Assembly: GCF_900313065.1 (NCBI RefSeq)
Contig: NZ_OMPU01000001.1
Span: 169 to 64,168, forward strand
From: Kiloniella sp. EL199
GTDB taxonomy: Bacteria > Pseudomonadota > Alphaproteobacteria > Kiloniellales > Kiloniellaceae
Direction of reading: 5' to 3'
DNA length: 64,000 nt
Positions 1 through 64,000 of this stretch are shown here, piece after piece. A program made the translations under genes and the position numbers. Position 1 is the first letter of the stretch. Each line of letters begins with the position of its first letter. The notes under the pieces were generated by a model. It saw only the letters and a program-made list of their open reading frames with translations, did no database searches and was not told where the DNA came from.

Positions 1-623
1 TTGCCAACATTGCCCGTGTTGAAAACCAGATCGGGGAGGCCGAGTTACAAATCCTGCAGGTCGAACAGGATTACCGTGAACGGGCTTTGACGGAGCTTAA
101 GGAAACCAATTCCTCCATATCCGAGTTGGAAGAACAGAAAATAGCCTATCAGGAACAGTTGGCACGGGTGGAAATCAAGGCCCCGGTTGATGGTATTATC
201 CATGGCTCCAGTATCTTTACGGTAGGTGGCGTGGTTTCTCCGGCAGAACCTCTGATGCAGATCGTGCCCTTTGATGAACGCTTGACCGTCGAAGCACAGG
301 TTGATCCGCAGAATGTCGATCAAGTCTACAGCGGCCAACCGGCGGTGGTTAAGTTTCCTGCCTTTAACCAAAAGGTCACACCGGAACTCAACGGCTATGT
401 CCTCAAAGTCTCTCCGGACCGACTACAAGACCCGCAAAGTGGCATACCTTATTATCAGGGCATCATTGAAATCCCCGAAGAAGAAATGGCCCGTTTGAAC
501 ACAGCCAAGCTGGTTCCCGGCATGCCCGCAGAGATTTATATCCAAACCGGCGAACGTTCTGCTCTGAGCTACCTGATAAAACCACTGACAGATCAGTTGG
601 AGAGAGCTTTCAGGGAAGAGTGA
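1..623 (+). CDS. Type I secretion membrane-fusion (periplasmic adaptor) protein, C-terminal part
   Basis: This is the 3' part of an HlyD-family adaptor. The reading frame is open from base 3 and its start lies upstream of the window; about 206 residues are visible. The visible part begins in the coiled-coil hairpin (Glu/Gln-rich heptads such as ENQIGEAELQ and SISELEEQKI). It then enters the lipoyl/barrel region (RVEIKAPVDGIIHG) and ends with PGMPAEIYIQTGERSALSYL followed by a terminal KPLTDQLERAFREE. That ending is characteristic of HlyD/PrtE/LapC adaptors rather than RND adaptors. Such proteins bridge an inner-membrane ABC exporter and a TolC-like channel to secrete RTX-type substrates. The ABC partner is presumably upstream and not visible. 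The family call is firm; the substrate is unknown. Confidence 0.9.
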   Translation, partial: ANIARVENQIGEAELQILQVEQDYRERALTELKETNSSISELEEQKIAYQEQLARVEIKAPVDGIIHGSSIFTVGGVVSPAEPLMQIVPFDERLTVEAQVDPQNVDQVYSGQPAVVKFPAFNQKVTPELNGYVLKVSPDRLQDPQSGIPYYQGIIEIPEEEMARLNTAKLVPGMPAEIYIQTGERSALSYLIKPLTDQLERAFREE

Positions 624-1015
624 TCTTTTGAAGCTATATTAGAAGCCGAGATTTATAATTGCCAGCTCAGTTGCAAATAATGTGAGCTCATTCGCAGCTA
701 ATACGATTTGGGGCTACTCCGATAAACGTAATCAATGCGGTTATCAAATCTGCTCTAGCAATGAAAAAAACATCTATCATTGGATAGATTTATAAGGAAA
801 ATATTCAATTCCATTTATGTTACCTCCAATAAATGATTGCGGAACAAACCTCTGCCTCATTGGTCAAACATATAATATCAAACTTAATACAAGTTGTTGT
901 TTTTAAACATTCCAAGAAATGTAATATTTTTGCAACTGCAAGTAAGTAACCGTTAAGCATCCAAAAATGATAAAGCCGACTCCCACCAAGGCTGTCGTGC
1001 GTTCAGGAGTGCAAA
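624..1015. other. Intergenic region upstream of phoX-like gene
   Basis: About 390 bases of AT-rich DNA hold no convincing ORF. A short hairpin (ATCTATC, loop ATTG, GATAGAT at 772-789) is flanked on its left by seven A residues. It would therefore look like a weak terminator only for a minus-strand transcript, and no minus-strand gene is visible. A ribosome binding site CAGGAG lies just before the ATG at 1016. I looked for a Pho box (CTGTCAT-type repeats) and did not find a clear one. Confidence 0.5.
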
Positions 1016-2911
1016 ATGATTGAAAATAAAAATGAAGATCTTTCTTTTGATGAATTTGATGAAATCACAAATCCAGGTCCAGAAGTAACCGGATTTGAAC
1101 AGATCGTAGAAAAAGCCATGTCTCGCCGTAATTTTCTTGGCGGTGGTTTGAGTATAGGAGCATCCGCCTTTGTTTTGGGATCGACAGCTTTAACACCTTT
1201 TAATGCGAAAGCTGCCAGTAACTTTGATTTCGAACCAATTCCTGCAAATTCACTGGATACTGTGACAGTTCCCAAAGGATATTCATGGCAAATCGTAACC
1301 CAATGGGGGGACGAACTTTGGTCTAAATCTATCCCGTTCGATCACAAAACGCGCGGTACGGGTGAAAGTCAGGAACTTGCGATTGGCGATAACAACGACG
1401 GCATGTCGCTCTTTACAGTTGATGGGCACCATCTGCTTGTCTCAAACAATGAATACACAAATCGCAGTATCATGTACGATAATCGCGAAAGTAAATTACC
1501 GGAAACCGCGGATGACATTCGTAAAGGCAAAGCCGCTCACGGAGTTACAGTCGTAGAGATCAAACAAGACGGTAAGAATTGGATCATTGTGAAAGATTCC
1601 AAATATAACCGCCGTATTACAGCTGATTCACCTATGGAAATTTCTGGCCCCGCCCGTGGTCATGATCTGCTAAAAACATCAACAGATCCATCCGGCACGC
1701 AATCACTCGGTACATGGAACAACTGTGGTAATGGCCGTACACCCTGGGGGACTTATCTCGCATGTGAAGAAAATTTCAACGGCTACTTCTCCAGCAGTGA
1801 TGAAAACTACACACCGAGTAATGAATTGAAACGTTATGGTGTCAAAAATGAGGACTGGGGTTATGCCTGGGCCAAAGAAGATGAACGTTTTGACATCAGC
1901 AAAAACCCGAATGAGCCAAACAGAGCTGGCTATGTGGTCGAAATTGATCCAAGTGATCCGGCATCAATACCCAAAAAGCGCACAGCTTTGGGGCGCTTCA
2001 AGCATGAAAATGCAGAAGTTGTTGTCAACAAAGACGGTCATGTTGTGGTGTACATGGGCGACGACGAGCGCGGTGAATTCATCTACCGCTTTGTCTCAAA
2101 AGGAAAATTTGTTGAAGGCGGCAACAATGCCGATCTCCTGGACGAAGGTCAGCTCTACGTTGCCAAATTCAACGACGACCAAAGTGGTGAATGGCTGGAA
2201 CTTTCCCCTGCTACAACAGGTATGAAGTCTCAGGCTGAAGTATGCATTCATGCTCGCATCGCGGCTTCAAAAGTTGGTGCAACAACGATGGATCGCCCAG
2301 AATGGGTCGCATCTCATCCTAAAAAAGCAGAGATTTACTGTGCTTTAACCAACAACAAAAATCGGGGCAAGAAACCAAATGCTGGTGGTGATGAAACACC
2401 TGTAACAGGCCCGAACCCGCGCGCTGCAAACCTTTATGGCCAGATCGTTCGTTGGAAACCAGAGGGTGAAAATCATACTGCCAACACTTTTTCATGGGAT
2501 CTATTTGTTATGGCGGGGAACCCGACCATCCACAACGATGCCTATGCAGGTTCGAAGAATATTGACGCCCACAATATGTTCAATTCGCCTGATGGTATTT
2601 CATTCGATAACAACGGAAAGCTCTGGATCCAGACAGATGGTAAATACTCCAACAAAGATGATTTTGCTGGCATGGGAAATAACCAGATGTTGATCGGGGA
2701 TACTGAAACCGGCGAAATACAACGTTTCCTCGTTGGCCCCAAAGAATCTGAAGTGACTGGTATTACCTGGAGCGAAGATCGCAAAACAGTTTTTGTTGGT
2801 ATTCAGCATCCGGGTGAGAAAGGAGACAGCACGTTCCCTGGTGGCGAAGGAACTGCACCACGCTCTGCGATTATTGCTGTCACAAAAGATGACGGAGCCA
2901 TTCTCGGTTAA
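1016..2911 (+). CDS. PhoX-family phosphatase (DUF839), Tat-exported
   Basis: This 631-residue protein has a twin-arginine signal displaced inward: R37-R38 in SRRNFLGGGLSIGASAF, ending near ALTPFNAKA. It follows an acidic N-terminal stretch, as is common in this family. The rest reads as PF05787 (DUF839, PhoX-like beta-propeller), with GESQELAIGDNNDGM, SNNEYTN, GPARGHDLLKT, TWNNCGNGRTPWGTYLACEEN and YMGDDERGEFIYRFVS. Characterised PhoX members are periplasmic Ca/Fe-dependent alkaline phosphatases that release phosphate from organic esters; whether this one has that activity is inferred. The gene stands alone with a strong SD (CAGGAG) and its own downstream terminator. Phosphate control is plausible, but no Pho box was seen. 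Confidence 0.88.
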   Translation: MIENKNEDLSFDEFDEITNPGPEVTGFEQIVEKAMSRRNFLGGGLSIGASAFVLGSTALTPFNAKAASNFDFEPIPANSLDTVTVPKGYSWQIVTQWGDELWSKSIPFDHKTRGTGESQELAIGDNNDGMSLFTVDGHHLLVSNNEYTNRSIMYDNRESKLPETADDIRKGKAAHGVTVVEIKQDGKNWIIVKDSKYNRRITADSPMEISGPARGHDLLKTSTDPSGTQSLGTWNNCGNGRTPWGTYLACEENFNGYFSSSDENYTPSNELKRYGVKNEDWGYAWAKEDERFDISKNPNEPNRAGYVVEIDPSDPASIPKKRTALGRFKHENAEVVVNKDGHVVVYMGDDERGEFIYRFVSKGKFVEGGNNADLLDEGQLYVAKFNDDQSGEWLELSPATTGMKSQAEVCIHARIAASKVGATTMDRPEWVASHPKKAEIYCALTNNKNRGKKPNAGGDETPVTGPNPRAANLYGQIVRWKPEGENHTANTFSWDLFVMAGNPTIHNDAYAGSKNIDAHNMFNSPDGISFDNNGKLWIQTDGKYSNKDDFAGMGNNQMLIGDTETGEIQRFLVGPKESEVTGITWSEDRKTVFVGIQHPGEKGDSTFPGGEGTAPRSAIIAVTKDDGAILG

Positions 2912-2930
2912 AATTTTCATCTAATTAAAC

Positions 2931-2967
2931 AAGAAGGCAGAAGAATATTATCCCTCTGCCTTCTTTC
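2931..2967 (+). terminator. Rho-independent terminator after phoX-like gene
   Basis: Perfect 11-bp stem AAGAAGGCAGA (2931-2941) / TCTGCCTTCTT (2955-2965) with a 13-base loop, followed by a T-rich tract (TTCTTTG). It lies 20 bases after the stop codon at 2911. Confidence 0.85.
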
Positions 2968-3267
2968 TTTGTTCATTTATCCTGACTTTCTACATGGGGC
3001 ATGAAATCTGTTGAGAATATCCATAGTTTGATAATCTCACTTTACAGTTGACGTATCACACAAAAAAACGTCGAACAATTCATTCGCCTCTGCCTTAAAA
3101 GTAATAGGAAATTAATTTGTGCCTGGGGGTATCACGGATTTCATTTCTTAAGTAAACAATTCCCAGAATATAAACCGAAACAGAGACGATAATGCAAAAA
3201 GCTCTGCTAGACGAAGCAGCATCTGTAAAGGCCCGCATTAGAAATCTGCTCAAGGAAAACAGTGTAA
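2968..3267. other. Intergenic region between phoX-like gene and sensor kinase gene
   Basis: About 300 bases without a supported gene, between a plus-strand gene and the end of a minus-strand gene. A 33-codon plus-strand frame (3192-3293) overlaps the kinase 3' end. Its conceptual product is helical and charged, but it lacks a good SD and is not called. Confidence 0.4.
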
Positions 3268-4653
3268 CTAACCTTGAGGAAATCTCAACTTGAAGCAAGC
3301 CCCCACCCCTTGCCCAACGTTTTGATATTCAATAGAACCATTGTGCCGTTCCATAATTTCCCGGACGATTGGTAATCCCAGACCACAGCCTTCATCATCT
3401 CGTGTTTCAGAACGATAAAAGCGCTCAAATATCTTGTCTCGCTCTTCTTTGGGAACACCTGGACCATTATCTTCAACTTCAATCACAACGTCTTCGGACA
3501 TTTGCTTTAATCGAACAGTAACAGTCGAATTTCCAGAGCAATAGTGCAGCGCATTTTCAATCAAATTTTTCAATGCTTCTTTAATCAACTCTTCATTTCC
3601 AACAACAGACCCAATTTCTCCCTGTTGCTCGAACCCCAAATCAATCTGCTGAGAAACCGCTTTGGGAACGTAAGCCCGCGTTACCTCTTCGCTTAACACC
3701 TTTAAATCGACCGCTTCAAAGTGAAAATTCTCATCTTCCTGATGAGTTCTAGCTAAACTGAGAAGCTGGTTAATCAAACGTGACGTTTGTTTTGTGCTTC
3801 GATTTAAATGCTCTAACCGCTTTGCAATTTTTACCGGTTCTTTTTCATCCTGTGCCAACTCAGCTTGGGTTTGAATTGCTGCCAGTGGCGTTCTGAGTTG
3901 ATGTGCAGCATTTGATGTAAAACGTTGCATAGCCTCAATAGACGCGCCCAACCTTTTCATAAGATCATTAATGGCATCAATCAAATGGCGTACTTCTTGT
4001 GGAACTTCGTGCTCAATGGGCCTTAGATCAGAAGACGTACGCCTGTTCAACGCCGCTTCCAAGCGCACAAGAGGTTTTAGCCCCCACCCGATACCAATCC
4101 ACAACACAATTCCGGCAACCAATATTAAAACTAATTGTCGAACGATTGCTGCCGTCATCATTTCATTGATCAGATTATTGCGCCCCTCAACAGTTTCAGC
4201 GACCATCACCGTAAAACGCGCCGACAAACGACCACCAGAAATGTGACGTGAGATTACCCCAACCCGAATAGCATCACCACGATAATCAGCATCAAAGAAA
4301 AGCGGCGCGCCATTTTTTGGAATATCCTTATCATCCACGACAGGCAAATCATCATAGCCTGTGATAAAGCTATTTCCCGGGCCAACAACCTGATAGAAAA
4401 CGCGATCCTGAGCTGCCGACGTCAGCATTTCGAGCGCAACATAGGGGACATCAACCTCTAGCTGTTCCCCAACCACAACGACGCGTTCTGCTATCGCCAG
4501 CGCAGACCCCAGCAAGACCCGATCATAAGCCTCATTGGCTGCTTTACTTGCACTGGAACGAACTTCTAAAAGCATCAAGGCAGAAATAATCGCGAGCGCA
4601 CCGAGCAACCACAACAACAAACGCCGACGGAGAGACTTGCGCTGCCACCTCAT
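3268..4653 (-). CDS. tctE: Sensor histidine kinase, TctE-like
   Basis: This 461-residue inner-membrane kinase autophosphorylates and passes phosphate to the TctD-like regulator encoded just upstream. It has an N-terminal membrane segment (LLLWLLGALAIISALMLL) and a periplasmic domain of about 130 residues of the TctE N-terminal type (SSASKAANEAYDRVLLGSAL). A second membrane segment (LVLILVAGIVLWIGIGWGL) and a HAMP-like linker follow. The catalytic core shows the H-box FTSNAAHQLRTPLAAI, N-box NLIENALHYC, G1 EDNGPGVP, the F-box IFERFYRS and G2 GCGLGLPIV. The start overlaps the regulator stop by one base (TAATG), indicating coupled translation. The ligand is presumably a carboxylate, judging from the neighbouring TctCBA transporter; that is inference. 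Confidence 0.88.
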   Translation of the reverse strand: MRWQRKSLRRRLLLWLLGALAIISALMLLEVRSSASKAANEAYDRVLLGSALAIAERVVVVGEQLEVDVPYVALEMLTSAAQDRVFYQVVGPGNSFITGYDDLPVVDDKDIPKNGAPLFFDADYRGDAIRVGVISRHISGGRLSARFTVMVAETVEGRNNLINEMMTAAIVRQLVLILVAGIVLWIGIGWGLKPLVRLEAALNRRTSSDLRPIEHEVPQEVRHLIDAINDLMKRLGASIEAMQRFTSNAAHQLRTPLAAIQTQAELAQDEKEPVKIAKRLEHLNRSTKQTSRLINQLLSLARTHQEDENFHFEAVDLKVLSEEVTRAYVPKAVSQQIDLGFEQQGEIGSVVGNEELIKEALKNLIENALHYCSGNSTVTVRLKQMSEDVVIEVEDNGPGVPKEERDKIFERFYRSETRDDEGCGLGLPIVREIMERHNGSIEYQNVGQGVGACFKLRFPQG

Positions 4654-5315
4654 TATTTTTCCAACAAATAGCCAAGACCACGTACAGTCTTGATACTGAT
4701 ATTCGCTGCCGCCAGCCTCTTTCTCAAACGGCTAATATAAAGCTCCACAGCATTGGGGCTGATATCCTGATCAAAATTGGCAAGGCTGTCTGCGATTTGT
4801 TCTTTACTGACAACCTGCCCGGCCCGACTGATCAAAAGCTCAAGCAAGCAAAATTCACGGCGCGGTAAATCCAAAGGCTCACCCATCAGCGAAACCCGTC
4901 GCGCCACACTATCAAAGATCAACGCGCCAATAGCTATTTCCGGTGATTTGAAGCCGCTTTGTCGCCGAAGAAGCGCACGTACTCTTGCTTCTAATTCAAC
5001 CAAATCAAACGGTTTGGTCAGGTAATCATCCGCCCCGAGATCAAGGCCTTTCACTCTGTCATTTAATGTATCACGCGCCGTAAGAATAAGCACCTGCGCC
5101 TTGCCACCGTTCTGCCGATAACGCTTTAAAATATCCAACCCGTCATAGCCCGGCAGGTTCAGGTCCATCACAATCAGGTTAAATTCCTGAGTACGTAGAA
5201 TAACATCTGCTTCGGTACCGTCACCAACAACATCCACAGCCATTTCCATACGCGTAAGCGCACTGGATATTCCATCCGCCAAAGCGGCATTATCTTCAAC
5301 AACTAGTATTCTCAT
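4653..5315 (-). CDS. tctD: OmpR-type response regulator, TctD-like
   Basis: This 220-residue DNA-binding regulator has a receiver domain with acidic pocket E7-D8, phospho-acceptor D51 (VMDLNLPG), T79 and K101 (LTKPF). A C-terminal winged helix follows (LPRREFCLLELLISRAGQVVSKEQI ending KTVRGLGYLLEK, in separate runs). I start at the ATG at 5315, giving MRILVVEDN. An upstream in-frame extension of 24 codons would put a basic, non-conserved tail before the receiver domain and is rejected. It is the first gene of the tctDE pair, and the 115-base divergent gap to the binding-protein gene is the likely control region. It probably activates tctCBA; this is inferred from gene order. Confidence 0.88.
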   Translation of the reverse strand: MRILVVEDNAALADGISSALTRMEMAVDVVGDGTEADVILRTQEFNLIVMDLNLPGYDGLDILKRYRQNGGKAQVLILTARDTLNDRVKGLDLGADDYLTKPFDLVELEARVRALLRRQSGFKSPEIAIGALIFDSVARRVSLMGEPLDLPRREFCLLELLISRAGQVVSKEQIADSLANFDQDISPNAVELYISRLRKRLAAANISIKTVRGLGYLLEK

Positions 5316-5430
5316 GAATAAAAGACTAACTTTGTTCCAAGGCTTTTGAAAAGCCCGAGAAGAAAGAAAAGGTCGAAAGAAAATCAATTTCCTGCCGGAT
5401 GACAGGTTCCCGACAGCTTCGGGCCATAAT
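5316..5430. promoter_or_regulatory. Divergent promoter region between tctD and the orphan binding protein
   Basis: 115 bases separate two divergently read start codons, so both promoters and any TctD site must lie here or overlap the coding ends. No operator repeat stands out by eye. The region is identified from gene arrangement only. Confidence 0.45.
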
Positions 5431-6603
5431 GTGTATGAAAAAATTAAAAAAATAAAATCAGGGGTTCAGACAATTAAATCACTATCAACAGCGAGATCAC
5501 TTTCCCAAGGCTTTATTCCCAAGTCATGGTGTCAGTCACTATGTATAATAGTTGCCATTATCGCCTCACAGCTAATACCATATACTGTCCAGGCAAAAGC
5601 TTTTGATTTTCCGGCAGTATCTGGCAAAGAAAACAATGTCATTACAATTTATAGCGTTACCGATGTTGATATCTTTCAAGGTACCATTGCTGACTTTCAA
5701 GAACTCTTTCCCGATATCTCTATCATCTATCATGACCTGCAATCACTAGAGCTTTACGAACGCATTCAGGAAGAAACCCTGAACAATAATATAACAGCAG
5801 ATATCGCCATCAGCTCGGCCATGGATCTGCAAATGAAGCTCGCCAATGACGGTTTTGCACAGCGCGTGGAAATATCAACTGCGCAAGAAATGCCGCCTTG
5901 GTCACAATGGCGGAATGAAGTCTTTGGCTTTACATCTGAACCTGCAGTCACGATTTACAACAAGGAATATTTCAAAGACCGACAACTCCCAAAAACCCGT
6001 TTGGAAATGCAACGTTTTCTAGCGGAAAGGCCATCTGATCTTTTCGGTCGTATCGCCACATACGACATCGAACGCAGCGGCGTTGGCTTTCTCTTTATGG
6101 GAGTTGATTCAGAAAGATACAAAGGCATCTGGAACCTGGTCAAAAGCTTTGGCGCAAATGGCGTTAAACTATCCACAAGCTCGACAGCGATTATAAATAA
6201 CGTCAATAGTGGCAAATACGTTATCGGATATAATGTTCTTGGTTCATATGCTCTTGCACGGTTAGAAAGCTCGCCAAATCTCGGCATACTATACCCTGAA
6301 GACTATACAACTGTTCTCTCTCGCCTTGCAATCATTCCCAAGGCAGCCAAATCCAAAGAATCAGGTAAGCTTTTTCTCGAATACCTTCTCTCAGAACGCG
6401 GACAACAGCTGCTCGCGACCAGCGCAAAGCTGAATGCTGTTCACCCCGCGATTAAAAGCAGTGGCCCGGAAGAGATTCTTGCTGCTCAAACCCGCAGCAA
6501 TTTACAACCCATTAAGGTCGGTCCGGGGTTGTTGGTTTATCTGGATCAGGTGAAAAGACGTAAGACCATAAACCAGTGGAACAAGTCATTACGCGGAGAA
6601 TAA
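5431..6603 (+). CDS. Orphan periplasmic solute-binding protein (iron/polyamine ABC type) next to tctDE
   Basis: About 390 residues if read from the GTG at 5431. An unusually long basic N-terminal region precedes the hydrophobic signal segment (SLCIIVAIIASQLIPYTVQA) and cleavage near VQAKA, so the true start is uncertain. The mature part reads as a type 2 periplasmic binding protein of the Fe3+/spermidine class: VITIYSVTDVDIFQGTIADF, then FQELFPDISIIYHDL, AVTIYNKEYF and EYLLSERGQQLLA. No ABC permease or ATPase gene accompanies it, and it is divergent from tctDE. Binding proteins in this position are known as accessory sensors for TctE-like kinases (BctC-type extracytoplasmic partners are the usual comparison). 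I infer a sensing role rather than transport. Confidence 0.75.
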   Translation: MYEKIKKIKSGVQTIKSLSTARSLSQGFIPKSWCQSLCIIVAIIASQLIPYTVQAKAFDFPAVSGKENNVITIYSVTDVDIFQGTIADFQELFPDISIIYHDLQSLELYERIQEETLNNNITADIAISSAMDLQMKLANDGFAQRVEISTAQEMPPWSQWRNEVFGFTSEPAVTIYNKEYFKDRQLPKTRLEMQRFLAERPSDLFGRIATYDIERSGVGFLFMGVDSERYKGIWNLVKSFGANGVKLSTSSTAIINNVNSGKYVIGYNVLGSYALARLESSPNLGILYPEDYTTVLSRLAIIPKAAKSKESGKLFLEYLLSERGQQLLATSAKLNAVHPAIKSSGPEEILAAQTRSNLQPIKVGPGLLVYLDQVKRRKTINQWNKSLRGE

Positions 6604-6896
6604 TTCTCAATGAACAACATTATAAAAACAATGCAAATATCTGATTTAATTAATGTTTTAATTTAAAGTAAATTATTTTCCTCAACGACAGGGTAGTGAC
6701 AGCTTTTTCCCTTAGCCTACATATATTGAATGGTAGGCCGCAGATAAAAAATAATAAAAGCGGTTGGGGAGACAGTATATAAACAGCTCGGATAATCCTC
6801 TGATCTGATTAATTCAAATGTGGACACCTCCCTCATCCGACTTCGTTCGGCGGTTTGTTATTCATCGAATTAACAATCATACTCGGAGGCCAATTC
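6604..6896. other. Intergenic region with tctC leader
   Basis: About 290 bases with no supported gene. The AT-rich first part is followed by a leader ending in a strong SD (GGAGG at 6886-6890) before the ATG at 6897. The SD decides the tctC start: reading from further upstream would add 14 residues (MLFIELTIILGGQF) ahead of a normal signal peptide. Confidence 0.5.
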
Positions 6897-7895
6897 ATGT
6901 TTGGCAAAACAACAAAACTATCTCGCCGTCTTGTGTTATCTATGGCAGCAGCAGCTGTTTCCGTGGGCATGACCATGCCGCTTTCTTCTACTTCAGCTGC
7001 AGATCTGGAAAAAATCCACTTCCTGATCCCCGGTGGTGCCGGTGGTGGCTGGGATGGTACCGCACGCGGTACAGGCGAAGCTTTGACAAAATCTGGCTTG
7101 CTCGGCTCCGCTTCTTTTGAAAATATGTCCGGTGGTGGTGGCGGTAAAGCTATTGCACACCTTATCGAAACGGCTGAACGTCAGGGTGACACCCTGATGG
7201 TGAATTCAACCCCGATCGTTATCCGTTCACTAACAAAGGTTTTTCCACAGTCTTTCCGTGACCTTGTCCCTGTAGCTGGCGTTATTGGTGATTACGCTGC
7301 TTTTGTCGTGCCGGCTGATTCCAAATACAAATCCTTCTCCGAGGTCGTCGCTGATTTCAAAGCTGATCCGAAATCCGTGAAAATCGCCGGTGGTTCGGCA
7401 CGTGGAAGCATGGATCACCTTGTCGCTGCACAAGCCTTTAAAGCGGCTGGCGGTGATCCTAAAGCTGTTAAATACATCCCTTACGATGCTGGTGGTAAAG
7501 CCATGGCAGGTCTCCTATCTGGAGAAACAGCACTGCTTTCCACAGGCCTTTCTGAAGCACTTGAGCTGGAACGCAGCGGCCAGGTTCGTATTCTTGCCAT
7601 GACAGGTGAAAACCGTATTGATGATGCACCAAATATTCCAACCCTGACAGAACAGGGAATTGATGCAACGTTTGTTAACTGGCGCGGTTTCTTTGCTGCT
7701 CCGGGTACATCAAAAGAAAAAGTTGCGGCCTATAACGCTACGCTTGAGAAAATGTACGACACACCGGAATGGGAAACTGTCCGTGCGCGTAACGGATGGG
7801 TAGAAGTCTTCCAGCCTGCTGATGTTTTCTACACCTTCCTCGAAGAACAGGAAGGCATTGTTGGCGACCTGATGAAAGAGCTTGGCTTTCTCTAA
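6897..7895 (+). CDS. tctC: Tripartite tricarboxylate transporter, periplasmic binding protein
   Basis: A 332-residue TctC/Bug-family binding protein that captures a carboxylate in the periplasm and delivers it to TctAB. The signal peptide has basic MFGKTTKLSRR, a hydrophobic core and a cleavage site near SSTSAADL. The mature start DLEKIHFLIPGGAGGGWDGT is the classic TctC ligand-loop signature, followed by FENMSGGGGGKAIAHL and VKYIPYDAGGKAMAGLLSGE. The start is set by the GGAGG SD seven bases upstream. It is the first gene of a tctC-tctB-tctA-abrB operon. The Gly-Gly-Trp ligand loop resembles citrate/tricarballylate members, but the actual substrate is not deducible. Confidence 0.93.
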   Translation: MFGKTTKLSRRLVLSMAAAAVSVGMTMPLSSTSAADLEKIHFLIPGGAGGGWDGTARGTGEALTKSGLLGSASFENMSGGGGGKAIAHLIETAERQGDTLMVNSTPIVIRSLTKVFPQSFRDLVPVAGVIGDYAAFVVPADSKYKSFSEVVADFKADPKSVKIAGGSARGSMDHLVAAQAFKAAGGDPKAVKYIPYDAGGKAMAGLLSGETALLSTGLSEALELERSGQVRILAMTGENRIDDAPNIPTLTEQGIDATFVNWRGFFAAPGTSKEKVAAYNATLEKMYDTPEWETVRARNGWVEVFQPADVFYTFLEEQEGIVGDLMKELGFL

Positions 7896-7901
7896 GCCAA
7901 G
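7881..7901 (+). repeat. Stem-loop at the tctC stop codon
   Basis: CTTGGCTT (7881-7888), loop TCTCT, AAGCCAAG (7894-7901). It spans the end of tctC with no T-run, so it looks like an intercistronic or mRNA-stabilising hairpin between the binding protein and the membrane genes rather than a terminator. Confidence 0.65.
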
Positions 7902-7947
7902 TATCGTGAATTAGTATCTGCACGCAATAGAAAAAGGAATGGAGACA

Positions 7948-8427
7948 ATGACCCTCAGCAAGGAAAAAGCGGGAGCCTTGTGTTTTCTTGTTCTCGCAAT
8001 CGCTTATGGTATGGAAGCAAGGCATATTCCCTTGTTTCCGGGTGATGAACTGGAACCTTTTACCGCCCGGACTATGCCTATCGCCCTTTCCTGGCTAACA
8101 GGTCTTGTCTCCTTTCTTCTTCTCGTTCTCCCTCAACGCGAAGAAACAGATGACATTTTCTCAGTCTTCCGGGGATTGAACTGGGGCAGAACGTCTATCT
8201 TGATCGGTCTGATGGTCTTTTACGGATTAACCTTGAGTCCACTTGGGTTCCTGTTATCTACCGTCTTGTTTCTCATTGGTGGCATCTATGCATTGGGTGA
8301 AAGACGTTGGTCCATCATTCTTCTTTCATCGGTACCAGCGACTGTTGGTTTCTGGTTCATTCTCGATAAGCTCCTGGGTATCTATCTCGCGCCCGGTGAG
8401 ATCTTTACTATGTTCGGAGCAAATTAA
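7948..8427 (+). CDS. tctB: Tripartite tricarboxylate transporter, small membrane subunit
   Basis: About 159 residues with four predicted membrane helices (GALCFLVLAIAYG, TGLVSFLLLVLP, GRTSILIGLMVFYGL, IILLSSVPATVGFWFI), matching TctB/DUF1468. It forms the small subunit with TctA in the inner membrane. I prefer the ATG at 7948 because an AAGGA lies nine bases upstream; the ATG at 7939 sits directly on that SD. The stop overlaps the tctA start (TAATG at 8425-8429), so the two subunits are translationally coupled. Confidence 0.88.
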   Translation: MTLSKEKAGALCFLVLAIAYGMEARHIPLFPGDELEPFTARTMPIALSWLTGLVSFLLLVLPQREETDDIFSVFRGLNWGRTSILIGLMVFYGLTLSPLGFLLSTVLFLIGGIYALGERRWSIILLSSVPATVGFWFILDKLLGIYLAPGEIFTMFGAN

Positions 8428-9962
8428 TGCTTGATGGTATTCTTCAAGGGTTAAGCACTGCTGCTTCCCCCGTTAATCTACTCATGGTTTTTGTTGGTTG
8501 TTTCGCAGGAACCTTTATCGGCATGTTACCCGGTCTTGGTCCTATTTCTGCCATTGCCCTTATGATACCCATCACCTACGGCTTTGACCCGGCAACGGGT
8601 ATGATCCTGATGGCTGGTGTATATTATGGCGCCATTTTTGGTGGATCCACATCAGCAATCCTTATCAATGCACCAGGTGTTGCCGGTACCGTTGCGACAT
8701 CATTTGACGGCTACCCCCTCGCCAAGCAGGGCCATGCTGGTAAAGCTCTGGCAATTGCAGCCTATAGCTCCTTCAGTGGCGGCACCATTGCAGCGATATT
8801 CCTTCTTTTCGCAGCCCCGGCTTTGGCTTCGGTATCTCTCAGTTTTCAATCAGCAGACTATTTCGCCCTTATGGTTCTTGGCTTAACCGCAGTCTCCGCC
8901 TTTGCCGGAAAGGGTAAGTTCCTGATTGCTGTTCTGATGACGCTCTTTGGCTTAATGCTCTCCACCATCGGAACCGATCAAACGGCAGGACTACAGCGCT
9001 TTACCTTTGGCTCTCTCGATTTGATTGACGGTATCAGCTTTCTCCTGCTTGCAATGGCAACCTTTGCCTTATCAGAGGCCCTGATGGTCGTTCTAAAGCC
9101 GGAAAAAGTATCTCGGGAAGCTGAAGAAGCCACCAAAGGCAAACTTGGCAGCATGAAAGTTAGCAAAGAAGAGGTCAAAGACCTAGCGCCTGTTGTCGGA
9201 CGTAGCTCTATTCTTGGTTTCTTTATCGGCGTTCTTCCTGGTGCCGGAGCGACAATTGCCTCTTTTCTCGCCTATGGGATGGAGCGTAGTTTTGCCAGCG
9301 CAAAAGAGAAACTGAAATTCGGCAAAGGTTCCATACGAGGCTTGGCTGCGCCGGAAACAGCAAACAACGCTGCCTGTTCTGGGTCCTTCGTTCCTCTTTT
9401 AACTCTTGGAATTCCCGGCTCAGGTACAACAGCAGTTATGCTTGGGGCACTTATTTCCTATGGCGTACAGCCCGGGCCAAGACTCTTTGTGGAACAGCCT
9501 GCCGTATTCTGGTCTGTGATTATTTCAATGTACATCGGGAATATCATTCTGCTTGTTCTGAACTTGCCGCTAATCCCCTACATTGCTCGGTTGCTGGCCT
9601 TGCCCAAGCAAATCCTGACCCCCTTGATCCTGTTCTTTTCTTTGATCGGTGTTTACCTCGTTTCTTTTAATACCTTTGACATTCACATCATGGTCATCGT
9701 TGCTATTATTGCGATCATCTTCAGGCTGATTAACTTCCCACTCGCCCCAATGTTATTAGGCTTTATTCTTGGTGGAATGATGGAAGACAACCTTCGTCGC
9801 GCCTTGGCAATCAGTGACGGGGAACTCTCCTTCTTGTGGGAACGTCCAATTACCGCAAGCATTCTTGGTATTACAATTGTTGTCTTACTTGCACCACTCG
9901 TTCAGAACATTATCGATATTCGCAGAAAAAAGGCCCTCAAGGTAAATGATGGCGAGGGGTGA
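8427..9962 (+). CDS. tctA: Tripartite tricarboxylate transporter, large membrane subunit
   Basis: A 511-residue TctA permease of normal family length with about twelve membrane segments. Two internally related halves carry the family motifs: FIGMLPGLGPISAIALMIP and YYGAIFGGSTSAILIN in the first, FIGVLPGAGATIASFLAYG and LTLGIPGSGTTAVMLGALI in the second. It conducts the carboxylate, with Na+ or H+, across the inner membrane after delivery by TctC. The start overlaps the tctB stop by one base. The stop TGA at 9960-9962 overlaps the GTG start of the AbrB-like gene, so all four genes form one coupled unit. Confidence 0.94.
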   Translation: MLDGILQGLSTAASPVNLLMVFVGCFAGTFIGMLPGLGPISAIALMIPITYGFDPATGMILMAGVYYGAIFGGSTSAILINAPGVAGTVATSFDGYPLAKQGHAGKALAIAAYSSFSGGTIAAIFLLFAAPALASVSLSFQSADYFALMVLGLTAVSAFAGKGKFLIAVLMTLFGLMLSTIGTDQTAGLQRFTFGSLDLIDGISFLLLAMATFALSEALMVVLKPEKVSREAEEATKGKLGSMKVSKEEVKDLAPVVGRSSILGFFIGVLPGAGATIASFLAYGMERSFASAKEKLKFGKGSIRGLAAPETANNAACSGSFVPLLTLGIPGSGTTAVMLGALISYGVQPGPRLFVEQPAVFWSVIISMYIGNIILLVLNLPLIPYIARLLALPKQILTPLILFFSLIGVYLVSFNTFDIHIMVIVAIIAIIFRLINFPLAPMLLGFILGGMMEDNLRRALAISDGELSFLWERPITASILGITIVVLLAPLVQNIIDIRRKKALKVNDGEG

Positions 9963-11020
9963 ATGTGCCTTCCTCAAAAACAACGCGCCCGAAAACAGTA
10001 TTTAAGCTGGTTCTGACTTTTCTATCCGGGTTGGCAGGGGGCTTGGTGTTTTGGACACTGAGCCTCCCGCTTCCCTGGATGTTAGGCTGCTTGACCGGTA
10101 GCCTTATGGCATCACTATCTGGTATCCCCGTGGGAGTTACCAAACCCGTTCGCCTGATCATTATGGTTATTCTGGGCGTAATGCTGGGCGGGACCTTTTC
10201 CCCCGAAGTTCTTGCCCGTGCCAGCGAATGGATACCTACGCTGATCGCAGCAGTACTCTACCTAGCAGTACTCACCTTTATCGCGCAGTTCTACTGTCGA
10301 AAGTTTATGAAGATGGATCGCCTGACTGCAATCTTTGCCGGATTTCCTGGCGGTCTATCAGAAATGACAATTCTCGGGGAAGAAGCCGGGGCTGACGTTC
10401 CTGCACTTACCCTCGCCCACGCCTGCCGCGTTGCAACTATACTCCTCGCTATTCCCCTGCTCCTCACCTATTGGTCGGGGTTGGAAATGGTTGAAAGAGA
10501 GAGTACTGTCCCTTTGTGGTCTTTTCTTGATATTATCACCCTTCTTATCATTGCCGCCGGTGGATTGTTTTTGGGCAAGATTGCCAAATTCCCGGCCTAT
10601 CAACTGACAGGCCCGCTTTTATTGAGTGCTATCATTCACACCAGTGGACTCGTTCAGGGCGAACCACCAGAAATCGTTACAATCTTATTGCAAGTAACTC
10701 TAGGTTCAGCATTGGGTGCCCGCTTTGTAGGTTATTCTCTCGGCCAAGTCGGTAAATTAATGTTATTGTCTGTGATCATGGCATTCCTGATGCTGGCGGT
10801 TACATTGATCGTATCAGGGGCCTTGTCCTACACTTTTGATCTAGAGTTTGAAGCCCTTATCCTTGCCCTGTCCCCCGGCGGATTTGCAGAGATGACATTG
10901 GCCGCCTTGTCCATGGGGATAGACCCGGCCTTTGTCACAACGCATCATGCTTTACGTTTGTTGGTAATCGTCTTTATCGTTCCAGTATTTCTAACTCGAA
11001 TTATCAAGCGACAGAATTAG
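9959..11020 (+). CDS. AbrB-family membrane protein coupled to tctA
   Basis: A 353-residue polytopic protein matching PF05145 (AbrB, formerly putative ammonia monooxygenase). It has two repeated halves with LPLPWMLGCLTGSLMAS and FAGFPGGLSEMTILGEEAGAD in the first and FPAYQLTGPLLLSAIIHT and ALSPGGFAEMTLAALSMGID in the second. The duplicated PGG-x-EM signature is clear. The GTG start at 9959 forms a GTGA overlap with the tctA stop. The biochemical role of AbrB proteins is not established. Tight coupling to TctCBA suggests it serves the same substrate, perhaps as an export or auxiliary route; that is inference. Confidence 0.85.
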   Translation: MNVPSSKTTRPKTVFKLVLTFLSGLAGGLVFWTLSLPLPWMLGCLTGSLMASLSGIPVGVTKPVRLIIMVILGVMLGGTFSPEVLARASEWIPTLIAAVLYLAVLTFIAQFYCRKFMKMDRLTAIFAGFPGGLSEMTILGEEAGADVPALTLAHACRVATILLAIPLLLTYWSGLEMVERESTVPLWSFLDIITLLIIAAGGLFLGKIAKFPAYQLTGPLLLSAIIHTSGLVQGEPPEIVTILLQVTLGSALGARFVGYSLGQVGKLMLLSVIMAFLMLAVTLIVSGALSYTFDLEFEALILALSPGGFAEMTLAALSMGIDPAFVTTHHALRLLVIVFIVPVFLTRIIKRQN

Positions 11021-11096
11021 CGAAAAATTTCATTTCCCCTCAAGTAACTCATTTAATGAACAGCACCCATTAAGATATAATTTTTTTGCATCTTTC

Positions 11097-11110
11097 TTGA
11101 CTTACATCAA
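11097..11110 (+). promoter_or_regulatory. FNR/NNR/Dnr-type box upstream of nosR
   Basis: TTGAC-TTAC-ATCAA matches the consensus TTGAT-N4-ATCAA at nine of ten informative positions. It lies 75 bases before the nosR ATG, which suits a class II site about 41 bases before a start near 11145. Control of nos operons by CRP/FNR-family regulators under low oxygen or nitric oxide is well established. Which regulator acts here is unknown. Confidence 0.82.
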
Positions 11111-11185
11111 AGGCAATTTCTCGAAATAGGCAGATGTTTGTTTCCATTAGGATTTTGTCAGTATGTAAGCGAAAGGAGATGCTTC

Positions 11186-13621
11186 ATGCCGAACCAAAAG
11201 GCATGGGCAAAGAGTACAACGGAAAAAAACATCACCAAACTACAGGTACTTACTGCCTGTTATGATGTTTCTGCTGTGTTTATTCACAAGCTCATTTTTA
11301 TATCGCTTCTACTCGGGCTCTCTTTTCTGTTCGCTATCGCTACAGCAGGTGCAGCAACAAACAATTTTGAGAAATATATCTCAAAAGTACAGCCCGCGGA
11401 AATTTTTGATGGCGCAACAGATTTCCGCCTTGTTTCCGGCAATCCTTCCTACGCGGAAATTCTAAAAGATACTAAGAAAGTCGGTTATGCCTATCTGAAT
11501 ACCGACTTTGTAAATGCGACTGGTTATTCCGGGAAACCAATCAAGGTTATGGTTGGTTTGACCCCAGAAGGTGTGGTCAGTGGAACAAAGCTGGTAAAGC
11601 ACAGTGAACCCATTGTTCTAATTGGTATTCCAGAAGAAAAAATATCCAACTTCATGTTCGGTTATACCGGTATTGATGCAGTTAGTCGTACAGGTCAGAG
11701 CCGGGATACAGGCGAAGTCGATATGATCAGTGGTGCGACTGTCACCATCATGGTCATCGAAGATTCCATATTTAGATCAGCTATTAAATTTGCAAGATAT
11801 CTTGGCATTGCTGGCGTACAACAGGATCAGGCATCTGAGCCAACCGAAATCAGACACGTCAACAAAGACATTACTGATGTTACTGACTGGCAAACACTAC
11901 TTGGCAATGGTGCCGTTCGTCATCGCGTTATTACATTGGCAGAAATTAACGAAGCGTTTGAAAATTCAGGGAACAAAAAAGCAGCTTCTCGTCCTGAAAA
12001 AGGGGCGCCAGATGATATCTATATTGACCTTTATGTTGCACCAGTCAGTGTTCCCGCAATCGGTAAAACTCTTTTAGGTGATGTTGAATACAACAATTTG
12101 CTCAAACAACTTGAACTTAATCAGGACGCAATACTCATTTTCGCCAATGGCCGCTACTCCTTCAAAGGGTCCGGCTATGTACGTGGTGGTATCTTTGATC
12201 GCTTCCAACTCATTCAGGGGGAAAGCTCTGTTCGTTTCCGGGACAAACTTCACAAACGGATCGGTGATCTTGGCGCTGATGGAGCCCCCTATTTCAAGGA
12301 AATAGGTCTATTCCGTATTCCGACGGATGTTAACTTCAATCCAGCAGATAATTTTCGCATTGAGCTACTTGCAAACCGTGAAATCGCAGCAATTAAAAAG
12401 ATATTTCTGGCATTCGAGCTAAATTATGACCTGCCAGATAAGTACATCACGATAGAAAAATTAAAGCCAACGCAGACAGCAACAACAAAAACATCAAATC
12501 TTCCTGTTAATCAAGAAGCGTCAGAAGATACCCATCGCGTTGAATTGTGGAAACGCATGTGGAATCTCAAAAGGCCTGACATCGCAGTCCTAACAATTGC
12601 GATTGCTATACTAACGGTAATTTTCTTTTTTCAGGACTGGCTGGTCAAACGCCCAAGGCTTTTGACATGGACCAGAAATCTGTTCCTTGTCTTTACAGTT
12701 CTCTTCATTGGGTTTTACGCTCAAGCACAGCTTTCTGTCGTCAATGTTCTCACCTTTGCAAATGCTCTGATGACTGATTTCAGCTGGAACTACTTCCTCA
12801 TGGAACCCATGATCTTCCTGTTATGGCTGTCTGTTGCTGGCGCACTGCTTTTTTGGGGTCGTGGAGCCTATTGTGGGTGGTTATGTCCCTTTGGTGCACT
12901 GCAAGAGCTTTTGAACCAAGCTGCCAAATTCTGCAAAGTACCACAGCTTGAACTTCCGTGGGGGCTGCACGAACGCCTGTGGCCGTTGAAATATATTATC
13001 TTCCTTGGTTTGTTTGGTCTCTCTCTCTATTCCTTGCAGGATGCAGAACATTGGGCAGAGGTCGAACCCTTCAAAACCTCCATTATTCTGAAATTTGTGC
13101 GCGACTGGCCGTGGGTTATTTATGCCCTTGCCCTTTTGGCAGCAGGGCTGTTTGTCGAGCGCTTCTATTGCCGATACATTTGCCCATTAGGCGCAGCATT
13201 AGCCATCCCCGGTCGCATGCGCATGTTTGAATGGCTCAAAAGACATCCCAAGGACTGTGGTAATCCCTGCCAAACTTGTGCGAAAGAGTGCATGGTTCAG
13301 GCAATTCATCCAACAGGGGAAATCAATCCAAACGAATGTCTCTACTGCCTGCATTGTCAGGTTGTTTACCATGACGAACATCGCTGTCCGCCAATGGTAC
13401 AAAAGCGCAAGCGTAGGGAACGCCTACAGGATCTTCAAAGCAAAAGCGCTGCTGTCGTCAAAGCAAGCTGCTCTGCGACAGAAATTCCAGATTTCATAGG
13501 TGATGACAAGAACAATCCCGGACCTTCTGCAAAAACAGGGGGGAAGGCGCTAGCCCGGAGAAAGTCACCCCGAGCTAGCAAAACAGTCGCCCCAAAGGCG
13601 ACAGCACGCTCGACCTGTTGA
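11186..13621 (+). CDS. nosR: Nitrous oxide reductase expression and electron-transfer regulator NosR
   Basis: About 811 residues from the ATG at 11186, chosen for the SD AAAGGAGA at 11172-11179. A TTG-initiated extension from 11138 is unlikely. NosR is a membrane-bound flavo-iron-sulfur protein needed for nosZ expression and electron supply to N2O reductase. Visible parts in order: a membrane segment and periplasmic FMN-binding domain with SGATVT (threonine for covalent FMN), several C-terminal membrane helices, two CxxxCP motifs (CGWLCPFGALQE and CRYICPLGAALAIPG), and a ferredoxin-like cluster region (CQTCAKEC, CLYCLHCQ). It ends in a basic Ala/Lys/Pro-rich tail of about 60 residues beyond the clusters, which seems longer than needed. 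It is the first gene of the nos operon, behind an FNR-type box. Confidence 0.93.
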   Translation: MPNQKAWAKSTTEKNITKLQVLTACYDVSAVFIHKLIFISLLLGLSFLFAIATAGAATNNFEKYISKVQPAEIFDGATDFRLVSGNPSYAEILKDTKKVGYAYLNTDFVNATGYSGKPIKVMVGLTPEGVVSGTKLVKHSEPIVLIGIPEEKISNFMFGYTGIDAVSRTGQSRDTGEVDMISGATVTIMVIEDSIFRSAIKFARYLGIAGVQQDQASEPTEIRHVNKDITDVTDWQTLLGNGAVRHRVITLAEINEAFENSGNKKAASRPEKGAPDDIYIDLYVAPVSVPAIGKTLLGDVEYNNLLKQLELNQDAILIFANGRYSFKGSGYVRGGIFDRFQLIQGESSVRFRDKLHKRIGDLGADGAPYFKEIGLFRIPTDVNFNPADNFRIELLANREIAAIKKIFLAFELNYDLPDKYITIEKLKPTQTATTKTSNLPVNQEASEDTHRVELWKRMWNLKRPDIAVLTIAIAILTVIFFFQDWLVKRPRLLTWTRNLFLVFTVLFIGFYAQAQLSVVNVLTFANALMTDFSWNYFLMEPMIFLLWLSVAGALLFWGRGAYCGWLCPFGALQELLNQAAKFCKVPQLELPWGLHERLWPLKYIIFLGLFGLSLYSLQDAEHWAEVEPFKTSIILKFVRDWPWVIYALALLAAGLFVERFYCRYICPLGAALAIPGRMRMFEWLKRHPKDCGNPCQTCAKECMVQAIHPTGEINPNECLYCLHCQVVYHDEHRCPPMVQKRKRRERLQDLQSKSAAVVKASCSATEIPDFIGDDKNNPGPSAKTGGKALARRKSPRASKTVAPKATARSTC

Positions 13622-13667
13622 ATGGTGAGACACGCGACAGGTTGGGCACTTAAAGAGGAGCATATAA

Positions 13668-15569
13668 ATGTCAAAAGATAAAGGTCTGTCCAGACGTGAT
13701 CTGCTTGGGGGTTCAGCGAAACTAGCGACTATCGCCGGTGTCGGTGCTGCCTCTGGTATAGCCGGGTTAGGTAGTGTTTCAACAGCATCTGCTGCTGGCG
13801 CAAATAACCCGGCAACCGTTGAACCCGGACAGTTGGACGAATATTACGGTTTCTGGTCTTCAGGACAAGCAGGTGAACTGCGTATTCTAGGTCTTCCTTC
13901 TATGCGCGAACTTATGCGTGTACCCGTGTTTAACAGGTGTTCTGCAACAGGTTGGGGGCAAACCAACGAAAGTAAGAAAATTCTTACTGAAAATCTTCTG
14001 CCACAAACCAAAAAGTTTCTGGAAACACGCGGTGGCGACTATATGAACGGTGACTTACATCACCCCCATATGTCCTTTACCGACGGTGCCTATGATGGTC
14101 GTTATCTCTTCATGAATGATAAGGCAAACACACGTGTTGCCCGCATACGCTGTGATATCATGAAGGTTGATAAAATTATCGAAATTCCAAACGCAGCTGA
14201 TATCCATGGCCTGCGTCCGCAAAAATATCCACGCACTGGTTATATCTTTGCCAATGGTGAACACCGCGTTCCCTTACCGAACGATGGCTCTGTTCTTGAT
14301 GACCCAAGCAAATACTATTCAGTGTTCTCCGCTATCGACGGTGACACTATGGAGGTTAAGTGGCAGGTTAAGGTCAGTGGTAACCTGGATAACGTTGATG
14401 CTGATTACCAAGGTAAATACGCCATTGCTTCTTCTTATAACTCAGAAGAAGGCGTAACCCTTGCGGAAATGACATCTTCTGAACAGGATCACGCCGTTGT
14501 TTTCAATATTAAACGTATTGAAGAAGCCGTTGCCAAAGGCGAGTACGAAGTATTTGACGGAGATGTGCCTGTTGTTGATGGAACCAAAGGCTCTTCATTA
14601 ACAACTTACATTCCAATTTCTAACAGCCCGCATGGTGTAAACTCTGCGCCTGATAAACGCCACATTGTCATTAACGGCAAGCTATCACCTACTGTTTCTG
14701 TTATTGATGTCGAACTTCTGGATGATGTTTTTGAAGGAAAGATCAAGCCACGTGATGCGATTGTTGCGGAACCTCAACTTGGTCTTGGTCCGCTTCATAC
14801 AGCCTTTGACGGCCGAGGTAACGCCTACACCACACTCTTTCTGGATAGTCAGGTGGCAAAATGGGATATGGACAAAGCCATCCGCGCCTATAAAGGTGAA
14901 GATGTCGATCCGATCATCCAGAAAATCGATGTTCATTATCAGCCCGGTCATAACCATACATCTATGGGGGAAACCTCTGAGGCTGATGGTAAATGGCTGA
15001 TCTCTATGAACAAGTTTTCTAAAGATCGCTACATCAACGTAGGCCCCCTAAAACCAGAGAACGAACAGTTGATTGATATCTCTGGCGATGAAATGAAAAT
15101 CGTTCATGACGGCCCAACGTTTGCCGAGCCACATGATTGTATTATCGTTCACAGGTCCGTTGTTAATCCACTTCATATCTATGATCGCAATGATCCTACC
15201 TTTGCCGATACCATTGCAATGGCGAAAGCAGATGGTATTGATCCGGAAGATTGCCAGGATGTTATCAGAGACGGCAACAAGGTTCGTGTTTACATGAACT
15301 CTGTTGCACCAGAATTCAGTCTGGAAAAATTCACCGTCAAACAAGGGGATGAAGTCACAATTGTGATTACAAACCTGGATGATGTTGAAGATCTGACCCA
15401 CGGCTTTACATTGGCAAATTATGGGGTGTGTTTCGAGGTCGGACCTCAACAAACAGCCTCTGCAACCTTTGTAGCTGATCGTCCCGGCGTTCACTGGTTC
15501 TATTGTCAGTGGTTCTGTCACGCACTTCATATGGAGATGCGTGGACGTATGCTGGTTGAACCAGCTTAG
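13668..15569 (+). CDS. nosZ: Nitrous oxide reductase, clade I (Tat-exported)
   Basis: A 633-residue periplasmic copper enzyme that reduces N2O to N2. The Tat signal LSRRDLLGG (R9-R10) marks the clade I type. The N-terminal seven-bladed propeller carries CuZ histidines, starting with H131-H132-H134 in DLHHPHMSF. The C-terminal cupredoxin domain carries the CuA site: H578 in [11 protein letters not shown]613, W615, C617, H621 and M624 in [12 protein letters not shown]. All CuA ligands are present, so the enzyme should be functional. An AGAGGAG SD precedes the ATG. It is followed by the maturation genes nosDFYL. No nitrite or nitric oxide reductase genes occur in the window. Confidence 0.97.
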
Positions 15570-15587
15570 GGAAAGTTGAGTAGATCG

Positions 15588-16937
15588 ATGGCTTGGTTTT
15601 CAAAAAAGTTGGTAATGAAACAATATGTTTTAGCGTTTCTTTCAAGCATCGTCGTCTTAATGACGGTGTTTGAGAGCCAAGCCATCGTTTTACAGGTGAC
15701 ACCTGACACGCTAGCAACCTCATTAATCAAAGCACAGGACGGCGATGTCCTTGTAATGACCAAAGGTCTTTATGCTGGCCCGATTGTACTTAAAAAATCG
15801 CTGACACTAAAAGGCGAACAAGGTGCTGTCATTGATGGCAACCGCATAGGTAATACGATTGAAGTCCTCGCCCCTGACAGTGTTATTTCCGGGTTAAAAA
15901 TTATAAACTCAGGTCAGGATCTTTCTCAACAGAACAGTGGCGTTTTTGTCAATAAAACAGCTCATAATACCGTTGTCGAAAATAACATCCTTCAAGACAA
16001 TCTGATCGGGGTTTATCTCTGGGGTCCCAGGGATGCTGTTGTCAGAAACAACCGCATTGAAGGATTACAAGTTCTGCAAATCAATGATAGAGGCAACGGT
16101 GTCCAACTGTGGAATACACCGGGATCAATTGTTGAAAACAACACCATTCTTTTTGGTCGTGACGGTATCTTCACGACCACAAGTAAAAAGAATATTTTCA
16201 GAAACAACATTTTCAAGAAAACACGCTTTGCCATTCATTACATGTACACAAATAACAGCGAAGTCAGTGGTAATATTTCCCGCGGCAACGACGTCGGATA
16301 CGCTTTGATGTTTTCAAAGAAGCTGAAAGTAACCAACAACCAATCAATCAATGACAAGGAACACGGGTTTGCCCTCAACTACGCAAACTCATCCCTTTTC
16401 AAGGAAAATCGGGTCGAGAACGGCGGTAAAAAATGTGTTTTCATATACAATTCCAACAAAAATCGTTTTGTGCAAAATCATTTTGAAGGATGCCAAATAG
16501 GTATTCATTTCACAGCCGGATCTGAAAAGAATACTGTTAGTGAAAATGCCTTTATCGGCAATCAACACCAAGTCAAATACGTTGGCACACGTCATCTGGA
16601 TTGGTCGGAAAATAATCGAGGTAATTATTGGAGCGATAATCCAGCCTTCGATCTGAACGGCGATAATATTGCCGATAGTGTCTATCGACCCAATGACGTT
16701 CTGGATCAGGTGATATGGGCTTACCCTTCAGCCAAACTATTGATTAATTCACCCGCTATGGAAATTTTGCGCTGGTCACAATCCCAGTTCCCATCACTAC
16801 AGCCTGGAGGAGTCTTTGACAGTGCTCCTTTGATGACGCCTCCCCTGATTGATCAGATCTCATTAAATTCCGGCCCATTAGCTTCTGAGCCATTAAATTC
16901 TAGCCCACTACATTCTGGCATGGAGACAAATCCATGA
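15588..16937 (+). CDS. nosD: NosD, periplasmic copper-maturation protein
   Basis: About 449 residues from the ATG at 15588. Another plausible start is the ATG at 15615, which gives a compact signal MKQYVLAFLSSIVVLMTVF; a TTG at 15576 is less likely. The body is a right-handed parallel beta-helix (carbohydrate-binding/sugar-hydrolase repeats) with many N-N-x-I/F turns such as VVENNILQDNLIGVYLWG and NNRIEGL. It closes with GNYWSDNPAFDLNGDNIADSV (split runs), typical of NosD. NosD works with NosFY in delivering sulfur or copper for CuZ assembly. The C-terminus adds an unusual low-complexity tail with repeated NSGPL/SEPLNS units. The stop overlaps the nosF ATG by four bases (ATGA). Confidence 0.92.
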   Translation: MAWFSKKLVMKQYVLAFLSSIVVLMTVFESQAIVLQVTPDTLATSLIKAQDGDVLVMTKGLYAGPIVLKKSLTLKGEQGAVIDGNRIGNTIEVLAPDSVISGLKIINSGQDLSQQNSGVFVNKTAHNTVVENNILQDNLIGVYLWGPRDAVVRNNRIEGLQVLQINDRGNGVQLWNTPGSIVENNTILFGRDGIFTTTSKKNIFRNNIFKKTRFAIHYMYTNNSEVSGNISRGNDVGYALMFSKKLKVTNNQSINDKEHGFALNYANSSLFKENRVENGGKKCVFIYNSNKNRFVQNHFEGCQIGIHFTAGSEKNTVSENAFIGNQHQVKYVGTRHLDWSENNRGNYWSDNPAFDLNGDNIADSVYRPNDVLDQVIWAYPSAKLLINSPAMEILRWSQSQFPSLQPGGVFDSAPLMTPPLIDQISLNSGPLASEPLNSSPLHSGMETNP

Positions 16938-17854
16938 TTAAAAATAGCATTATTTTAGAAAACGTAAGTAAACATTATCCGTCCCACAAAGCAGTGACAG
17001 ACGTGAATTTCTCAGTGCCCGAGGGTTGCCTGATGGCACTGGTTGGGCATAACGGCGCAGGCAAAACAACGCTGATGAAGCTAATCCTCGGGTTGGTACA
17101 ACCAACAACAGGATCTCTCTCAATACTGGGGCATGATCCCAAAGATAAGGCTTCTTTCCATTACCGCAATGCCATTGGTTTTTTACCCGAGAATGTTGCA
17201 TTTGATGCAAACATGACGGGTAAAGAATTAATCGCGTTTTATGCAAGTCTGAAAAGAGAAACAAAATCCCGCAGCCTAGAGCTCATGGATATGGTTGGCC
17301 TCTCTACTGCCCTTGGTCGACGTTATAAAACCTATTCAAAAGGCATGAAGCAGCGTTTGGGGTTGGCACAGGCACTTCTTGGCAAACCGCGTCTGCTTCT
17401 TCTAGATGAACCAACATCCGGGCTTGATCCTGCTGCCCGACAGCACTTTTACGACATTATCCGCGACCTTAGAAAAGACGGCGTCACTATTTTACTCTGT
17501 TCACATGTATTAACTGAACTCGAAGCCCAGACTGATGCCGTCACCGTTATGAATTCCGGCAGGGTCGTTGCTTCCGGCTCTTTGGAAGACTTGCGCGCAC
17601 AGGCAGGGTTACCTCTTAGCCTTCGCATTACTGTCCAAGAAGGTATGACCGAAAAAATCGCTCAGCCGCTACAAAACCAGAATGCGACCATAACCTATAT
17701 GAACGGTAGGCATCTGGAAATTGAATGTGCTCCAAGTTCAAAAATGACAATGCTTCGACGTCTCGGAGAACTTGGTTCCCTTGTTGAAGATATCGAACTT
17801 CAAAACACGTCACTAGATCAACTCTACGCCGTCTTTAGTGATCAGAGAGAGTAA
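16934..17854 (+). CDS. nosF: NosF, ABC ATPase of the nos maturation transporter
   Basis: A 306-residue cytoplasmic ATPase with Walker A GHNGAGKTT, the Q-loop region LPENVAF, signature YSKGMKQRLGLAQ, Walker B LLLLDEPTSGLD and H-loop CSHVLTE. A C-terminal extension of about 90 residues beyond the ATPase core is usual for NosF/CcmA-like proteins. It pairs with NosY to drive the maturation complex that interacts with NosD. It starts by ATGA overlap with nosD and ends four bases before the nosY start. Confidence 0.93.
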   Translation: MIKNSIILENVSKHYPSHKAVTDVNFSVPEGCLMALVGHNGAGKTTLMKLILGLVQPTTGSLSILGHDPKDKASFHYRNAIGFLPENVAFDANMTGKELIAFYASLKRETKSRSLELMDMVGLSTALGRRYKTYSKGMKQRLGLAQALLGKPRLLLLDEPTSGLDPAARQHFYDIIRDLRKDGVTILLCSHVLTELEAQTDAVTVMNSGRVVASGSLEDLRAQAGLPLSLRITVQEGMTEKIAQPLQNQNATITYMNGRHLEIECAPSSKMTMLRRLGELGSLVEDIELQNTSLDQLYAVFSDQRE

Positions 17855-17858
17855 TAAT

Positions 17859-18689
17859 ATGAAAACAATCTGGATCATCGCCCTAAAAGAACTGAAAGAT
17901 GCCCTGCGTAATCGTTGGATCATCGCGGCATCTTGCTTACTGGCGGTTCTCGCTCTCAGTTTAGCGTTTGTGGGAACTGCTCCTGTAGGCGGCGCAAAGA
18001 TCAGCACGATGCAAGTAACTGTCGTAAGCCTCTCAAGCCTTTCTGTCTTCCTTGTACCTTTGATCTCATTGATGCTTTCCTATGACAGTATCGTCGGTGA
18101 GGTAGAACGCGGCTCTATGCTGCTGCTACTCACCTATCCCATTAATAGATGGCAAATCATCGTGGGCAAGTTCCTCGGCCATACGCTTATTCTGTCTATC
18201 GCCACAATTCTCGGGTACGGTGCTGCAGGTTTATTAATTGGCCTTAATTCTGATGGCACGAATATTCAGGATTGGCTCGTATTTGGCAGCTTGATCGCCT
18301 CAACAGTATTATTAGGTAGTGCTTTTCTTTCAATTGGCTATCTCTTGAGTGTTTGCGTGAAAGAGCGCCCAACAGCCATTGGCCTGGCCGTAGCTGTTTG
18401 GCTGCTGTTTGTTTTGTTGTTTGATATGGCTGTTCTAGGGGCTTTGGTCGTCGATCAAGGCGAGAACCTGAAGTCCGATTTTGTAAACTTCCTGCTTCTT
18501 TTTAACCCGGCTGACTCTTTTCGATTACTTAACCTGACTGGCTTTGACAGTACAGCGGCACTTTCAGGCATGTTATCCATTGCTGGACGAGCCGTACTTC
18601 CGGTTCAATATGCCATCATTGCACTTCTTGGCTGGATCACTCTACCTCTTTTGCTTTCCGGATACCTCTTTTCAAGGAGAGAGATATGA
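17859..18689 (+). CDS. nosY: NosY, ABC permease of the nos maturation transporter
   Basis: 276 residues from the ATG at 17859 (SD AGAGAGAG within the nosF end); an in-frame GTG at 17838 lies inside nosF and is not preferred. About six membrane helices are visible, beginning MKTIWIIALKELKDALRNRW, with the family segment SYDSIVGEVERGSMLLLLTY (20 residues). It matches the ABC-2 NosY permease family. The stop overlaps the nosL ATG (ATGA). Confidence 0.92.
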   Translation: MKTIWIIALKELKDALRNRWIIAASCLLAVLALSLAFVGTAPVGGAKISTMQVTVVSLSSLSVFLVPLISLMLSYDSIVGEVERGSMLLLLTYPINRWQIIVGKFLGHTLILSIATILGYGAAGLLIGLNSDGTNIQDWLVFGSLIASTVLLGSAFLSIGYLLSVCVKERPTAIGLAVAVWLLFVLLFDMAVLGALVVDQGENLKSDFVNFLLLFNPADSFRLLNLTGFDSTAALSGMLSIAGRAVLPVQYAIIALLGWITLPLLLSGYLFSRREI

Positions 18690-19219
18690 AAAAGCTCTGC
18701 ACTTTACTCTTCCTATCAAGCAGTATTCTCTTAAATGGTTGTTTTGGTTCTGATGACACACCAAAACCAGATCCCGCAATGCTGACTTCCGAAGATCAAA
18801 GTTACTTTTGTGGTATGACAGCTGCGGGGCACCCCGGACCAAAAGCGCAAATCCATATCCTCGGACAGACAGTGCCCATCTGGTTTGCAGCAACCAGAGA
18901 TGCCGTGGGCTATATGAAACTTCCGGATGAAAATAATGAAATTACTGCCGTTTATGTCACCGATATGGGAAAAGCCAACTGGCCGTCGCCAGAATCAGGT
19001 CCCTGGATTGATATAAAAGAAGCAACACTCGTAATCGAAAGCAAACGACGAGGCGGTATGGGGGCACCCGCAGTAGTCCCCTTTAAAGAATCATCATCTG
19101 CTGAAAATTTTATAGCTCAATACGGCGGAAAAATTGTTTCTCTTGATGATATCCCCATTGATTACGTGTTGGGAATGGTCGAAATCCCCGATAATCCTGC
19201 GTTATCTACAATCGAATAA
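18686..19219 (+). CDS. nosL: NosL, outer-membrane copper lipoprotein
   Basis: A 177-residue lipoprotein with a signal ending in lipobox LNGC (lipidated C19). NosL is a periplasmic Cu(I) metallochaperone for the N2O reductase CuZ site. The copper-binding CGM motif (C42-G43-M44 in SYFCGMTA) and the downstream family segment GPKAQIHILGQ with the FAATRDAVGYM region are present. Ordinary length. It overlaps nosY by four bases and is followed 24 bases later by the ApbE-like gene. Confidence 0.92.
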   Translation: MKKLCTLLFLSSSILLNGCFGSDDTPKPDPAMLTSEDQSYFCGMTAAGHPGPKAQIHILGQTVPIWFAATRDAVGYMKLPDENNEITAVYVTDMGKANWPSPESGPWIDIKEATLVIESKRRGGMGAPAVVPFKESSSAENFIAQYGGKIVSLDDIPIDYVLGMVEIPDNPALSTIE

Positions 19220-19243
19220 AGAACTTTATTCAGGTAAATAGTC

Positions 19244-20242
19244 ATGCCCACCAACAAAACCAGACGACGTTTTCTGCAAATTATCGGAACAACATCTCTT
19301 TTTTCACCCTCTTTATTAAAGCAGTCTTTTGCACAAGATAGTTTGCAAAAGACAACGTTTCATAGATGGCAAGGTATTGCTCTGGGGGGGCATGCTGAAA
19401 TTCTTCTTCCAAACGAAAAGAGATCAGAAATACTCGCTTGGAAAATACGGCAAGAAATAAAGCGATTAGAAAATATCTTCAGCCTTTACATTCCGAACTC
19501 TGAAATTAATCGCTTAAATACCGAGGGGAAAATTCTAAACCCCTCTCCTGAACTTTATCACGTGATCTCTATTGCAAACGAAGTATCAAAACTTACCAAA
19601 GGTGCTTTTGATATAACGGTTCAGCCTCTATGGCTACTCCACAGTGAAATGCCTAATCTAACAGACTATAAGCGTCAAAGAATGGAGCAAGCTGTCACAG
19701 AGTTGGTTGATTATAGAAATATTAATTTTTCTGCAAAACGAATATCTTTCAGGAAACCCGGCATGGCAATTACATTAAATGGTATAGCACAAGGTTTCAT
19801 TACTGATCGCATATATCACATCTTGAAGAGTCAGGGACTAACAAACAGCCTCGTCAATATTGGGGAAATCAAAGCTTTGGGAACTCATCCATCCGGTCGA
19901 GAATGGATCATTGAGATAGATAATGAAGGTCAGCAACTCCGAGGAAACTCTGTAAATCTGCAAGCAGGAAAAGCGATTGCCACGTCAACGCCCACTGGAA
20001 CAGTTCTTTGTGATGGACATTCTCATCTACTGTCAGTTCATAACTTAAATAGCCAATCTCATAATAAATCCCAGCCTCTTTACCAATCAATGAGTGTTAT
20101 CGCTGATAGTACTATAAAAGCTGATGCGTTATCGACAGGGCTATCGTTTATACAAGTAAAAGAATTGCAGAACATCATATCGATGGAAAACAGTGTACAG
20201 ATTATCGCAAAGACGAATGCTGGTGAGACAATCAGGATTTAG
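19244..20242 (+). CDS. nosX: NosX, ApbE-type FAD:protein FMN transferase
   Basis: A 332-residue ApbE-fold protein with an N-terminal Tat-like signal (TRRRFLQIIGTTSLF). ApbE/NosX enzymes attach FMN covalently to a threonine of the NosR flavin domain, matching the SGATVT site seen in NosR. Family motifs visible: ENIFSLYIPNSEINRLN, LTKGAFDITVQPLW, LNGIAQGFITDRI, VNIGEIKALG and STPTGTV. It completes the nosRZDFYLX set and is the last gene; the next gene converges 38 bases away. Some residues depart from textbook ApbE (NIGEIKALG where NxGGDxxxxG is usual), a common NosX variation. Confidence 0.88.
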   Translation: MPTNKTRRRFLQIIGTTSLFSPSLLKQSFAQDSLQKTTFHRWQGIALGGHAEILLPNEKRSEILAWKIRQEIKRLENIFSLYIPNSEINRLNTEGKILNPSPELYHVISIANEVSKLTKGAFDITVQPLWLLHSEMPNLTDYKRQRMEQAVTELVDYRNINFSAKRISFRKPGMAITLNGIAQGFITDRIYHILKSQGLTNSLVNIGEIKALGTHPSGREWIIEIDNEGQQLRGNSVNLQAGKAIATSTPTGTVLCDGHSHLLSVHNLNSQSHNKSQPLYQSMSVIADSTIKADALSTGLSFIQVKELQNIISMENSVQIIAKTNAGETIRI

Positions 20243-20280
20243 ATGCAGGTTCCTAATTCTCTCACCCATCAGTTTTTATC

Positions 20281-21099
20281 TTAGGATTCAGCCATCAATT
20301 CATCCGCTTTGCGTTGAGCTTCCGCTCTCTTCGTCAAGATAGATGCAGTAATAACCCCCATCGTGACAATCATAATCAGGATGGTCGACAGTGCGTTAAT
20401 TTTTGGGGTTACCCCAAGACGAACCTGACTATAGATTTTCATTGGCAAAGTTGTCGCCCCCGGCCCTGAAGTGAAGGAAGCAATCACCAGATCATCCAAC
20501 GACAGCGTGAAAGATAAAAGCCAAGCCGAAATAATCGCCGGAGCCATAATTGGTAGTGTCACTTTTATAAAGGCCTGAAAGGGCGTGCACCCTAAATCGG
20601 TTGCAGCCTCTTCTAATGAACTATCAAACGTCACCATCCTCGACGAAACCACGACTGCCGCATAGCACATGGAAAAAGTGATGTGGGCCATTGTGATGGT
20701 CCAAAAACCACGATCTATCCCCATTGCCACAAAAAGTAAAAGCAAGGAAAGTCCCGTAATCACTTCGGGCATCACCAAAGGTGCATAGATCATTCCGGAA
20801 AAAAGAGTACGTCCCCGAAATCGCCCGGCGCGGACCATAACAACAGCAGCTAAAGTTCCCAAAATTGTCGCCATTGTTGCCGATAATAAAGCCACACGTA
20901 ATGTAACTAAAGCAGCATCCAAAAAAGCTTCATCTTTGAAAAGTTCGACATACCACTTGGTCGAGAAACCGGCCCAGACAGTTACAAGCCGGGATTCATT
21001 AAAGCTGAAGAAAACTAGAATAAGAATGGGCAGATAGAGAAAGACAAACCCCAGGGTCAACGACGTGGTATTAAACCACGTGAAGCGATTATTACTCAC
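20281..21099 (-). CDS. potI: Putrescine/spermidine ABC permease, PotI-type
   Basis: About 272 residues from the GTG at 21099, which overlaps the stop of the upstream permease by four bases (GTGA). A longer reading would extend far into that gene and add a cysteine-rich unconserved stretch. Six membrane helices are visible, and the cytoplasmic loop EEAATDLGCTPFQAFIKVTL carries the EAA motif that docks to the ATPase. It forms a heterodimeric inner-membrane channel with the potH product. It is the last gene of the minus-strand polyamine operon. Confidence 0.9.
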   Translation of the reverse strand: MSNNRFTWFNTTSLTLGFVFLYLPILILVFFSFNESRLVTVWAGFSTKWYVELFKDEAFLDAALVTLRVALLSATMATILGTLAAVVMVRAGRFRGRTLFSGMIYAPLVMPEVITGLSLLLLFVAMGIDRGFWTITMAHITFSMCYAAVVVSSRMVTFDSSLEEAATDLGCTPFQAFIKVTLPIMAPAIISAWLLSFTLSLDDLVIASFTSGPGATTLPMKIYSQVRLGVTPKINALSTILIMIVTMGVITASILTKRAEAQRKADELMAES

Positions 21100-21998
21100 T
21101 GTTCTGCCTCCTGCACGCGCTCTTGCTGCTTTTGGAACAGAACAATAGGTACGATTAACAACAACAAGAGTAATACAGCAACGGCAGATGCAACTGGCCA
21201 ATCTCTGTTACTGAAGAATTCTACCCAAAGCGTCTTACCAATCATTTTGGTATCAGATCCACCAAGAAGATCCGGAATAACGAACTCACCAATAGCAGGT
21301 ATGAAGACAAGAAAAGATCCCGCAACAATACCCGGAATTGAAAGAGGTAAAGTTACCTTCCAAAAGGCAGAAATTGCCGTACAACCAAGGTCTTGTGCAG
21401 CTTCCAAGAGAGAAACGTCCATCTTTTCAAGTGAAGAATAAAGCGGCAAAACCATAAAGGGCAGGTAAGAATAAACAATACCAATATAAACAGCTGTATC
21501 AGTGTTCAGGATCTTAAGTGGTTCATCAACAACCCCAACAAACAGTAATAGCTGATTTAACAATCCTTCGGTTTTCAAAATACCTATCCAAGCATAAACC
21601 CTAATCAAAAAGCTTGTCCAAAAAGGTAAAATAATCAGCATCAACAGCGTTGGCCGCCATTCAGATGGTGCCTTTGCCATGGAATAGGCCAAAGGATATC
21701 CAATCAACAGTGCCAAAACCGTAGAAATTAAAGCAATTCTCAGACTAGATAGATAACTCGTCCAATAGAGATCATCTTCGGTAAGCCAGACATAATTCTC
21801 AAAATCCAGCTCTGCCAACAAAGCCTTAAAGCCTTCCCAACCACTCTCAAAATCAAAAGTCGGGGTATAGGGAGGAATGGCAACAGCAACATCAGAGAAT
21901 GAGATTTTCAGTACAATTCCGAAAGGAACGAGAAAGAGCAGGAATAACCAAAAATATGGTATTCCGATAAGTAATAAACGTCCAAGTTTCTTATCCAT
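21096..21998 (-). CDS. potH: Putrescine/spermidine ABC permease, PotH-type
   Basis: 300 residues from the ATG at 21998, with an SD GGCGGAG directly upstream on the minus strand. Extending to 22085 would run into the ATPase gene. Six membrane segments start at LLLIGIPYFWLFLLFLVPFG, and the EAA loop reads LLEAAQDLGCTAISAFWKVT. A hydrophilic region near the N-terminus (SGWEGFKALLAELDFENYVW) is typical for PotB/PotH. Partner of the PotI-like permease. Confidence 0.9.
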   Translation of the reverse strand: MDKKLGRLLLIGIPYFWLFLLFLVPFGIVLKISFSDVAVAIPPYTPTFDFESGWEGFKALLAELDFENYVWLTEDDLYWTSYLSSLRIALISTVLALLIGYPLAYSMAKAPSEWRPTLLMLIILPFWTSFLIRVYAWIGILKTEGLLNQLLLFVGVVDEPLKILNTDTAVYIGIVYSYLPFMVLPLYSSLEKMDVSLLEAAQDLGCTAISAFWKVTLPLSIPGIVAGSFLVFIPAIGEFVIPDLLGGSDTKMIGKTLWVEFFSNRDWPVASAVAVLLLLLLIVPIVLFQKQQERVQEAEQ

Positions 21999-22008
21999 AA
22001 TCTCCGCC

Positions 22009-23154
22009 TTAATCCAAGAGGACACCAGCGGTATTACGCCACGACAGCCAAACTTGATCCTCCCAGGTAAACTCTCGGTTTGCAAGGCGACGGCGATTTG
22101 ATTCCTGGGCTTTAAAAATCATACCATTGCTAAGTCTGACGTAATAGGTCGATAGATTGCCAATATAAGCGATGTCATCAATCTGCCCCTTGATCTTATT
22201 ATCAGCATCTAGTGGTTCTTCGCGCGAGACATGTACTTTTTCAGGACGAATAGCAAAACAGGCATTCTCGCCTTCGGATCTATTGGTATTATTCGCGATC
22301 GTAATTTCTGGTTGACCTTCAGCCCAAAATAAATTGATTCCCTCTTCCGTTCTATTATCAAGCCGACCTTCAATAATATTTACGTCTCCAATAAAGTCAG
22401 CGACATAACGGCTGTTGGGATATTCATAAATGACTTCCGGTGTTGCAACCTGAATAATTTGACCATGATCCATGACCGCAATCCGACTAGCCACAGTCAT
22501 CGCTTCTTCTTGATCATGCGTCACAATAACGAAAGTCATACCCAATTTTTCCTGAATATCCATCAATTCAAATTGAGTCTGTTCCCTTAGCTTTTTATCA
22601 AGTGCCCCCAAGGGCTCATCAAGCAAGAGTAGCTTGGGTTTTTTGGCGAGCGAGCGTGCAAGCGCAACTCTTTGGCGCTGGCCACCGGAAAGTTGATGCG
22701 GTTTTCGCTTGGCAAATTTACGCAGTTGCACAAGCGACAGCATTTCTTCGACGCGTTCTTCAATAAGATTTTTAGGCCATTTATCTTGCTTCAACCCAAA
22801 AGCAATATTGGCCTCAACCGTCATATGCGGGAAAAGGGCATAGGACTGAAACATCATATTCACAGGACGTTTATACGGGGGAACTGTGCCAATATCATCA
22901 TCGCCTAGAGAAATAATACCTTCGCTGGGTGTTTCAAACCCCGCGAGCATTCGCATCATCGTTGTCTTGCCACACCCGGAAGGGCCGAGTAAGGCAAAGA
23001 ACTCTCGTTCATAAATATCAAGGCTGATATCATCAATCGCTGTAAATGATCCGAAACGCTTGGTAACATTCTTAAATCTCACCAGTGGTTTTTCAGTAGG
23101 ATCTTCCCAAGGTTCAAAGCGAGATGATGGCTTCTTGGCTGATGAAATATTCAT
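22009..23154 (-). CDS. potG: Putrescine/spermidine ABC ATPase, PotG-type
   Basis: A 381-residue ATPase with Walker A GPSGCGKTT, Q-loop FQSYALFPHM, signature [13 protein letters not shown], Walker B LLLLDEPLGALD, H-loop VTHDQEEAM and a C-terminal TOBE/OB regulatory region of about 120 residues. The N-terminal extension (MNISSAKKPSSRFEPWEDPT) resembles PotG/SpuF. It energises uptake by PotHI. It lies 71 bases after the binding-protein gene, behind a stem-loop. Confidence 0.93.
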   Translation of the reverse strand: MNISSAKKPSSRFEPWEDPTEKPLVRFKNVTKRFGSFTAIDDISLDIYEREFFALLGPSGCGKTTMMRMLAGFETPSEGIISLGDDDIGTVPPYKRPVNMMFQSYALFPHMTVEANIAFGLKQDKWPKNLIEERVEEMLSLVQLRKFAKRKPHQLSGGQRQRVALARSLAKKPKLLLLDEPLGALDKKLREQTQFELMDIQEKLGMTFVIVTHDQEEAMTVASRIAVMDHGQIIQVATPEVIYEYPNSRYVADFIGDVNIIEGRLDNRTEEGINLFWAEGQPEITIANNTNRSEGENACFAIRPEKVHVSREEPLDADNKIKGQIDDIAYIGNLSTYYVRLSNGMIFKAQESNRRRLANREFTWEDQVWLSWRNTAGVLLD

Positions 23155-23184
23155 AGCACTCTCAAACTAAGTCTCTATACAAAC

Positions 23185-23216
23185 AAAGTATCGCCCCAAA
23201 ACTGAGGCGATACTTT
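23185..23216 (-). repeat. Intercistronic stem-loop between potF and potG
   Basis: Perfect 11-bp inverted repeat AAAGTATCGCC (23185-23195) / GGCGATACTTT (23206-23216) with a 10-base loop, just after the potF stop. It may act as a partial terminator or a 3' stabiliser, giving more binding protein than membrane components. Confidence 0.75.
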
Positions 23217-23225
23217 TATCAGGGG

Positions 23226-24323
23226 TTAACTACCACTCTTAACCTTGGTCCACGCACGCGTTACAACACGCTGTATCTTAGGCGGATAAGGAGTAAGAGT
23301 ATAAAGATTTTGCATTGTGCCAGAATCTGGGTAAATCCTTGTATCTCCAATCAATTCTTCACTAAGTAATTTTTGAGAAGCAAGATTCCCATTAGCGTAA
23401 AAAACATAATTGGAAGCCTTAGCCATTACATCATCACGCATCACATAATTAATAAGCTTATGGGCATTATTCGCATTCGCGGCATCCACAGGGATCGCCA
23501 TTTGATCGAACCACATCAGAGCCCCTTCTTTAGGGATTGAATATTCAATAACGACACCATTCTTAGCTGTCGCGGCACGATCTCGGGCCTGAATCATATC
23601 GCCGGACCACCCCACAGAAAGACAGATATCTCCATTGGCCAAAGCCGAGATATATTCTGAGGAATGAAACTTCTGCACATAGGGGCGAATTGATAGAAGT
23701 AATTCTTCGGCAAGAGCTATATCCGCTTTATCATGGCTATCTGGATTTTTTCCCAAATAATTCAAAGCGGCAGGAATCAATTCAGTTGGCGCATCAAGCA
23801 GATAGACACCACACCCTTTGAGTTTTGATAACTTCTCAGGATCAAAAACAACATCCCAGCTATCTATACGATCAATACCAAGGTGCTCTTTAACTTTTCC
23901 AACATTATAACCAATACCTGTGGTGCCCCACATATAATTTACCGAGTAAGCATTACCAGGATCAAAATTTGCAACTCGCTCTTGAACAACATCCCATAGA
24001 TTTTCTTTGTTCGTTAATTTGGATTGATCAAGTTTCTGAAAAACACCCGCTTGTATTTGCCTAGCCAAAAAAGTACCAGAGGGAACCACCACATCATAAC
24101 CAGAACTGCCTGCAAGAAGTTTTGTTTCCAACACTTCATTAGAATCAAAGACATCATAAACAACTTTAATTCCTGTCTCTTTTTCAAAATCAGCTAAAAT
24201 GCTTTCGTCAATATAGTCTGACCAGTTAAAGACATTAACCACTTCTTCCGCACTGGCTTGGGTACTCACAGCCAACCCAAGTGCCAGAACACTGGTCAGC
24301 AAACCATTTCCAATTTTTTTCAC
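23226..24323 (-). CDS. potF: Putrescine-binding periplasmic protein, PotF/SpuD-type
   Basis: A 365-residue PotD/PotF-family binding protein with a normal signal peptide (MKKIGNGLLTSVLALGLA, cleavage after QASA). The mature N-terminus EEVVNVFNWSDYIDESILA carries the NWSDYID polyamine-binding segment. Other family segments: KVVYDVFDSNEVLETKLLAG (20 residues), YDVVVPSGTFLARQ, GVFQKLD, YMWGTTGIGYN and SVGWSGDM. PotF/SpuD select putrescine; the precise specificity here is inferred from the surrounding putrescine enzymes. It is upstream of potGHI and downstream of spuC. Confidence 0.93.
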   Translation of the reverse strand: MKKIGNGLLTSVLALGLAVSTQASAEEVVNVFNWSDYIDESILADFEKETGIKVVYDVFDSNEVLETKLLAGSSGYDVVVPSGTFLARQIQAGVFQKLDQSKLTNKENLWDVVQERVANFDPGNAYSVNYMWGTTGIGYNVGKVKEHLGIDRIDSWDVVFDPEKLSKLKGCGVYLLDAPTELIPAALNYLGKNPDSHDKADIALAEELLLSIRPYVQKFHSSEYISALANGDICLSVGWSGDMIQARDRAATAKNGVVIEYSIPKEGALMWFDQMAIPVDAANANNAHKLINYVMRDDVMAKASNYVFYANGNLASQKLLSEELIGDTRIYPDSGTMQNLYTLTPYPPKIQRVVTRAWTKVKSGS

Positions 24324-24365
24324 GATGTAGCCTCCGTTATGTATATGTACCCGGTAAAGTTATGC

Positions 24366-24404
24366 GGATATCAGCCTCACTTTACAGGTGAGTTACCAAT
24401 ATCC
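24366..24404 (-). repeat. Nested stem-loop between aminotransferase and potF genes
   Basis: Outer arms GGATAT (24366-24371) / ATATCC (24399-24404) enclose inner arms CTCAC (24376-24380) / GTGAG (24388-24392). There is no T-run. It is likely an mRNA processing or stability element inside the minus-strand operon. Confidence 0.5.
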
Positions 24405-24412
24405 ACTCCCAG

Positions 24413-25786
24413 TCATAACTTTCCAAGATCTTTAGCTGTCAAATCAAGACAATATTTCACTTTTTCCAACAACTCGTCAATTTCCGCCTTCGTCATAACC
24501 AATGGCGGCGAAAGAACCATTCGGTCTCCACAAGCCCGCATAATCAGGCCGTTGTTAAAACAATGATCACGACAAATGTTACCGACTTCCGAACCATTTT
24601 CAAAAAGTTCGCGGGTTTCCTTGTTTTTCACCATCACCATGCCAGCGACCATGCCGTATCCGACAACTTCACCAATCAAAGGATGATCTTCTAGCTCACG
24701 CAAACATTTTTGAAAATAAGGCCCCGTTTCATCACGCACCTTGTCAACAATACCTTCATCTCGCATAAGACGGATATTCTCGATGGCCACCGCACAAGCC
24801 GCGGGATGACCAGAATAGGTATAGCCGTGGTAAAATTCTCCGCTTTTCTCAATAAGACTATCGGCAACACGATCACCAACCATCACAGCTGAAATAGGTA
24901 AATAGCCAGAAGACATTCCCTTTGCCATGGACATCAGGTCCGGCTTGATCCCAAAAGTCTCACTTCCGAACCAGTTTCCGGTACGACCAAATCCACAGAT
25001 CACTTCATCTGCAACCAAAAGAATGTCGTACTTTTCACAGATCCGTTGAATTTCAGGCCAATAGGTTTCCGGGGGAACAATCACGCCACCAGCACCTTGA
25101 ATAGGCTCGCCAATAAAGGCAGCAACCTTTTCCGGGCCGACGTCTAGAATACGTTCTTCCAGTGCTTGTGCCGCTTTCAACCCGAACTCAGCTGGAGACA
25201 GATCGCCACCATCCTTGTACCAATAGGGCTGCATAATGTGCTCTATACCAGGCATCATAAGACCGCTTTGCTCATGCATCGGGTCCATACCCCCAAGGGA
25301 TGCACCGGCAACGGTACTTCCGTGATAGGCATTATTCCTGCTGATAATCACATTTCTATCGAGTTGTCCTTCTGCCTGCCAATAACGACGAACAAGGCGA
25401 ATGACCGTATCAACCGCTTCTGATCCAGAATTTGCAAAGAACACTCTGTTCAAGCCTTCTGGCGTAATTTCCGCCAAAAGCTGTGAGAGTTCAGTCGCAG
25501 GCGCATTTGTCGTTTGAAAGAAGGTATTGTAGTAGGGCAGCTCAAGCATCTGGCGTTGCGCAGCATCGACCAATTCTTTACGGCCATAACCTATATTCAC
25601 ACACCACAGGCCCGCCATCCCGTCAAGCATACGATTACCATCAGAATCCCATAGGTAAACGCCATCAGCTTTGGTAATAACACGGGTGCCTTTTTCATTC
25701 AGACTCTTCGTATCTGTAAAGGGGTGCAAATGATGCGCCCGATCCAGTTCCTGCCAATACTCGGTACTTTTATTTATATGGTTCAT
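24413..25786 (-). CDS. spuC: Putrescine-pyruvate aminotransferase, SpuC-type (class III)
   Basis: A 457-residue PLP aminotransferase, class III (omega). Visible elements: GMAGLWCVNIGYGRKEL, FFANSGSEAVDTVIRL, YHGSTVAGASLGGM, FIGEPIQGAGGVIVPP, the aspartate motif LLVADEVICGFGRTG and the catalytic lysine in LMSMAKGMSSGYLPISAVM (19 residues). SpuC converts putrescine to 4-aminobutyraldehyde using pyruvate. The neighbours (SpuI-like ligase, Pot importer) support this assignment over beta-alanine:pyruvate transaminase, though close paralogs exist. No aldehyde dehydrogenase is encoded in the window. Confidence 0.87.
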   Translation of the reverse strand: MNHINKSTEYWQELDRAHHLHPFTDTKSLNEKGTRVITKADGVYLWDSDGNRMLDGMAGLWCVNIGYGRKELVDAAQRQMLELPYYNTFFQTTNAPATELSQLLAEITPEGLNRVFFANSGSEAVDTVIRLVRRYWQAEGQLDRNVIISRNNAYHGSTVAGASLGGMDPMHEQSGLMMPGIEHIMQPYWYKDGGDLSPAEFGLKAAQALEERILDVGPEKVAAFIGEPIQGAGGVIVPPETYWPEIQRICEKYDILLVADEVICGFGRTGNWFGSETFGIKPDLMSMAKGMSSGYLPISAVMVGDRVADSLIEKSGEFYHGYTYSGHPAACAVAIENIRLMRDEGIVDKVRDETGPYFQKCLRELEDHPLIGEVVGYGMVAGMVMVKNKETRELFENGSEVGNICRDHCFNNGLIMRACGDRMVLSPPLVMTKAEIDELLEKVKYCLDLTAKDLGKL

Positions 25787-25828
25787 AACACCCTCTTAAT
25801 TGCCGATCTTAGAAACAAGATCATGGCA

Positions 25829-27175
25829 CTAAACATTAAGCAACAGATGTTCGCGTTCCCACGAACTGATGACTTGATGGTAATTGTTGTATTCAACTTC
25901 TTTGGTTGCGCAATGAGCTTCGACAAAGCGATCACCCAACACATCTTTTATCGGCTTACAATCCATCAATGCGGTAATTGCATCAGATAGATAAAGTGGT
26001 AACCCACATGGTAATATGTACGCATTATCCTCGATTTCAGGTTCCGCTTTCAGGCCCTGTGTCATCCCCAGATAACCACAAAGCAAGCTACCTGCTATTG
26101 CCAGATAAGGGTTAACATCTGAACCGCACAAACGGTTCTCTACACGGCGGCTTTGCGGGCTGGAATTAGGCACCCGGAAACCACAGCTACGATTATCAAT
26201 TCCCCAATGGATATTGATCGGTGACTCATCATACCCAAAACGGCGATAAGAATTTACATTCGGCGCAAAGAAAGGCATCGCAGCACTTGAATAGCGTTGC
26301 AGACCAGCAATAAAGTTATCAAACAGTTCTGTTACATTCCCATCGACATCGCTAAAGATGTTATTGCCTGTTTTGGCATCAACAACGGAATGGTGAATGT
26401 GCATGGAGCTTCCAGGCTCATTCTTCATCGGCTTGGCCATAAAAGTTGCATAGATGTCATGGGACAAAGCCGTCTGGCGAACAGTTCGCTTAAAGAGGAA
26501 AACCTGATCCGCTAATGACAAGGGATCACCATGGAGGAAATTGATTTCAATCTGCGCAGCTCCGGCCTCGTGGTTAAGTGTATCTATATCCAGCCCTTGG
26601 GCCTCACAGTAGTCGTATACATCTTCAAACACAGGGTCGAATTCATTCACCGCATCAATGCCGTAACACTGACGGGCAGTTTCAGGTCGCCCATTCTTAC
26701 CAATGGGTGGCACCAAAGGCATATCCGGGTCGGTATTTTTTTGCACCAGATAGAATTCCAACTCAGGAGCAATTACTGGCTCCCACCCCTTTTTCTCGTA
26801 AAGTCCCAACACTGTTCGAAGAATTTGACGGGCATAGAGGTCAACGGGCTTCCCATCGGGATAAACACAATCACAAATAACCTGTGCCGTTGGTTCTTTG
26901 TACCAGGGCACAGGACGTATCGTACTGGTATCTACTTCCAAAATCACGTCATGATCAGCAATATCAACCCAGGTATCTTCTTCGGGCCATTCGCCGGTAA
27001 TGGTTTGTGTAAAAATACTTTCGGGAAGACGATGTCCATTACTTCCAATGCCACGTAAGAATTTTTCAGTGGGCAAGATCTTACCGCGTGGCACGCCTGA
27101 GATATCAGGTATCATGCACTCGACTTCCGTAATCTTTCGCTCTTTACACCACTGTTCTAATTCTTCAAACGTCAT
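25829..27175 (-). CDS. spuI: Glutamine-synthetase-like gamma-glutamylpolyamine synthetase
   Basis: A 448-residue GS-fold ligase with an N-terminal beta-Grasp domain (ECMIPDISGVPRGKILP) and catalytic segments APELEFYLV, GAAQIEINF, FMAKPMKNEPGSSMHIHHSV (20 residues), NRSCGFRVPNSSPQSRRVEN (20 residues) and VNPYLAIAGSLLCGYLGM. It lacks the adenylylation loop of GlnA. PuuA/SpuI enzymes condense glutamate with putrescine or spermidine using ATP. It is paralogous to the plus-strand ligase at 28297, so the two may prefer different polyamines. It sits in the same operon as the hydrolase upstream and the aminotransferase 42 bases downstream. Confidence 0.9.
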   Translation of the reverse strand: MTFEELEQWCKERKITEVECMIPDISGVPRGKILPTEKFLRGIGSNGHRLPESIFTQTITGEWPEEDTWVDIADHDVILEVDTSTIRPVPWYKEPTAQVICDCVYPDGKPVDLYARQILRTVLGLYEKKGWEPVIAPELEFYLVQKNTDPDMPLVPPIGKNGRPETARQCYGIDAVNEFDPVFEDVYDYCEAQGLDIDTLNHEAGAAQIEINFLHGDPLSLADQVFLFKRTVRQTALSHDIYATFMAKPMKNEPGSSMHIHHSVVDAKTGNNIFSDVDGNVTELFDNFIAGLQRYSSAAMPFFAPNVNSYRRFGYDESPINIHWGIDNRSCGFRVPNSSPQSRRVENRLCGSDVNPYLAIAGSLLCGYLGMTQGLKAEPEIEDNAYILPCGLPLYLSDAITALMDCKPIKDVLGDRFVEAHCATKEVEYNNYHQVISSWEREHLLLNV

Positions 27176-27254
27176 AAATCACCTGTTCTATTGGATATCG
27201 GTTTCCTATACCAAATCCTGTTCTACTTACCGTCAACTCGTTACCGCCTACTTG

Positions 27255-28010
27255 TTATCGTTTCCTGGCGCGTTCCCGGCAAGCATCCCCAAAAGCTTTA
27301 AAAATCTTGTTGGAGAACTCATTATCACTAGCGTTCCATTCCGGGTGCCACTGCACTGCCAGCGCAAATGCAGAAGCCCCGGAAACGCTGACGGCTTCAA
27401 CCAGCCCATCTGGGGCATAAGCTTCAATCGTCAGCCCCTCTCCTAACCGATCAATGCCTTGAGCATGTACGGAATTAACTTTAACTGTCGGACCATTGTT
27501 TAACCCTGCCAGAATTCCGCCAGATACTAACTCAATATCGTGGGCCAGCGCGAAACGGTCTTCGATCGCTCCAGTCATATCAGCCCTGTGATCCATTTTT
27601 CCGGGTTGGTCCTGCACTTTCTGGAAAAGCGTGCCGCCAAAAACAACATTCAGCTCCTGATATCCTCGGCAGATCGCCAACATTGGGATGCCTCGTTCCA
27701 ATACTTTTTTGATCAGCGGTAGTGTTGTGGCGTCTCGTGCGGGATCATGCAGTGTTCCCTCTTCACTCTGCTCACCTGCATAGTGCTTGGGTTCAACATT
27801 TGACGGGCTCCCCGTAAAAAGCATGCCATCCAGATGATCCAACAGAGCATCACTATCCAATTGATCACCTAATGCAGGTATCCCAACTGGGATTACTTGC
27901 GCAACATTAGCACTCGCCTCGGAATAATATCGGCTTACACTATCGTACTCATTACCGTTCTTGGGCATACGACAGGTGGAAACACCAATAAAGGCCTTAC
28001 CAATACTCAT
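27255..28010 (-). CDS. puuD: Gamma-glutamyl-gamma-aminobutyrate hydrolase, PuuD/SpuA-type
   Basis: A 251-residue class I glutamine-amidotransferase-like hydrolase (peptidase C26). The nucleophile elbow is PMLAICRGYQELNVVFGGTL (20 residues; cysteine in ICRG), with the family segment GMLFTGSPSNVEPKHY earlier and the His-x-Glu pair in AVQWHPEWN near the C-terminus. It releases GABA from gamma-glutamyl-GABA in the glutamylated putrescine pathway. It is the first gene of the minus-strand arm; an operator-like element lies 26 bases upstream of its ATG. Confidence 0.9.
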   Translation of the reverse strand: MSIGKAFIGVSTCRMPKNGNEYDSVSRYYSEASANVAQVIPVGIPALGDQLDSDALLDHLDGMLFTGSPSNVEPKHYAGEQSEEGTLHDPARDATTLPLIKKVLERGIPMLAICRGYQELNVVFGGTLFQKVQDQPGKMDHRADMTGAIEDRFALAHDIELVSGGILAGLNNGPTVKVNSVHAQGIDRLGEGLTIEAYAPDGLVEAVSVSGASAFALAVQWHPEWNASDNEFSNKIFKAFGDACRERARKR

Positions 28011-28035
28011 TTTTGAACTACCTTGACGTAACTAA

Positions 28036-28060
28036 TGATCGTTATTCTGAACAGAATGAT
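28036..28060 (+). promoter_or_regulatory. Putative PuuR-type operator, copy 1 (upstream of puuD)
   Basis: A 25-bp element with the core TTATTCTGAACAGA flanked by TGATC and TGAT. It contains the perfect dyad ATTCTG-AA-CAGAAT. It is 23/25 identical to the element at 28311-28335 in the same orientation. The TGAACA end resembles the published E. coli PuuR site, which from memory ends ATAATGAACA. Confidence 0.72.
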
Positions 28061-28158
28061 AGTTCTCATTTTAAAAAAAGAGAACAGGAAAATTTATTTT
28101 TTTAGGAAAATCACAAGAAAAATTAAAAATTATTGTTTTATAACAACAAAGTAACAAA

Positions 28159-28183
28159 TGATCAATATAAAGAACAGAATTTA
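28159..28183 (+). promoter_or_regulatory. Putative PuuR-type operator, degenerate middle copy
   Basis: TGATC, then ATATAAAGAACAGAAT: the same left end and right core as the two flanking copies, with a diverged centre. The ATATAAAGAACA stretch is close to the E. coli PuuR box AAAATATAATGAACA (from memory). It sits in the middle of the divergent intergenic region. Confidence 0.55.
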
Positions 28184-28232
28184 CCTTGAATCCTAAAATT
28201 TGGACGAAAGAGTTCTTTTTATTGGACATCAC

Positions 28233-28263
28233 TTGACAAATATAAGGTCAAGCTGTGCATAAT
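28233..28263 (+). promoter_or_regulatory. Likely sigma-70 promoter for the plus-strand polyamine arm
   Basis: TTGACA (28233-28238) is followed after 17 bases by TGCATA, or after 19 by CATAAT (28258-28263). The -35 is embedded in an inverted repeat CTTGAC (28232-28237) / GTCAAG (28247-28252) separated by nine bases, which may be a further regulator site. Confidence 0.5.
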
Positions 28264-28296
28264 CCAGAAAATTGCGTAAAATCTGGGCGATAAAAA

Positions 28297-29682
28297 ATGA
28301 ATAACACGACTGATCATTATTCTGAACAGACTGATTTTTTAAAGAAGCATCCTGAAATTGATTTGATTGAACTTCTTATCGCTGATGGCAATGGTATTTT
28401 GCGCGGTAAACGTATTACCCGGGATAAACTGGCATCCGTTTACAAAGATGGTATTCTTCTTCCCGGATCAATCTTTTGCCTAGATACATCCGGGGCTAAT
28501 GTAGAAGGTGCCGGTTTGGTTTGGGCAAATGGTGATGCCGATCGTGTCTGCCACATCGTCCCCGGAACATTAAAACCAGTTCCATGGCACAGAAAAGGTT
28601 TGGCTCAGGTTCTTCTGACAATGCATGAAGAAGATGGCGCCCCCTTCTTTGCAGACCCTCGCCATGTTCTCAAAGGTATAATTGATCGCTTCACCCAAAT
28701 GGGCCTAAAGCCAGTAACTGCTGTCGAACTTGAATTCTATCTTATGGACAAAGACAGGACGATGGCTGGTTACCCGCAACCGCCAGTATCACCAATTTCA
28801 GGATTACGTCACGCGCAGCCAGCGGTTTATGGCATTGATGAGCTTTATGATTTTGATGACTTTCTGGACGAAGTTGCTGCAACGGCCAAAGCACAGGGGA
28901 TACCTGCTGATACAATGGTCGCGGAATACGCCCCAGGACAATACGAAGTCAACCTGCACCATGTGGATGACCCACTTCTGGCTTGCGACCAGGCCGTTCT
29001 GCTTAAACGCCTGATTAAACACGTTGCCCAACGGCACGGCATGGAAGCCACTTTTATGGCAAAACCATACACTCAAGAATCAGGGAATGGCACCCATATC
29101 CACGTCAGCTTACTAGACGAAAACAAGAAAAACATCTTTCAAGGCAAAGGAACAGAAGGTGAAAAACGCCTAAGTGATGAAATAAAATGGGCAATGGGTG
29201 GCCTATGTGATTCCATGTCAGAATCAATGGCACTTCTTGCTCCGAACGCAAATTCCTATCGTCGGTTCCAGCTAGGCTCTTACGCACCACACACTCCTTG
29301 CTGGGGGATCAATAATAGAACGGTTGCCTTGCGCATTCCCGCTGGCCCCCCAGCAGCAACCAGAATTGAACACAGGCTTGCAGGCGCAGATGCCAGTCCG
29401 CACCTTGTTATGTCAGCTGTTTTATCTGGCATGCTCCACGGATTGGAAAACAAAATTGATCCCGGTCCACGGGTTACCGGGAATGCCTATGAAGAAAAAG
29501 AAGCAACTCTGCCTAATATCTGGCCTGATGCAATTGATGCCTTTGAAAAGGCTGAAATACTACCCAAACACATGGGTAAAGAATTCTGTAATGTCTTCAC
29601 TATTTGCCGAAAAACAGAACGTGAGCGTTTCAACAGCCACATATCCCCTGTCGAATTTGACTGGTACCTGAGGAGCGTTTGA
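28297..29682 (+). CDS. spuB: Glutamine-synthetase-like gamma-glutamylputrescine synthetase, SpuB/PuuA-type
   Basis: A 461-residue GS-fold ligase. The N-terminal region contains ELLIADGNGILRGKRI; catalytic segments are AVELEFYLMD, YAPGQYEVNLHHVDDP, FMAKPYTQESGNGTHIHVSL (20 residues), NRTVALRIPAGPPAATRIEH (20 residues) and ASPHLVMSAVLSGMLHGLEN (20 residues). It is the first step of the glutamylated putrescine pathway (glutamate + putrescine + ATP). It is clearly paralogous to the minus-strand ligase at 25829 but diverged. The first codons overlap a duplicated operator-like element. It precedes the FAD oxidase with only two bases between stop and next ATG. Confidence 0.9.
   Translation: MNNTTDHYSEQTDFLKKHPEIDLIELLIADGNGILRGKRITRDKLASVYKDGILLPGSIFCLDTSGANVEGAGLVWANGDADRVCHIVPGTLKPVPWHRKGLAQVLLTMHEEDGAPFFADPRHVLKGIIDRFTQMGLKPVTAVELEFYLMDKDRTMAGYPQPPVSPISGLRHAQPAVYGIDELYDFDDFLDEVAATAKAQGIPADTMVAEYAPGQYEVNLHHVDDPLLACDQAVLLKRLIKHVAQRHGMEATFMAKPYTQESGNGTHIHVSLLDENKKNIFQGKGTEGEKRLSDEIKWAMGGLCDSMSESMALLAPNANSYRRFQLGSYAPHTPCWGINNRTVALRIPAGPPAATRIEHRLAGADASPHLVMSAVLSGMLHGLENKIDPGPRVTGNAYEEKEATLPNIWPDAIDAFEKAEILPKHMGKEFCNVFTICRKTERERFNSHISPVEFDWYLRSV
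28311..28335 (+). promoter_or_regulatory. Putative PuuR-type operator, copy 2 (inside the ligase coding start)
   Basis: 23/25 match to the element at 28036-28060, same orientation, 275 bp away. It falls inside codons 5 to 13 of the ligase gene that starts at 28297, encoding the DHYSEQTD stretch. A repressor bound here would block elongation or form a loop with copy 1. Confidence 0.68.
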
Positions 29683-29684
29683 GT

Positions 29685-30962
29685 ATGAACGGTCAGGCCT
29701 ACACAAATTCCTATTATACAGCGAGCATGAACCAAAGCCATGATCGCCCGGAAATAACCGGCGAACATAGTTGTGACGTATGTGTCATAGGTGGGGGTAT
29801 GACCGGGACTTCAGCTGCGCTTCACCTTGCTGAACGCGGGTATAAAGTTATCCTGCTCGAGGCCAGTAAAATCTCATGGGGTGCATCCGGTCGTAGCGGT
29901 GGCCAGATGATCATTGGTTACAACCAATCTTATCAAGACATCAAAAAAATGGTTGGCAAGGATGACGCCAGTAAACTCTGGAAGATGGGTGAAGAGGCCA
30001 TGTCTCTCGCTAAAAGCCAAATCAAAAAACACGATATAGACTGTGATCTGGCATCAGGTCACTATCACGTTAGCACGAAACAACGTCATATTGGCGAACT
30101 AGAAGAATATCTCGAGGATTTAGAAACAGCAGGCTACAGAGGTTGCAAGCTTCTTGATCAAAGCGAAATACGTCAAAAAATCGATAGCCAGAAATACCTG
30201 TCCGGCATGTATGATCCCAATGGCGGACATCTACACCCCCTGAATTACACTTTGGGCCTGGCCGATGCCGCCGAAAAAGCTGGTGCAAAACTCCATGAAC
30301 ATAGCCGTGTAACAAATATCGAGCACGGAAAAGCTCCAAAAGTTTATACAGACAAAGGTGTTGTGAGCTGCAAGCACGTCGCGCTGTGCACGAACGCATA
30401 TCTCGACGGTTTGGATAAAAAGCTCGATAAAAAGATCATGCCTGTCGGCACCTACATCCTTGCAACAGAGCCTCTATCAGAAAACGAAGCCACAAAACTT
30501 ATTCCTGACAATGCAGCTGTTGCTGACATTCTCTTTGTCCTCAACTATTACCGACTATCCGGTGACCGACGCATGCTCTTTGGAGGCGAAGTCAACTATT
30601 CAGGCAAAGATCCGTCGGATATCGGTAAAATCATGCAAAAAACCATGCTTGAATACTTCCCCCAACTTGCGCCGAAAAAAATTGATTATGCATGGGGCGG
30701 AAACGTCGCCATTACCGTCAACCGCCTTCCGCACTTCGGCAAACTGGCAGAAAGTACATATTTTGCCCATGGTTTTTCTGGGCATGGTGTTGTCCTGACT
30801 GGATTGGCTGGAAAGTTAATTGCCGAAGCCATTGCCGGCTCAGAAGAACGCTTTGATGTCTTCAGCCGTATTCCACACCAATCATTCCCAGGCGGGCGCT
30901 TGCTTCGAACTCCTGCTCTGGTTTTGGCCATGGCCTATTACCGCCTACGCGATTTACTATAG
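29685..30962 (+). CDS. puuB: Gamma-glutamylputrescine oxidoreductase, PuuB-type (FAD)
   Basis: 425 residues from the ATG at 29685 (SD GAGGAGCG at 29670-29677); a TTG at 29679 overlapping the previous stop is less likely. The N-terminal Rossmann motif is CVIGGGMTGTSAALHLAERG (20 residues), followed by ASKISWGASGRSGGQMI, the DAO-family ASGR-GG signature. The C-terminal segment is THFARGHSGHG-like (YFAHGFSGHGVVLTGLAGKL). PuuB oxidises gamma-glutamylputrescine to the aldehyde with H2O2 release. The position between the ligase and PuuR-type regulator supports this over other DadA-like oxidases. Confidence 0.88.
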   Translation: MNGQAYTNSYYTASMNQSHDRPEITGEHSCDVCVIGGGMTGTSAALHLAERGYKVILLEASKISWGASGRSGGQMIIGYNQSYQDIKKMVGKDDASKLWKMGEEAMSLAKSQIKKHDIDCDLASGHYHVSTKQRHIGELEEYLEDLETAGYRGCKLLDQSEIRQKIDSQKYLSGMYDPNGGHLHPLNYTLGLADAAEKAGAKLHEHSRVTNIEHGKAPKVYTDKGVVSCKHVALCTNAYLDGLDKKLDKKIMPVGTYILATEPLSENEATKLIPDNAAVADILFVLNYYRLSGDRRMLFGGEVNYSGKDPSDIGKIMQKTMLEYFPQLAPKKIDYAWGGNVAITVNRLPHFGKLAESTYFAHGFSGHGVVLTGLAGKLIAEAIAGSEERFDVFSRIPHQSFPGGRLLRTPALVLAMAYYRLRDLL

Positions 30963-31011
30963 AGAAAACTCATAGAACCAGACCATAACTGAACGAGGTG
31001 AAACAGAACAG

Positions 31012-31560
31012 ATGTCAGCCAGTGTTGGAAAACGCCTAAAAGCCCTACGCGCCATGCACGGCCTTTCACAACGAGAACTTGCCCGACGCGCAGGTGTTAC
31101 CAACAGTGCAATCTCTATGATTGAACAAGATCGCGTTAGCCCGTCTATTGATTCCTTAACCAAAGTTCTTGCCGGTTTTCCAGTCACAATGATCGAATTC
31201 TTTTCGATGGAGCCCGAGCAAGAAGAGAAGATATTTTATGCCGAAGACGAGCTGGTAGAAATGTCCGACGGCACGATGTCAGTCCGTCTGGTCGGTGCTG
31301 CCAAAAAAGATCGTAAAATGCGTGTACTGCATGAAAAATATCCGCCCCATGGCGATACAGGCGAAAAGATGATTGTTCAGGAAGGGGAAGAAGCAGGCGT
31401 TATTATCCGCGGGCAACTGGAAATCACCGTCGGCAATGAAGTTAAAATTCTCAATGCGGGTGAAGCCTATTACTTTAACGCGGAAATTCCACACCGCTTT
31501 CGCAACCCCGGTGACGAAGAATGCGAAGTGGTTAGCTCTGCAACACCCCCTTCGTTCTAA
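31012..31560 (+). CDS. puuR: PuuR-like transcriptional regulator (HTH plus cupin)
   Basis: A 182-residue regulator with an N-terminal lambda-repressor-type HTH (VGKRLKALRAMHGLSQRELA, ARRAGVTNSAISMIEQDRVS) and a C-terminal cupin domain (EEAGVIIRGQLEITVGNE, AYYFNAEIPHRFRNP). PuuR represses putrescine genes and is relieved by putrescine. Its location inside the polyamine locus and the nearby TGAACA-containing repeats fit this role. The start is the ATG at 31012, 49 bases after the oxidase. Confidence 0.88.
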   Translation: MSASVGKRLKALRAMHGLSQRELARRAGVTNSAISMIEQDRVSPSIDSLTKVLAGFPVTMIEFFSMEPEQEEKIFYAEDELVEMSDGTMSVRLVGAAKKDRKMRVLHEKYPPHGDTGEKMIVQEGEEAGVIIRGQLEITVGNEVKILNAGEAYYFNAEIPHRFRNPGDEECEVVSSATPPSF

Positions 31561-31630
31561 AACCTAACCCGGCAAAATCTCAGCCCGACACCCTTTAAAA
31601 CAAGACAGAAGATCGTTCTGGAGACACAAC

Positions 31631-32602
31631 ATGACCGACATATCCGGTATCAATTCCCAAGGTGATAACGCCTTTATGGCAAAAAGCCTTCTGGGTACAG
31701 ATGTTGAACCCATGTATTCCGGTGCAAATTCCTTTATGCGTCGTAAATACACCCGCGATCTTCGTGAAGCAGATGTTGCTATATCAGGCATTCCATACGA
31801 TTGCGCAACCACGGGCCGATCAGGCACAAGACTTGGGCCGCAAGCTGTAAGAAAAGCCTCGGCCAATCTTGCCTGGGCACCACATTTCCCTTCCGGGCTT
31901 GATGTCTTTGAAACTTTAGCCGTGGCAGATTATGGCGATCTTGTTTTTGATCCAGGGGAGCCAATGAGCATTCCCGATGCCATAGAAACCCATGCGAAAA
32001 CAATTCTGGATACAGACACTGCCATGCTGACACTGGGTGGCGATCATTTTGTCACCTACCCCATTCTAAAAGCACATGCAGAGAAACACGGTCAACTCGC
32101 TTTGATCCAGATAGATGCCCATTCCGATACCTGGGAAGAAGATCAACAGCGCATTGATCACGGCACGATGTTCTATCATGCCGCCAAACAAGGGATTATT
32201 GATCCCTCCTCTTCAGCTCAGGTTGGTATCCGTACACATAACGATAAAACTCACGGCTTTAATATCATTCACGCACCCTGGGTTCACGAAAAAGGCCCCG
32301 AAGCTGTTGTAGCAGAGATCAAACGGATCGTTGGCGATAGAAAGGCTTATATAACGTTTGATATTGATAGCCTTGACCCGGCCTTTGCCCCTGGCACAGG
32401 AACACCTGTCACTGGTGGTTTAACCCCGCATCAGGCCCTTACAATACTCCGCGGGCTAGAGGACATAAACATTGTCGGGGCAGACGTAGTTGAAGTATCC
32501 CCGGCTTACGACATTAGCGATATCACCGCTTTGGCAGGCGCGACAATGGCATTCGAAATGCTCTATCTAATGGCCGTGCAAAAAACGAAAAAGAAGTTAT
32601 AA
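31631..32602 (+). CDS. speB: Agmatinase
   Basis: A 323-residue ureohydrolase making putrescine and urea from agmatine. Metal ligands are all present: TLGGDHFVTYPIL (His), IDAHSDTWEED (Asp-His-Asp) and TFDIDSLDPAFAPGTGTPVT (20 residues, two Asp). The N-terminal SGIPYDCATTGRSGTRLGPQ (20 residues) is SpeB-like rather than arginase-like. An SD (TGGAG) is 10 bases upstream. It feeds putrescine into the adjacent catabolic genes. It is followed by a strong terminator. Related guanidinase-type ureohydrolases exist, so substrate preference is inferred. Confidence 0.9.
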   Translation: MTDISGINSQGDNAFMAKSLLGTDVEPMYSGANSFMRRKYTRDLREADVAISGIPYDCATTGRSGTRLGPQAVRKASANLAWAPHFPSGLDVFETLAVADYGDLVFDPGEPMSIPDAIETHAKTILDTDTAMLTLGGDHFVTYPILKAHAEKHGQLALIQIDAHSDTWEEDQQRIDHGTMFYHAAKQGIIDPSSSAQVGIRTHNDKTHGFNIIHAPWVHEKGPEAVVAEIKRIVGDRKAYITFDIDSLDPAFAPGTGTPVTGGLTPHQALTILRGLEDINIVGADVVEVSPAYDISDITALAGATMAFEMLYLMAVQKTKKKL

Positions 32603-32617
32603 CCTTCTAGAATCATT

Positions 32618-32653
32618 ACAAGGAAAGTAATACGTCTGTGATACTTTCCTTGT
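32618..32653 (+). terminator. Strong stem-loop terminator after speB
   Basis: Perfect 12-bp stem ACAAGGAAAGTA (32618-32629) / TACTTTCCTTGT (32642-32653) in the gap between speB and the converging thioredoxin-like gene. The T-run is weak on the plus strand, so it may serve both directions. Confidence 0.7.
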
Positions 32654-32700
32654 GCTTTGACTAGTTTTGCAATGTAACCACCTGCTGCATTTGCCTTGTT

Positions 32701-33567
32701 TTATTCTTCTCCTTTAATCATAGGAAGAGCTTGAGATAAGGCCGTTCGTAGATCTTGACCATTGGTCCGAATGCTGCCCGATAACTTTCCCCTGTAGAAT
32801 ACAAGTGAGGTTGGAAGCTCTTGGAGAACTACTTTATGTTTTTTTAAATATGCCTTCATAATCCGATCCTGCACAATTGAGCGCCAGGGGTTGTAATCAA
32901 GGCGTGCAAAATTAAAATCCTTAGACATATAACGTGAAGCTTCGTCTATTATCTTATTACCTGTCGTACAAGTTGAACACTCTGCGTCTGTCGAACTTAA
33001 AGACAAAACAAGCGGACGATCAAAACTTGTATCCTTAATATAATCTTGGAATTCCGACGGCAGGATATGATCAACGCTAACATTGCCAGGAGTACGTTTT
33101 CGATCAATTTTAACTATTTCTGAGATTTGCGTCAAAATTGCAGCCAAATTCTTTTGCTGCCCAGAAACCATTCGAATAGGTTTCCCATCATAAAAAACCA
33201 TAACAGAAGGTACAGATGTTAACGGGAAGCCAATTTTTTCTTGAAACTCGAGAAGCTCTTTTGCTTTGGAGCTCTCAAAAAAACTGCGCCAAGGATTGAG
33301 AGTTACTGAAGCAAAATAATACTCATTTATTCCATTATGAGCAGCTTTTCCAAAAACCTCATTATTCTTAATACAATAACTACACATTCCATCATCTGAC
33401 GTATAGTGAATTGCAACAAATTGTCCTTCCCCCATTTCGGCAACTAATTTGTTGACTTGGTTTGGTTGAACTCCCTCTATTTCTTGACCTAATACAAATT
33501 GCTGAGAACATAACATAATCAACGGAAAGCAGAATATCGTTAGGCAAACTTGCCGGAAGAATTTCAT
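32701..33567 (-). CDS. Exported protein with two tandem thioredoxin-like domains
   Basis: 288 residues from the ATG at 33567, chosen because it follows a GGTGGGG SD and opens a proper signal peptide (MKFFRQVCLTIFCFPLIMLC, cleavage near VLGQE). A longer frame upstream lacks sense. The mature protein holds two similar halves. The first has CSYC (C62-C65), NPWRS (91-95) and a cis-proline segment SVPSVMVFYDGKP (P120). The second has CSTC (C197-C200), NPWRS (226-230) and ELPTSLVFYRGKL (P252). CxxC to NPWRS is 29 residues in both. The pattern implies an internal duplication of a periplasmic redox-active thioredoxin fold. I do not recognise the family, and the substrate is unknown. It is a single gene between convergent speB and a GNAT gene. 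Confidence 0.78.
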   Translation of the reverse strand: MKFFRQVCLTIFCFPLIMLCSQQFVLGQEIEGVQPNQVNKLVAEMGEGQFVAIHYTSDDGMCSYCIKNNEVFGKAAHNGINEYYFASVTLNPWRSFFESSKAKELLEFQEKIGFPLTSVPSVMVFYDGKPIRMVSGQQKNLAAILTQISEIVKIDRKRTPGNVSVDHILPSEFQDYIKDTSFDRPLVLSLSSTDAECSTCTTGNKIIDEASRYMSKDFNFARLDYNPWRSIVQDRIMKAYLKKHKVVLQELPTSLVFYRGKLSGSIRTNGQDLRTALSQALPMIKGEE

Positions 33568-33733
33568 AGACCCCACCTTTGGACTGAAGTAATCGCAAAC
33601 ATAATCATCCCTGCCATAAAGTCCAGAAATCATAAGAGCTTCATGACATAAGAAAACAATCATTTTTTCCTCAATTGAATAAAGCAAGCTATTTAACTTT
33701 TCAAAAAACTTGCTTTATTCATACGATTATCAG

Positions 33734-34159
33734 TTATGCAGAGTAAACTAGCCTAAACACGGTTTCATTCGTTGGTTCGTGGCAATAATGATTAAGCTCA
33801 ACAAAACCATAGAGATCATAAAACCGACGGCCGATTTTATTTTTCTCAAAGACCTCTACACAAAGAGAACCCTTTAGCTTAAGAGCATGATCGACCAAAG
33901 CTTTACCAAACCCTTTGCCATGAAATTCAGGGTATAGAAACAGCCCCCCAATTTCACTACCAACAAGCGCAATAAAGCCAACTGATTTCTGGTTATGATC
34001 CAGAACCCAGGTTTCATCATTGGGGAGATATATTTCCCGCATGTTTTTCGCCACTTGGGCAACAAAATTATCACTTAAAAAGGGATGAGCAATCCTGTTT
34101 GCAGCAAACCAGATGTCAATTAAGTCTGCCGTATCGGCTATTTCATACTTTCTAATCAT
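33734..34159 (-). CDS. GNAT-family N-acetyltransferase
   Basis: 141 residues. The acetyl-CoA pyrophosphate loop is visible as FHGKGFGKALVDHAL (Q/RxxGxG/A pattern), with the preceding strand VGFIALVGSEIGGLFLYPEF (20 residues) and the C-terminal NKIGRRFYDLYGFVEL helix-strand typical of small GNATs. The N-terminal IRKYEIADTADLIDIWFAAN (20 residues) resembles YjaB/PhnO-like enzymes. The substrate cannot be deduced. It lies 21 bases downstream of the yjhX-like gene on the same strand, probably cotranscribed. Confidence 0.82.
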   Translation of the reverse strand: MIRKYEIADTADLIDIWFAANRIAHPFLSDNFVAQVAKNMREIYLPNDETWVLDHNQKSVGFIALVGSEIGGLFLYPEFHGKGFGKALVDHALKLKGSLCVEVFEKNKIGRRFYDLYGFVELNHYCHEPTNETVFRLVYSA

Positions 34160-34180
34160 AACAATATACTTCTTTCTGAT

Positions 34181-34438
34181 TTATCTGTTATCCAGTTGCG
34201 ATCGGACTGATCGAATGCCCAAACGGGTAATCCGATAGGGTTGTCCTTTTTGGGATTTGATAAATGATCGCCGCCTCAAACACTGAAAAACTCGATAGTT
34301 ACAATCAGCAAGCACATAACCATCCCGGGTATAGCAAATTACCTTTGTAATTTTGCCATTCTCACCACGCTCATAATGGATAGCACCACCCTGAGCGAGA
34401 ACGTGTAAAACACGCTGTTCATACTTTGAAATATTCAA
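34181..34438 (-). CDS. yjhX: YjhX-family protein (UPF0386)
   Basis: 85 residues matching the YjhX family across its length: MNISKYEQRVLHVLAQGG, the ITKVICYTRDGYVLADCNYR stretch (20 residues) and GQPYRITRLGIRSVRSQLDN (20 residues). YjhX was reported as the toxin of the E. coli YjhX/YjhQ pair, in which YjhQ is a GNAT-family acetyltransferase antitoxin. Here a GNAT gene follows 21 bases downstream, so the pair arrangement is conserved in form. The toxin role remains tentative. Confidence 0.85.
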   Translation of the reverse strand: MNISKYEQRVLHVLAQGGAIHYERGENGKITKVICYTRDGYVLADCNYRVFQCLRRRSFIKSQKGQPYRITRLGIRSVRSQLDNR

Positions 34439-34500
34439 TGGATTTTCGTCTTATGTGAGCGTAGAAAAAGGTATCGCCCAGCACACAGCTTGAACGTTAC

Positions 34501-34546
34501 AACAGTTTCAACTGTTCCTGAGAGTCAGGAACTAGCGGATTACCGC
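34501..34546. other. Structured intergenic element: three adjacent perfect hairpins
   Basis: Hairpin 1 AACAGTT-TC-AACTGTT (34501-34516). Hairpin 2 GTTCCTGA-GAG-TCAGGAAC (34514-34532), sharing three bases with hairpin 1. Hairpin 3 GCGG-ATTA-CCGC (34535-34546). GC-richer sequence with CCC-GAGC-GGG follows to about 34585. The element lies in the 274-base gap between yjhX and the Rrf2 gene, both minus strand. It may be a structured small RNA or a leader of the yjhX transcript. No known RNA family was recognised, and neither strand nor boundaries can be fixed by eye. Confidence 0.45.
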
Positions 34547-34712
34547 AATCTCTAACATAAAATCTCCGTAGGGCCCGAGCGGGATAAAGCATTGCCCAAG
34601 CAAAAACATATCTAATAGGGGCTGATTAATTTTACAAGAAAAAATTTTCTAGACACATAAAAGAAAGAAGGGACCCTTACCCGTTATCTCTCTTTATCCA
34701 AACACACAAATA

Positions 34713-35153
34713 TTATACAAATGAAATACTTAGCGCCTTTTGAAGCCCCTGTCTGTTGGACATCAAATCTTCCAGAGTATAACGAGACAAAACATCAAAA
34801 AATGCAACGACAGCTTCCCCTAAGATGCCCTGTAATCGGCAATAGCCATCAATTTGGCAGCAACCTTTTTTCTTGTCAAAACATTCAACAATATCCAGAT
34901 TATCTTCCATATCGCGGACGACATCCCCCAGATTTATTTCTACAGGAGATCGCGCCAATAGCATACCGCCTTTTTTACCGCGAATAGTTTTGAGATATCC
35001 GTCCTGAGAGAGTTGATTCACAACTTTCATTAAATGATTACGTGAAATGTCATAACGTTCTGAAATTTCAGTAATTGTCGTTAACTCATCCCCTTTTAGC
35101 CCTACAAAAATCAGAACACGCAATGAGTAATCAGTATAGGTCGTAAGTCTCAT
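34713..35153 (-). CDS. nsrR: Rrf2-family iron-sulfur regulator, NsrR-like
   Basis: A 146-residue protein with an N-terminal winged helix (MRLTTYTDYSLRVLIFVGL, SRNHLMKVVNQLSQDGYLKT in separate runs, RGKKGGMLLA). The cluster region has cysteines C91, C98, C99 and C105 (ECFDKKKGCCQIDGYCRL). E. coli NsrR uses three cysteines at about 91, 96 and 102 for its NO-sensitive Fe-S cluster, so spacing and length fit. NsrR represses NO-detoxification genes until NO damages the cluster. No hmp, norB or ytfE gene is adjacent. The nos operon 20 kb away is a possible regulatory link. RirA or IscR-like alternatives seem less likely. Confidence 0.8.
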   Translation of the reverse strand: MRLTTYTDYSLRVLIFVGLKGDELTTITEISERYDISRNHLMKVVNQLSQDGYLKTIRGKKGGMLLARSPVEINLGDVVRDMEDNLDIVECFDKKKGCCQIDGYCRLQGILGEAVVAFFDVLSRYTLEDLMSNRQGLQKALSISFV

Positions 35154-35285
35154 TTCAAACCAAATATCTCAAGTCACAACTGTCGCAGCAAACATACATT
35201 CTATATAAACACAAAATAGGGTCACACCATACGGAAAACAATAGGACAGGTTGACGCTATCGAAATCTTACAACCTCACCTGTAA

Positions 35286-36074
35286 CTATGAAAACAAATC
35301 ACGCGCCGTATCCAGCCAACCAAGTCCAGATTTGGTATCTGCTTTGGGCGTATATTCGCAACCAATCCAACCTTCATATTTGGCTTTTAACAACTCAGAA
35401 AATATCCAGCCATAGTTTACCTCCCCATCAGATGGTTCATGTCGATCTGGTACACCCGCAATCTGGATATGCCCGACATAATCCATTTGATGACGGATCA
35501 GCACCGAAAGGTCACCTTCCATAATCTGCGCGTGATACAGATCCATCTGTAGCTTGAGGTTCGGCATGGCAATATGATCAATAATCTTTCGTGCTTGCGC
35601 TTGATGAGACAAAAGGTATCCGGGAAAAGCCCTTGTATTCAGAGGCTCAATCAATATCATAACATTTGCTGACCGGGCCTGTTCGCAAGCATATGCCAGA
35701 TTAGCCAGATAAACTTCAAAGCATGCTTCCAGTGCTTCACCTTCGGGACAGATACCTGCCATAACATGCAACTTCCGACAGTTTAGGTGTTCGGCATATT
35801 CCAAAGCCATTTCGACGCTGAGTTGAAATTCACTTTCCCGCCCCGGTAGAGCTGCAACTCCGCGCTCTCCTTTTTGCCAATTACCGGCCGGAAAGTTGAA
35901 CAGTACCTGTTCAAGCCCCGTATCATCCAATCTCACCTTTAGATCCTGCTTTGACCACTCATAAGGAAAAAGAAACTCTACACCTTCAAAACCAGCATCC
36001 TGCGCAGCCTTAAAGCGATCAAGAAAAGGAACGTCAGTAAAAAGCATACTGAGATTAGCTGCAAAACGATACAT
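35286..36074 (-). CDS. hyi: Hydroxypyruvate isomerase-family TIM barrel
   Basis: 262 residues, AP-endonuclease-2/xylose-isomerase-like fold. Visible: MYRFAANLSMLFTDVPFLDR (20 residues), FEGVEFLFPYEW, the LIEPLNTRAFPGYLLSHQAQ region (20 residues) with the glutamate metal ligand, LQMDLYHAQIMEGDL and a GEVNYGWIF segment. Hyi/OtnI interconvert hydroxypyruvate and tartronate semialdehyde or act on 2-oxo-tetronate. It lies 30 bases downstream of a GarR-like reductase, the usual glyoxylate/glycerate pairing. Confidence 0.88.
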   Translation of the reverse strand: MYRFAANLSMLFTDVPFLDRFKAAQDAGFEGVEFLFPYEWSKQDLKVRLDDTGLEQVLFNFPAGNWQKGERGVAALPGRESEFQLSVEMALEYAEHLNCRKLHVMAGICPEGEALEACFEVYLANLAYACEQARSANVMILIEPLNTRAFPGYLLSHQAQARKIIDHIAMPNLKLQMDLYHAQIMEGDLSVLIRHQMDYVGHIQIAGVPDRHEPSDGEVNYGWIFSELLKAKYEGWIGCEYTPKADTKSGLGWLDTARDLFS

Positions 36075-36104
36075 AACATAAACCTTAGTTAATTAGATTT
36101 TGAG

Positions 36105-37013
36105 TTAATCAGATTTTTCAACGGTCCTTATGAAGCCTGCCTGATCAAGGTTGCCAAGCCCTTTATCAATCATTGCTTGCCACAATGTCAAAGCAGTTTC
36201 CAACCCTGTAAGGTGAAGGTCATGGTGCTCCGCCAGCTCAACGGCCTGCTTCACATCCTTAAGCTGGACAGTGGCTCTCGCTCCCGGTTCAAAGCTACGC
36301 TCTATCATACGTTGGCCGTGCAGTTGAAGTATACGACTATCTGCAAAGCCCCCCAACAAAGCATTGCGAACCTTGGCTGGATCAGCTCCTGCCCTTGACG
36401 CCAAAGTCAAAGCTTCGGCAACCGCATCAATTGTCATCCCCACAATCATCTGATTAGCGGTCTTGGCAATCTGACCAGCCCCTAGAGGGCCAACATGATT
36501 AATATTCTCACCCAGAATGTTGAAAAGTGGCATGGAACGATGAAAGTCATCTTCTGCACCACCAATCATAATTGAGAGAGTGCCCTGCTCTGCCCCAATA
36601 GCTCCACCACTTACTGGCGCATCAAGATATTTAGCGCCAGCTTCCTGGATTTTCCCGGCAAGATCGCGTGTATTCATAACCTGGGTCGTCCCCATATCGA
36701 TCACAAAGGTATCTGGATGGATCGCCGATAACAATCCATGCTCGCCACAGATCACCTGCTCAACAGCAAATGTGTCAGTTACGCAAATAATAATAAATCC
36801 ACTATCAACTTTCTGCGCAAGCTCTGCTGGTGTTTGGCAATAAATGAGGCCTTGTGCTTCCAATTCCGACGCCTTGTCGCGCGTTCTGGAATGAATAAAC
36901 ACCTCCATCCCGGCTGTATGCAATCTCTTGGCAAAGTGCCAACCCATTTTCCCAAGACCGACAACACCCACTTTGAGACCAGAAAGAGATGAAAATTCAG
37001 AAGATACGACCAT
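36105..37013 (-). CDS. garR: Tartronate-semialdehyde reductase / 3-hydroxyisobutyrate dehydrogenase family
   Basis: 302 residues from the ATG at 37013; an upstream TTG would add two residues. The N-terminal Rossmann motif VGVVGLGKMGWHFAKRL, the substrate-binding DAPVSGGAIGAEQGTLSIM (19 residues) and the catalytic lysine in GAGQIAKTANQMIVGMT define the beta-hydroxyacid dehydrogenase family. Coupling with the hydroxypyruvate isomerase gene suggests reduction of tartronate semialdehyde to glycerate. L-threonate (LtnD-like) dehydrogenase is an alternative. The gene is downstream of a GlxA-type regulator on the same strand. Confidence 0.82.
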   Translation of the reverse strand: MVVSSEFSSLSGLKVGVVGLGKMGWHFAKRLHTAGMEVFIHSRTRDKASELEAQGLIYCQTPAELAQKVDSGFIIICVTDTFAVEQVICGEHGLLSAIHPDTFVIDMGTTQVMNTRDLAGKIQEAGAKYLDAPVSGGAIGAEQGTLSIMIGGAEDDFHRSMPLFNILGENINHVGPLGAGQIAKTANQMIVGMTIDAVAEALTLASRAGADPAKVRNALLGGFADSRILQLHGQRMIERSFEPGARATVQLKDVKQAVELAEHHDLHLTGLETALTLWQAMIDKGLGNLDQAGFIRTVEKSD

Positions 37014-37096
37014 ACACAAGACAATCTAACAGCTGTTTATTTCCTAAACATTCTGGAAGAGTTATCAAACAAGGTCAAAACAAATAAGTTTAGGTA

Positions 37097-38098
37097 TCAG
37101 CTAACCTGGGCCAGACGATCTTCGCGGGGAGTTGCCCCAAAATATCCTCTGTAAGCACGAGAAAAATAAGAAAAAGAAGTAAAACCACAAGCAATGGCAA
37201 CTTCACTCACTGGTAAAGCTGTTTGCCGTAAAAGTGCGCGAGCTCTTTTCAGTCTCAAGCGCTTATAGTACCGCTTTGGGCTGCAACCGAGGTGACGGGC
37301 AAAAAGGCGCTCTATCTGGCGCTTGGAACTGCCGATTTCTTTCGCAATTTCCTCGGCCGTCAACAAAACTTCCAGGTTTTCTTCCATAATGCGAACTGCT
37401 TCGGCCAACTTTCCCGACAGCTTTTGCAAAGTCAGATTGCGTTGACGCAAGGGAATGGAGGCTCCGCCTCTGACTTCATAGTTAAAGGCTTCGGCTACCT
37501 GCCCGGCGATATCTGTACCGCACTGGTGCTCAATAATATTAAGAATGAGTTCAAGGCATGCAGCTTTACCAGTACAGGTAATACGCTTTCTATCCCAGGA
37601 AAAAAGAGCATCCTGTATTTCAACAGAAGGATACAGCTCTTTGAAACTATCATGATAGGCCCACGGAACAGCACATTGATAACCATTCAACAAACCTGCA
37701 CTCGCAAGCTCATAACAAGCCCCGCCAACAGCCCCAACATAAACACTTTGCCGATCAAGGCGTTTTAACCAATTCACCAGATAATCTGATTTTCCCGTAC
37801 GAACACCCCATTCACCAAACACCAGAGCAAGATCAATAGATTCGTCATCTCCAACAGCCATATCCGGTTGTAAAACGAAGCCATCTTCCAGATCGATTAC
37901 TTGACCATCCATTGTCGCAATACGCCAGTGAAAAGCCGCATAACCAGCAACAGCATTAGCCGTTTTTAATGCCTGAATAGTCAAACTGGTGTCCAAAGAG
38001 GCCGTGCCAGGAAGAACAATAAAAACCACACGCTGCAAATCTCTTCGGGGTGCTTTTTTCTTTATCTGTGGCTCTGCACTATACACCTTCAGATGCAT
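37097..38098 (-). CDS. GlxA-type AraC-family regulator with DJ-1/GATase1-like domain
   Basis: 333 residues from the ATG at 38098, chosen for the SD GGGAGG 8 bases upstream; an alternative ATG at 38128 adds 10 residues. The N-terminal DJ-1/PfpI domain reads VVFIVLPGTASLDTSLTIQA (20 residues) and GAVGGACYELASAGLLNGYQ (20 residues). The C-terminal HTH_18 reads EEIAKEIGSSKRQIERLFAR (20 residues) and LPVSEVAIACGFTSFSYFSR (20 residues). GlxA/GbdR/CdhR-type regulators sense quaternary amines or small acids. Here the targets are probably garR-hyi 84 bases downstream, or carnitine/choline genes elsewhere. Confidence 0.85.
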   Translation of the reverse strand: MHLKVYSAEPQIKKKAPRRDLQRVVFIVLPGTASLDTSLTIQALKTANAVAGYAAFHWRIATMDGQVIDLEDGFVLQPDMAVGDDESIDLALVFGEWGVRTGKSDYLVNWLKRLDRQSVYVGAVGGACYELASAGLLNGYQCAVPWAYHDSFKELYPSVEIQDALFSWDRKRITCTGKAACLELILNIIEHQCGTDIAGQVAEAFNYEVRGGASIPLRQRNLTLQKLSGKLAEAVRIMEENLEVLLTAEEIAKEIGSSKRQIERLFARHLGCSPKRYYKRLRLKRARALLRQTALPVSEVAIACGFTSFSYFSRAYRGYFGATPREDRLAQVS

Positions 38099-38387
38099 CA
38101 ATGCCTCCCTTTCCTGACAGCCGACCATCCCTGTTTCTCGGATTTTCGGCTTTTAGCTTGCTCGTTTTCTCAAAAAATTATGCAGCAACCTGCGTTTTTC
38201 ACCAAACAAGCATATAAAGAATTTTTTATGTCGTCAACAAAATAAAGATTTCTTTATATAGTATGAATTTTCCATATTAATTAAATAATATCAATTCAAT
38301 AAGCACATTTGTTAATTAAAAAAATTAAATTGCGTTCAAAAAATTAATCTATAAGCGACATGTTTTCATCTAAATGAGCCTACAAAT
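38099..38387. other. AT-rich intergenic region upstream of the GlxA-like regulator
   Basis: About 290 bases with no gene call. The first part is the regulator leader, with TTTTT-rich stretches. The remainder is very AT-rich (several AATTAA and TTAATT runs) and holds the end of the frameshifted MEKHLA gene's flank. Confidence 0.4.
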
Positions 38388-38871
38388 TTACTCATCCAAA
38401 TATGTCCAGGAATTAAACATTGCTGCTTGCCCCTTCTTTTGAGCATCCAAATCGTCACTCTCTACAACAGGCAGCACAGTCCAGATTATCACCTTCTCTA
38501 TTAATAATCTCCGACCAGAACTGGGAATTCTAATCCCTGTGTAATTATCAAAATACCCCTTTTCTTTCGTCGGCTCTAACATAGCAGCACGATCATTGCG
38601 AAATTCCGGTTCTGCTGTTTTACCTGCGTGAAGGTGTCCTTGTAAAATCTTCCCAAGCCATTTCCCATAAATTAAGGGCCGTCAAATTCCGATAATTTTG
38701 AACAAGATCATCACCGCCATTATGCGATACCACTACAAAAGGAGCTTCGAATGATTGCTGCCCGATACTCGCAATGGCCTCTAGTCCGATTAAATCCCTC
38801 CCCGTTACAGCCTTAAAACTATCGATCAATCTTTTGGCATGCTCTTCTTGGAATTTGCTAACGTTAGCCAC
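38388..38871 (-). pseudogene. MEKHLA-domain protein, broken by a frameshift
   Basis: Two minus-strand reading frames join into one MEKHLA-domain protein of about 160 residues. The first (from the GTG at 38871, SD AGGAAAA) gives MANVSKFQEEHAKRLIDSF, APFVVVSHNGGDDLVQNYRN (20 residues), ALNLWEMAWEDFTRTPSR and stops at 38620. The second frame continues without a gap as KTAEPEFRNDRAAMLEPTKE (20 residues), GYFDNYTGIRIPSSGRRLL, then GQAAMFNSW and a stop at 38388. The break is around 38620-38626, where losing one base of the AGG/T region would restore PSR-x-KTAEP. It may be a real pseudogene, a sequencing error, or programmed; a recent or artefactual event is likely because both halves are well conserved. 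Confidence 0.78.
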
Positions 38872-39269
38872 TTTGAATTTTTTCCTGTAATTTAAAGTCT
38901 AAAGAATAATTTTATTCAGAATTCTCCCCAAAAAGTTGTAAAAATAACAGAAAACAAATTAATCCTTGCCTAAAATCATATTATTTCAAATAATATATCC
39001 ATACGATTATTATCTTATTTTTTAAGTAAGCGACAAGCTGGCTAAGAGAATGCCGTATCAAGGTGTTACTCAAAACTTTAACACGCCCAAATCCCGATAA
39101 TACTTGACTTTTCTCTAAATTCGTAGATAAAGCTACTATGGTTTTAAAAGTCCCGGCCTCCTCTGCCTGCCCTACACTGGTCACTAAAGAAGATTCCCGG
39201 CCTTGCCGAACCCTTTACCAACGGCTGATTTTGGCCGTCACACAAGATAAGTAATTAGGAGTCTCTTTA
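38872..39269. other. Intergenic region with cspA leader
   Basis: About 400 bases with no supported gene; the minus-strand open frame here lacks conservation signals. It holds the probable cspA promoter (39104-39131), a short hairpin ACGGC/GCCGT near 39220-39237, and an SD TTAGGAG 8 bases before the cspA ATG. Confidence 0.45.
39104..39131 (+). promoter_or_regulatory. Candidate cspA promoter
   Basis: TTGACT (39104-39109) with GATAAA (39126-39131) after 16 bases. This would give a leader of about 130 nt, the length expected for thermosensor-type cold-shock leaders. The -10 is a weak match. Confidence 0.4.
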
Positions 39270-39479
39270 ATGGCGACTGGCGTAGTAAAATGGTTTAACT
39301 CCACTAAAGGTTTTGGCTTTATCGAGCCTGATGCTGGTGGTGATGATGCTTTCGTTCATATTTCTGCTGTAGAACGTGCAGGCCTACAAGGTTTGAACGA
39401 AGGTCAACGTGTTGAGTTCGAACTGGAACGCGGCCGTAACGGCAAAATGGCTGTCTCAACAATTGCAGTTGCTGAGTAG
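39270..39479 (+). CDS. Cold-shock domain protein, CspA family
   Basis: A 69-residue single cold-shock domain (OB fold) that binds RNA/ssDNA. RNP1 is present as KGFGFIEP and RNP2 as [14 protein letters not shown], with the N-terminal [17 protein letters not shown] and C-terminal [20 protein letters not shown] (20 residues). Family length is normal. The SD is TTAGGAG. It is monocistronic, followed by a strong terminator. The several cspA paralogs usual in alphaproteobacteria prevent assigning a specific symbol. Confidence 0.95.
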
Positions 39480-39521
39480 TGCCATACTGCAATCATTAAT
39501 TTGATTGTAGGCGACAGACTA

Positions 39522-39548
39522 AAGGGTACCAACTAGGTACCCTTTTTT
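39522..39548 (+). terminator. Rho-independent terminator after cspA-like gene
   Basis: Stem AAGGGTACC (39522-39530), loop AACTA, GGTACCCTT (39536-39544), overlapping a six-base T-run (39543-39548). Confidence 0.92.
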
Positions 39549-39654
39549 CGTGCCTGATTTATGGATTTAAAAACCTATCAGTTTAAACACATAGACCAAT
39601 CAAACCCTTCATTGAAACAGCACAATAAAATCTCTGATGTTTCGAAGTAGCGAA

Positions 39655-41283
39655 CTACTCCCACACATTTGGTACTTTCATATGAATAAGAGCAGGCTTG
39701 TCACTATCCCTTGCCTGTTCAAATGCTTCGGGAAACTGATCCGCGTTATCAACAGTTACACCAAATCCACCATAGGCCCGTGCAAGAGCCGCGAAATCAG
39801 GGTTGTTCAATCGGGTAGAAATAACACGGTCAGGATATTCCCGCTCCTGATGCATACGAATTGTTCCAAAACATCCGTTATCAACGACAATAATAATGAC
39901 ATTTGCCTCATATTGAACCGCGGTTGCAATTTCTTGCCCGTTCATCATAAAGCAGCCATCCCCCGCCAAGGTTACAACAACTCTTTCAGGCTCTGTAATC
40001 TTGGCACTAATGCCTGCTGGAACACCATATCCCATAGCACCGGAAGTTGGGGCTAGCTGACTTGGATAGGATGAGAATTGATAAAACCGCTGCCCCCAGA
40101 TGGTATAGTTCCCCGCACCATTGGTAATAATCGCATCATCCGGCAAATTTTCCCTCAGATAGCTGCTGATTTTGTGCATTGGGAAGTCTTTGATGCCAGC
40201 TTCCTCTGCAATAAAAGCTTCATAATCAGCACGCGCTTGTGCAACCATGCCCTTCCAAACATGCGTATTGATGGGCGCAAGATCCAACGCTGCTTTTGTA
40301 AAGGCAGTCAAATCACTCAAGATTGCCAGCTCTGCATTAAAAACTCGATTAAGCTCTTCTGCGCCGGGCAAAATGTGAACAAGCTTTTGTTTGGTATTTG
40401 GACTATCCAGCAAGTTATATCCACTGGTTGTCATTTCGCCCAGACGCGGACCAACAACAATCAGAAGATCACTTTCCTTCACCCGGGCAACCAGCTTTGG
40501 ATTTGGTGCAATACCAACCTCACCAATATATTGCGCGTGATGATTATTAAAAGCATCTTGCCTGCGGAAAGCACAGGCAACAGGTAAATGATTTTTTTCA
40601 GCAAAGGTCGTTATGTTTTCACTGGCTTCTTGTGACCACCCGCCGCCACCAATGAGCAACAAGGGTTTTTGCGCCTCACTTAACAATGCTCTGAAATCAG
40701 TCATGTCCTCTGGACGGGGAGCAGAAGCAACCTTCTTGTATGCTCGTGTATCCGCAACGCTTGCCAGTTCGGTCAACATGTCTTCAGGCAGAGCCAACAC
40801 CACTGGCCCCGGTCGCCCGGATGTCGCGGTATGAAATGCACGATTAAGGTATTCAGGGATACGCTCAGCCGTTTCAATCTGCGCGACCCATTTCGCCATT
40901 TCACCAAACATACGGCGATAATCAATTTCCTGAAAAGCTTCCCGATCTTCCTGATCGCGTGCGACTTGACCAATAAACAAGATCATCGGCGTGGAATCCT
41001 GATAGGCAGTATGAACACCGATAGAGGCGTTGGTTGCCCCCGGTCCTCGCGTTACAAAACAGATCCCCGGCGTCCCTTTCAGCTTGCCATAGGCTTCAGC
41101 CATATAGGCCGCGCCGCCTTCTTGCCGACAGGTCACAACATTGATGTCTTTCGTTAAATCATAAAGACCGTCCAGAACAGCCAGATAGCTTTCACCCGGA
41201 ACACAAAACACCGTATCGACACCGTGTGCCTGTAGGCCCTGAGCCAAAATTTCCCCGCCTGAACGTTCCGTTACATTTGCCAT
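39655..41283 (-). CDS. Thiamine-pyrophosphate enzyme of the acetolactate-synthase family
   Basis: 542 residues from the ATG at 41283 (SD AGGAAAG). The N-terminal PYR domain has the cofactor-activating glutamate in FCVPGESYLAVLDGL and the segment RQEGGAAYMAEAYGKLKGTP (20 residues). The C-terminal PP domain has the ThDP motif GDGCFMMNGQEIATAVQYEA (20 residues) followed by VDNGCFGTIRMHQ. The family includes IlvB, oxalyl-CoA decarboxylase, sulfoacetaldehyde acetyltransferase and benzoylformate decarboxylase. No IlvN-like subunit is nearby, so anabolic acetolactate synthesis is unlikely. It sits downstream of the glutarate genes gcdH and a CoA-transferase on the same strand, 90 bases away. The function is unassigned. 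Confidence 0.85.
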   Translation of the reverse strand: MANVTERSGGEILAQGLQAHGVDTVFCVPGESYLAVLDGLYDLTKDINVVTCRQEGGAAYMAEAYGKLKGTPGICFVTRGPGATNASIGVHTAYQDSTPMILFIGQVARDQEDREAFQEIDYRRMFGEMAKWVAQIETAERIPEYLNRAFHTATSGRPGPVVLALPEDMLTELASVADTRAYKKVASAPRPEDMTDFRALLSEAQKPLLLIGGGGWSQEASENITTFAEKNHLPVACAFRRQDAFNNHHAQYIGEVGIAPNPKLVARVKESDLLIVVGPRLGEMTTSGYNLLDSPNTKQKLVHILPGAEELNRVFNAELAILSDLTAFTKAALDLAPINTHVWKGMVAQARADYEAFIAEEAGIKDFPMHKISSYLRENLPDDAIITNGAGNYTIWGQRFYQFSSYPSQLAPTSGAMGYGVPAGISAKITEPERVVVTLAGDGCFMMNGQEIATAVQYEANVIIIVVDNGCFGTIRMHQEREYPDRVISTRLNNPDFAALARAYGGFGVTVDNADQFPEAFEQARDSDKPALIHMKVPNVWE

Positions 41284-41373
41284 CAATCTTTCCTGTTCAA
41301 CTTTTCATTTGTACTTTGTTGCTTTATTTTGGTTCACTTGGATTTTTAACTTACCTGATTATGCCCCGGCTGA

Positions 41374-42612
41374 TTATGCAATAGCCCCAATGCTTCGCAG
41401 CTTTTCAATGTCATCCTGTTCCGTGCCAAGGATTTCACCGAGCACTTCATCCGTGTGCTGACCTAACATCGGCGGCGAAAGTTCCGCACCCGATTTTGCC
41501 TGTCCATATTTGATTGGCGTTGAAACCAATTGCTGCTTTACACCGCCGGGATGCGCATATTCCTTAAGAATTCCACGCTGCTGGATGTGTGGATCTGAAA
41601 AAACCTGTGAAAGGTCATTAATAGATCCACAAGGCACTTTCACCGCTTCAAGAGATGTAATCCAGAAATCGGTTGGCTTTTCCTTTAGGACATTTTGAAC
41701 AAGGGGAACAAGCTGCGCTCTGTTTTCAACTCTTGCTGTATTTGTCAGGTACTTGGGGTTTTCTGCAAGTTCCATACACCCGGCAACACTGCAAAAAGCC
41801 TCGAACTGACGATCATTGCCAACGGCCAAAATCATGAAACCGTCTGACGTTTCAAAAACTTCATAGGGCGAAATGTTGGGATGCGCATTCCCTCTGCGAT
41901 GGGGAACTTTATCAGAAACCAGGTAGTTTGTAGCCTGGTTAGCTAACATCGCAGCCTGACAATCCATCAGCGCTATATCAATGTGATCGCCACGCCCCGT
42001 GCGTTCGCGCTTGAACAAGGCCGCAAGAATGCCCGTTACCCCGTACATCCCGCTGAAAAGGTCAACAACAGCAACACCGACTTTCATCGGCTGCCGGTCA
42101 GCCTCCCCGGTAATACTCATCAAGCCGCCCATTCCCTGTATCATCAGGTCATAACCAGCCTTGTCCGCATAGGGACCTTCCTGACCAAAGCCAGTGATTG
42201 AACAGTAAATAAGCTTGGGATTTATCTTTGACAGACTTTGGTAATCAAGGTCGTACTTTTTAAGCCCACCGACCTTGAAGTTCTCAATAACAATATCGCA
42301 GTGAAGAACAAGATCCTGAAGGATTTTCTGTCCTTCGGCTTTGGTCATATCCACAGCTAGAGATCGCTTTCCGCGATTTGCAGACATGTAATAGGCTGAC
42401 TCTTGTGTATTCTCACCCGCCGAAGTCTTCACAAAGGGAGGCCCCCAGGCACGGGTATCATCCCCGCAACCCGGGCGCTCTACCTTGATCACATCACATC
42501 CCAGATCAGCCAAAGTCTGACCAACCCAGGGACCGGCTAGTACACGTGACAGATCAAGAACCCTAACCCCCTTTAGGGGCATATCCTCCCCGGACATTTT
42601 ATCGTGGGGCAT
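41374..42612 (-). CDS. gcdG: CaiB/BaiF-family CoA-transferase, likely glutarate CoA-transferase
   Basis: 412 residues from the ATG at 42612 (SD CAGGAAG); a GTG at 42645 and internal ATGs at 42597 and 42582 are alternatives. Family III motifs: LKGVRVLDLSRVLAGPWVGQ (20 residues), LGCDVIKVERPGCGDDTR, the catalytic aspartate region AGYDLMIQGMGGLMSITGEA (20 residues) and YGVTGILAALFKRERTGRGD (20 residues). Next to glutaryl-CoA dehydrogenase and a divergent LysR regulator, it matches the gcdR-gcdHG arrangement, in which GcdG activates glutarate with CoA from succinyl-CoA. The substrate is inferred from context. Confidence 0.85.
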   Translation of the reverse strand: MPHDKMSGEDMPLKGVRVLDLSRVLAGPWVGQTLADLGCDVIKVERPGCGDDTRAWGPPFVKTSAGENTQESAYYMSANRGKRSLAVDMTKAEGQKILQDLVLHCDIVIENFKVGGLKKYDLDYQSLSKINPKLIYCSITGFGQEGPYADKAGYDLMIQGMGGLMSITGEADRQPMKVGVAVVDLFSGMYGVTGILAALFKRERTGRGDHIDIALMDCQAAMLANQATNYLVSDKVPHRRGNAHPNISPYEVFETSDGFMILAVGNDRQFEAFCSVAGCMELAENPKYLTNTARVENRAQLVPLVQNVLKEKPTDFWITSLEAVKVPCGSINDLSQVFSDPHIQQRGILKEYAHPGGVKQQLVSTPIKYGQAKSGAELSPPMLGQHTDEVLGEILGTEQDDIEKLRSIGAIA

Positions 42613-42681
42613 ATCGTCTTCCTGATTATCAGAAGGCTTTGTCACCGTTTTGATCCGTGTCTTATTACTAAGGGCCCGATC

Positions 42682-43869
42682 CTACATAAAAGCCTGTAAA
42701 CCGGTTTGCGCCCGCCCCAGAATAAGCGCGTGCACATCATGCGTGCCTTCATATGTGTTTACGGCCTCCAGGTTCATCACATGCCGGATGACATGAAATT
42801 CATCGGAGACGCCGTTACCGCCGTGCATATCCCGGGCTGTTCTGGCAATTTCCAGCGACTTGCCACAGGAATTGCGTTTGATCATGGAAATAAGTTCCGG
42901 GGCAATCTTGCCCTCGTCAAACAACTGGCCAGCACGCACACAACCCTGCAATCCCAAAGAGATTTCAGTCTGCATGTCCGCAAGCTTTTTCTGTACCAGT
43001 TGGGTTTGCGCCAAAGGACGCCCAAACTGTTTACGGTCCAGCGTATATTGGCGCGCCGCATGCCAGCAAAACTCAGCCGCCCCCAATGCGCCCCAGGCAA
43101 TGCCGTAACGCGCCCGGTTAAGGCACCCAAACGGCCCTTTGAGACCTGTAACTTCCGGGAACATATTTTCCTCTGGCACAAAGACCTTATCCATAACGAT
43201 CTCACCCGTTACAGAAGCGCGCAGACTGAACTTGCCCTCGATCTTTGGCGTGGAAAGCCCTTCCATGCCCCGTTCCAGAACGAAACCGCGAATAATGCCT
43301 TCGTCATTTTTGGCCCAGACTACCATCACATCAGCGATAGGTGAGTTTGTAATCCACATCTTCGCGCCCGATAGCTCGTACCCGCCGTCAACTTTGCGCG
43401 CGCGGGTTTTCATGCCGCCGGGATCAGACCCGGCATCGGGTTCTGTTAAACCGAAACAGCCGACATATTCGCCCGTCGCCAGTTTCGGCAGGTACTTTTG
43501 CTTTTGCTCTTCTGATCCATAAGCATAGATCGGATGCATCACGAGGGAAGACTGAACAGACATGGCCGAACGATACCCGCTATCGACACGTTCAATTTCA
43601 CGAGCAATCAGGCCATAGCTGGTATAGCTAACACCTGCACAGCCATAGCCGTCAATGGTCGCGCCCAGAAACCCAAGCTCACCCATTTCGCGCATAATAT
43701 CGCGATCAAAGTTTTCATTACGGTTCGCGTCCAGAATACGCGGCATCAGCTTGTCTTGCGCATAGTCACGCGCACTGTCCCTGACCATGCGCTCTTCTTC
43801 ATTCAACTGAACGTCTAACAGGAACGGGTCTTCCCAATCGAATTTTCCAAGTTTGGCAGATGCAGACAT
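42682..43869 (-). CDS. gcdH: Glutaryl-CoA dehydrogenase
   Basis: 395 residues of the acyl-CoA dehydrogenase fold with decarboxylating-type features: [20 protein letters not shown] (20 residues), [20 protein letters not shown] (20 residues), [20 protein letters not shown] (20 residues) and the catalytic glutamate in [20 protein letters not shown] (20 residues). YEGTH-x-HALILGRA is the GCDH signature, distinct from other ACADs. It oxidises and decarboxylates glutaryl-CoA to crotonyl-CoA in lysine/tryptophan/glutarate breakdown. It is the first gene of the minus-strand operon with an SD GGAAAGAAG. Confidence 0.95.
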
Positions 43870-44179
43870 GTTCTTCTTTCCGAGCTATACGCGGCACATG
43901 AAGTGCCTCAAGGTTTTTATTCGCCTAAATAATATTATAGTTGCTTAACTTAATTCTGGCTCAAGGCGTAAAGAGAGAAATGTAGATTTTCCTACATGAA
44001 CGATGAAACAACGAAGAGAAAGAGTTGAGTTAAACAACTAGAGTTTATTGTCCCCTGCTGTAACTATAAAGGCCAACGATTATTTTTCCAAACATCATTC
44101 ATTAAACTCATGACTAATGTATCAAATAACGATATTGTCATTCTGGTAATTCTTTGTTTGATATCTGGGTTTTAATTCT
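43870..44179. promoter_or_regulatory. Divergent control region between gcdH and the LysR-type regulator
   Basis: 310 bases, AT-rich, no ORF. LysR regulators normally bind between divergent genes at T-N11-A dyads. A loose ATTGTCA-TTCT-GGTAAT repeat near 44132-44149 is the best candidate by eye. Confidence 0.35.
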
Positions 44180-45085
44180 GTGATATACCGATATGTCCCC
44201 TCCCTGACTGCCTTACGTACCTTTGAATCATCTGCGCGGCACATGAGCTTTACGAAAGCCGCTGAAGAGTTGAATGTAACGCAAAGTGCGGTCAGCCGAC
44301 AGATCAGACAACTGGAAGACGAGCTGGGTATTCGACTTTTTGAGAGAGTCCGGCAAAGACTGGTCCTCACCGAAGCTGGCGCAAGCTACGTACAGGAAGT
44401 CAGAAAAGGTCTTGATCAGCTCAAATCAGCCACCCTTAACCTGTTGGCTTATCAAGGTGTGGGCGGTGAGTTATTACTGGCATGTTTGCCGACCTTCGGT
44501 AGTCGATGGCTCATCCCGCGTTTGGGACGTTTTACATCGCAACATCCCGAAATCAATGTGAACCTCGTCACACGGATCGAAGCTTTTAATTTTGAGAGTG
44601 AAGATATTGATGCAGCCATCTATTTTGGGGATAGTAACTGGCCCGGAACAATATCTGATAAACTCATGGGCGAAGAGATGATCCCGGTCTGTAGCCCTTC
44701 TCTGTTGGAAGATGTGGGCTCTATAGAAACACCTGCAGATTTAAGCCACCACACTTTGTTGCAGCTTCGGTCCAGACCCTATGCCTGGCAAGAATGGCTC
44801 AAGGGCAAGGAAACACAGGATATCAACCCTGCAGCAGGTCCCAAGTTCGAACAGTTTCACATGATCATCAATGCTGCTCTCACGGGTCTTGGGGTAGCTC
44901 TCTTACCCGCATTTTTAATCAAGGAAGAACTGAGCAAAGGTCTCCTGACCCAACTTTTTGACGACAGCGTGCGTGGCAAAAATGCCTACTACCTCGTCTA
45001 TCCCGAAAACAAACGCGGCCTGCCACGCCTGCAAACTTTCCGCCGATGGCTTTTGCGCGAAGCAGCCCGACACGAAAAGAAATAA
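44180..45085 (+). CDS. gcdR: LysR-family regulator, GcvA/GcdR-like
   Basis: 301 residues from the GTG at 44180 (no in-frame ATG nearby). The N-terminal HTH is SLTALRTFESSARHMSFTKA (20 residues), then EELNVTQSAVSRQIRQLEDE (20 residues) and LGIRLFERVRQRLVLTEAG. The C-terminal co-inducer domain includes LACLPTFGSRWLIPRLGRF and DIDAAIYFGDSNWPG, as in GcvA-type proteins. Its divergent position from gcdH suggests it activates glutarate catabolism; the symbol is by analogy with Pseudomonas gcdR. Confidence 0.85.
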   Translation: MIYRYVPSLTALRTFESSARHMSFTKAAEELNVTQSAVSRQIRQLEDELGIRLFERVRQRLVLTEAGASYVQEVRKGLDQLKSATLNLLAYQGVGGELLLACLPTFGSRWLIPRLGRFTSQHPEINVNLVTRIEAFNFESEDIDAAIYFGDSNWPGTISDKLMGEEMIPVCSPSLLEDVGSIETPADLSHHTLLQLRSRPYAWQEWLKGKETQDINPAAGPKFEQFHMIINAALTGLGVALLPAFLIKEELSKGLLTQLFDDSVRGKNAYYLVYPENKRGLPRLQTFRRWLLREAARHEKK

Positions 45086-45096
45086 GGTTGCGCCAC

Positions 45097-45207
45097 TTAG
45101 ACAAGAAACTCAAGAAAAAGCCAGATATATAGAGGCATGGGAACAAGCACCCAGATCAAGCTAATTGTCAGTGCTTTGATAAGTAGTTTATCAACTTCTA
45201 AAGGCAT
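45097..45207 (-). CDS. Very small membrane protein, 36 residues
   Basis: A 36-codon frame opens at the ATG at 45207 behind a near-perfect SD (AAAGGAGAGAG ending five bases upstream) and closes with TAA at 45097-45099. The product begins MPLEVDKLLIKALTIS, then a single hydrophobic helix (LIWVLVPMPLYIWLFLEFLV), consistent with a small inner-membrane protein with a short N-terminal cytoplasmic part. It lies 86 bases downstream of the 73-residue membrane gene on the same strand. I do not recognise a family. The SD strength and membrane profile are the evidence; no conservation test was possible. Confidence 0.6.
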   Translation of the reverse strand: MPLEVDKLLIKALTISLIWVLVPMPLYIWLFLEFLV

Positions 45208-45293
45208 TTTCTCTCTCCTTTTTTCAGGATTTTCCCGGAATTTTCTCCAGTGTCTTCAAGGGATCATTACTGGTCGTAAGCAATTGAGTAAGA

Positions 45294-45515
45294 TTATGTT
45301 GCTAACCCATACACATATACGACGGTTCCCGCATACACCGTCGTCAGCCCGACAACGATTGCCCATTTAGCATTGGCTATAAAAAACCGCACCAACGGGT
45401 CTCTCCTAGGAAAAGCAGCCTTTTCCCCTTCTTTGACAAATCCGGATATCAACAGGATGTAATTCACAAACCAAAAGGCTGTAAAAAGCTCGGCTGCTAA
45501 AACAACATATGCCAT
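45294..45515 (-). CDS. Small membrane protein, 73 residues
   Basis: The start is the ATG at 45515, which has a clean SD (AAAGGAG) seven bases upstream. A 17-codon longer frame (MYIKYMFKNRDT...) would run through the upstream operator-like dyad and is rejected. It has two membrane helices: AYVVLAAELFTAFWFVNYIL (20 residues) and AKWAIVVGLTTVYAGTVVYV (20 residues), joined by a basic/acidic loop FVKEGEKAAFPRRDPLVRFF (20 residues). Not recognised. It and the 36-residue protein appear to form a two-gene operon, possibly a regulatory or accessory membrane pair. Confidence 0.72.
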   Translation of the reverse strand: MAYVVLAAELFTAFWFVNYILLISGFVKEGEKAAFPRRDPLVRFFIANAKWAIVVGLTTVYAGTVVYVYGLAT

Positions 45516-45546
45516 AAGCTTCTCCTTTAATGTGTCTCTATTTTTA

Positions 45547-45569
45547 AACATGTATTTTATATACATGTT
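45547..45569. promoter_or_regulatory. Perfect 23-bp dyad upstream of the small membrane genes
   Basis: AACATGTAT (45547-45555), spacer TTTAT, ATACATGTT (45561-45569): nine-base perfect arms, beginning 32 bases upstream of the ATG at 45515. It contains TATA-rich DNA, so a repressor could overlap the promoter. Confidence 0.65.
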
Positions 45570-46033
45570 ATAATATTAAACTCAACAACAGATATCTATA
45601 CCGGTCAAAATGCCGCAGTCGTGACCTCTATTTATTGGATATATCGAAATACTTTACATAAGGCCAAGTTCATTTTATCAGCGAATAAAGTTCTAATTTA
45701 TCAATTAAGCAATAAAAAATAACTTCACATACAGAAATAGATATTTAAGGACAAAGACCTTGGAAAAACACCAAAGGCATACAATTCCAACAGCAAAACG
45801 TAAAATAGCAAAAAACAGAACACTTAAAATACGCACATGACACCACTAAAGGTTGTTTATCAAATATTTAGACAGCTTTTAACTTGTTATTGGGGCGTCT
45901 GCTTTCAACCCTTCTATGCTTCGAACTCCAATGGGATCAAAGTCATATATTGCTAGCCCTAAATAACCTATGCCATACTTGAGATCGCTACGTAAGCGCT
46001 ACCAATCGTTGTTTGTTAATCTGGGGGAAACAG
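45570..46033. other. AT-rich intergenic region
   Basis: About 460 bases with no gene call on either strand. It contains poly-A runs and stop codons in all frames. The SD-like GGGGGAAA just before 46034 belongs to the next gene. Confidence 0.45.
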
Positions 46034-46573
46034 ATGCAACCACTTTTTATTGCAACAGAAAGGTTTGGGCCTTGGGATGGTAAAGCTTGGGTTAAGTACA
46101 TTGAATGGTCAAAGTTGACACAACTCAAAGAGTTGGTATCTCTTGATGGACTGTTGTGCGAACCCGTGTTGTCGGTGACTAAGGATGAATATTGGCCTTA
46201 CATAGTCAACGAAGACTATATGTCGGACTACTTTACAGATTTGAACTATTTTCTGAACGAAGTATCTGAAATTGTTAACAAAAACATTCTGTGCGTTTTC
46301 AAAAACCCAATTTCCTCTCCCAAGGCTCCATCTGGAAAACTAAAGTTCGAGTTTCTTGGATATGATTTGGTGGATCTAGAAGGTAGTGTAAGCGCCTTGT
46401 CTAACTGTGGTGGCTTTCCCTTAGCTTTCTCAAATGAAGAACTTAATCAGTTTGGCTTGCTCGAATCTCACGACCGCGCCGCAAAGATTCGGATTTTGCT
46501 AAAAGCTTACTATCCAGAAGAACGTCATGCAGCGTGCCATTTGTGGGCAATATTTCGCGCGAGAACGTCTTAA
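46034..46573 (+). CDS. Unrecognised 179-residue protein
   Basis: The start at the ATG at 46034 follows an SD-like GGGGGAAA 6 bases upstream; a TTG-initiated seven-residue extension is less likely. The protein is acidic, soluble and without a signal peptide. It is rich in aromatic residues: MQPLFIATERFGPWDGKAWV, YWPYIVNEDYMSDYFTDLNY and a C-terminal LKFEFLGYDLVDLEGSVSAL (each 20 residues), then LSNCGGFPLAF. It resembles in style small intracellular proteins found as lone immunity-like genes, but I cannot name a family. Its base composition is more AT-rich than its neighbours and it has no operon partner, so acquisition by transfer is possible. Confidence 0.6.
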   Translation: MQPLFIATERFGPWDGKAWVKYIEWSKLTQLKELVSLDGLLCEPVLSVTKDEYWPYIVNEDYMSDYFTDLNYFLNEVSEIVNKNILCVFKNPISSPKAPSGKLKFEFLGYDLVDLEGSVSALSNCGGFPLAFSNEELNQFGLLESHDRAAKIRILLKAYYPEERHAACHLWAIFRARTS

Positions 46574-46622
46574 AACCCTTAACACATACCTGGGAGGGTA
46601 ATAATCTTGACCAACAGTGGTT

Positions 46623-46651
46623 TTGTCAGCTTTGCCGTCGTTCGGTATAGA
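46623..46651 (+). promoter_or_regulatory. Strong sigma-70-like promoter before the oxidoreductase genes
   Basis: TTGTCA (46623-46628), 17-base spacer, TATAGA (46646-46651), about 140 bases before the ATG at 46792. Five of six bases match consensus in the -35 and in the -10. Confidence 0.6.
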
Positions 46652-46693
46652 ATGTTTTAATTATTACTTTAGGCAGAAATGTGAATACTTCGA

Positions 46694-46710
46694 CAAGATA
46701 TTTTATCTTG
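46694..46710. promoter_or_regulatory. Palindrome in the oxidoreductase leader
   Basis: CAAGATA-TTT-TATCTTG, perfect seven-base arms, about 40 bases downstream of the expected transcription start. Its half-site AAGATA also occurs in the dyad upstream of the DeoR gene at 49486, with a different spacer. Confidence 0.5.
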
Positions 46711-46791
46711 ATCCAATCTATTTCCTGACATGGAATACTCTGAAACAAAACACACATCCCTCGCCTCCTTTTAAAAAGCTAATTGCACGCC

Positions 46792-48132
46792 ATGAAATAC
46801 CTTTATGATACGCACGCTTTCTCTGCTCAAAATCATGCACCGAGTTATTGGCGGGATACGGCGTCGGAGTTAGAGGACTTCCCACGTCTGACAGAAGACA
46901 CCAAGTGCGAAGTGGCTGTTATCGGCAGTGGGTACACGGGCATGATGGCCGCCTATCGCTTGGCGACGAAATACCAGATTGATGTGAAAGTTTTTGATGC
47001 CGCCCAACCCGGTTGGGGCGCGTCGGGGCGTAATGGTGGCTTTTGCTGTATGGGGTCGACAAAGCTCAGTTATCAGCAAATGATCCGTCGTTATGGGCTA
47101 GAAGCAACACAAGATTTCTTTGAAGCGCAAAAACAATCCGTGGCCTTTGTGAAGTCTTTTCTGGAAACCCATAACATTGATGCAGATGTTACGGGTAATG
47201 GAGAGATTGAGCTGGCCCATAAGACTAACCGCATGGTTGATCTTCGACAGGAACAAGACTTTCTGACCCAAACCTTTGATCACAAAACTCACCTTTTATC
47301 CCCGGAGCAATTAGGGGAAATGGGCTTGGCTGGTGATTTTCACGGCGGCCTGCATAATCCAACCGGATTTGGCCTTCATCCGTTAAAATATGCCAGAGGG
47401 CTAGCCCGCCTTTTGCGCGACAGTAGTATTGAGGTTTTTGGAAATAGCCCTGTGACCAAGTGGGAAAAGCATGTGGACGGTCATCACCTTCACACACCAC
47501 AGGGTATTGTCAAAGCCAACCATGTCATCATGGCCACAAATGGTTATACCGCAGAAAACCTGTCTTCGAATGCTGCCGGAAGGTTACTCCCTGCCCTGTC
47601 CTCCATTCTGGTAACGCGCCCCTTGAGTGAACAGGAACAGCAAAATCAAGGCTGGAGCAACACGACAACGGTCTATGATAGCCGTATTTTGTTGCATTAT
47701 TTCCGACTCTTGCCTAATGGGCGATTTCTCTTTGGCGGGCGCGGGGGAACGGATAGCTCGGCCACAGGGGAGAAGCTGGCTGAAAAGCGCGTTAGAGCAG
47801 ATTTTGAAAAGCTCTTCCCGGCTTGGTCACATGTCAAACACACACATTTCTGGCAGGGGTTTATTTGCTTTGCCAATGATCTCGTTCCCTACATAGGGCC
47901 AATAAATAAAGATAAAACGGCGTGGGTTTCACTCGCCTTTCATGGAAACGGCGTGGCCATGTCCGGCTGGGCTGGAAAAGCGCTGGCTGACGAGATTGCC
48001 GGAGACAGAACACAGAGTAAGCTACCGATTGTCTTTAGCAAACGTTTCAATAAGTTTCCGTTGCCAGCACTGCGTTTGCAATATTTAAAAGCGGCCTATG
48101 CCTTTTATCAAATCAAAGACGAATGGCTTTAA
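46792..48132 (+). CDS. FAD-dependent DadA/PuuB-family oxidoreductase (first of a pair)
   Basis: 446 residues from the ATG at 46792; a TTG at 46783 would add three residues. N-terminal FAD motif VAVIGSGYTGMMAAYRLATK (20 residues), then FDAAQPGWGASGRNGGFCCM (20 residues; ASGR-GG DAO signature) and a C-terminal AWVSLAFHGNGVAMSGWAGK (20 residues). Members oxidise amino acids, sarcosine-like amines or glutamylated polyamines. The substrate is not known. It is followed 38 bases later by a related oxidase and then a convergent DeoR regulator. Confidence 0.85.
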   Translation: MKYLYDTHAFSAQNHAPSYWRDTASELEDFPRLTEDTKCEVAVIGSGYTGMMAAYRLATKYQIDVKVFDAAQPGWGASGRNGGFCCMGSTKLSYQQMIRRYGLEATQDFFEAQKQSVAFVKSFLETHNIDADVTGNGEIELAHKTNRMVDLRQEQDFLTQTFDHKTHLLSPEQLGEMGLAGDFHGGLHNPTGFGLHPLKYARGLARLLRDSSIEVFGNSPVTKWEKHVDGHHLHTPQGIVKANHVIMATNGYTAENLSSNAAGRLLPALSSILVTRPLSEQEQQNQGWSNTTTVYDSRILLHYFRLLPNGRFLFGGRGGTDSSATGEKLAEKRVRADFEKLFPAWSHVKHTHFWQGFICFANDLVPYIGPINKDKTAWVSLAFHGNGVAMSGWAGKALADEIAGDRTQSKLPIVFSKRFNKFPLPALRLQYLKAAYAFYQIKDEWL

Positions 48133-48170
48133 GCCTTCCCCCTTTAAGAACAAGAAAATAAGCAACGCCA

Positions 48171-49451
48171 ATGACCTATCCCGATACCTATTACAGCCGG
48201 ACAGCTATTAAACATTCAAGCTATCCAACTCTGACAAAAAAACTGGAAACAGATGTCTGCGTCGTCGGTGGTGGTCTGGCGGGACTAAGCTGTGCACTGG
48301 AACTTCTGGGCAGAGGAAAGTCCGTGACTATTCTAGAGGCCAACCGCGTGGCCTGGGGTGCATCAGGACGCAATGGCGGCTTTGTTTCGCCGGGTTTTGC
48401 GGGCGGTCAGGCCATTGTGGAAAAGCGTCTGGGCATTGATAAAGCACGCGAAGTTTTTGCCTTGTCTCTTGAAGGCGTCAATATGGTCCGGGACAATATT
48501 GCCTGCCTGAATTTGCAAGGCGTAAACCCAAGCCCCGGTATGTTGTCGGTCATCCGCTATAACGACCCGGATGGTATGAAACGACACTGCGATGATATGG
48601 CAGAACAGTACAATTATCCGCTGGACTATCTATCCCGCGATGACCTTGAGGAAAAATTCAAAAGCCCACGTTATTATCAGGGCAATTTCGACAAGGGTGC
48701 ATTTCATTTCCATCCCCTGAACTATTGTCTGGGCATCGCACAGGAAATCACAAACAAAGATGGCCTGATCTTTGAAAATACCGAAGCCATTGAAATGAAT
48801 CTAGAAGGTCCGACAAAAGAAATTCACACGACAGGCGGCACCGTCAAAGCAAAAGACGTTGTTCTCTGTGGCGGAGGCTATTCCGGTAATGTTTTTGACC
48901 GTCTCAGACGTGCTTTACTACCCATAGCAACCTATGTGGTTGTCACGGAAAAGCTTGGTGCGCGGGTACATGATCTGGTGAAGACCAGCGCGGCTATTCT
49001 GGATGACCGTCAGGCATCGGACTATTACCGCATTGTTGACGAAGACCGTTTACTTTGGGGCGGCAGAATCACCACAAGAACAAGCCAACCCAAACGCCTT
49101 GCCCACCTGTTAAAACAGGATATCACAAACGTTTATCCGGAATTGTCGGACGTGAAGATTGATATGGCCTGGACGGGTTTAATGGCCTATGCCCGTCACA
49201 AGATGCCCTATATCGGTGAATTAAAACCCGGTGTCTGGTCTTGTACCGCTTTTGGTGGGCACGGCATGAACACAGCACCTATAGGGGGGCGTCTTGTTGC
49301 CGAGGGCATAAGCAAAACATCTGACCGTCACAAGCTTTTTCAAGCCTTTGAGCTGGAATGGAACGGTGGTATCTTTGGTCCCCTGGCGGCGCAGAGCGTT
49401 TATTGGGGCATGAGAATATCCGACAGATGGCGCGAAGCAGTATCCAGTTAA
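48171..49451 (+). CDS. FAD-dependent DadA/PuuB-family oxidoreductase (second of a pair)
   Basis: 426 residues. FAD motif VCVVGGGLAGLSCALELLGR (20 residues), ASGR signature NRVAWGASGRNGGFVSPGFA (20 residues), and a C-terminal SCTAFGGHGMNTAPIGGRLV (20 residues). Paralogous to 46792 and to the puuB-like gene at 29685, so the genome segment holds three such enzymes. Substrate unknown; glutamylated amine or N-methyl amino acid oxidation are candidates. Confidence 0.85.
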   Translation: MTYPDTYYSRTAIKHSSYPTLTKKLETDVCVVGGGLAGLSCALELLGRGKSVTILEANRVAWGASGRNGGFVSPGFAGGQAIVEKRLGIDKAREVFALSLEGVNMVRDNIACLNLQGVNPSPGMLSVIRYNDPDGMKRHCDDMAEQYNYPLDYLSRDDLEEKFKSPRYYQGNFDKGAFHFHPLNYCLGIAQEITNKDGLIFENTEAIEMNLEGPTKEIHTTGGTVKAKDVVLCGGGYSGNVFDRLRRALLPIATYVVVTEKLGARVHDLVKTSAAILDDRQASDYYRIVDEDRLLWGGRITTRTSQPKRLAHLLKQDITNVYPELSDVKIDMAWTGLMAYARHKMPYIGELKPGVWSCTAFGGHGMNTAPIGGRLVAEGISKTSDRHKLFQAFELEWNGGIFGPLAAQSVYWGMRISDRWREAVSS

Positions 49452-49485
49452 TTCACTGAATTTGCATTCGCTTAACTTGCTGAGT

Positions 49486-50244
49486 TCAAGTCGCGATTAA
49501 AGTCTCTACCCCGGCTTCCTCAAGAGCATCCTGAAGCTCTTGGGGTGGCTCTTTATCTGTCACCAGAAGATCCATGTCTTCGAGACTGGATATATGGACG
49601 ATACCTTTGCGCTCGAACTTTGTATGGTCAACGACAACAATTACCCGCTCAGAACGTTCCATCACAACCTGACAAAACTCTTTTTCACTGAGCCGGAAGT
49701 CCATTAAACCAGCGGGACTAACCGCCCCGATTGAAAACACAGCCGTTTTGACCTGAAATGTTTTGATAAACTCAATTGCCGTTGGCCCGACAGAGGCGGC
49801 ATCGTCTGTCCGCAACAATCCCCCCGCCATATAGACTTCGTTGCCTTCTCCACTCACCAAGGTCCGAGAAATTTCAGCAGAATTTGTCAGGATCACCAGA
49901 TCACTGTGATCACACAGAGCTCTCGCCACATAATTGGTTGTCGATCCGGGATGTAAAAAAACTGTCTCACCATCTTCGATCATACGAGAAACAGCGGTGG
50001 CAATCTTGACTTTGGCGTCCATATTTTCCTGCATACGCATATGGAACGGCGGCTCTTTGACATCATCCGGCATGGTAACCTTGCCATGGGTTTTAATGAC
50101 AAGTCCTTTGGCAACCATTGGCTTGATATCACGCCTGATAGTTTCTTCTGAAACAGAAAGAGACGTCGCAATTTCAGATATGGCACAGGTGCCTTTCAAG
50201 CGAATTGCCCGTAATATTTCTTGCTGGCGAGACGAAGCAGACAT
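49486..50244 (-). CDS. DeoR-family regulator converging on the oxidoreductase pair
   Basis: 252 residues from the ATG at 50244; a 14-residue longer reading runs across the operator dyad and is rejected. HTH: SRQQEILRAIRLKGTCAISE (20 residues), SLSVSEETIRRDIKPMVAKG (20 residues). The C-terminal sugar-phosphate-isomerase-like effector domain includes VFLHPGSTTNYVARAL, VILTNSAEISRTLV, MAGGLLRTDDAASVGP and VVVDHTKFERKG. DeoR family members respond to phosphorylated sugars or polyols and usually control neighbours. A perfect dyad lies 10-31 bases upstream, suggesting autoregulation. Confidence 0.88.
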   Translation of the reverse strand: MSASSRQQEILRAIRLKGTCAISEIATSLSVSEETIRRDIKPMVAKGLVIKTHGKVTMPDDVKEPPFHMRMQENMDAKVKIATAVSRMIEDGETVFLHPGSTTNYVARALCDHSDLVILTNSAEISRTLVSGEGNEVYMAGGLLRTDDAASVGPTAIEFIKTFQVKTAVFSIGAVSPAGLMDFRLSEKEFCQVVMERSERVIVVVDHTKFERKGIVHISSLEDMDLLVTDKEPPQELQDALEEAGVETLIAT

Positions 50245-50254
50245 AATAACCCCA

Positions 50255-50275
50255 AAAGATAAATCGATTATCTTT
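50255..50275. promoter_or_regulatory. Perfect dyad upstream of the DeoR gene
   Basis: AAAGATAA (50255-50262), spacer ATCGA, TTATCTTT (50268-50275). The position and perfection fit an autoregulatory operator of the DeoR regulator that starts at 50244. Confidence 0.7.
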
Positions 50276-50319
50276 ATGCCGCTCAAACAACTTCATTTCA
50301 AGAAATAACCTTAAATAAC

Positions 50320-50342
50320 CACAAAAATCCCAAATTTTTGTG
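50320..50342 (-). terminator. AT-rich stem-loop after the channel gene
   Basis: CACAAAAAT (50320-50328), loop CCCAA, ATTTTTGTG (50334-50342). It lies just downstream of the minus-strand channel stop at 50358. The stem is perfect but weak. Confidence 0.5.
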
Positions 50343-50357
50343 CACTCCAGTCGAAAA

Positions 50358-52799
50358 CTACTCTATTTCCTTATCCTGCTTCTTATCTTTGGGTTTCGGT
50401 ACAGAAATCATTTTGTTTTCAACCACATGAGCGCCCGGAAACTCTTTGATAAAAATTTCCTGCTGTGGATAAGGAATACCAATTCCGGCTTCCATAAAAG
50501 CTTTTCGAATTGAAAACCTCAAATCACTTTCGATACTTAATCTGCTCTCGACATCCCTTAAATAAGCCCTTAATTCAAAATCAAGCGAACTGGCACCAAA
50601 ATCCATAAACAGGACATAAGGTTCAGGCCGGGGAATAATGCCTGGATGATTTTTTGCAATCTCGGTCAAGATATCCCTAACTTGCTCCTCATCAGCATCA
50701 TAGGAGACCCCAATACGCACCTCCAGACGGCCAACCTTGCTCTTGTGCGTCCAGTTTTTCATCGTCCCTGAAATAAGGTCAGAGTTCGGAATAATGACCG
50801 ACGCACGGTCAAAGGTTTCGAGTTCAGTTGCCCGCACCTTGATTTTCCGGACGTAGCCTTCTTCGTTTCCAACCACAACCCAGTCACCTTGCTTTATAGG
50901 GCGTTCAAAGATCAAAATCAGGCCAGAAACAAAGTTATTCACAATGGATTGCAACCCAAAACCAATCCCGACAGAAAGAGCACCCGCAATAATCGCGACG
51001 TTTGACAGATCAAATCCCGCGGCAGACACCCCGACCAGAACAGCGAGTGTCAGCCCGGCATAACCAACAGACGCTTTAATCGCGTTCCGAACCCCTGAAT
51101 CAAGTTTTGTCTTTGGTAACAGTCTTTCATCAAGAACATTGGCAAAGACCTTTGTTAAGGCCAATAAACCAAGGAAAAGAACAGCTGCAACAGCAATATC
51201 AATAAGCGAGATACGGACTTCCCCGATCTTGAAGCCGGTCAATGCTGTTTGAATAACGTTGAACAGGCGTTGCCCACTCATTCCCCAGATCAATAAGGTT
51301 CCGACAATCCCGAGCAGGATCAAGGCACAACCAACACCGAAAACAATCCAAAAACCAAGTCGGTCAGCACCGTCATCATCCAGAGAAAGAATATTCCGCA
51401 AACTGCGTCCGATATCTGCATCACCCGAAAGCTCATAATGAGTAACTTCGTGCACAATCACATGTACAAGAAGTAACAGTAAAAATAGCTCTAGCGTCGC
51501 GACAAGGTTAAATACGGCAAAATGTGCCAAAGGAATAAAGCCCACAAAAGCCGCGGCAATCATAACGGACATAAACGCAACAATTGCTTTTCGAAAGCGA
51601 GACCAGAGGTTTGAAATCTTGATAATCTCTTCGGGAACCTTGCCTGCTAATCGCCACAAGCTTTTCCTGTGAAGCAAAATAACAAGCGTGGCCATAGCAG
51701 TAGCGGTAATGAAGTTCCCGATCAGATGCTGGCTTACCGACGCATCAATGACCTCATTTATCACACGGATAATCAAATCAACTGAAAATGTGAAGGCGAT
51801 GATAATGGCAATTACCCTCACCTGATGTGCCGCAGGTATGGACATGGCGAGAATTCGCCAAGATGAACGTTTGGGAAACAATGTCGCTTTTGTTATCGCT
51901 TCGGCAATTGTTAAAAACAAAAGCCCCAAAATTACGGCTTTGAGCATTTGCTCTATCGCCGGTTCCAGTACATCCCCCCAAACAAGTGTGCCTGTCACCA
52001 AAACCAGACAAGTAATTGGTATCAATGCCCGCCTTAAAGCGTACAGAGAAGCAGCAAGAACTCTTTTATGATAATCCGGGCGAACAGCGCTGACCTCTAC
52101 ACCGTATCGCCTTCGCATAACGCGCAATAAAAGAGAGACAACAAACGCAGCAGCAAGAACAATAATCCACAGAGGAATAACCTGTTCCCACTGAATATCC
52201 GAGCTTAAAGTCCTCACTTCCAGCTTCAGTTGAGCAAGAAAAGACTGCCAATCCGTCTGACTGAGATCCATGGCTTCTTGCCATAATGATCGAGAGATTG
52301 GCACTGGACCTCTGCTAAAAACTTCCCGGACAAATAGTTGCCGTTCCATTTTGCTGTATCGATCGATAAGCTCGTCAATCCGCGGGGAAATTAGCTCTGC
52401 TTGTTTTATTTGACTATTAACAATCGAAAGTTCTGATTCGAGCTTTTGACGTATAGTAACAATTTGCTCTGTCTCTGGTGCCTGACCTTTTTCAGGTAAG
52501 GGTCCCAACCCTTTTAGCTGTCTGTTTAGTTGTGCTTGAATGGGGAGCAGTTGAGCAATAATTTCTCTTGATTCCGTACGAACCACTTCAAGCTGATCAC
52601 GTGCATTTTCAAAATCATTCTGATTTAAATTAATACGCTCCAAATTTTGTGCTGTTTCATAAAGAACAAACTCCCAAGAAGACAATGCTTCATCAAAACG
52701 CCTGGTTAAATCTGTATTAGCCTTAGCGGGCGGCATTGCGCCAACAATTAGGAAGCACATGAGTAATGCCCTTAGAAGCATTTTGTTTAATACTTTCAT
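50358..52799 (-). CDS. Large mechanosensitive channel, DUF3772/MscS type
   Basis: An 813-residue inner-membrane channel. It has a signal peptide (MKVLNKMLLRALLMCFLIVG, cleavage near PAKA) and a periplasmic coiled-coil DUF3772 region of about 180 residues. About ten membrane helices follow, then a C-terminal MscS domain: the pore helix DLSNVAIIAGALSVGIGFGL (20 residues), then QSIVNNFVSGLILIFERPIK (20 residues), the beta domain GDWVVVGNEEGYVRKI and a cytoplasmic cage. Such proteins release solutes on hypo-osmotic shock. It ends in a lysine-rich tail. Monocistronic. Confidence 0.9.
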   Translation of the reverse strand: MKVLNKMLLRALLMCFLIVGAMPPAKANTDLTRRFDEALSSWEFVLYETAQNLERINLNQNDFENARDQLEVVRTESREIIAQLLPIQAQLNRQLKGLGPLPEKGQAPETEQIVTIRQKLESELSIVNSQIKQAELISPRIDELIDRYSKMERQLFVREVFSRGPVPISRSLWQEAMDLSQTDWQSFLAQLKLEVRTLSSDIQWEQVIPLWIIVLAAAFVVSLLLRVMRRRYGVEVSAVRPDYHKRVLAASLYALRRALIPITCLVLVTGTLVWGDVLEPAIEQMLKAVILGLLFLTIAEAITKATLFPKRSSWRILAMSIPAAHQVRVIAIIIAFTFSVDLIIRVINEVIDASVSQHLIGNFITATAMATLVILLHRKSLWRLAGKVPEEIIKISNLWSRFRKAIVAFMSVMIAAAFVGFIPLAHFAVFNLVATLELFLLLLLVHVIVHEVTHYELSGDADIGRSLRNILSLDDDGADRLGFWIVFGVGCALILLGIVGTLLIWGMSGQRLFNVIQTALTGFKIGEVRISLIDIAVAAVLFLGLLALTKVFANVLDERLLPKTKLDSGVRNAIKASVGYAGLTLAVLVGVSAAGFDLSNVAIIAGALSVGIGFGLQSIVNNFVSGLILIFERPIKQGDWVVVGNEEGYVRKIKVRATELETFDRASVIIPNSDLISGTMKNWTHKSKVGRLEVRIGVSYDADEEQVRDILTEIAKNHPGIIPRPEPYVLFMDFGASSLDFELRAYLRDVESRLSIESDLRFSIRKAFMEAGIGIPYPQQEIFIKEFPGAHVVENKMISVPKPKDKKQDKEIE

Positions 52800-53151
52800 G
52801 AAATTTAATTCTCAGAAATCTACAGAAACAGTGCAAAGCATATCATAATTTTAAATAGGAAAGATAACTCAACGAGATGTCACAATTTAAATCCACAAAA
52901 ATAGTAACCACTTTGAATACACTTAAGATACCAATTTTCCACCAATAAACTTTAAGAAAAAAGTATAGCAACCATAGGTAAAACGGAGTCAATGCGTGGA
53001 ATTTCTGGAAAATCCTTGGAGTTGTATTTTGTCTTTTATTTGACCTATTTTTGTAGTTATAGTTTCATATGAAGGCTATAAATGGTTCAAATGAACCCGA
53101 CAAACGGGTCTGATTTATTCTTCCAATACTTACCCACAGGGAGTTATCTCT
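52800..53151. other. Intergenic region upstream of ugpB
   Basis: About 350 bases with no gene. The left two thirds are AT-rich with nothing notable. The right third holds the ugpB promoter and operator-like palindromes (listed separately) and a hairpin ACCCG/CGGGT at 53095-53109. Confidence 0.5.
53040..53097 (+). promoter_or_regulatory. ugpB promoter with paired palindromes
   Basis: A -35 TTGACC (53040-53045) with a 17-base spacer puts the -10 at 53063-53068. It overlaps palindrome TTCATATGAA (53064-53073). A second palindrome GGTTCA-AA-TGAACC lies at 53084-53097. The centres are 22 bp apart, about two helical turns, and both share TTCA-(T/A)A-TGAA. This is the likely site of the DeoR-type regulator at 57443 (inference). 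Confidence 0.6.
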
Positions 53152-54459
53152 ATGTTTAAAAGTACTTTCATGGCCATTAGCGCTTTTTCGTGCCTGGCGA
53201 CAATTAACGTGGCAAATGCTGCAACCGAAGTTCAGTGGTGGCACGCTATGGGTGGAGCCAACGGTGATCGTGTGAATAAAATTGCCGAAGATTTCAATGC
53301 GACCCAGTCTGACTATAAAGTCGTCCCGGTATACAAAGGTAACTATACGGAAACAATGACAGCCGCAGTTGCAGCTTTTCGCGCAAAAAAACAACCTCAT
53401 ATTGTTCAGGTATTCGAGGTTGGTACAGCAACAATGATGGCTGCAAAAGGTGCAGTGTATCCTATTGAACAACTTATGAAAGATGTTGGCGAAGAATTCG
53501 ACAGCTCAGATTATCTACCAGCTGTTGTCAGCTACTATACATCTCCGAATGGCAAACTGCTCTCAATGCCTTTCAATAGTTCAACACCTGTTCTTTGGTA
53601 TAACAAGGATGCATTTAAAAAAGCCGGGGTTGAAGCTGTTCCAACAACCTGGAAAGAAATGGAAGAAGCCTCTAGAAAACTTGTTGCCAACGGATCGAAA
53701 TGCGGTTTTTCATTTGGATGGCAATCATGGGTTCAGATTGAGAATTTCAGTGCTTGGCACAACATGCCTACAGGCAGCAAAGATAATGGTTTCTCTGGAT
53801 TAGACACAGAACTCACTTTTAACAACAAAACGGTGAAACGCCATATCAAAAACCTTGGTCAATGGCAAAAAGATGGTCTGTTTGACTACGGCGGACGTCG
53901 CGGAGACAGCTTACCCAAGTTTACAAACGGTGAATGTGCAATGTGGATGAATTCATCTGCATACTATGGCTCAATTAAAGAACAGGCCAAGTTTGATTTT
54001 GGTCAAGCAATGCTTCCCTTCTATTCCGACGTTGTCTCGAAACCTCAAAATTCCATTATTGGCGGAGCAACACTATGGACCTTGAAGGGTCACGATCAAG
54101 ACGATTATAAAGGTGTTGCCAAGTTTATGACTTATTTATCCTCCCCCGAAGTGCAAGCATGGTGGCATCAAGAAACAGGCTACGTGCCAATTACCAAAGC
54201 TGCATATAGCCTGAGTCAAGAGCAGGGTTTTTATGAAAGCAACCCGGGTACTGACACTGCAATTAAGCAACTAAGCCTGAATGAACCCACACTAAATTCA
54301 AGCGGTTTGCGTTACGGGAATTTTGTTCAAATCCGTGACATCATTAACGAAGAACTTGAAGCTGTATGGAACGATTCCAAGTCTGCGGATGATGCTATGG
54401 ACACGGCTGTAGAGCGTGGTAACAAGCTTCTTCGTAAGTTTGAAAAAGCAAATAAATAA
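53152..54459 (+). CDS. ugpB: Glycerol-3-phosphate-type ABC binding protein
   Basis: A 435-residue family 1 extracellular binding protein. The signal peptide is MFKSTFMAISAFSCLATINV, cleaved near NAAT. The mature start ATEVQWWHAMGGANGDRVNK (20 residues) has the WWHAM tryptophan pair typical of UgpB. Other segments: YKVVPVYKGNYTETMTAAVA (20 residues), VPTTWKEMEEA, and GGATLWTLKGHDQDDYKGVA (20 residues) in the hinge region. It captures sn-glycerol-3-phosphate or glycerophosphodiesters; substrate by family. It is the first gene of ugpBAEC. Confidence 0.92.
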   Translation: MFKSTFMAISAFSCLATINVANAATEVQWWHAMGGANGDRVNKIAEDFNATQSDYKVVPVYKGNYTETMTAAVAAFRAKKQPHIVQVFEVGTATMMAAKGAVYPIEQLMKDVGEEFDSSDYLPAVVSYYTSPNGKLLSMPFNSSTPVLWYNKDAFKKAGVEAVPTTWKEMEEASRKLVANGSKCGFSFGWQSWVQIENFSAWHNMPTGSKDNGFSGLDTELTFNNKTVKRHIKNLGQWQKDGLFDYGGRRGDSLPKFTNGECAMWMNSSAYYGSIKEQAKFDFGQAMLPFYSDVVSKPQNSIIGGATLWTLKGHDQDDYKGVAKFMTYLSSPEVQAWWHQETGYVPITKAAYSLSQEQGFYESNPGTDTAIKQLSLNEPTLNSSGLRYGNFVQIRDIINEELEAVWNDSKSADDAMDTAVERGNKLLRKFEKANK

Positions 54460-54477
54460 CAATACTTTATAAATATT

Positions 54478-54510
54478 ATAGTCGGGTGTCTTTTAAAGGC
54501 GCCCGACTAT
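54478..54510 (+). repeat. Intercistronic stem-loop between ugpB and ugpA
   Basis: ATAGTCGGG (54478-54486) pairs with CCCGACTAT (54502-54510), extendable inward with wobbles to about 13 bp. It is probably a stabiliser or partial terminator that favours binding-protein expression. Confidence 0.8.
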
Positions 54511-54549
54511 TTAGTATCGCTGAACTGTCTTTTTCTACTCAGGCTCATC

Positions 54550-55431
54550 ATGATTAAACGGGTACATTTTAATGTCTCGGCCCTACCGTACATATTGGTA
54601 GCTCCGCAAGTTGCGATAACCATTATCTTTTTTATTTGGCCTGCAACTCAGGCCCTTTATCAATCATTCCTTGTAGAAGATGCTTTTGGTCTCAGCACTG
54701 AATTTGTTTGGTTTGATAACTATAAAGAGTTAATGAATGACCCCTATTATTTGGGGGCTTTCAAAACAACTGTTATTTTCTCAATTCTGGTCGCCGGGTT
54801 ATCAATGGGGGTTTCTCTTATACTGGCTGCCATGGCTGATCGCGTTATAAAAGGAGCCACCACCTACCGCACTTTGCTAATCTGGCCTTACGCCGTTGCT
54901 CCCGCAATTGCAGGGGCTCTCTGGGTTTTCATTTTCGACCCGACACTAGGAATTATAACTTATATTTTTAACTTTCTGGGGTATAGCTGGAATCACAAAT
55001 TAAACGGTGACCAGGCAATGTTACTTGTTGTTATCGCGGCCGCATGGAAGCAAATCAGCTATAATTTTTTGTTTTTCCTGGCAGGAATGCAAGCCATCCC
55101 CAAATCACTTATAGAAGCCGCTGCAATTGACGGTGCAGGTCCGACGAAACGTTTCTGGACAATTATATTTCCCCTTATTTCACCAACAACATTTTTCTTG
55201 CTTGTCATCAATATCGTATATGCTTTTTTTGAAACATTTGGAATTATCCATGCCGTCACTCAGGGCGGCCCGGCAAATTCGACACAAATCCTTGTATACA
55301 AGGTCTTCAACGATGGTTTTGTTGGCTTAGATCTGGGTGGGTCCGCAGCTCAATCAGTCATCCTCATGGTGATCGTCATTATTCTAACCGCGGTGCAATT
55401 CCGGTATGTTGAGAAAAAGGTTGCATATTGA
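54550..55431 (+). CDS. ugpA: Glycerol-3-phosphate-type ABC permease
   Basis: 293 residues with six membrane helices starting [20 protein letters not shown] (20 residues). The EAA loop [20 protein letters not shown] (20 residues) docks to the ATPase. The segment [20 protein letters not shown] (20 residues) is typical of MalF/UgpA-type permeases. It pairs with UgpE. The stop is one base upstream of the ugpE ATG. Confidence 0.93.
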
Positions 55432-55432
55432 C

Positions 55433-56281
55433 ATGATTGAAAATCGTCCGCTCACGACCTTCTTTTCCCATCTGGTATTACTGTGCGGCGTTCTTGTTGT
55501 CGCTTTTCCCCTTTGGGTTACGTTTGTTGCATCAACACATGATGCTGTTCGTATGACACAAGTTCCTTTGCCTTTACTTCCAGGTAATCAATTTCTGGTG
55601 AACCTGAAACTAGTCCTGTTTAGCGGTCTGGAAGGATCAGGAAGTCCTCCTGTAGGAATTATGCTATTTAATAGCTTGATTATGGCTATTCTGATTGCAG
55701 TTGGTAAAATCAGTATTTCTCTATTATCAGCATTTGCCATTGTGTATTTTCGTTTTCCCTTCCGAATTGCCTTTTTCTGGATGATATTTGTAACACTCAT
55801 GCTTCCGGTAGAGGTACGTATTTTGCCGACATTTGCCGTTGTAGCCAATTTGAACATGCTTGATACTTACTGGGGATTGAGTATTCCCTTGATTGCTTCA
55901 GCAACAGCAACATTCATGTTCAGGCAAGTGTTTTTAACAATACCAGATGAACTACTCGAAGCTGCACGTATTGACGGAGCAAGTCCTCTCAGGTTCTTTA
56001 AGGACATCTTGCTTCCCATGTCCAGAACCAATATTGCTGCTCTTTTTGTTATTCTGTTTATCTATGGATGGAATCAGTACCTGTGGCCTTTGTTAATAAC
56101 CACAGATCGCGATATGTACACCGTCGTAATGGGAATATCACAAATGCTGGAAGCTGCAGAACAAGCTCCTGACTGGCACTTGATCATGATGACAGCCCTC
56201 ATGGCAATGTTACCTCCTGCTATTGTCGTATTGATAATGCAGAAACTATTCGTCAAAGGCCTGACGGAAACGGAGAAATAG
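55433..56281 (+). CDS. ugpE: Glycerol-3-phosphate-type ABC permease
   Basis: 282 residues from the ATG at 55433; a reading from 55406 would overlap ugpA by 26 bases and is not preferred. Six membrane helices. The MalG/UgpE segment FPLWVTFVASTHDAVRMTQV (20 residues) is near the N-terminus, and the EAA loop is LLEAARIDGASPLRFFKDIL (20 residues). The C-terminus PPAIVVLIMQKLFVKGLTET (20 residues) is family-typical. Three bases separate it from ugpC. Confidence 0.93.
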   Translation: MIENRPLTTFFSHLVLLCGVLVVAFPLWVTFVASTHDAVRMTQVPLPLLPGNQFLVNLKLVLFSGLEGSGSPPVGIMLFNSLIMAILIAVGKISISLLSAFAIVYFRFPFRIAFFWMIFVTLMLPVEVRILPTFAVVANLNMLDTYWGLSIPLIASATATFMFRQVFLTIPDELLEAARIDGASPLRFFKDILLPMSRTNIAALFVILFIYGWNQYLWPLLITTDRDMYTVVMGISQMLEAAEQAPDWHLIMMTALMAMLPPAIVVLIMQKLFVKGLTETEK

Positions 56282-56284
56282 ACG

Positions 56285-57358
56285 ATGGCTGAAGTCCATA
56301 TCAATCAAATCACAAAATCCTATGGCAATGATCAAATTATTCACGGGATAGACATCAATATTCAAGATGGCGAGTTTATTGTCATTGTTGGCCCTTCTGG
56401 ATGTGGAAAATCAACCCTGTTACGGATGGTAGCGGGACTTGAAACCATAACAAGTGGTGACATTTCTATTAATAATCAAGTAGTAAATACGCTTGAACCT
56501 AAAGACCGTGATATTGCAATGGTCTTTCAGAATTACGCTCTTTATCCACATATGAGTGTCTTTGAAAATATGGCTTATGGCCTGAAGATCCAAAAACTTG
56601 CAAAAAGCGAAATAGAAAATCGCGTTAATAATGCCGCAAAATTACTCCAGATAAGTGATTACTTGACGAGAAAACCAAGGCAACTTTCAGGAGGGCAACG
56701 TCAACGGGTTGCTATGGGGCGGGCGATAGTACGCAACCCTTCGGTATTTTTATTTGATGAGCCTTTATCAAACCTTGATGCAAAATTACGCGTCCAAATG
56801 CGTTTGGAAATAAAGAAACTTCAAAAACGCCTTAAGGTAACGAGCCTCTACGTTACTCATGATCAGGTAGAAGCCATGACAATGGCCGACAGACTTATCG
56901 TTATGAACAAGGGTATCGCAGAACAAATTGGTACACCCATGAATCTCTATGAACACCCTCAAACCACTTTCGTGGCCGGCTTTATTGGTTCACCCGCTAT
57001 GAACTTTCTCTCCGTGAAAACAAAAGATAATAAAATCGAAATTCCTGTTTCCGGAAAGATCCTGGATATAAAAACAAATATCGAACAACCAGAAGCCATA
57101 CTAGGAATTCGACCTGAAGATATAGAAATTGTTGACAGCAATTCTTCAGATTTGAAACTGAAAGTCTCCGCAATAGAACCACTTGGTGCCGACAGTCTGA
57201 TTTATGGTAATTCAGAGGGTTTCAATGATGATTTAGTTGTTCGCGTTAGGGGTAAAACCGAATTTACTGAAGGCGATACTTTCCATGTTTATTTTAAACG
57301 GGAAAAACTTCATTTCTTCCATACAATAACCCGGAAGAGATTACAAGCCGTAGCCTAA
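56285..57358 (+). CDS. ugpC: Glycerol-3-phosphate-type ABC ATPase
   Basis: A 357-residue MalK/UgpC ATPase: Walker [11 protein letters not shown]-loop [10 protein letters not shown], signature [13 protein letters not shown], Walker [13 protein letters not shown]-loop VTHDQVEAM, and a C-terminal TOBE/regulatory domain ([23 protein letters not shown]). It powers UgpAE. It is the last structural gene; the DeoR regulator follows after 84 bases. Confidence 0.94.
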
Positions 57359-57442
57359 TACACCAACAGGAACAACAAGATAAATCAAGATTCTCTAAAT
57401 TACAGTACTCACCATTATCTTTAATTATACAACAATTCAGTC

Positions 57443-58207
57443 ATGCGTCTGAGCGAGAGACAAAACCAAATATTGGAATGGACCAGCCGGGAAGATGCCC
57501 TAAGCATTGAAGACCTGTCTAACCATTTTCAGTTAAGTACTCAAACCATTCGCAAGGATATAAACGCCCTCTGCGAAACCGGGTTGCTCAGACGTGTACA
57601 TGGTGGTGTCTGCTTACCTTCAGCTATTGAAAACCTGTCTTTCAACACAAGACAGGTGATGAATGCAAAAAACAAAGACGAAATAGCGCAAGCTGTTGCA
57701 GATCAGATACCGGACGGTTCCACAATTTTTCTAGGTATTGGGACAACCGTCGGTTCTGTAGCCAATGCCCTTCTCAAGTTTCAAAACTTGCGTGTACTGA
57801 CCAACAACCTCAAAGCAGCGGCTATCCTCTGTAACAACGAAAATATTGATACACATGTCTCTGGAGGACGTCTGAGACAGAGCGATCACGATTTGGTCGG
57901 GGTTGAAACTATCCGCTTCTTTTCCTCTTTCAAAGCTGACTACGCTATTGTTGGGACAGGCGGATTAGATCCTGCGTATGGCATGATGGACTTCAAGCCT
58001 GATGAAGCCTATGTGACGCAGTCTATTCTGGAAAATAGTCGTAAAAAGATTCTTGTCGCAGATAATACAAAATGGAACAGACCTGCAAATGTAAAGGTCG
58101 CTTCCTTTAAAGATCTCGATCTGATGGTAACCGATCTTTTACCGGACAATAATGTTCGTATGCAACTGAAACTATCAAAATTAAAAATAAAAGAATGTAG
58201 CGTTTAA
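57443..58207 (+). CDS. DeoR/GlpR-type regulator of the ugp operon
   Basis: 254 residues. HTH RLSERQNQILEWTSREDALS (20 residues), then HFQLSTQTIRKDINALCETG (20 residues), with the effector domain FLGIGTTVGSVANALLKF, VLTNNLKAAAIL, HVSGGRLRQSDHDLVG and VADNTKWNRPA. It resembles E. coli GlpR, which responds to glycerol-3-phosphate, consistent with the upstream ugpBAEC genes. The candidate operators are the paired TTCA/TGAA palindromes before ugpB. Confidence 0.88.
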   Translation: MRLSERQNQILEWTSREDALSIEDLSNHFQLSTQTIRKDINALCETGLLRRVHGGVCLPSAIENLSFNTRQVMNAKNKDEIAQAVADQIPDGSTIFLGIGTTVGSVANALLKFQNLRVLTNNLKAAAILCNNENIDTHVSGGRLRQSDHDLVGVETIRFFSSFKADYAIVGTGGLDPAYGMMDFKPDEAYVTQSILENSRKKILVADNTKWNRPANVKVASFKDLDLMVTDLLPDNNVRMQLKLSKLKIKECSV

Positions 58208-58322
58208 TTCGGCCCTAACATGAATTCCATATTTTAAATCAAGCGATTACGACGCGCACAAGGTCATGAAACGCCCCAAGAGCTCTGCCAGAATGACAGA
58301 GCTTATAATGCTGATTTTGTAA

Positions 58323-58678
58323 CTACGCCTCAACAAGCCCGACGCGACGCCCGTCGGGGTCATTAAAAAGACCGATTGTCGGTCCACCGGGAATATCCAT
58401 TGCCTCCAGAACAATGCTTCCCCCCTTTTGAACGGCCCGCTTCAACGTTTCTTCTACAGAAGGGACTTTTCAACATAAAAAGTCAGATGTCCCCCAGTAT
58501 CGGCCATATCTTCGCCAATACCACCATTAATTCCCTTCTCATCGCTCTCGGTATCAACCATGCCGTAGTTCATAGGGTTATCAACATCAATATCCCACCC
58601 AAAGAGGTCACCATAAAAAGCTTGTGCCTTTTCTGCGTCTTCAGAGATAATTTCAAAATGTACGACCGGGCATCCCAT
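58323..58678 (-). pseudogene. VOC/glyoxalase-family protein, broken by a frameshift
   Basis: Read on the minus strand from the ATG at 58678, the protein starts MGCPVVHFEIISEDAEKAQA, AFYGDLFGWDIDVDNPMNYG and GGHLTFYVEKS, then hits a stop at 58454. In the next frame the sequence continues as VPSVEETLKRAVQKGGSIVL, EAMDIPGGPTIGLFNDPDGR (each 20 residues) and ends RVGLVEA with a stop at 58323-58325. The break falls in a four-base A-run (T-run 58467-58470 on the plus strand). One extra A would restore a normal protein of about 118 residues (YVEKVPSVEE). This is a homopolymer indel: either an assembly error or a very recent mutation. Confidence 0.82.
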
Positions 58679-58739
58679 GTATTTTCCCTTCTTATCTTTT
58701 AAGTGTTTTAAGCATTAGAGTAATGCCAAATGGTTAGGT

Positions 58740-59231
58740 TTATTTCCCCGCAAGAACTTCATCGAGACAATCATAGGAGCTTTCCCATCCTTTGCGATGT
58801 AGATCACATTGTTCTGTGTCAGCAAAAATCTTTTGAGAAAACTCCATCAAGGTTTTCTCACCTTCATCATGGAGCAAGATTGTCACTTCGGTCTCATGCC
58901 CGCGAATTCCATCATGCCCAATCCAAGCCCACGTGAAGACCAACTTGGAAGGATCCTCTACCTCAGTGTAAATACCGCCAACTTGATTAGAAGAACAATC
59001 TCCGCCCGTATTTTCCAATATTGTTTTCCACTGACCGCCGACACGAAAATCCATCTCACAGAGGCTACACTCACATCCTTTAGGGCCCCACCAAGTTTTA
59101 AATACCTCGGGTTGGGTCAATGCTTTGAAAACCGTTTTCCTTGGTGCGGCAAAGCGACGTGTAATTTCCAAGGTCAAATCAGAAGAAGAAATTTGATCAG
59201 AAAAATTTTCCCTATTTCTATGTTCAGTCAT
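58740..59231 (-). CDS. AHSA1/SRPBCC-domain protein
   Basis: A 163-residue START-like fold of the activator-of-Hsp90-homologue type: LTLEITRRFAAPRKTVFKAL (20 residues), WWGPKGCECSLCEMDFRVGG (20 residues) and TLMEFSQKIFADTEQCDLHR (20 residues), ending GWESSYDCLDEVLAG. Bacterial members form frequent pairs with ArsR regulators. The gene follows the ArsR gene with no intervening base (ATG directly after TAG). Its ligand is unknown. Confidence 0.88.
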   Translation of the reverse strand: MTEHRNRENFSDQISSSDLTLEITRRFAAPRKTVFKALTQPEVFKTWWGPKGCECSLCEMDFRVGGQWKTILENTGGDCSSNQVGGIYTEVEDPSKLVFTWAWIGHDGIRGHETEVTILLHDEGEKTLMEFSQKIFADTEQCDLHRKGWESSYDCLDEVLAGK

Positions 59232-59576
59232 CTAATCTGATCCCTCTTCAAAATGCCCTTCTGCCACCATCGCCTTCAAGGTATTATCAAGCTTATCAAA
59301 ACTGCTTTCCCAAAAATGATTGTATTGCTCCAGCCACTCAGACGCACCTTTCAACGGCTTTTCCTGCAAAATACAGCGACGCAACTGACCATCTTTTTCT
59401 TTGCGGATAAGTCCAGAACGTTCAAGGATCTTCAGATGCTTTGTGATCGCCGGGGCAGACATCTCAAAAGGCTGAGCCAACTCCCCCACAGTTGCTTCCC
59501 CCTTCGACAGTCTTAATAGAATTGCCCGTCGCGTTGGGTCAGATAGCGCAAAAAATGTATCGCTTAGATTATCCAT
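59232..59576 (-). CDS. ArsR-family regulator paired with AHSA1 gene
   Basis: 114 residues with a winged HTH: FALSDPTRRAILLRLSKGEA (20 residues), VGELAQPFEMSAPAITKHLK (20 residues), ILERSGLIRKEKDGQLRRC and a C-terminal EWLEQYNHFWESSFDKLDNT (20 residues). It lacks the CxC metal motif of ArsR/SmtB sensors, as expected of the SdpR-like subclass that travels with SRPBCC genes. It probably represses its own operon. Confidence 0.9.
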   Translation of the reverse strand: MDNLSDTFFALSDPTRRAILLRLSKGEATVGELAQPFEMSAPAITKHLKILERSGLIRKEKDGQLRRCILQEKPLKGASEWLEQYNHFWESSFDKLDNTLKAMVAEGHFEEGSD

Positions 59577-59662
59577 ACCTTAACCAAAAAGAAAATTAAC
59601 TAACAAGTTAATTATTATATTTCCAAGCTCACGTCAAACAAATCAAAATACTCACCTAGACA

Positions 59663-61039
59663 TTACATCTGAAACTTGGTTGCCTGAGGCACACTGTTGA
59701 GAAGTTCGACCACTGCTGTGAGGGATTGCTTAAGAAGGGTATCGTCAATGTTCGTCAGATTAATACGCACCCCCGATGGTGCGGAAACGGGGTCAACAGC
59801 GAAGATGCTTGAGGGTGAAACTCTAACGCCTCTTAACCCGAGAGTTTCAGCAAACTCTTCGGCTTTCCAAGTACCCTTCAAAGGGATCCAAAGATGAGAC
59901 GTTGCATCGTTAAAGCTGTAGGAAATATCTCCAAGGCAAGTAGCTGCCTGTTTGAGTAAGTTGGCTGTTATTGTATTGCGCTGCAATTCCAATTCATTCG
60001 CTGTGCCATCCTTGATCCAGTGGCATGCAACCTCGGCCATCAGAGGTGGTGCCATCCAACTGGTCGTCTGACTTGCGGCCAAAAACTGTGACAGCAATCC
60101 TTGCGGCGGCATTAAAGTACCAACACGCAGCCCCGGAGAAATGGTTTTCGACAAGCTACTGATATAAACAGTGCGTTCAGGGTTATAGGCTGCGATCGGC
60201 TTGAAATCAGACTTAGGACTCCTTGGATTGACATCATCTTCAATGACAAAGAAACCGTATTGATCTGCCATTTTTGCTATTTCAGCAATCCGCGCCTCAG
60301 ACATCGTTGCGGTGGTCGGATTATGGGCAAAAGGCATACAATAAAGGGCTTTGACAGAATTTCTGAGGCAAGCCTGCTCCACAGATTGCGGCACCAAACC
60401 GCCTTCGTCCAAAGCTACGGGAACAAGATTAATGCCAAAGAAACGTGCATAGTTTTTGATACCAGGGTAGGAAAGCTCTTCAACCAGCACAGTATCACCG
60501 GGTGATGTCAACGCCCCCAAAGCTGCTGTTAGCGCCTGTTGCGCCCCACCTGTTATAATTAAGCGTTCAGGGTTAGCATTAAAACCGCGTCCCCCAAGCC
60601 ACTCACCCAGAACTTCACGATGGCGCAACAGCCCCTGACTTTGACCATACTCAAGCATGCCATCAAGATTACTATCTTTGCCAATCTCAATGAGTGAGCG
60701 CCGTAATTGTGCTTCCAGATTAATAAAAGGGGGCGTGTTACGACTAAGGTCAACAGCCCCTGTTTCATCCAATGCATCCTGCCTGTACTGCTCATTATCC
60801 CTGTGGGCGCGAACAAAGCTCCCCCGTCCCGTTTGCTTGACAAGCAAGCCTCGCTGTTCCGCAAGGTCATAGGCACGCAAAACCGTCCCCACAGTAACAC
60901 CTAGCTCATCCGCAAGGTCGCGCATTGGGGGAAGCTTTTCCCCCTCCACAAGGCGTCCTTGTTCAATATCAAGCGCCAAACAGTCCGTTATTGCGCGATA
61001 GACTGATACTTTTGAATCAAGATTTTGTGGCACCCACAT
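59663..61039 (-). CDS. MocR-type regulator (GntR HTH fused to aminotransferase fold), PdxR-like
   Basis: 458 residues. The N-terminal GntR winged helix is LPPMRDLADELGVTVGTVLR (20 residues), then AYDLAEQRGLLVKQTGRGSF (20 residues). A long PLP aminotransferase fold I domain follows, with the lysine in VYISSLSKTISPGLRVGTL. MocR proteins such as PdxR sense PLP and control vitamin B6 genes. This one is divergent from pdxJ across 103 bases with duplicated dyads, one overlapping its own start codon. The start at 61039 (ATG) is immediately within repeat 1. Confidence 0.88.
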   Translation of the reverse strand: MWVPQNLDSKVSVYRAITDCLALDIEQGRLVEGEKLPPMRDLADELGVTVGTVLRAYDLAEQRGLLVKQTGRGSFVRAHRDNEQYRQDALDETGAVDLSRNTPPFINLEAQLRRSLIEIGKDSNLDGMLEYGQSQGLLRHREVLGEWLGGRGFNANPERLIITGGAQQALTAALGALTSPGDTVLVEELSYPGIKNYARFFGINLVPVALDEGGLVPQSVEQACLRNSVKALYCMPFAHNPTTATMSEARIAEIAKMADQYGFFVIEDDVNPRSPKSDFKPIAAYNPERTVYISSLSKTISPGLRVGTLMPPQGLLSQFLAASQTTSWMAPPLMAEVACHWIKDGTANELELQRNTITANLLKQAATCLGDISYSFNDATSHLWIPLKGTWKAEEFAETLGLRGVRVSPSSIFAVDPVSAPSGVRINLTNIDDTLLKQSLTAVVELLNSVPQATKFQM

Positions 61040-61056
61040 TGTTACCCCAACAATGT
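61036..61056. promoter_or_regulatory. MocR operator candidate 1, overlapping the mocR start codon
   Basis: ACATTGTT, spacer ACCCC, AACAATGT: perfect eight-base arms. The start codon of the regulator (61037-61039) lies inside it, so binding would repress its own expression. Confidence 0.7.
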
Positions 61057-61112
61057 TTTTATTGACTAGAACAATAATAAGAACATTATTCTAGTGAATA
61101 CTACAACAATTT

Positions 61113-61133
61113 ATATTGTTACCATAACAATAT
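61113..61133. promoter_or_regulatory. MocR operator candidate 2, next to pdxJ
   Basis: ATATTGTT, spacer ACCAT, AACAATAT: perfect eight-base arms, nine bases before the pdxJ ATG at 61143. It is nearly identical to candidate 1 (core ATTGTT-ACC-nn-AACAAT). AACAAT also recurs at 61070 and 61105, giving starts at 61049, 61070, 61105 and 61126 with 21-bp spacing inside each pair. Confidence 0.7.
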
Positions 61134-61142
61134 GAGGAAAAA

Positions 61143-61883
61143 ATGACTGTTTTAAGCATCAACCTAAACAAAGTTGCGCTGTTACGTAATCAACGGGACA
61201 TTGATTACCCAAGTATTACCGGAATGGCAAAGATTGCCTTGGCAGCAGGTGCAGGCGGTATAACAGTCCACCCGAGACCGGATCAACGACATACACGAAA
61301 ATCAGATGTCTATAACCTATCCAGAATGCTTCGCGAAGAATATAGCGCACCTATAGAGTTCAATATCGAAGGTAATCCGACAGAAGAATTCATGCAGCTC
61401 GTTGCAGATACCAAACCAGAGCAAGTCACGTTGGTACCAGATGATCCGGACCAAAACACATCTGACCATGGCTGGGATATTCGCAACAACAAAGACAGAC
61501 TCAAAGAGATCGTTGATCGGCTTCACGCCCAAAATGCACGCGTATCTGTTTTCATTGATCACGATCCTGATGTCGCCCTTGCTGCTGCAGAAATAGGTGC
61601 TGATCGTGTCGAGCTTTATACTGGCCCCTACTACGAATGTTTCTTTCGGGATGATCGGGAACAGGTACTTTCCTTGTACAAGAACACAGCGATTACCGCC
61701 CGCGATGCAGGCCTTGGTGTTAATGCCGGACACGACCTAAATTTGGATAATCTCGCCCATTTTCTACAAGCAATTCCCTGGACAGATGAAGTGTCTATTG
61801 GTCACGCGCTCACCGCTGATGCCCTGATCTATGGAATGGACGGTGCGATCAAGGCCTATCTTGCTGAAATAGAAAAGAAATGA
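61143..61883 (+). CDS. pdxJ: Pyridoxine 5'-phosphate synthase, stand-alone copy
   Basis: A 246-residue PdxJ TIM barrel condensing 1-deoxyxylulose-5-phosphate with 3-amino-1-hydroxyacetone phosphate. Motifs: LSINLNKVALLRNQRDIDYP (20 residues), AGGITVHPRPDQRHTRKSDV (20 residues), IEFNIEGNPTEEFM and VNAGHDLNLDNLAHFLQAIP (20 residues). The usual TLVPE segment reads TLVPDDPDQNTSDHGWD, a variant. It is not next to recO or acpS as in housekeeping copies. Divergent linkage to a MocR regulator suggests an inducible or conditional copy. Confidence 0.92.
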   Translation: MTVLSINLNKVALLRNQRDIDYPSITGMAKIALAAGAGGITVHPRPDQRHTRKSDVYNLSRMLREEYSAPIEFNIEGNPTEEFMQLVADTKPEQVTLVPDDPDQNTSDHGWDIRNNKDRLKEIVDRLHAQNARVSVFIDHDPDVALAAAEIGADRVELYTGPYYECFFRDDREQVLSLYKNTAITARDAGLGVNAGHDLNLDNLAHFLQAIPWTDEVSIGHALTADALIYGMDGAIKAYLAEIEKK

Positions 61884-61892
61884 TGACTGAAT

Positions 61893-61943
61893 AAGATGCC
61901 TGATCTCTATAAGCTAGGCTGTAGCTATACAGTCAGGCATCTT
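61893..61943 (+). terminator. Terminator after pdxJ
   Basis: AAGATGCCTGA (61893-61903) / TCAGGCATCTT (61933-61943), perfect 11-bp outer stem with an inner AGCT-containing hairpin, followed by TT. Ten bases after the pdxJ stop. Confidence 0.8.
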
Positions 61944-62008
61944 TTGGGTTAAACTACTGGCATGTAAAGAACTTACTGGAAATATATTCTTTCGAGGCAT
62001 AAAACCAA

Positions 62009-62422
62009 ATGACTTCCAGTCCCTTGCCAGATAACGTTGCTCCTGCATATGAAAAATATTCTGCGGACCTACGCAAAAAGCTTCTCGACCTCAGGGAAAT
62101 AATACTGGATACAGTCGCTGGTATTCCTGATGTCGGTCCGGTTGAGGAAAGCTTAAAATGGGGGCAGCCAAGCTTTCTGACGACAAAAAGTAAAAGCGGC
62201 ACAACAATTCGTATTGATAAAACAGGTGATGATCAGGGGCAATACGCTCTTTATGTGCATTGTCAGACCAACCTGCTTGACCAGTTTCGCGAGCTATATC
62301 CAACAGAATTCACATATAGCGGCAACAGGGCAATCTTGTTCAAAATAGAGGATGCTCTCAAAACACAAGCACTACAGCACTGTATCTCTCTGGCACTGAC
62401 TTATCATTTGAAAAAGAAATAA
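62009..62422 (+). CDS. DUF1801-domain protein
   Basis: 137 residues matching the YdhG/DUF1801 fold: LREIILDTVAGIPDVGPVEE (20 residues), SLKWGQPSFLTTKSKSGTTI (20 residues), YALYVHCQTNLLDQFRELYP (20 residues) and GNRAILFKIEDAL. Small basic-patch proteins of unknown biochemistry. It converges on the metal-sensor gene, whose stop is two bases away. Confidence 0.85.
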   Translation: MTSSPLPDNVAPAYEKYSADLRKKLLDLREIILDTVAGIPDVGPVEESLKWGQPSFLTTKSKSGTTIRIDKTGDDQGQYALYVHCQTNLLDQFRELYPTEFTYSGNRAILFKIEDALKTQALQHCISLALTYHLKKK

Positions 62423-62424
62423 CA

Positions 62425-62691
62425 TCAAAGATACTTTGTAATCTCTTTCAACTCATCCAGAGTTTGGCTGGATCGCGCATCTTGATCACCCTGCCCCAAA
62501 CAATGATCAATATGATCATGAATTAACAGCCTCTTGGCTTTAACCACAGCTTTTTCAACGGCATATAACTGTTGCGCGACGTCAACACAGGATCGTTCTT
62601 CTTCGAGCATTTCCATAATCTTATGCATATGACCATGCGCCCGTTTAAGACGATTGATAACCTGTTTATGCGATGCGTGCTGTGTTGACAT
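62425..62691 (-). CDS. CsoR/RcnR-family metal-sensing repressor
   Basis: An 88-residue DUF156 four-helix DNA-binding protein: VINRLKRAHGHMHKIMEMLE (20 residues), EERSCVDVAQQLYAVEKAVV (20 residues), KAKRLLIHDHIDHCLGQGD. Metal ligand positions C35, H60 and C64 give the C-H-C set of CsoR (copper)-type sensors, with H5/H21 possible additional ligands. FrmR/RcnR variants are alternatives. No target exporter gene is adjacent, although upstream sequence to 62808 may carry the operator. Confidence 0.85.
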   Translation of the reverse strand: MSTQHASHKQVINRLKRAHGHMHKIMEMLEEERSCVDVAQQLYAVEKAVVKAKRLLIHDHIDHCLGQGDQDARSSQTLDELKEITKYL

Positions 62692-62748
62692 TTATTCGAC
62701 CGTCTCATCTGAATGATTATTCTGCATACCAAGATTTTACCATGCCAT

Positions 62749-62787
62749 AAAGAAAAGCCGGAAACGAAACCGCTCCGGCTTTTCTTT
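62749..62787 (-). terminator. Perfect 14-bp stem-loop between the CsoR-like and membrane protein genes
   Basis: AAAGAAAAGCCGGA (62749-62762) / TCCGGCTTTTCTTT (62774-62787), 11-base loop, with A/T-rich tails on both strands. It lies 20 bases downstream of the membrane gene stop on the minus strand, so it terminates that gene. Confidence 0.9.
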
Positions 62788-62807
62788 AATCTAGTGGGGC
62801 AATTTAC

Positions 62808-63578
62808 TTAATCAAAGACAGAGGCAATTTCACCAGAGGAAACACCTTCTTTGCTATTACGCAGATTGTTGTATGTCACAGCACCAACAATAAGAAAGAA
62901 GGTCGTTGTAATGACCTGAACCACGGTTGAGATAACAATAGCAACGACACTCAAGCTCGTCCCTACAAAGAAAATCGTGATAAAGTTACTTACAAATCCT
63001 AAAACAATAGCAATAACCATAATGATCAGGAAAAGCCCGAGGATAGACCAGCGGTTACCTTTGGTAAGGTCAGCGCTTCTTCCAAGACTGGCAAAGATGC
63101 CTGGGCGCTCAACAACCACAACAGGTATCACAACGAAAAAGCATATTGCGGCAAAGATACCCGGAACAATTAGCAATACAATACCAATAACGATAGCAAT
63201 GTAGGCCAAAAGACCGGATAGAATAACCGGAACCAAAACACTCAGGCTTTTGGACAAACACTCACCAATATTGATATTGCGTCCTGTGATATCCAGAAAA
63301 ACCCCGTAAACGACGGCAGCGGCTGAAGCAAAGGACATAATTGTAGAAACAATCATAATCCAGATAAATTGGTTACCCATAGTATTAAGGACAGCTTCCG
63401 GGTTCTCAACGCTTGCCGTGAATAACCCAGAAGATACAGACCAGATCAGCATTGGTAATTGAAAGATCAACACCAATAGATTCAGCGGAATAAAACGTTT
63501 CAGGAAAACACTAAACGTCGTGGCTAACGTGTCACCAATATTAAACTGGCCAACAACGCTCTCATTCAAATTACTCAT
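62808..63578 (-). CDS. Polytopic membrane protein (GDPD-type membrane domain), copy 1
   Basis: 256 residues with about six membrane segments. A central signature LLIVPGIFAAICFFVVIPVV (20 residues) is followed by VERPGIFASLGRSADLTKGN (20 residues) and RWSILGLFLIIMVIAIVLGF (20 residues). VPG and a W following a basic stretch recur in the glycerophosphoryl-diester-phosphodiesterase membrane domain and YciC-like families. No catalytic domain is present. It is paralogous to the partial gene upstream at 63674. Function unknown. Confidence 0.78.
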   Translation of the reverse strand: MSNLNESVVGQFNIGDTLATTFSVFLKRFIPLNLLVLIFQLPMLIWSVSSGLFTASVENPEAVLNTMGNQFIWIMIVSTIMSFASAAAVVYGVFLDITGRNINIGECLSKSLSVLVPVILSGLLAYIAIVIGIVLLIVPGIFAAICFFVVIPVVVVERPGIFASLGRSADLTKGNRWSILGLFLIIMVIAIVLGFVSNFITIFFVGTSLSVVAIVISTVVQVITTTFFLIVGAVTYNNLRNSKEGVSSGEIASVFD

Positions 63579-63673
63579 ATTACCCCCTCAGATAATAATT
63601 CGACCCAAAAAATTGAAACTAAAGGACTCTATCCCAGAGCATAATTCACTTCAATTGGTTAGTGCTTCTCAGA

Positions 63674-64000
63674 TCATTCGAAAATAGAAGCCACTTGCTT
63701 TTTTGTTGGGCCTTCCTGTAACTGACGCAATCCAACATAGGTAAATGCAGACACAACAAGCCAATATGCAGCTACAACTGAGTTGATTATCTCCCCTGTA
63801 ACAAAATAAATAGGCGCTGCAGTCAAGTCTTTTAAGAATATTATTCCATATGAAAAAACAACCGCCATAAAAATTGAAATAAGAAACAATCCAGCCAGAG
63901 GCCAACGACTACCCCGCGATAGTTCACTACTTCGTTTTAAACTAGCAATAATACCCGGTTGCTCTACAACGATTACAGGAATAGCAACATACAACAGAAC
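63674..64000 (-). CDS. Polytopic membrane protein (GDPD-type membrane domain), copy 2, cut by the window end
   Basis: 109 codons are visible to the edge, reading on the minus strand as YVAIPVIVVEQPGIIASLKR (20 residues), SSELSRGSRWPLAGLFLISI (20 residues) and ending VGLRQLQEGPTKKQVASIFE (20 residues). It aligns with the C-terminal half of copy 1 (VPVVVVERPGIFASLGRSAD, GNRWSILGLF, SGEIASVFD) with extensive identity, so the pair is a tandem duplication. The N-terminal half is off the window. The gap between the copies is 95 bases. Confidence 0.75.
   Translation of the reverse strand, partial: VLLYVAIPVIVVEQPGIIASLKRSSELSRGSRWPLAGLFLISIFMAVVFSYGIIFLKDLTAAPIYFVTGEIINSVVAAYWLVVSAFTYVGLRQLQEGPTKKQVASIFE

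Follow-up and report, generated by a model that had tools for sequence, protein, structure and literature searches.

A MocR-type regulator and two conserved palindromes at the pdxJ gene of Kiloniella: a predicted local vitamin B6 switch

The mocR-pdxJ locus and its paired dyads

The marine Kiloniella sp. EL199 (genome of 4.18 Mb in 19 contigs, 99.88% complete) carries the gene of a MocR-type regulator on the minus strand and pdxJ, encoding pyridoxine 5'-phosphate (PNP) synthase, on the plus strand, and the two genes are divergently transcribed from an intergenic region of 103 bp. The features are given below in positions of the window, meaning the whole stretch of 64,000 nucleotides that was analysed.

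59663..61039, minus strand: mocR, MocR-type regulator of 458 aa, with an N-terminal GntR winged helix and an aminotransferase-I/II domain
61038..61054, no strand assigned: dyad 1 (candidate operator O1), core ATTGTTACCCCAACAAT, 17 nt, kept in 12/12 divergons, in one of them with one mismatch
61062..61089, plus strand: predicted pdxJ promoter, TTGACT (61062-61067), 16-bp spacer, CATTAT (61084-61089), called from a scan plus conservation
61115..61131, no strand assigned: dyad 2 (candidate operator O2), core ATTGTTACCATAACAAT, 17 nt, half-sites exact in 12/12 divergons
61143..61883, plus strand: pdxJ, PNP synthase of 246 aa (PF03740, 2.8e-82), single match in the genome
61893..61943, plus strand: inverted repeat 3' of pdxJ, AAGATGCCTGA (61893-61903) and TCAGGCATCTT (61933-61943), read by eye, possible terminator

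The seven proteins encoded between 57443 and 62691 that were scanned with profiles are MocR and PdxJ together with a DUF1801 protein, a metal-sensitive repressor, an ArsR-type, an AHSA1 and a DeoR-type protein. PdxJ exceeds the curated cut-offs of NF003626 (343 bits, cut-off 222) and TIGR00559 (231.7 bits, cut-off 192.75) and matches the PDB entries 6w6a (E 4.5e-64) and 1m5w (E 5.1e-38). The inverted repeat behind pdxJ is absent from the output of our scanner, the loop limit of which is 8 nt. In MocR, Pfam places a GntR domain at residues 14-76 (2.3e-13) and an Aminotran_1_2 domain at residues 96-441 (2.6e-21), both above cut-off, and judged by its sequence the protein is a member of the MocR subfamily of GntR regulators. 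Its best NCBIfam model is EhuR with 401.3 bits (cut-off 480), and PdxR reaches 203.4 bits (cut-off 320). As both scores are below their cut-offs, neither name can be assigned, and a PdxR-type regulator, which an earlier note on this DNA had brought into consideration, is not supported, EhuR being the nearer of the two models.

Dyad 1 has arms of 8 nt (61036-61043 and 61049-61056) that are 100% complementary and separated by 5 nt; with its full arms it overlies the mocR start codon (CAT, 61037-61039), and O1 lies just upstream of the predicted -35 box of pdxJ. The arms of dyad 2 extend over 9 nt (61113-61121 and 61125-61133), which is equivalent to 8-nt arms with a 5-nt spacer. O2 follows the predicted start of pdxJ transcription and precedes the ribosome-binding site, its core ending 11 nt ahead of the ATG of pdxJ (61143). 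The earlier note had described this pair as near-identical dyads with perfect 8-nt arms and a 5-nt spacer, one over the mocR start and one before pdxJ, and we could confirm its coordinates as well as the four copies of AACAAT at 61049, 61070, 61105 and 61126, which make up two pairs 21 bp apart. Dinucleotide shuffling of the 116-bp region (60,000 rounds) produced at least one dyad in 22 cases and two dyads in none, and two AACAAT pairs at 21 bp were likewise never obtained. The two dyads are real and not a product of chance.

Strain EL199 has two exact copies of ATTGTT-N5-AACAAT in its genome, both of them in the mocR-pdxJ intergenic region, so that the search for further exact dyads elsewhere in the genome, which had been proposed before, returned none. 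Across the eight near-complete Kiloniella genomes there are 27 exact sites, 16 of them in mocR-pdxJ intergenic DNA (two per genome), and the reversed control pattern gives 10 in total; the ninth, partial Kiloniella genome has one exact site, outside this intergenic DNA. Looser sites show no excess elsewhere (ATTGTTACCNNAACAAT with up to two mismatches, 23 hits compared with 22 for the reversed sequence as control). A wider regulon was considered and dropped, as three one-mismatch sites (L004, L005 and L006) fall within unrelated ORFs, which by eye are gyrA-like, permease-like and LysR-like.

The predicted pdxJ promoter is the only sigma-70-like site reported in 60900-62050. Since shuffled sequences yield 2.5 such sites on average, the scan by itself proves nothing and the call takes its weight from the conservation of the TTGACT and ACATTA blocks described below. 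Assuming that transcription starts about 7 nt after CATTAT, the centre of O1 would be at about -50 and that of O2 at about +27. On the mocR strand the sigma-70-like scan of 60900-62050 reported no promoter. On this strand (61036-61056, minus) the centre of O1 reads GGGG; it precedes the ATG of mocR by a few bases and may also act as the mocR ribosome-binding site.

Conservation of the divergon, its regulator and its target

We searched 61 genomes of the order for the mocR-pdxJ divergon and found it in 12, namely in eight of nine Kiloniella genomes and in four of seven genomes of f7, another family of the order (G053, G054, G055 and G057). The Kiloniella genome without it is a partial one of 1.5 Mb with no pdxJ match. 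By their MocR, the relatives of strain EL199 are K. majae, K. spongiae, two strains of K. laminariae, K. litopenaei, an uncultured Kiloniella MAG and a MAG named uncultured Rhodospirillales bacterium, and the f7 MocRs are about 50-55% identical to that of strain EL199 over the aligned part. Contig ends cut mocR in G053 and pdxJ in G055. At L093 (G054:C59) mocR is split over two frames, by a frameshift or an assembly error, and both dyads are intact. Both dyads are present in 12 of 12 divergons. A divergent mocR-pdxJ unit with paired candidate operators, as put forward in the earlier note, is supported.

The two dyads are 77 bp apart from start to start at 11 of the 12 loci and 76 bp apart at one, their half-sites are exact at all loci except for one position (L095, O1), and O1 is found 24 bp from TTGAC in every case (12/12). 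The distance between O2 and the pdxJ start codon varies among the 12 loci (3, 8, 11 or 12 nt), and this leader serves as an internal control, showing that indels are tolerated in this DNA while hardly any are found between the dyads. In four cross-group pairs of Kiloniella and f7 loci the inter-dyad DNA is 38-45% identical compared with 76-88% for the dyads; in the 11 loci that have the same length, invariant columns number 27 of 34 in the dyads and 20 of 60 between the dyads, where TTGACT and ACATTA are the longest invariant blocks. The 12 loci are not independent, since the sequence of this stretch is nearly the same at three of the four f7 loci and five of the Kiloniella MocRs share 93-100% identity, so that the weight of the conservation is carried by a few deep splits. 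At the f7 loci translation of mocR probably begins at an in-frame ATG within O1.

The inner AACAAT copies behave differently from the dyads. The copy at 61070 is kept in five of the eight Kiloniella loci (lost in L066-L068) and the copy at 61105 in six (lost in L066 and L067), and both are missing from the four f7 loci. As they are not conserved, the 21-bp phased repeats, which had been read before as a design element, were rejected as part of the operator: by this comparison the conserved feature is the dyads, and the phasing is confined to close relatives.

In the MocR tree, which carries a long-branch warning, the divergon proteins of all 12 loci group together (100/99) apart from 31 other MocRs, and all members of this clade were found divergent to pdxJ with the same dyad pair. 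The PdxJ tree, also with long branches, groups the f7 divergon pdxJs with four MocR-free pdxJs (95/81) and places those of Kiloniella elsewhere (89/72). A common origin of the mocR-pdxJ pair was therefore not retained, and as the two trees disagree we make no claim of either transfer or common descent for the pair. Residues K298, D268, N240, Y191 and R425 are invariant in 15 aligned MocRs, and we take them to have the roles of PLP lysine and cofactor residues. K298, the candidate PLP lysine, corresponds in the alignment to the lysine in the S-K-x-x-x-P-G-x-R segment of class I aminotransferases, and R425 aligns with the arginine holding the alpha-carboxylate in aminotransferases and is the candidate arginine for a substrate carboxylate. 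The usual cofactor motif is D-x-x-Y; its Tyr position is occupied by Asn in the Kiloniella MocRs and by Tyr in L094 and L095. In four genomes, G007 (G007:C13 = L145:2560-2576), G008, G011 and G012, the start of a second Kiloniella MocR with about 30% identity carries ATTGTTCAWTGAACAAT, and in G007 a gene that by eye is LysE-like lies on the other side of this MocR. Cross-talk through the half-site common to both Kiloniella MocRs is possible.

Each of the eight near-complete Kiloniella genomes has one pdxJ match, and each time it adjoins mocR. pdxA is present in nine of nine and pdxS in none of nine Kiloniella genomes, and by gene content the DXP-dependent route is the sole recognised de novo B6 pathway of the genus. 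The PdxJ of Kiloniella belongs to the same enzyme family as that of the canonical alphaproteobacterial pdxJ-acpS locus, but whereas in G015, a genome of the same family, spoT, a DUF2062 gene, pdxJ and acpS follow in series (names by eye), this place is empty at the three Kiloniella acpS loci examined. At these loci, L099, L100 and L101, spoT leads directly into acpS, which rules out there the second pdxJ for which the earlier note had advised looking. The single-copy pdxJ, the empty place at acpS and the lack of pdxS together make this pdxJ the only recognised PNP synthase gene. Its being single does not refute regulation; it places the only recognised PNP synthase under the proposed switch. 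A second pdxA-like gene above the family cut-off is found in four of the nine Kiloniella genomes (G000:C19:393009-393965 and counterparts in G009, G010 and G012) and is perhaps of the pdxA2 kind.

Across the order, TIGR00559 scores set a group with the pdxJ of strain EL199 (205-237 bits, one partial at 101) apart from the other pdxJs (252-289 bits), and low-scoring pdxJs without the divergon occur in seven other genomes (G001, G002, G005, G006, G039, G051 and G056). One of these, G006, belongs to the family of strain EL199 and has no MocR match adjoining pdxJ. Its pdxJ leader (L069, G006:C5) matches O2 at 15 of 17 positions, the match ending 9 nt ahead of the start codon, and the start of this O2-like site follows TTGAC at a distance of 52 bp, as in L095 (53 bp in the other divergons). 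The best O1 candidate of G006 has 5 mismatches in 12. Among 33 non-divergon loci tested for an O2-like site, 28 reach at most 12/17 and four could not be placed, G006 with 15/17 being the remaining one. The site could be either a remnant or served by a MocR encoded elsewhere; the genome is 91% complete in about 750 contigs, and an unlinked MocR gene could be missing from it.

Beyond the order, a class sample of 385 genomes contains pdxJ at E <= 1e-40 in 25 genomes and MocR at E <= 1e-95, with the best four candidates per genome scored, in five; two genomes in each set are Kiloniella. The 23 other pdxJ loci have no MocR match and no exact dyad in their flanks (up to 1.5 kb, some shorter), and the three other MocRs (41-42% identity) have no pdxJ match in the examined flanks. 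Among the PLSDB plasmids 634 records have a MocR match, all below 60% identity, and the four examined have no pdxJ annotated alongside; 16 records have a pdxJ match, and at the three places examined no MocR is annotated alongside, the gene tables being incomplete in both cases. The plasmid pdxJ relatives of Rhizobium sp. SL42 (L149) and Agrobacterium rubi (L150) are flanked by the gene of a regulator with a sugar-binding domain and by a HAD-type gene, and a gene for tagatose-bisphosphate aldolase is nearby, in what looks like a catabolic cluster and not B6 synthesis.

Proposed control of pdxJ and alternative readings

We propose, with a probability of roughly 0.55, that the locus is a local and dedicated B6 switch in which a PLP-binding MocR represses pdxJ and mocR from two palindromes flanking the promoter. 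A MocR dimer would sit on each of the 17-bp palindromes O1 and O2, on either side of the predicted pdxJ promoter. Occupied O1, over the mocR start codon, would shut down mocR itself, and protein on O2 would block pdxJ transcription from about +27, possibly jointly with O1 (about -50) via a short 77-bp loop. PLP would be bound via K298, so that loaded MocR would hold the palindromes and lower pdxJ and the loss of PLP would release them, as in end-product repression. Taken singly, binding of the O1 and O2 dyads by the Kiloniella MocR is very likely, and MocR probably controls pdxJ. That PLP would be the signal of the switch is rather likely, and we also lean towards repression as the sign of the control over pdxJ.

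PLP as co-repressor would fit the behaviour of PdxR, whose PLP-loaded form is reported to bind inverted repeats in preference to direct ones (PMC5320631 citing Tramonti 2015). EnuR, the MocR regulator of ectoine use that is also named EhuR or EutR, becomes a constitutive repressor when its lysine is mutated and PLP cannot be taken up by the protein (PMC8739950). Such logic would shut down PLP synthesis in PLP-starved cells and is thus not transferable unchanged, so that the MocR described here must respond differently from EnuR if it serves homeostasis. The spacing of 77 bp corresponds to about 7.3 helical turns, which is not a whole number and weakens a simple loop; it suggests a constraint and not a plain in-phase loop. 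A compact repression loop, in which two dimers 77 bp apart trap the pdxJ promoter and wire a MocR PLP sensor to the DXP-dependent pathway, is a tentative idea that we regard as doubtful. If true, control in this kind of MocR operator would reside in how far two separate palindromes are apart and not in repeats inside one site.

The layout is also compatible with the opposite sign, as the PdxRs that have been characterised activate in the apo form, PLP acting as anti-activator (PMC5320631), and a position of O1 near -50 would suit an activator. PLP-free MocR at O1 would then recruit RNA polymerase to pdxJ and repress mocR, PLP would cause its release, and O2 would serve mocR or tighten binding. 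This logic has been reported for PdxR in B. clausii, C. glutamicum, L. monocytogenes and S. pneumoniae, a divergent position of MocR genes relative to targets that they activate is common (PMC5320631), and the 24 bp between O1 and TTGAC are kept at 12 of 12 loci. However, O2, downstream of the predicted start and before the ribosome-binding site, is kept as strictly as O1, G006 has an O2-like site and TTGAC at the usual distance with neither a good O1 nor an adjoining mocR, and the operators are inverted repeats, which are preferred by PLP-loaded and not by PLP-free PdxR (PMC5320631). We consider activation possible but unlikely. Still less probable is a MocR that controls pdxJ in response to an amine reacting with the bound PLP, as in GabR or EnuR, for example 4-phosphohydroxythreonine, an amino-acid intermediate of the DXP-dependent pathway. 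The invariant K298 and R425 would fit such an effector, and EnuR, the nearest named relative by profile, acts via an external aldimine with its inducer (PMC8739950), but the same residues are invariant in five MocRs of other clades and give no pointer to an amino-acid ligand here.

The dyads might also be bound by another MocR of the cell, with the neighbouring one acting elsewhere, and the second Kiloniella MocR with the common half-site at its own start in four genomes would be a candidate. We regard this as very improbable, since at all 12 loci found the dyad pair is accompanied by a MocR of the divergon clade and the genome of strain EL199 has no exact site elsewhere. The least credible reading takes the dyads as RNA hairpins controlling the translation of pdxJ and mocR, and not as protein sites. 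For the pdxJ leader the folding score is z = -2.26, with a 12-bp hairpin at O2 directly before the ribosome-binding site, and a K. laminariae strand with both dyads reaches z = -2.77 with O1 pairing to O2, but O1 is upstream of the predicted pdxJ start, and the mocR-side leader (z = -0.96) is little better than shuffles. In six arm pairs at 12 loci there is no compensatory change; the letters are kept, the sole change (L095, O1) breaks a pair, and the outer extension of the O2 stem of strain EL199 is lost in L066. Identical letters in both dyads and the half-site known from EnuR fit a protein.

The repression switch that we prefer would concern a subject with few precedents, as transcriptional adjustment of PLP synthesis in DXP-route bacteria seems little described, and for vitamin B6 in Kiloniella we found no literature. 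At this locus a genus has its only recognised gene for PNP synthase together with a dedicated adjoining regulator and well-defined candidate operators, a small system that could be tested in vitro.

Comparison with known MocR systems

Like the gene of PdxR, the regulator of pdxST, pdxK and pdxU, the Kiloniella mocR is divergent from a PLP-synthesis gene and likely autoregulated. It differs in the PdxR score of its product (203 bits with a cut-off of 320), in its target, the DXP-dependent pdxJ, and in its operators: mixed direct and inverted repeats are described for B. clausii and C. glutamicum and inverted repeats for L. monocytogenes (PMC5320631), compared with two far-apart inverted repeats in Kiloniella. 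The PdxW and PdxQ regulons (Suvorova and Rodionov 2016) are similar in that mostly proteobacterial MocRs were tied to PLP metabolism by comparative genomics, but the genes given for them are pdxO types, pdxH, acetyltransferases and exporters and not pdxJ (PMC5320631). The PLP-pathway targets named for MocRs in the same paper include pdxST, pdxK, pdxU, pdxO and pdxH, and its main text contains pdxJ once, merely as the name of a pathway (PMC5320631), which agrees with the view of the earlier note that pdxJ is an unusual MocR target. In the 2016 survey 20% of MocR motifs consist of two inverted boxes, and more than a third of the regulators analysed are linked to B6/PLP metabolism and PLP-dependent enzymes (PMC5320631), so that the general kind of system is already known. 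pdxJ as a MocR target, promoter-flanking palindromes at a kept distance and this MocR clade were not met in the accessible parts of PMC5320631, PMC9997740 and PMC8739950; the supplementary tables of the 2016 survey could list them.

By profile the nearest named relative is EnuR, which has in common with the Kiloniella MocR the architecture and the conserved PLP lysine and provides its nearest NCBIfam model. The Kiloniella protein remains below the cut-off of this model (480 bits) and is encoded next to pdxJ, and no genes for ectoine import or degradation were found among the seven neighbouring proteins scanned (57443-62691). The reported EnuR operator, ATTGTnnnnnnACAAT, has a spacer of 6 compared with 7 in the Kiloniella dyads, and the R. 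pomeroyi sites overlap the -35 and -10 regions whereas the Kiloniella dyads flank the predicted promoter 77 bp apart (PMC8739950). In its use of two operators at the target promoter and of the half-site ATTGT/ACAAT (PMC8739950), EnuR resembles the arrangement predicted for Kiloniella. An EnuR half-site beside a MocR that adjoins a cofactor-synthesis gene should be useful for reading the specificity of MocR regulators.
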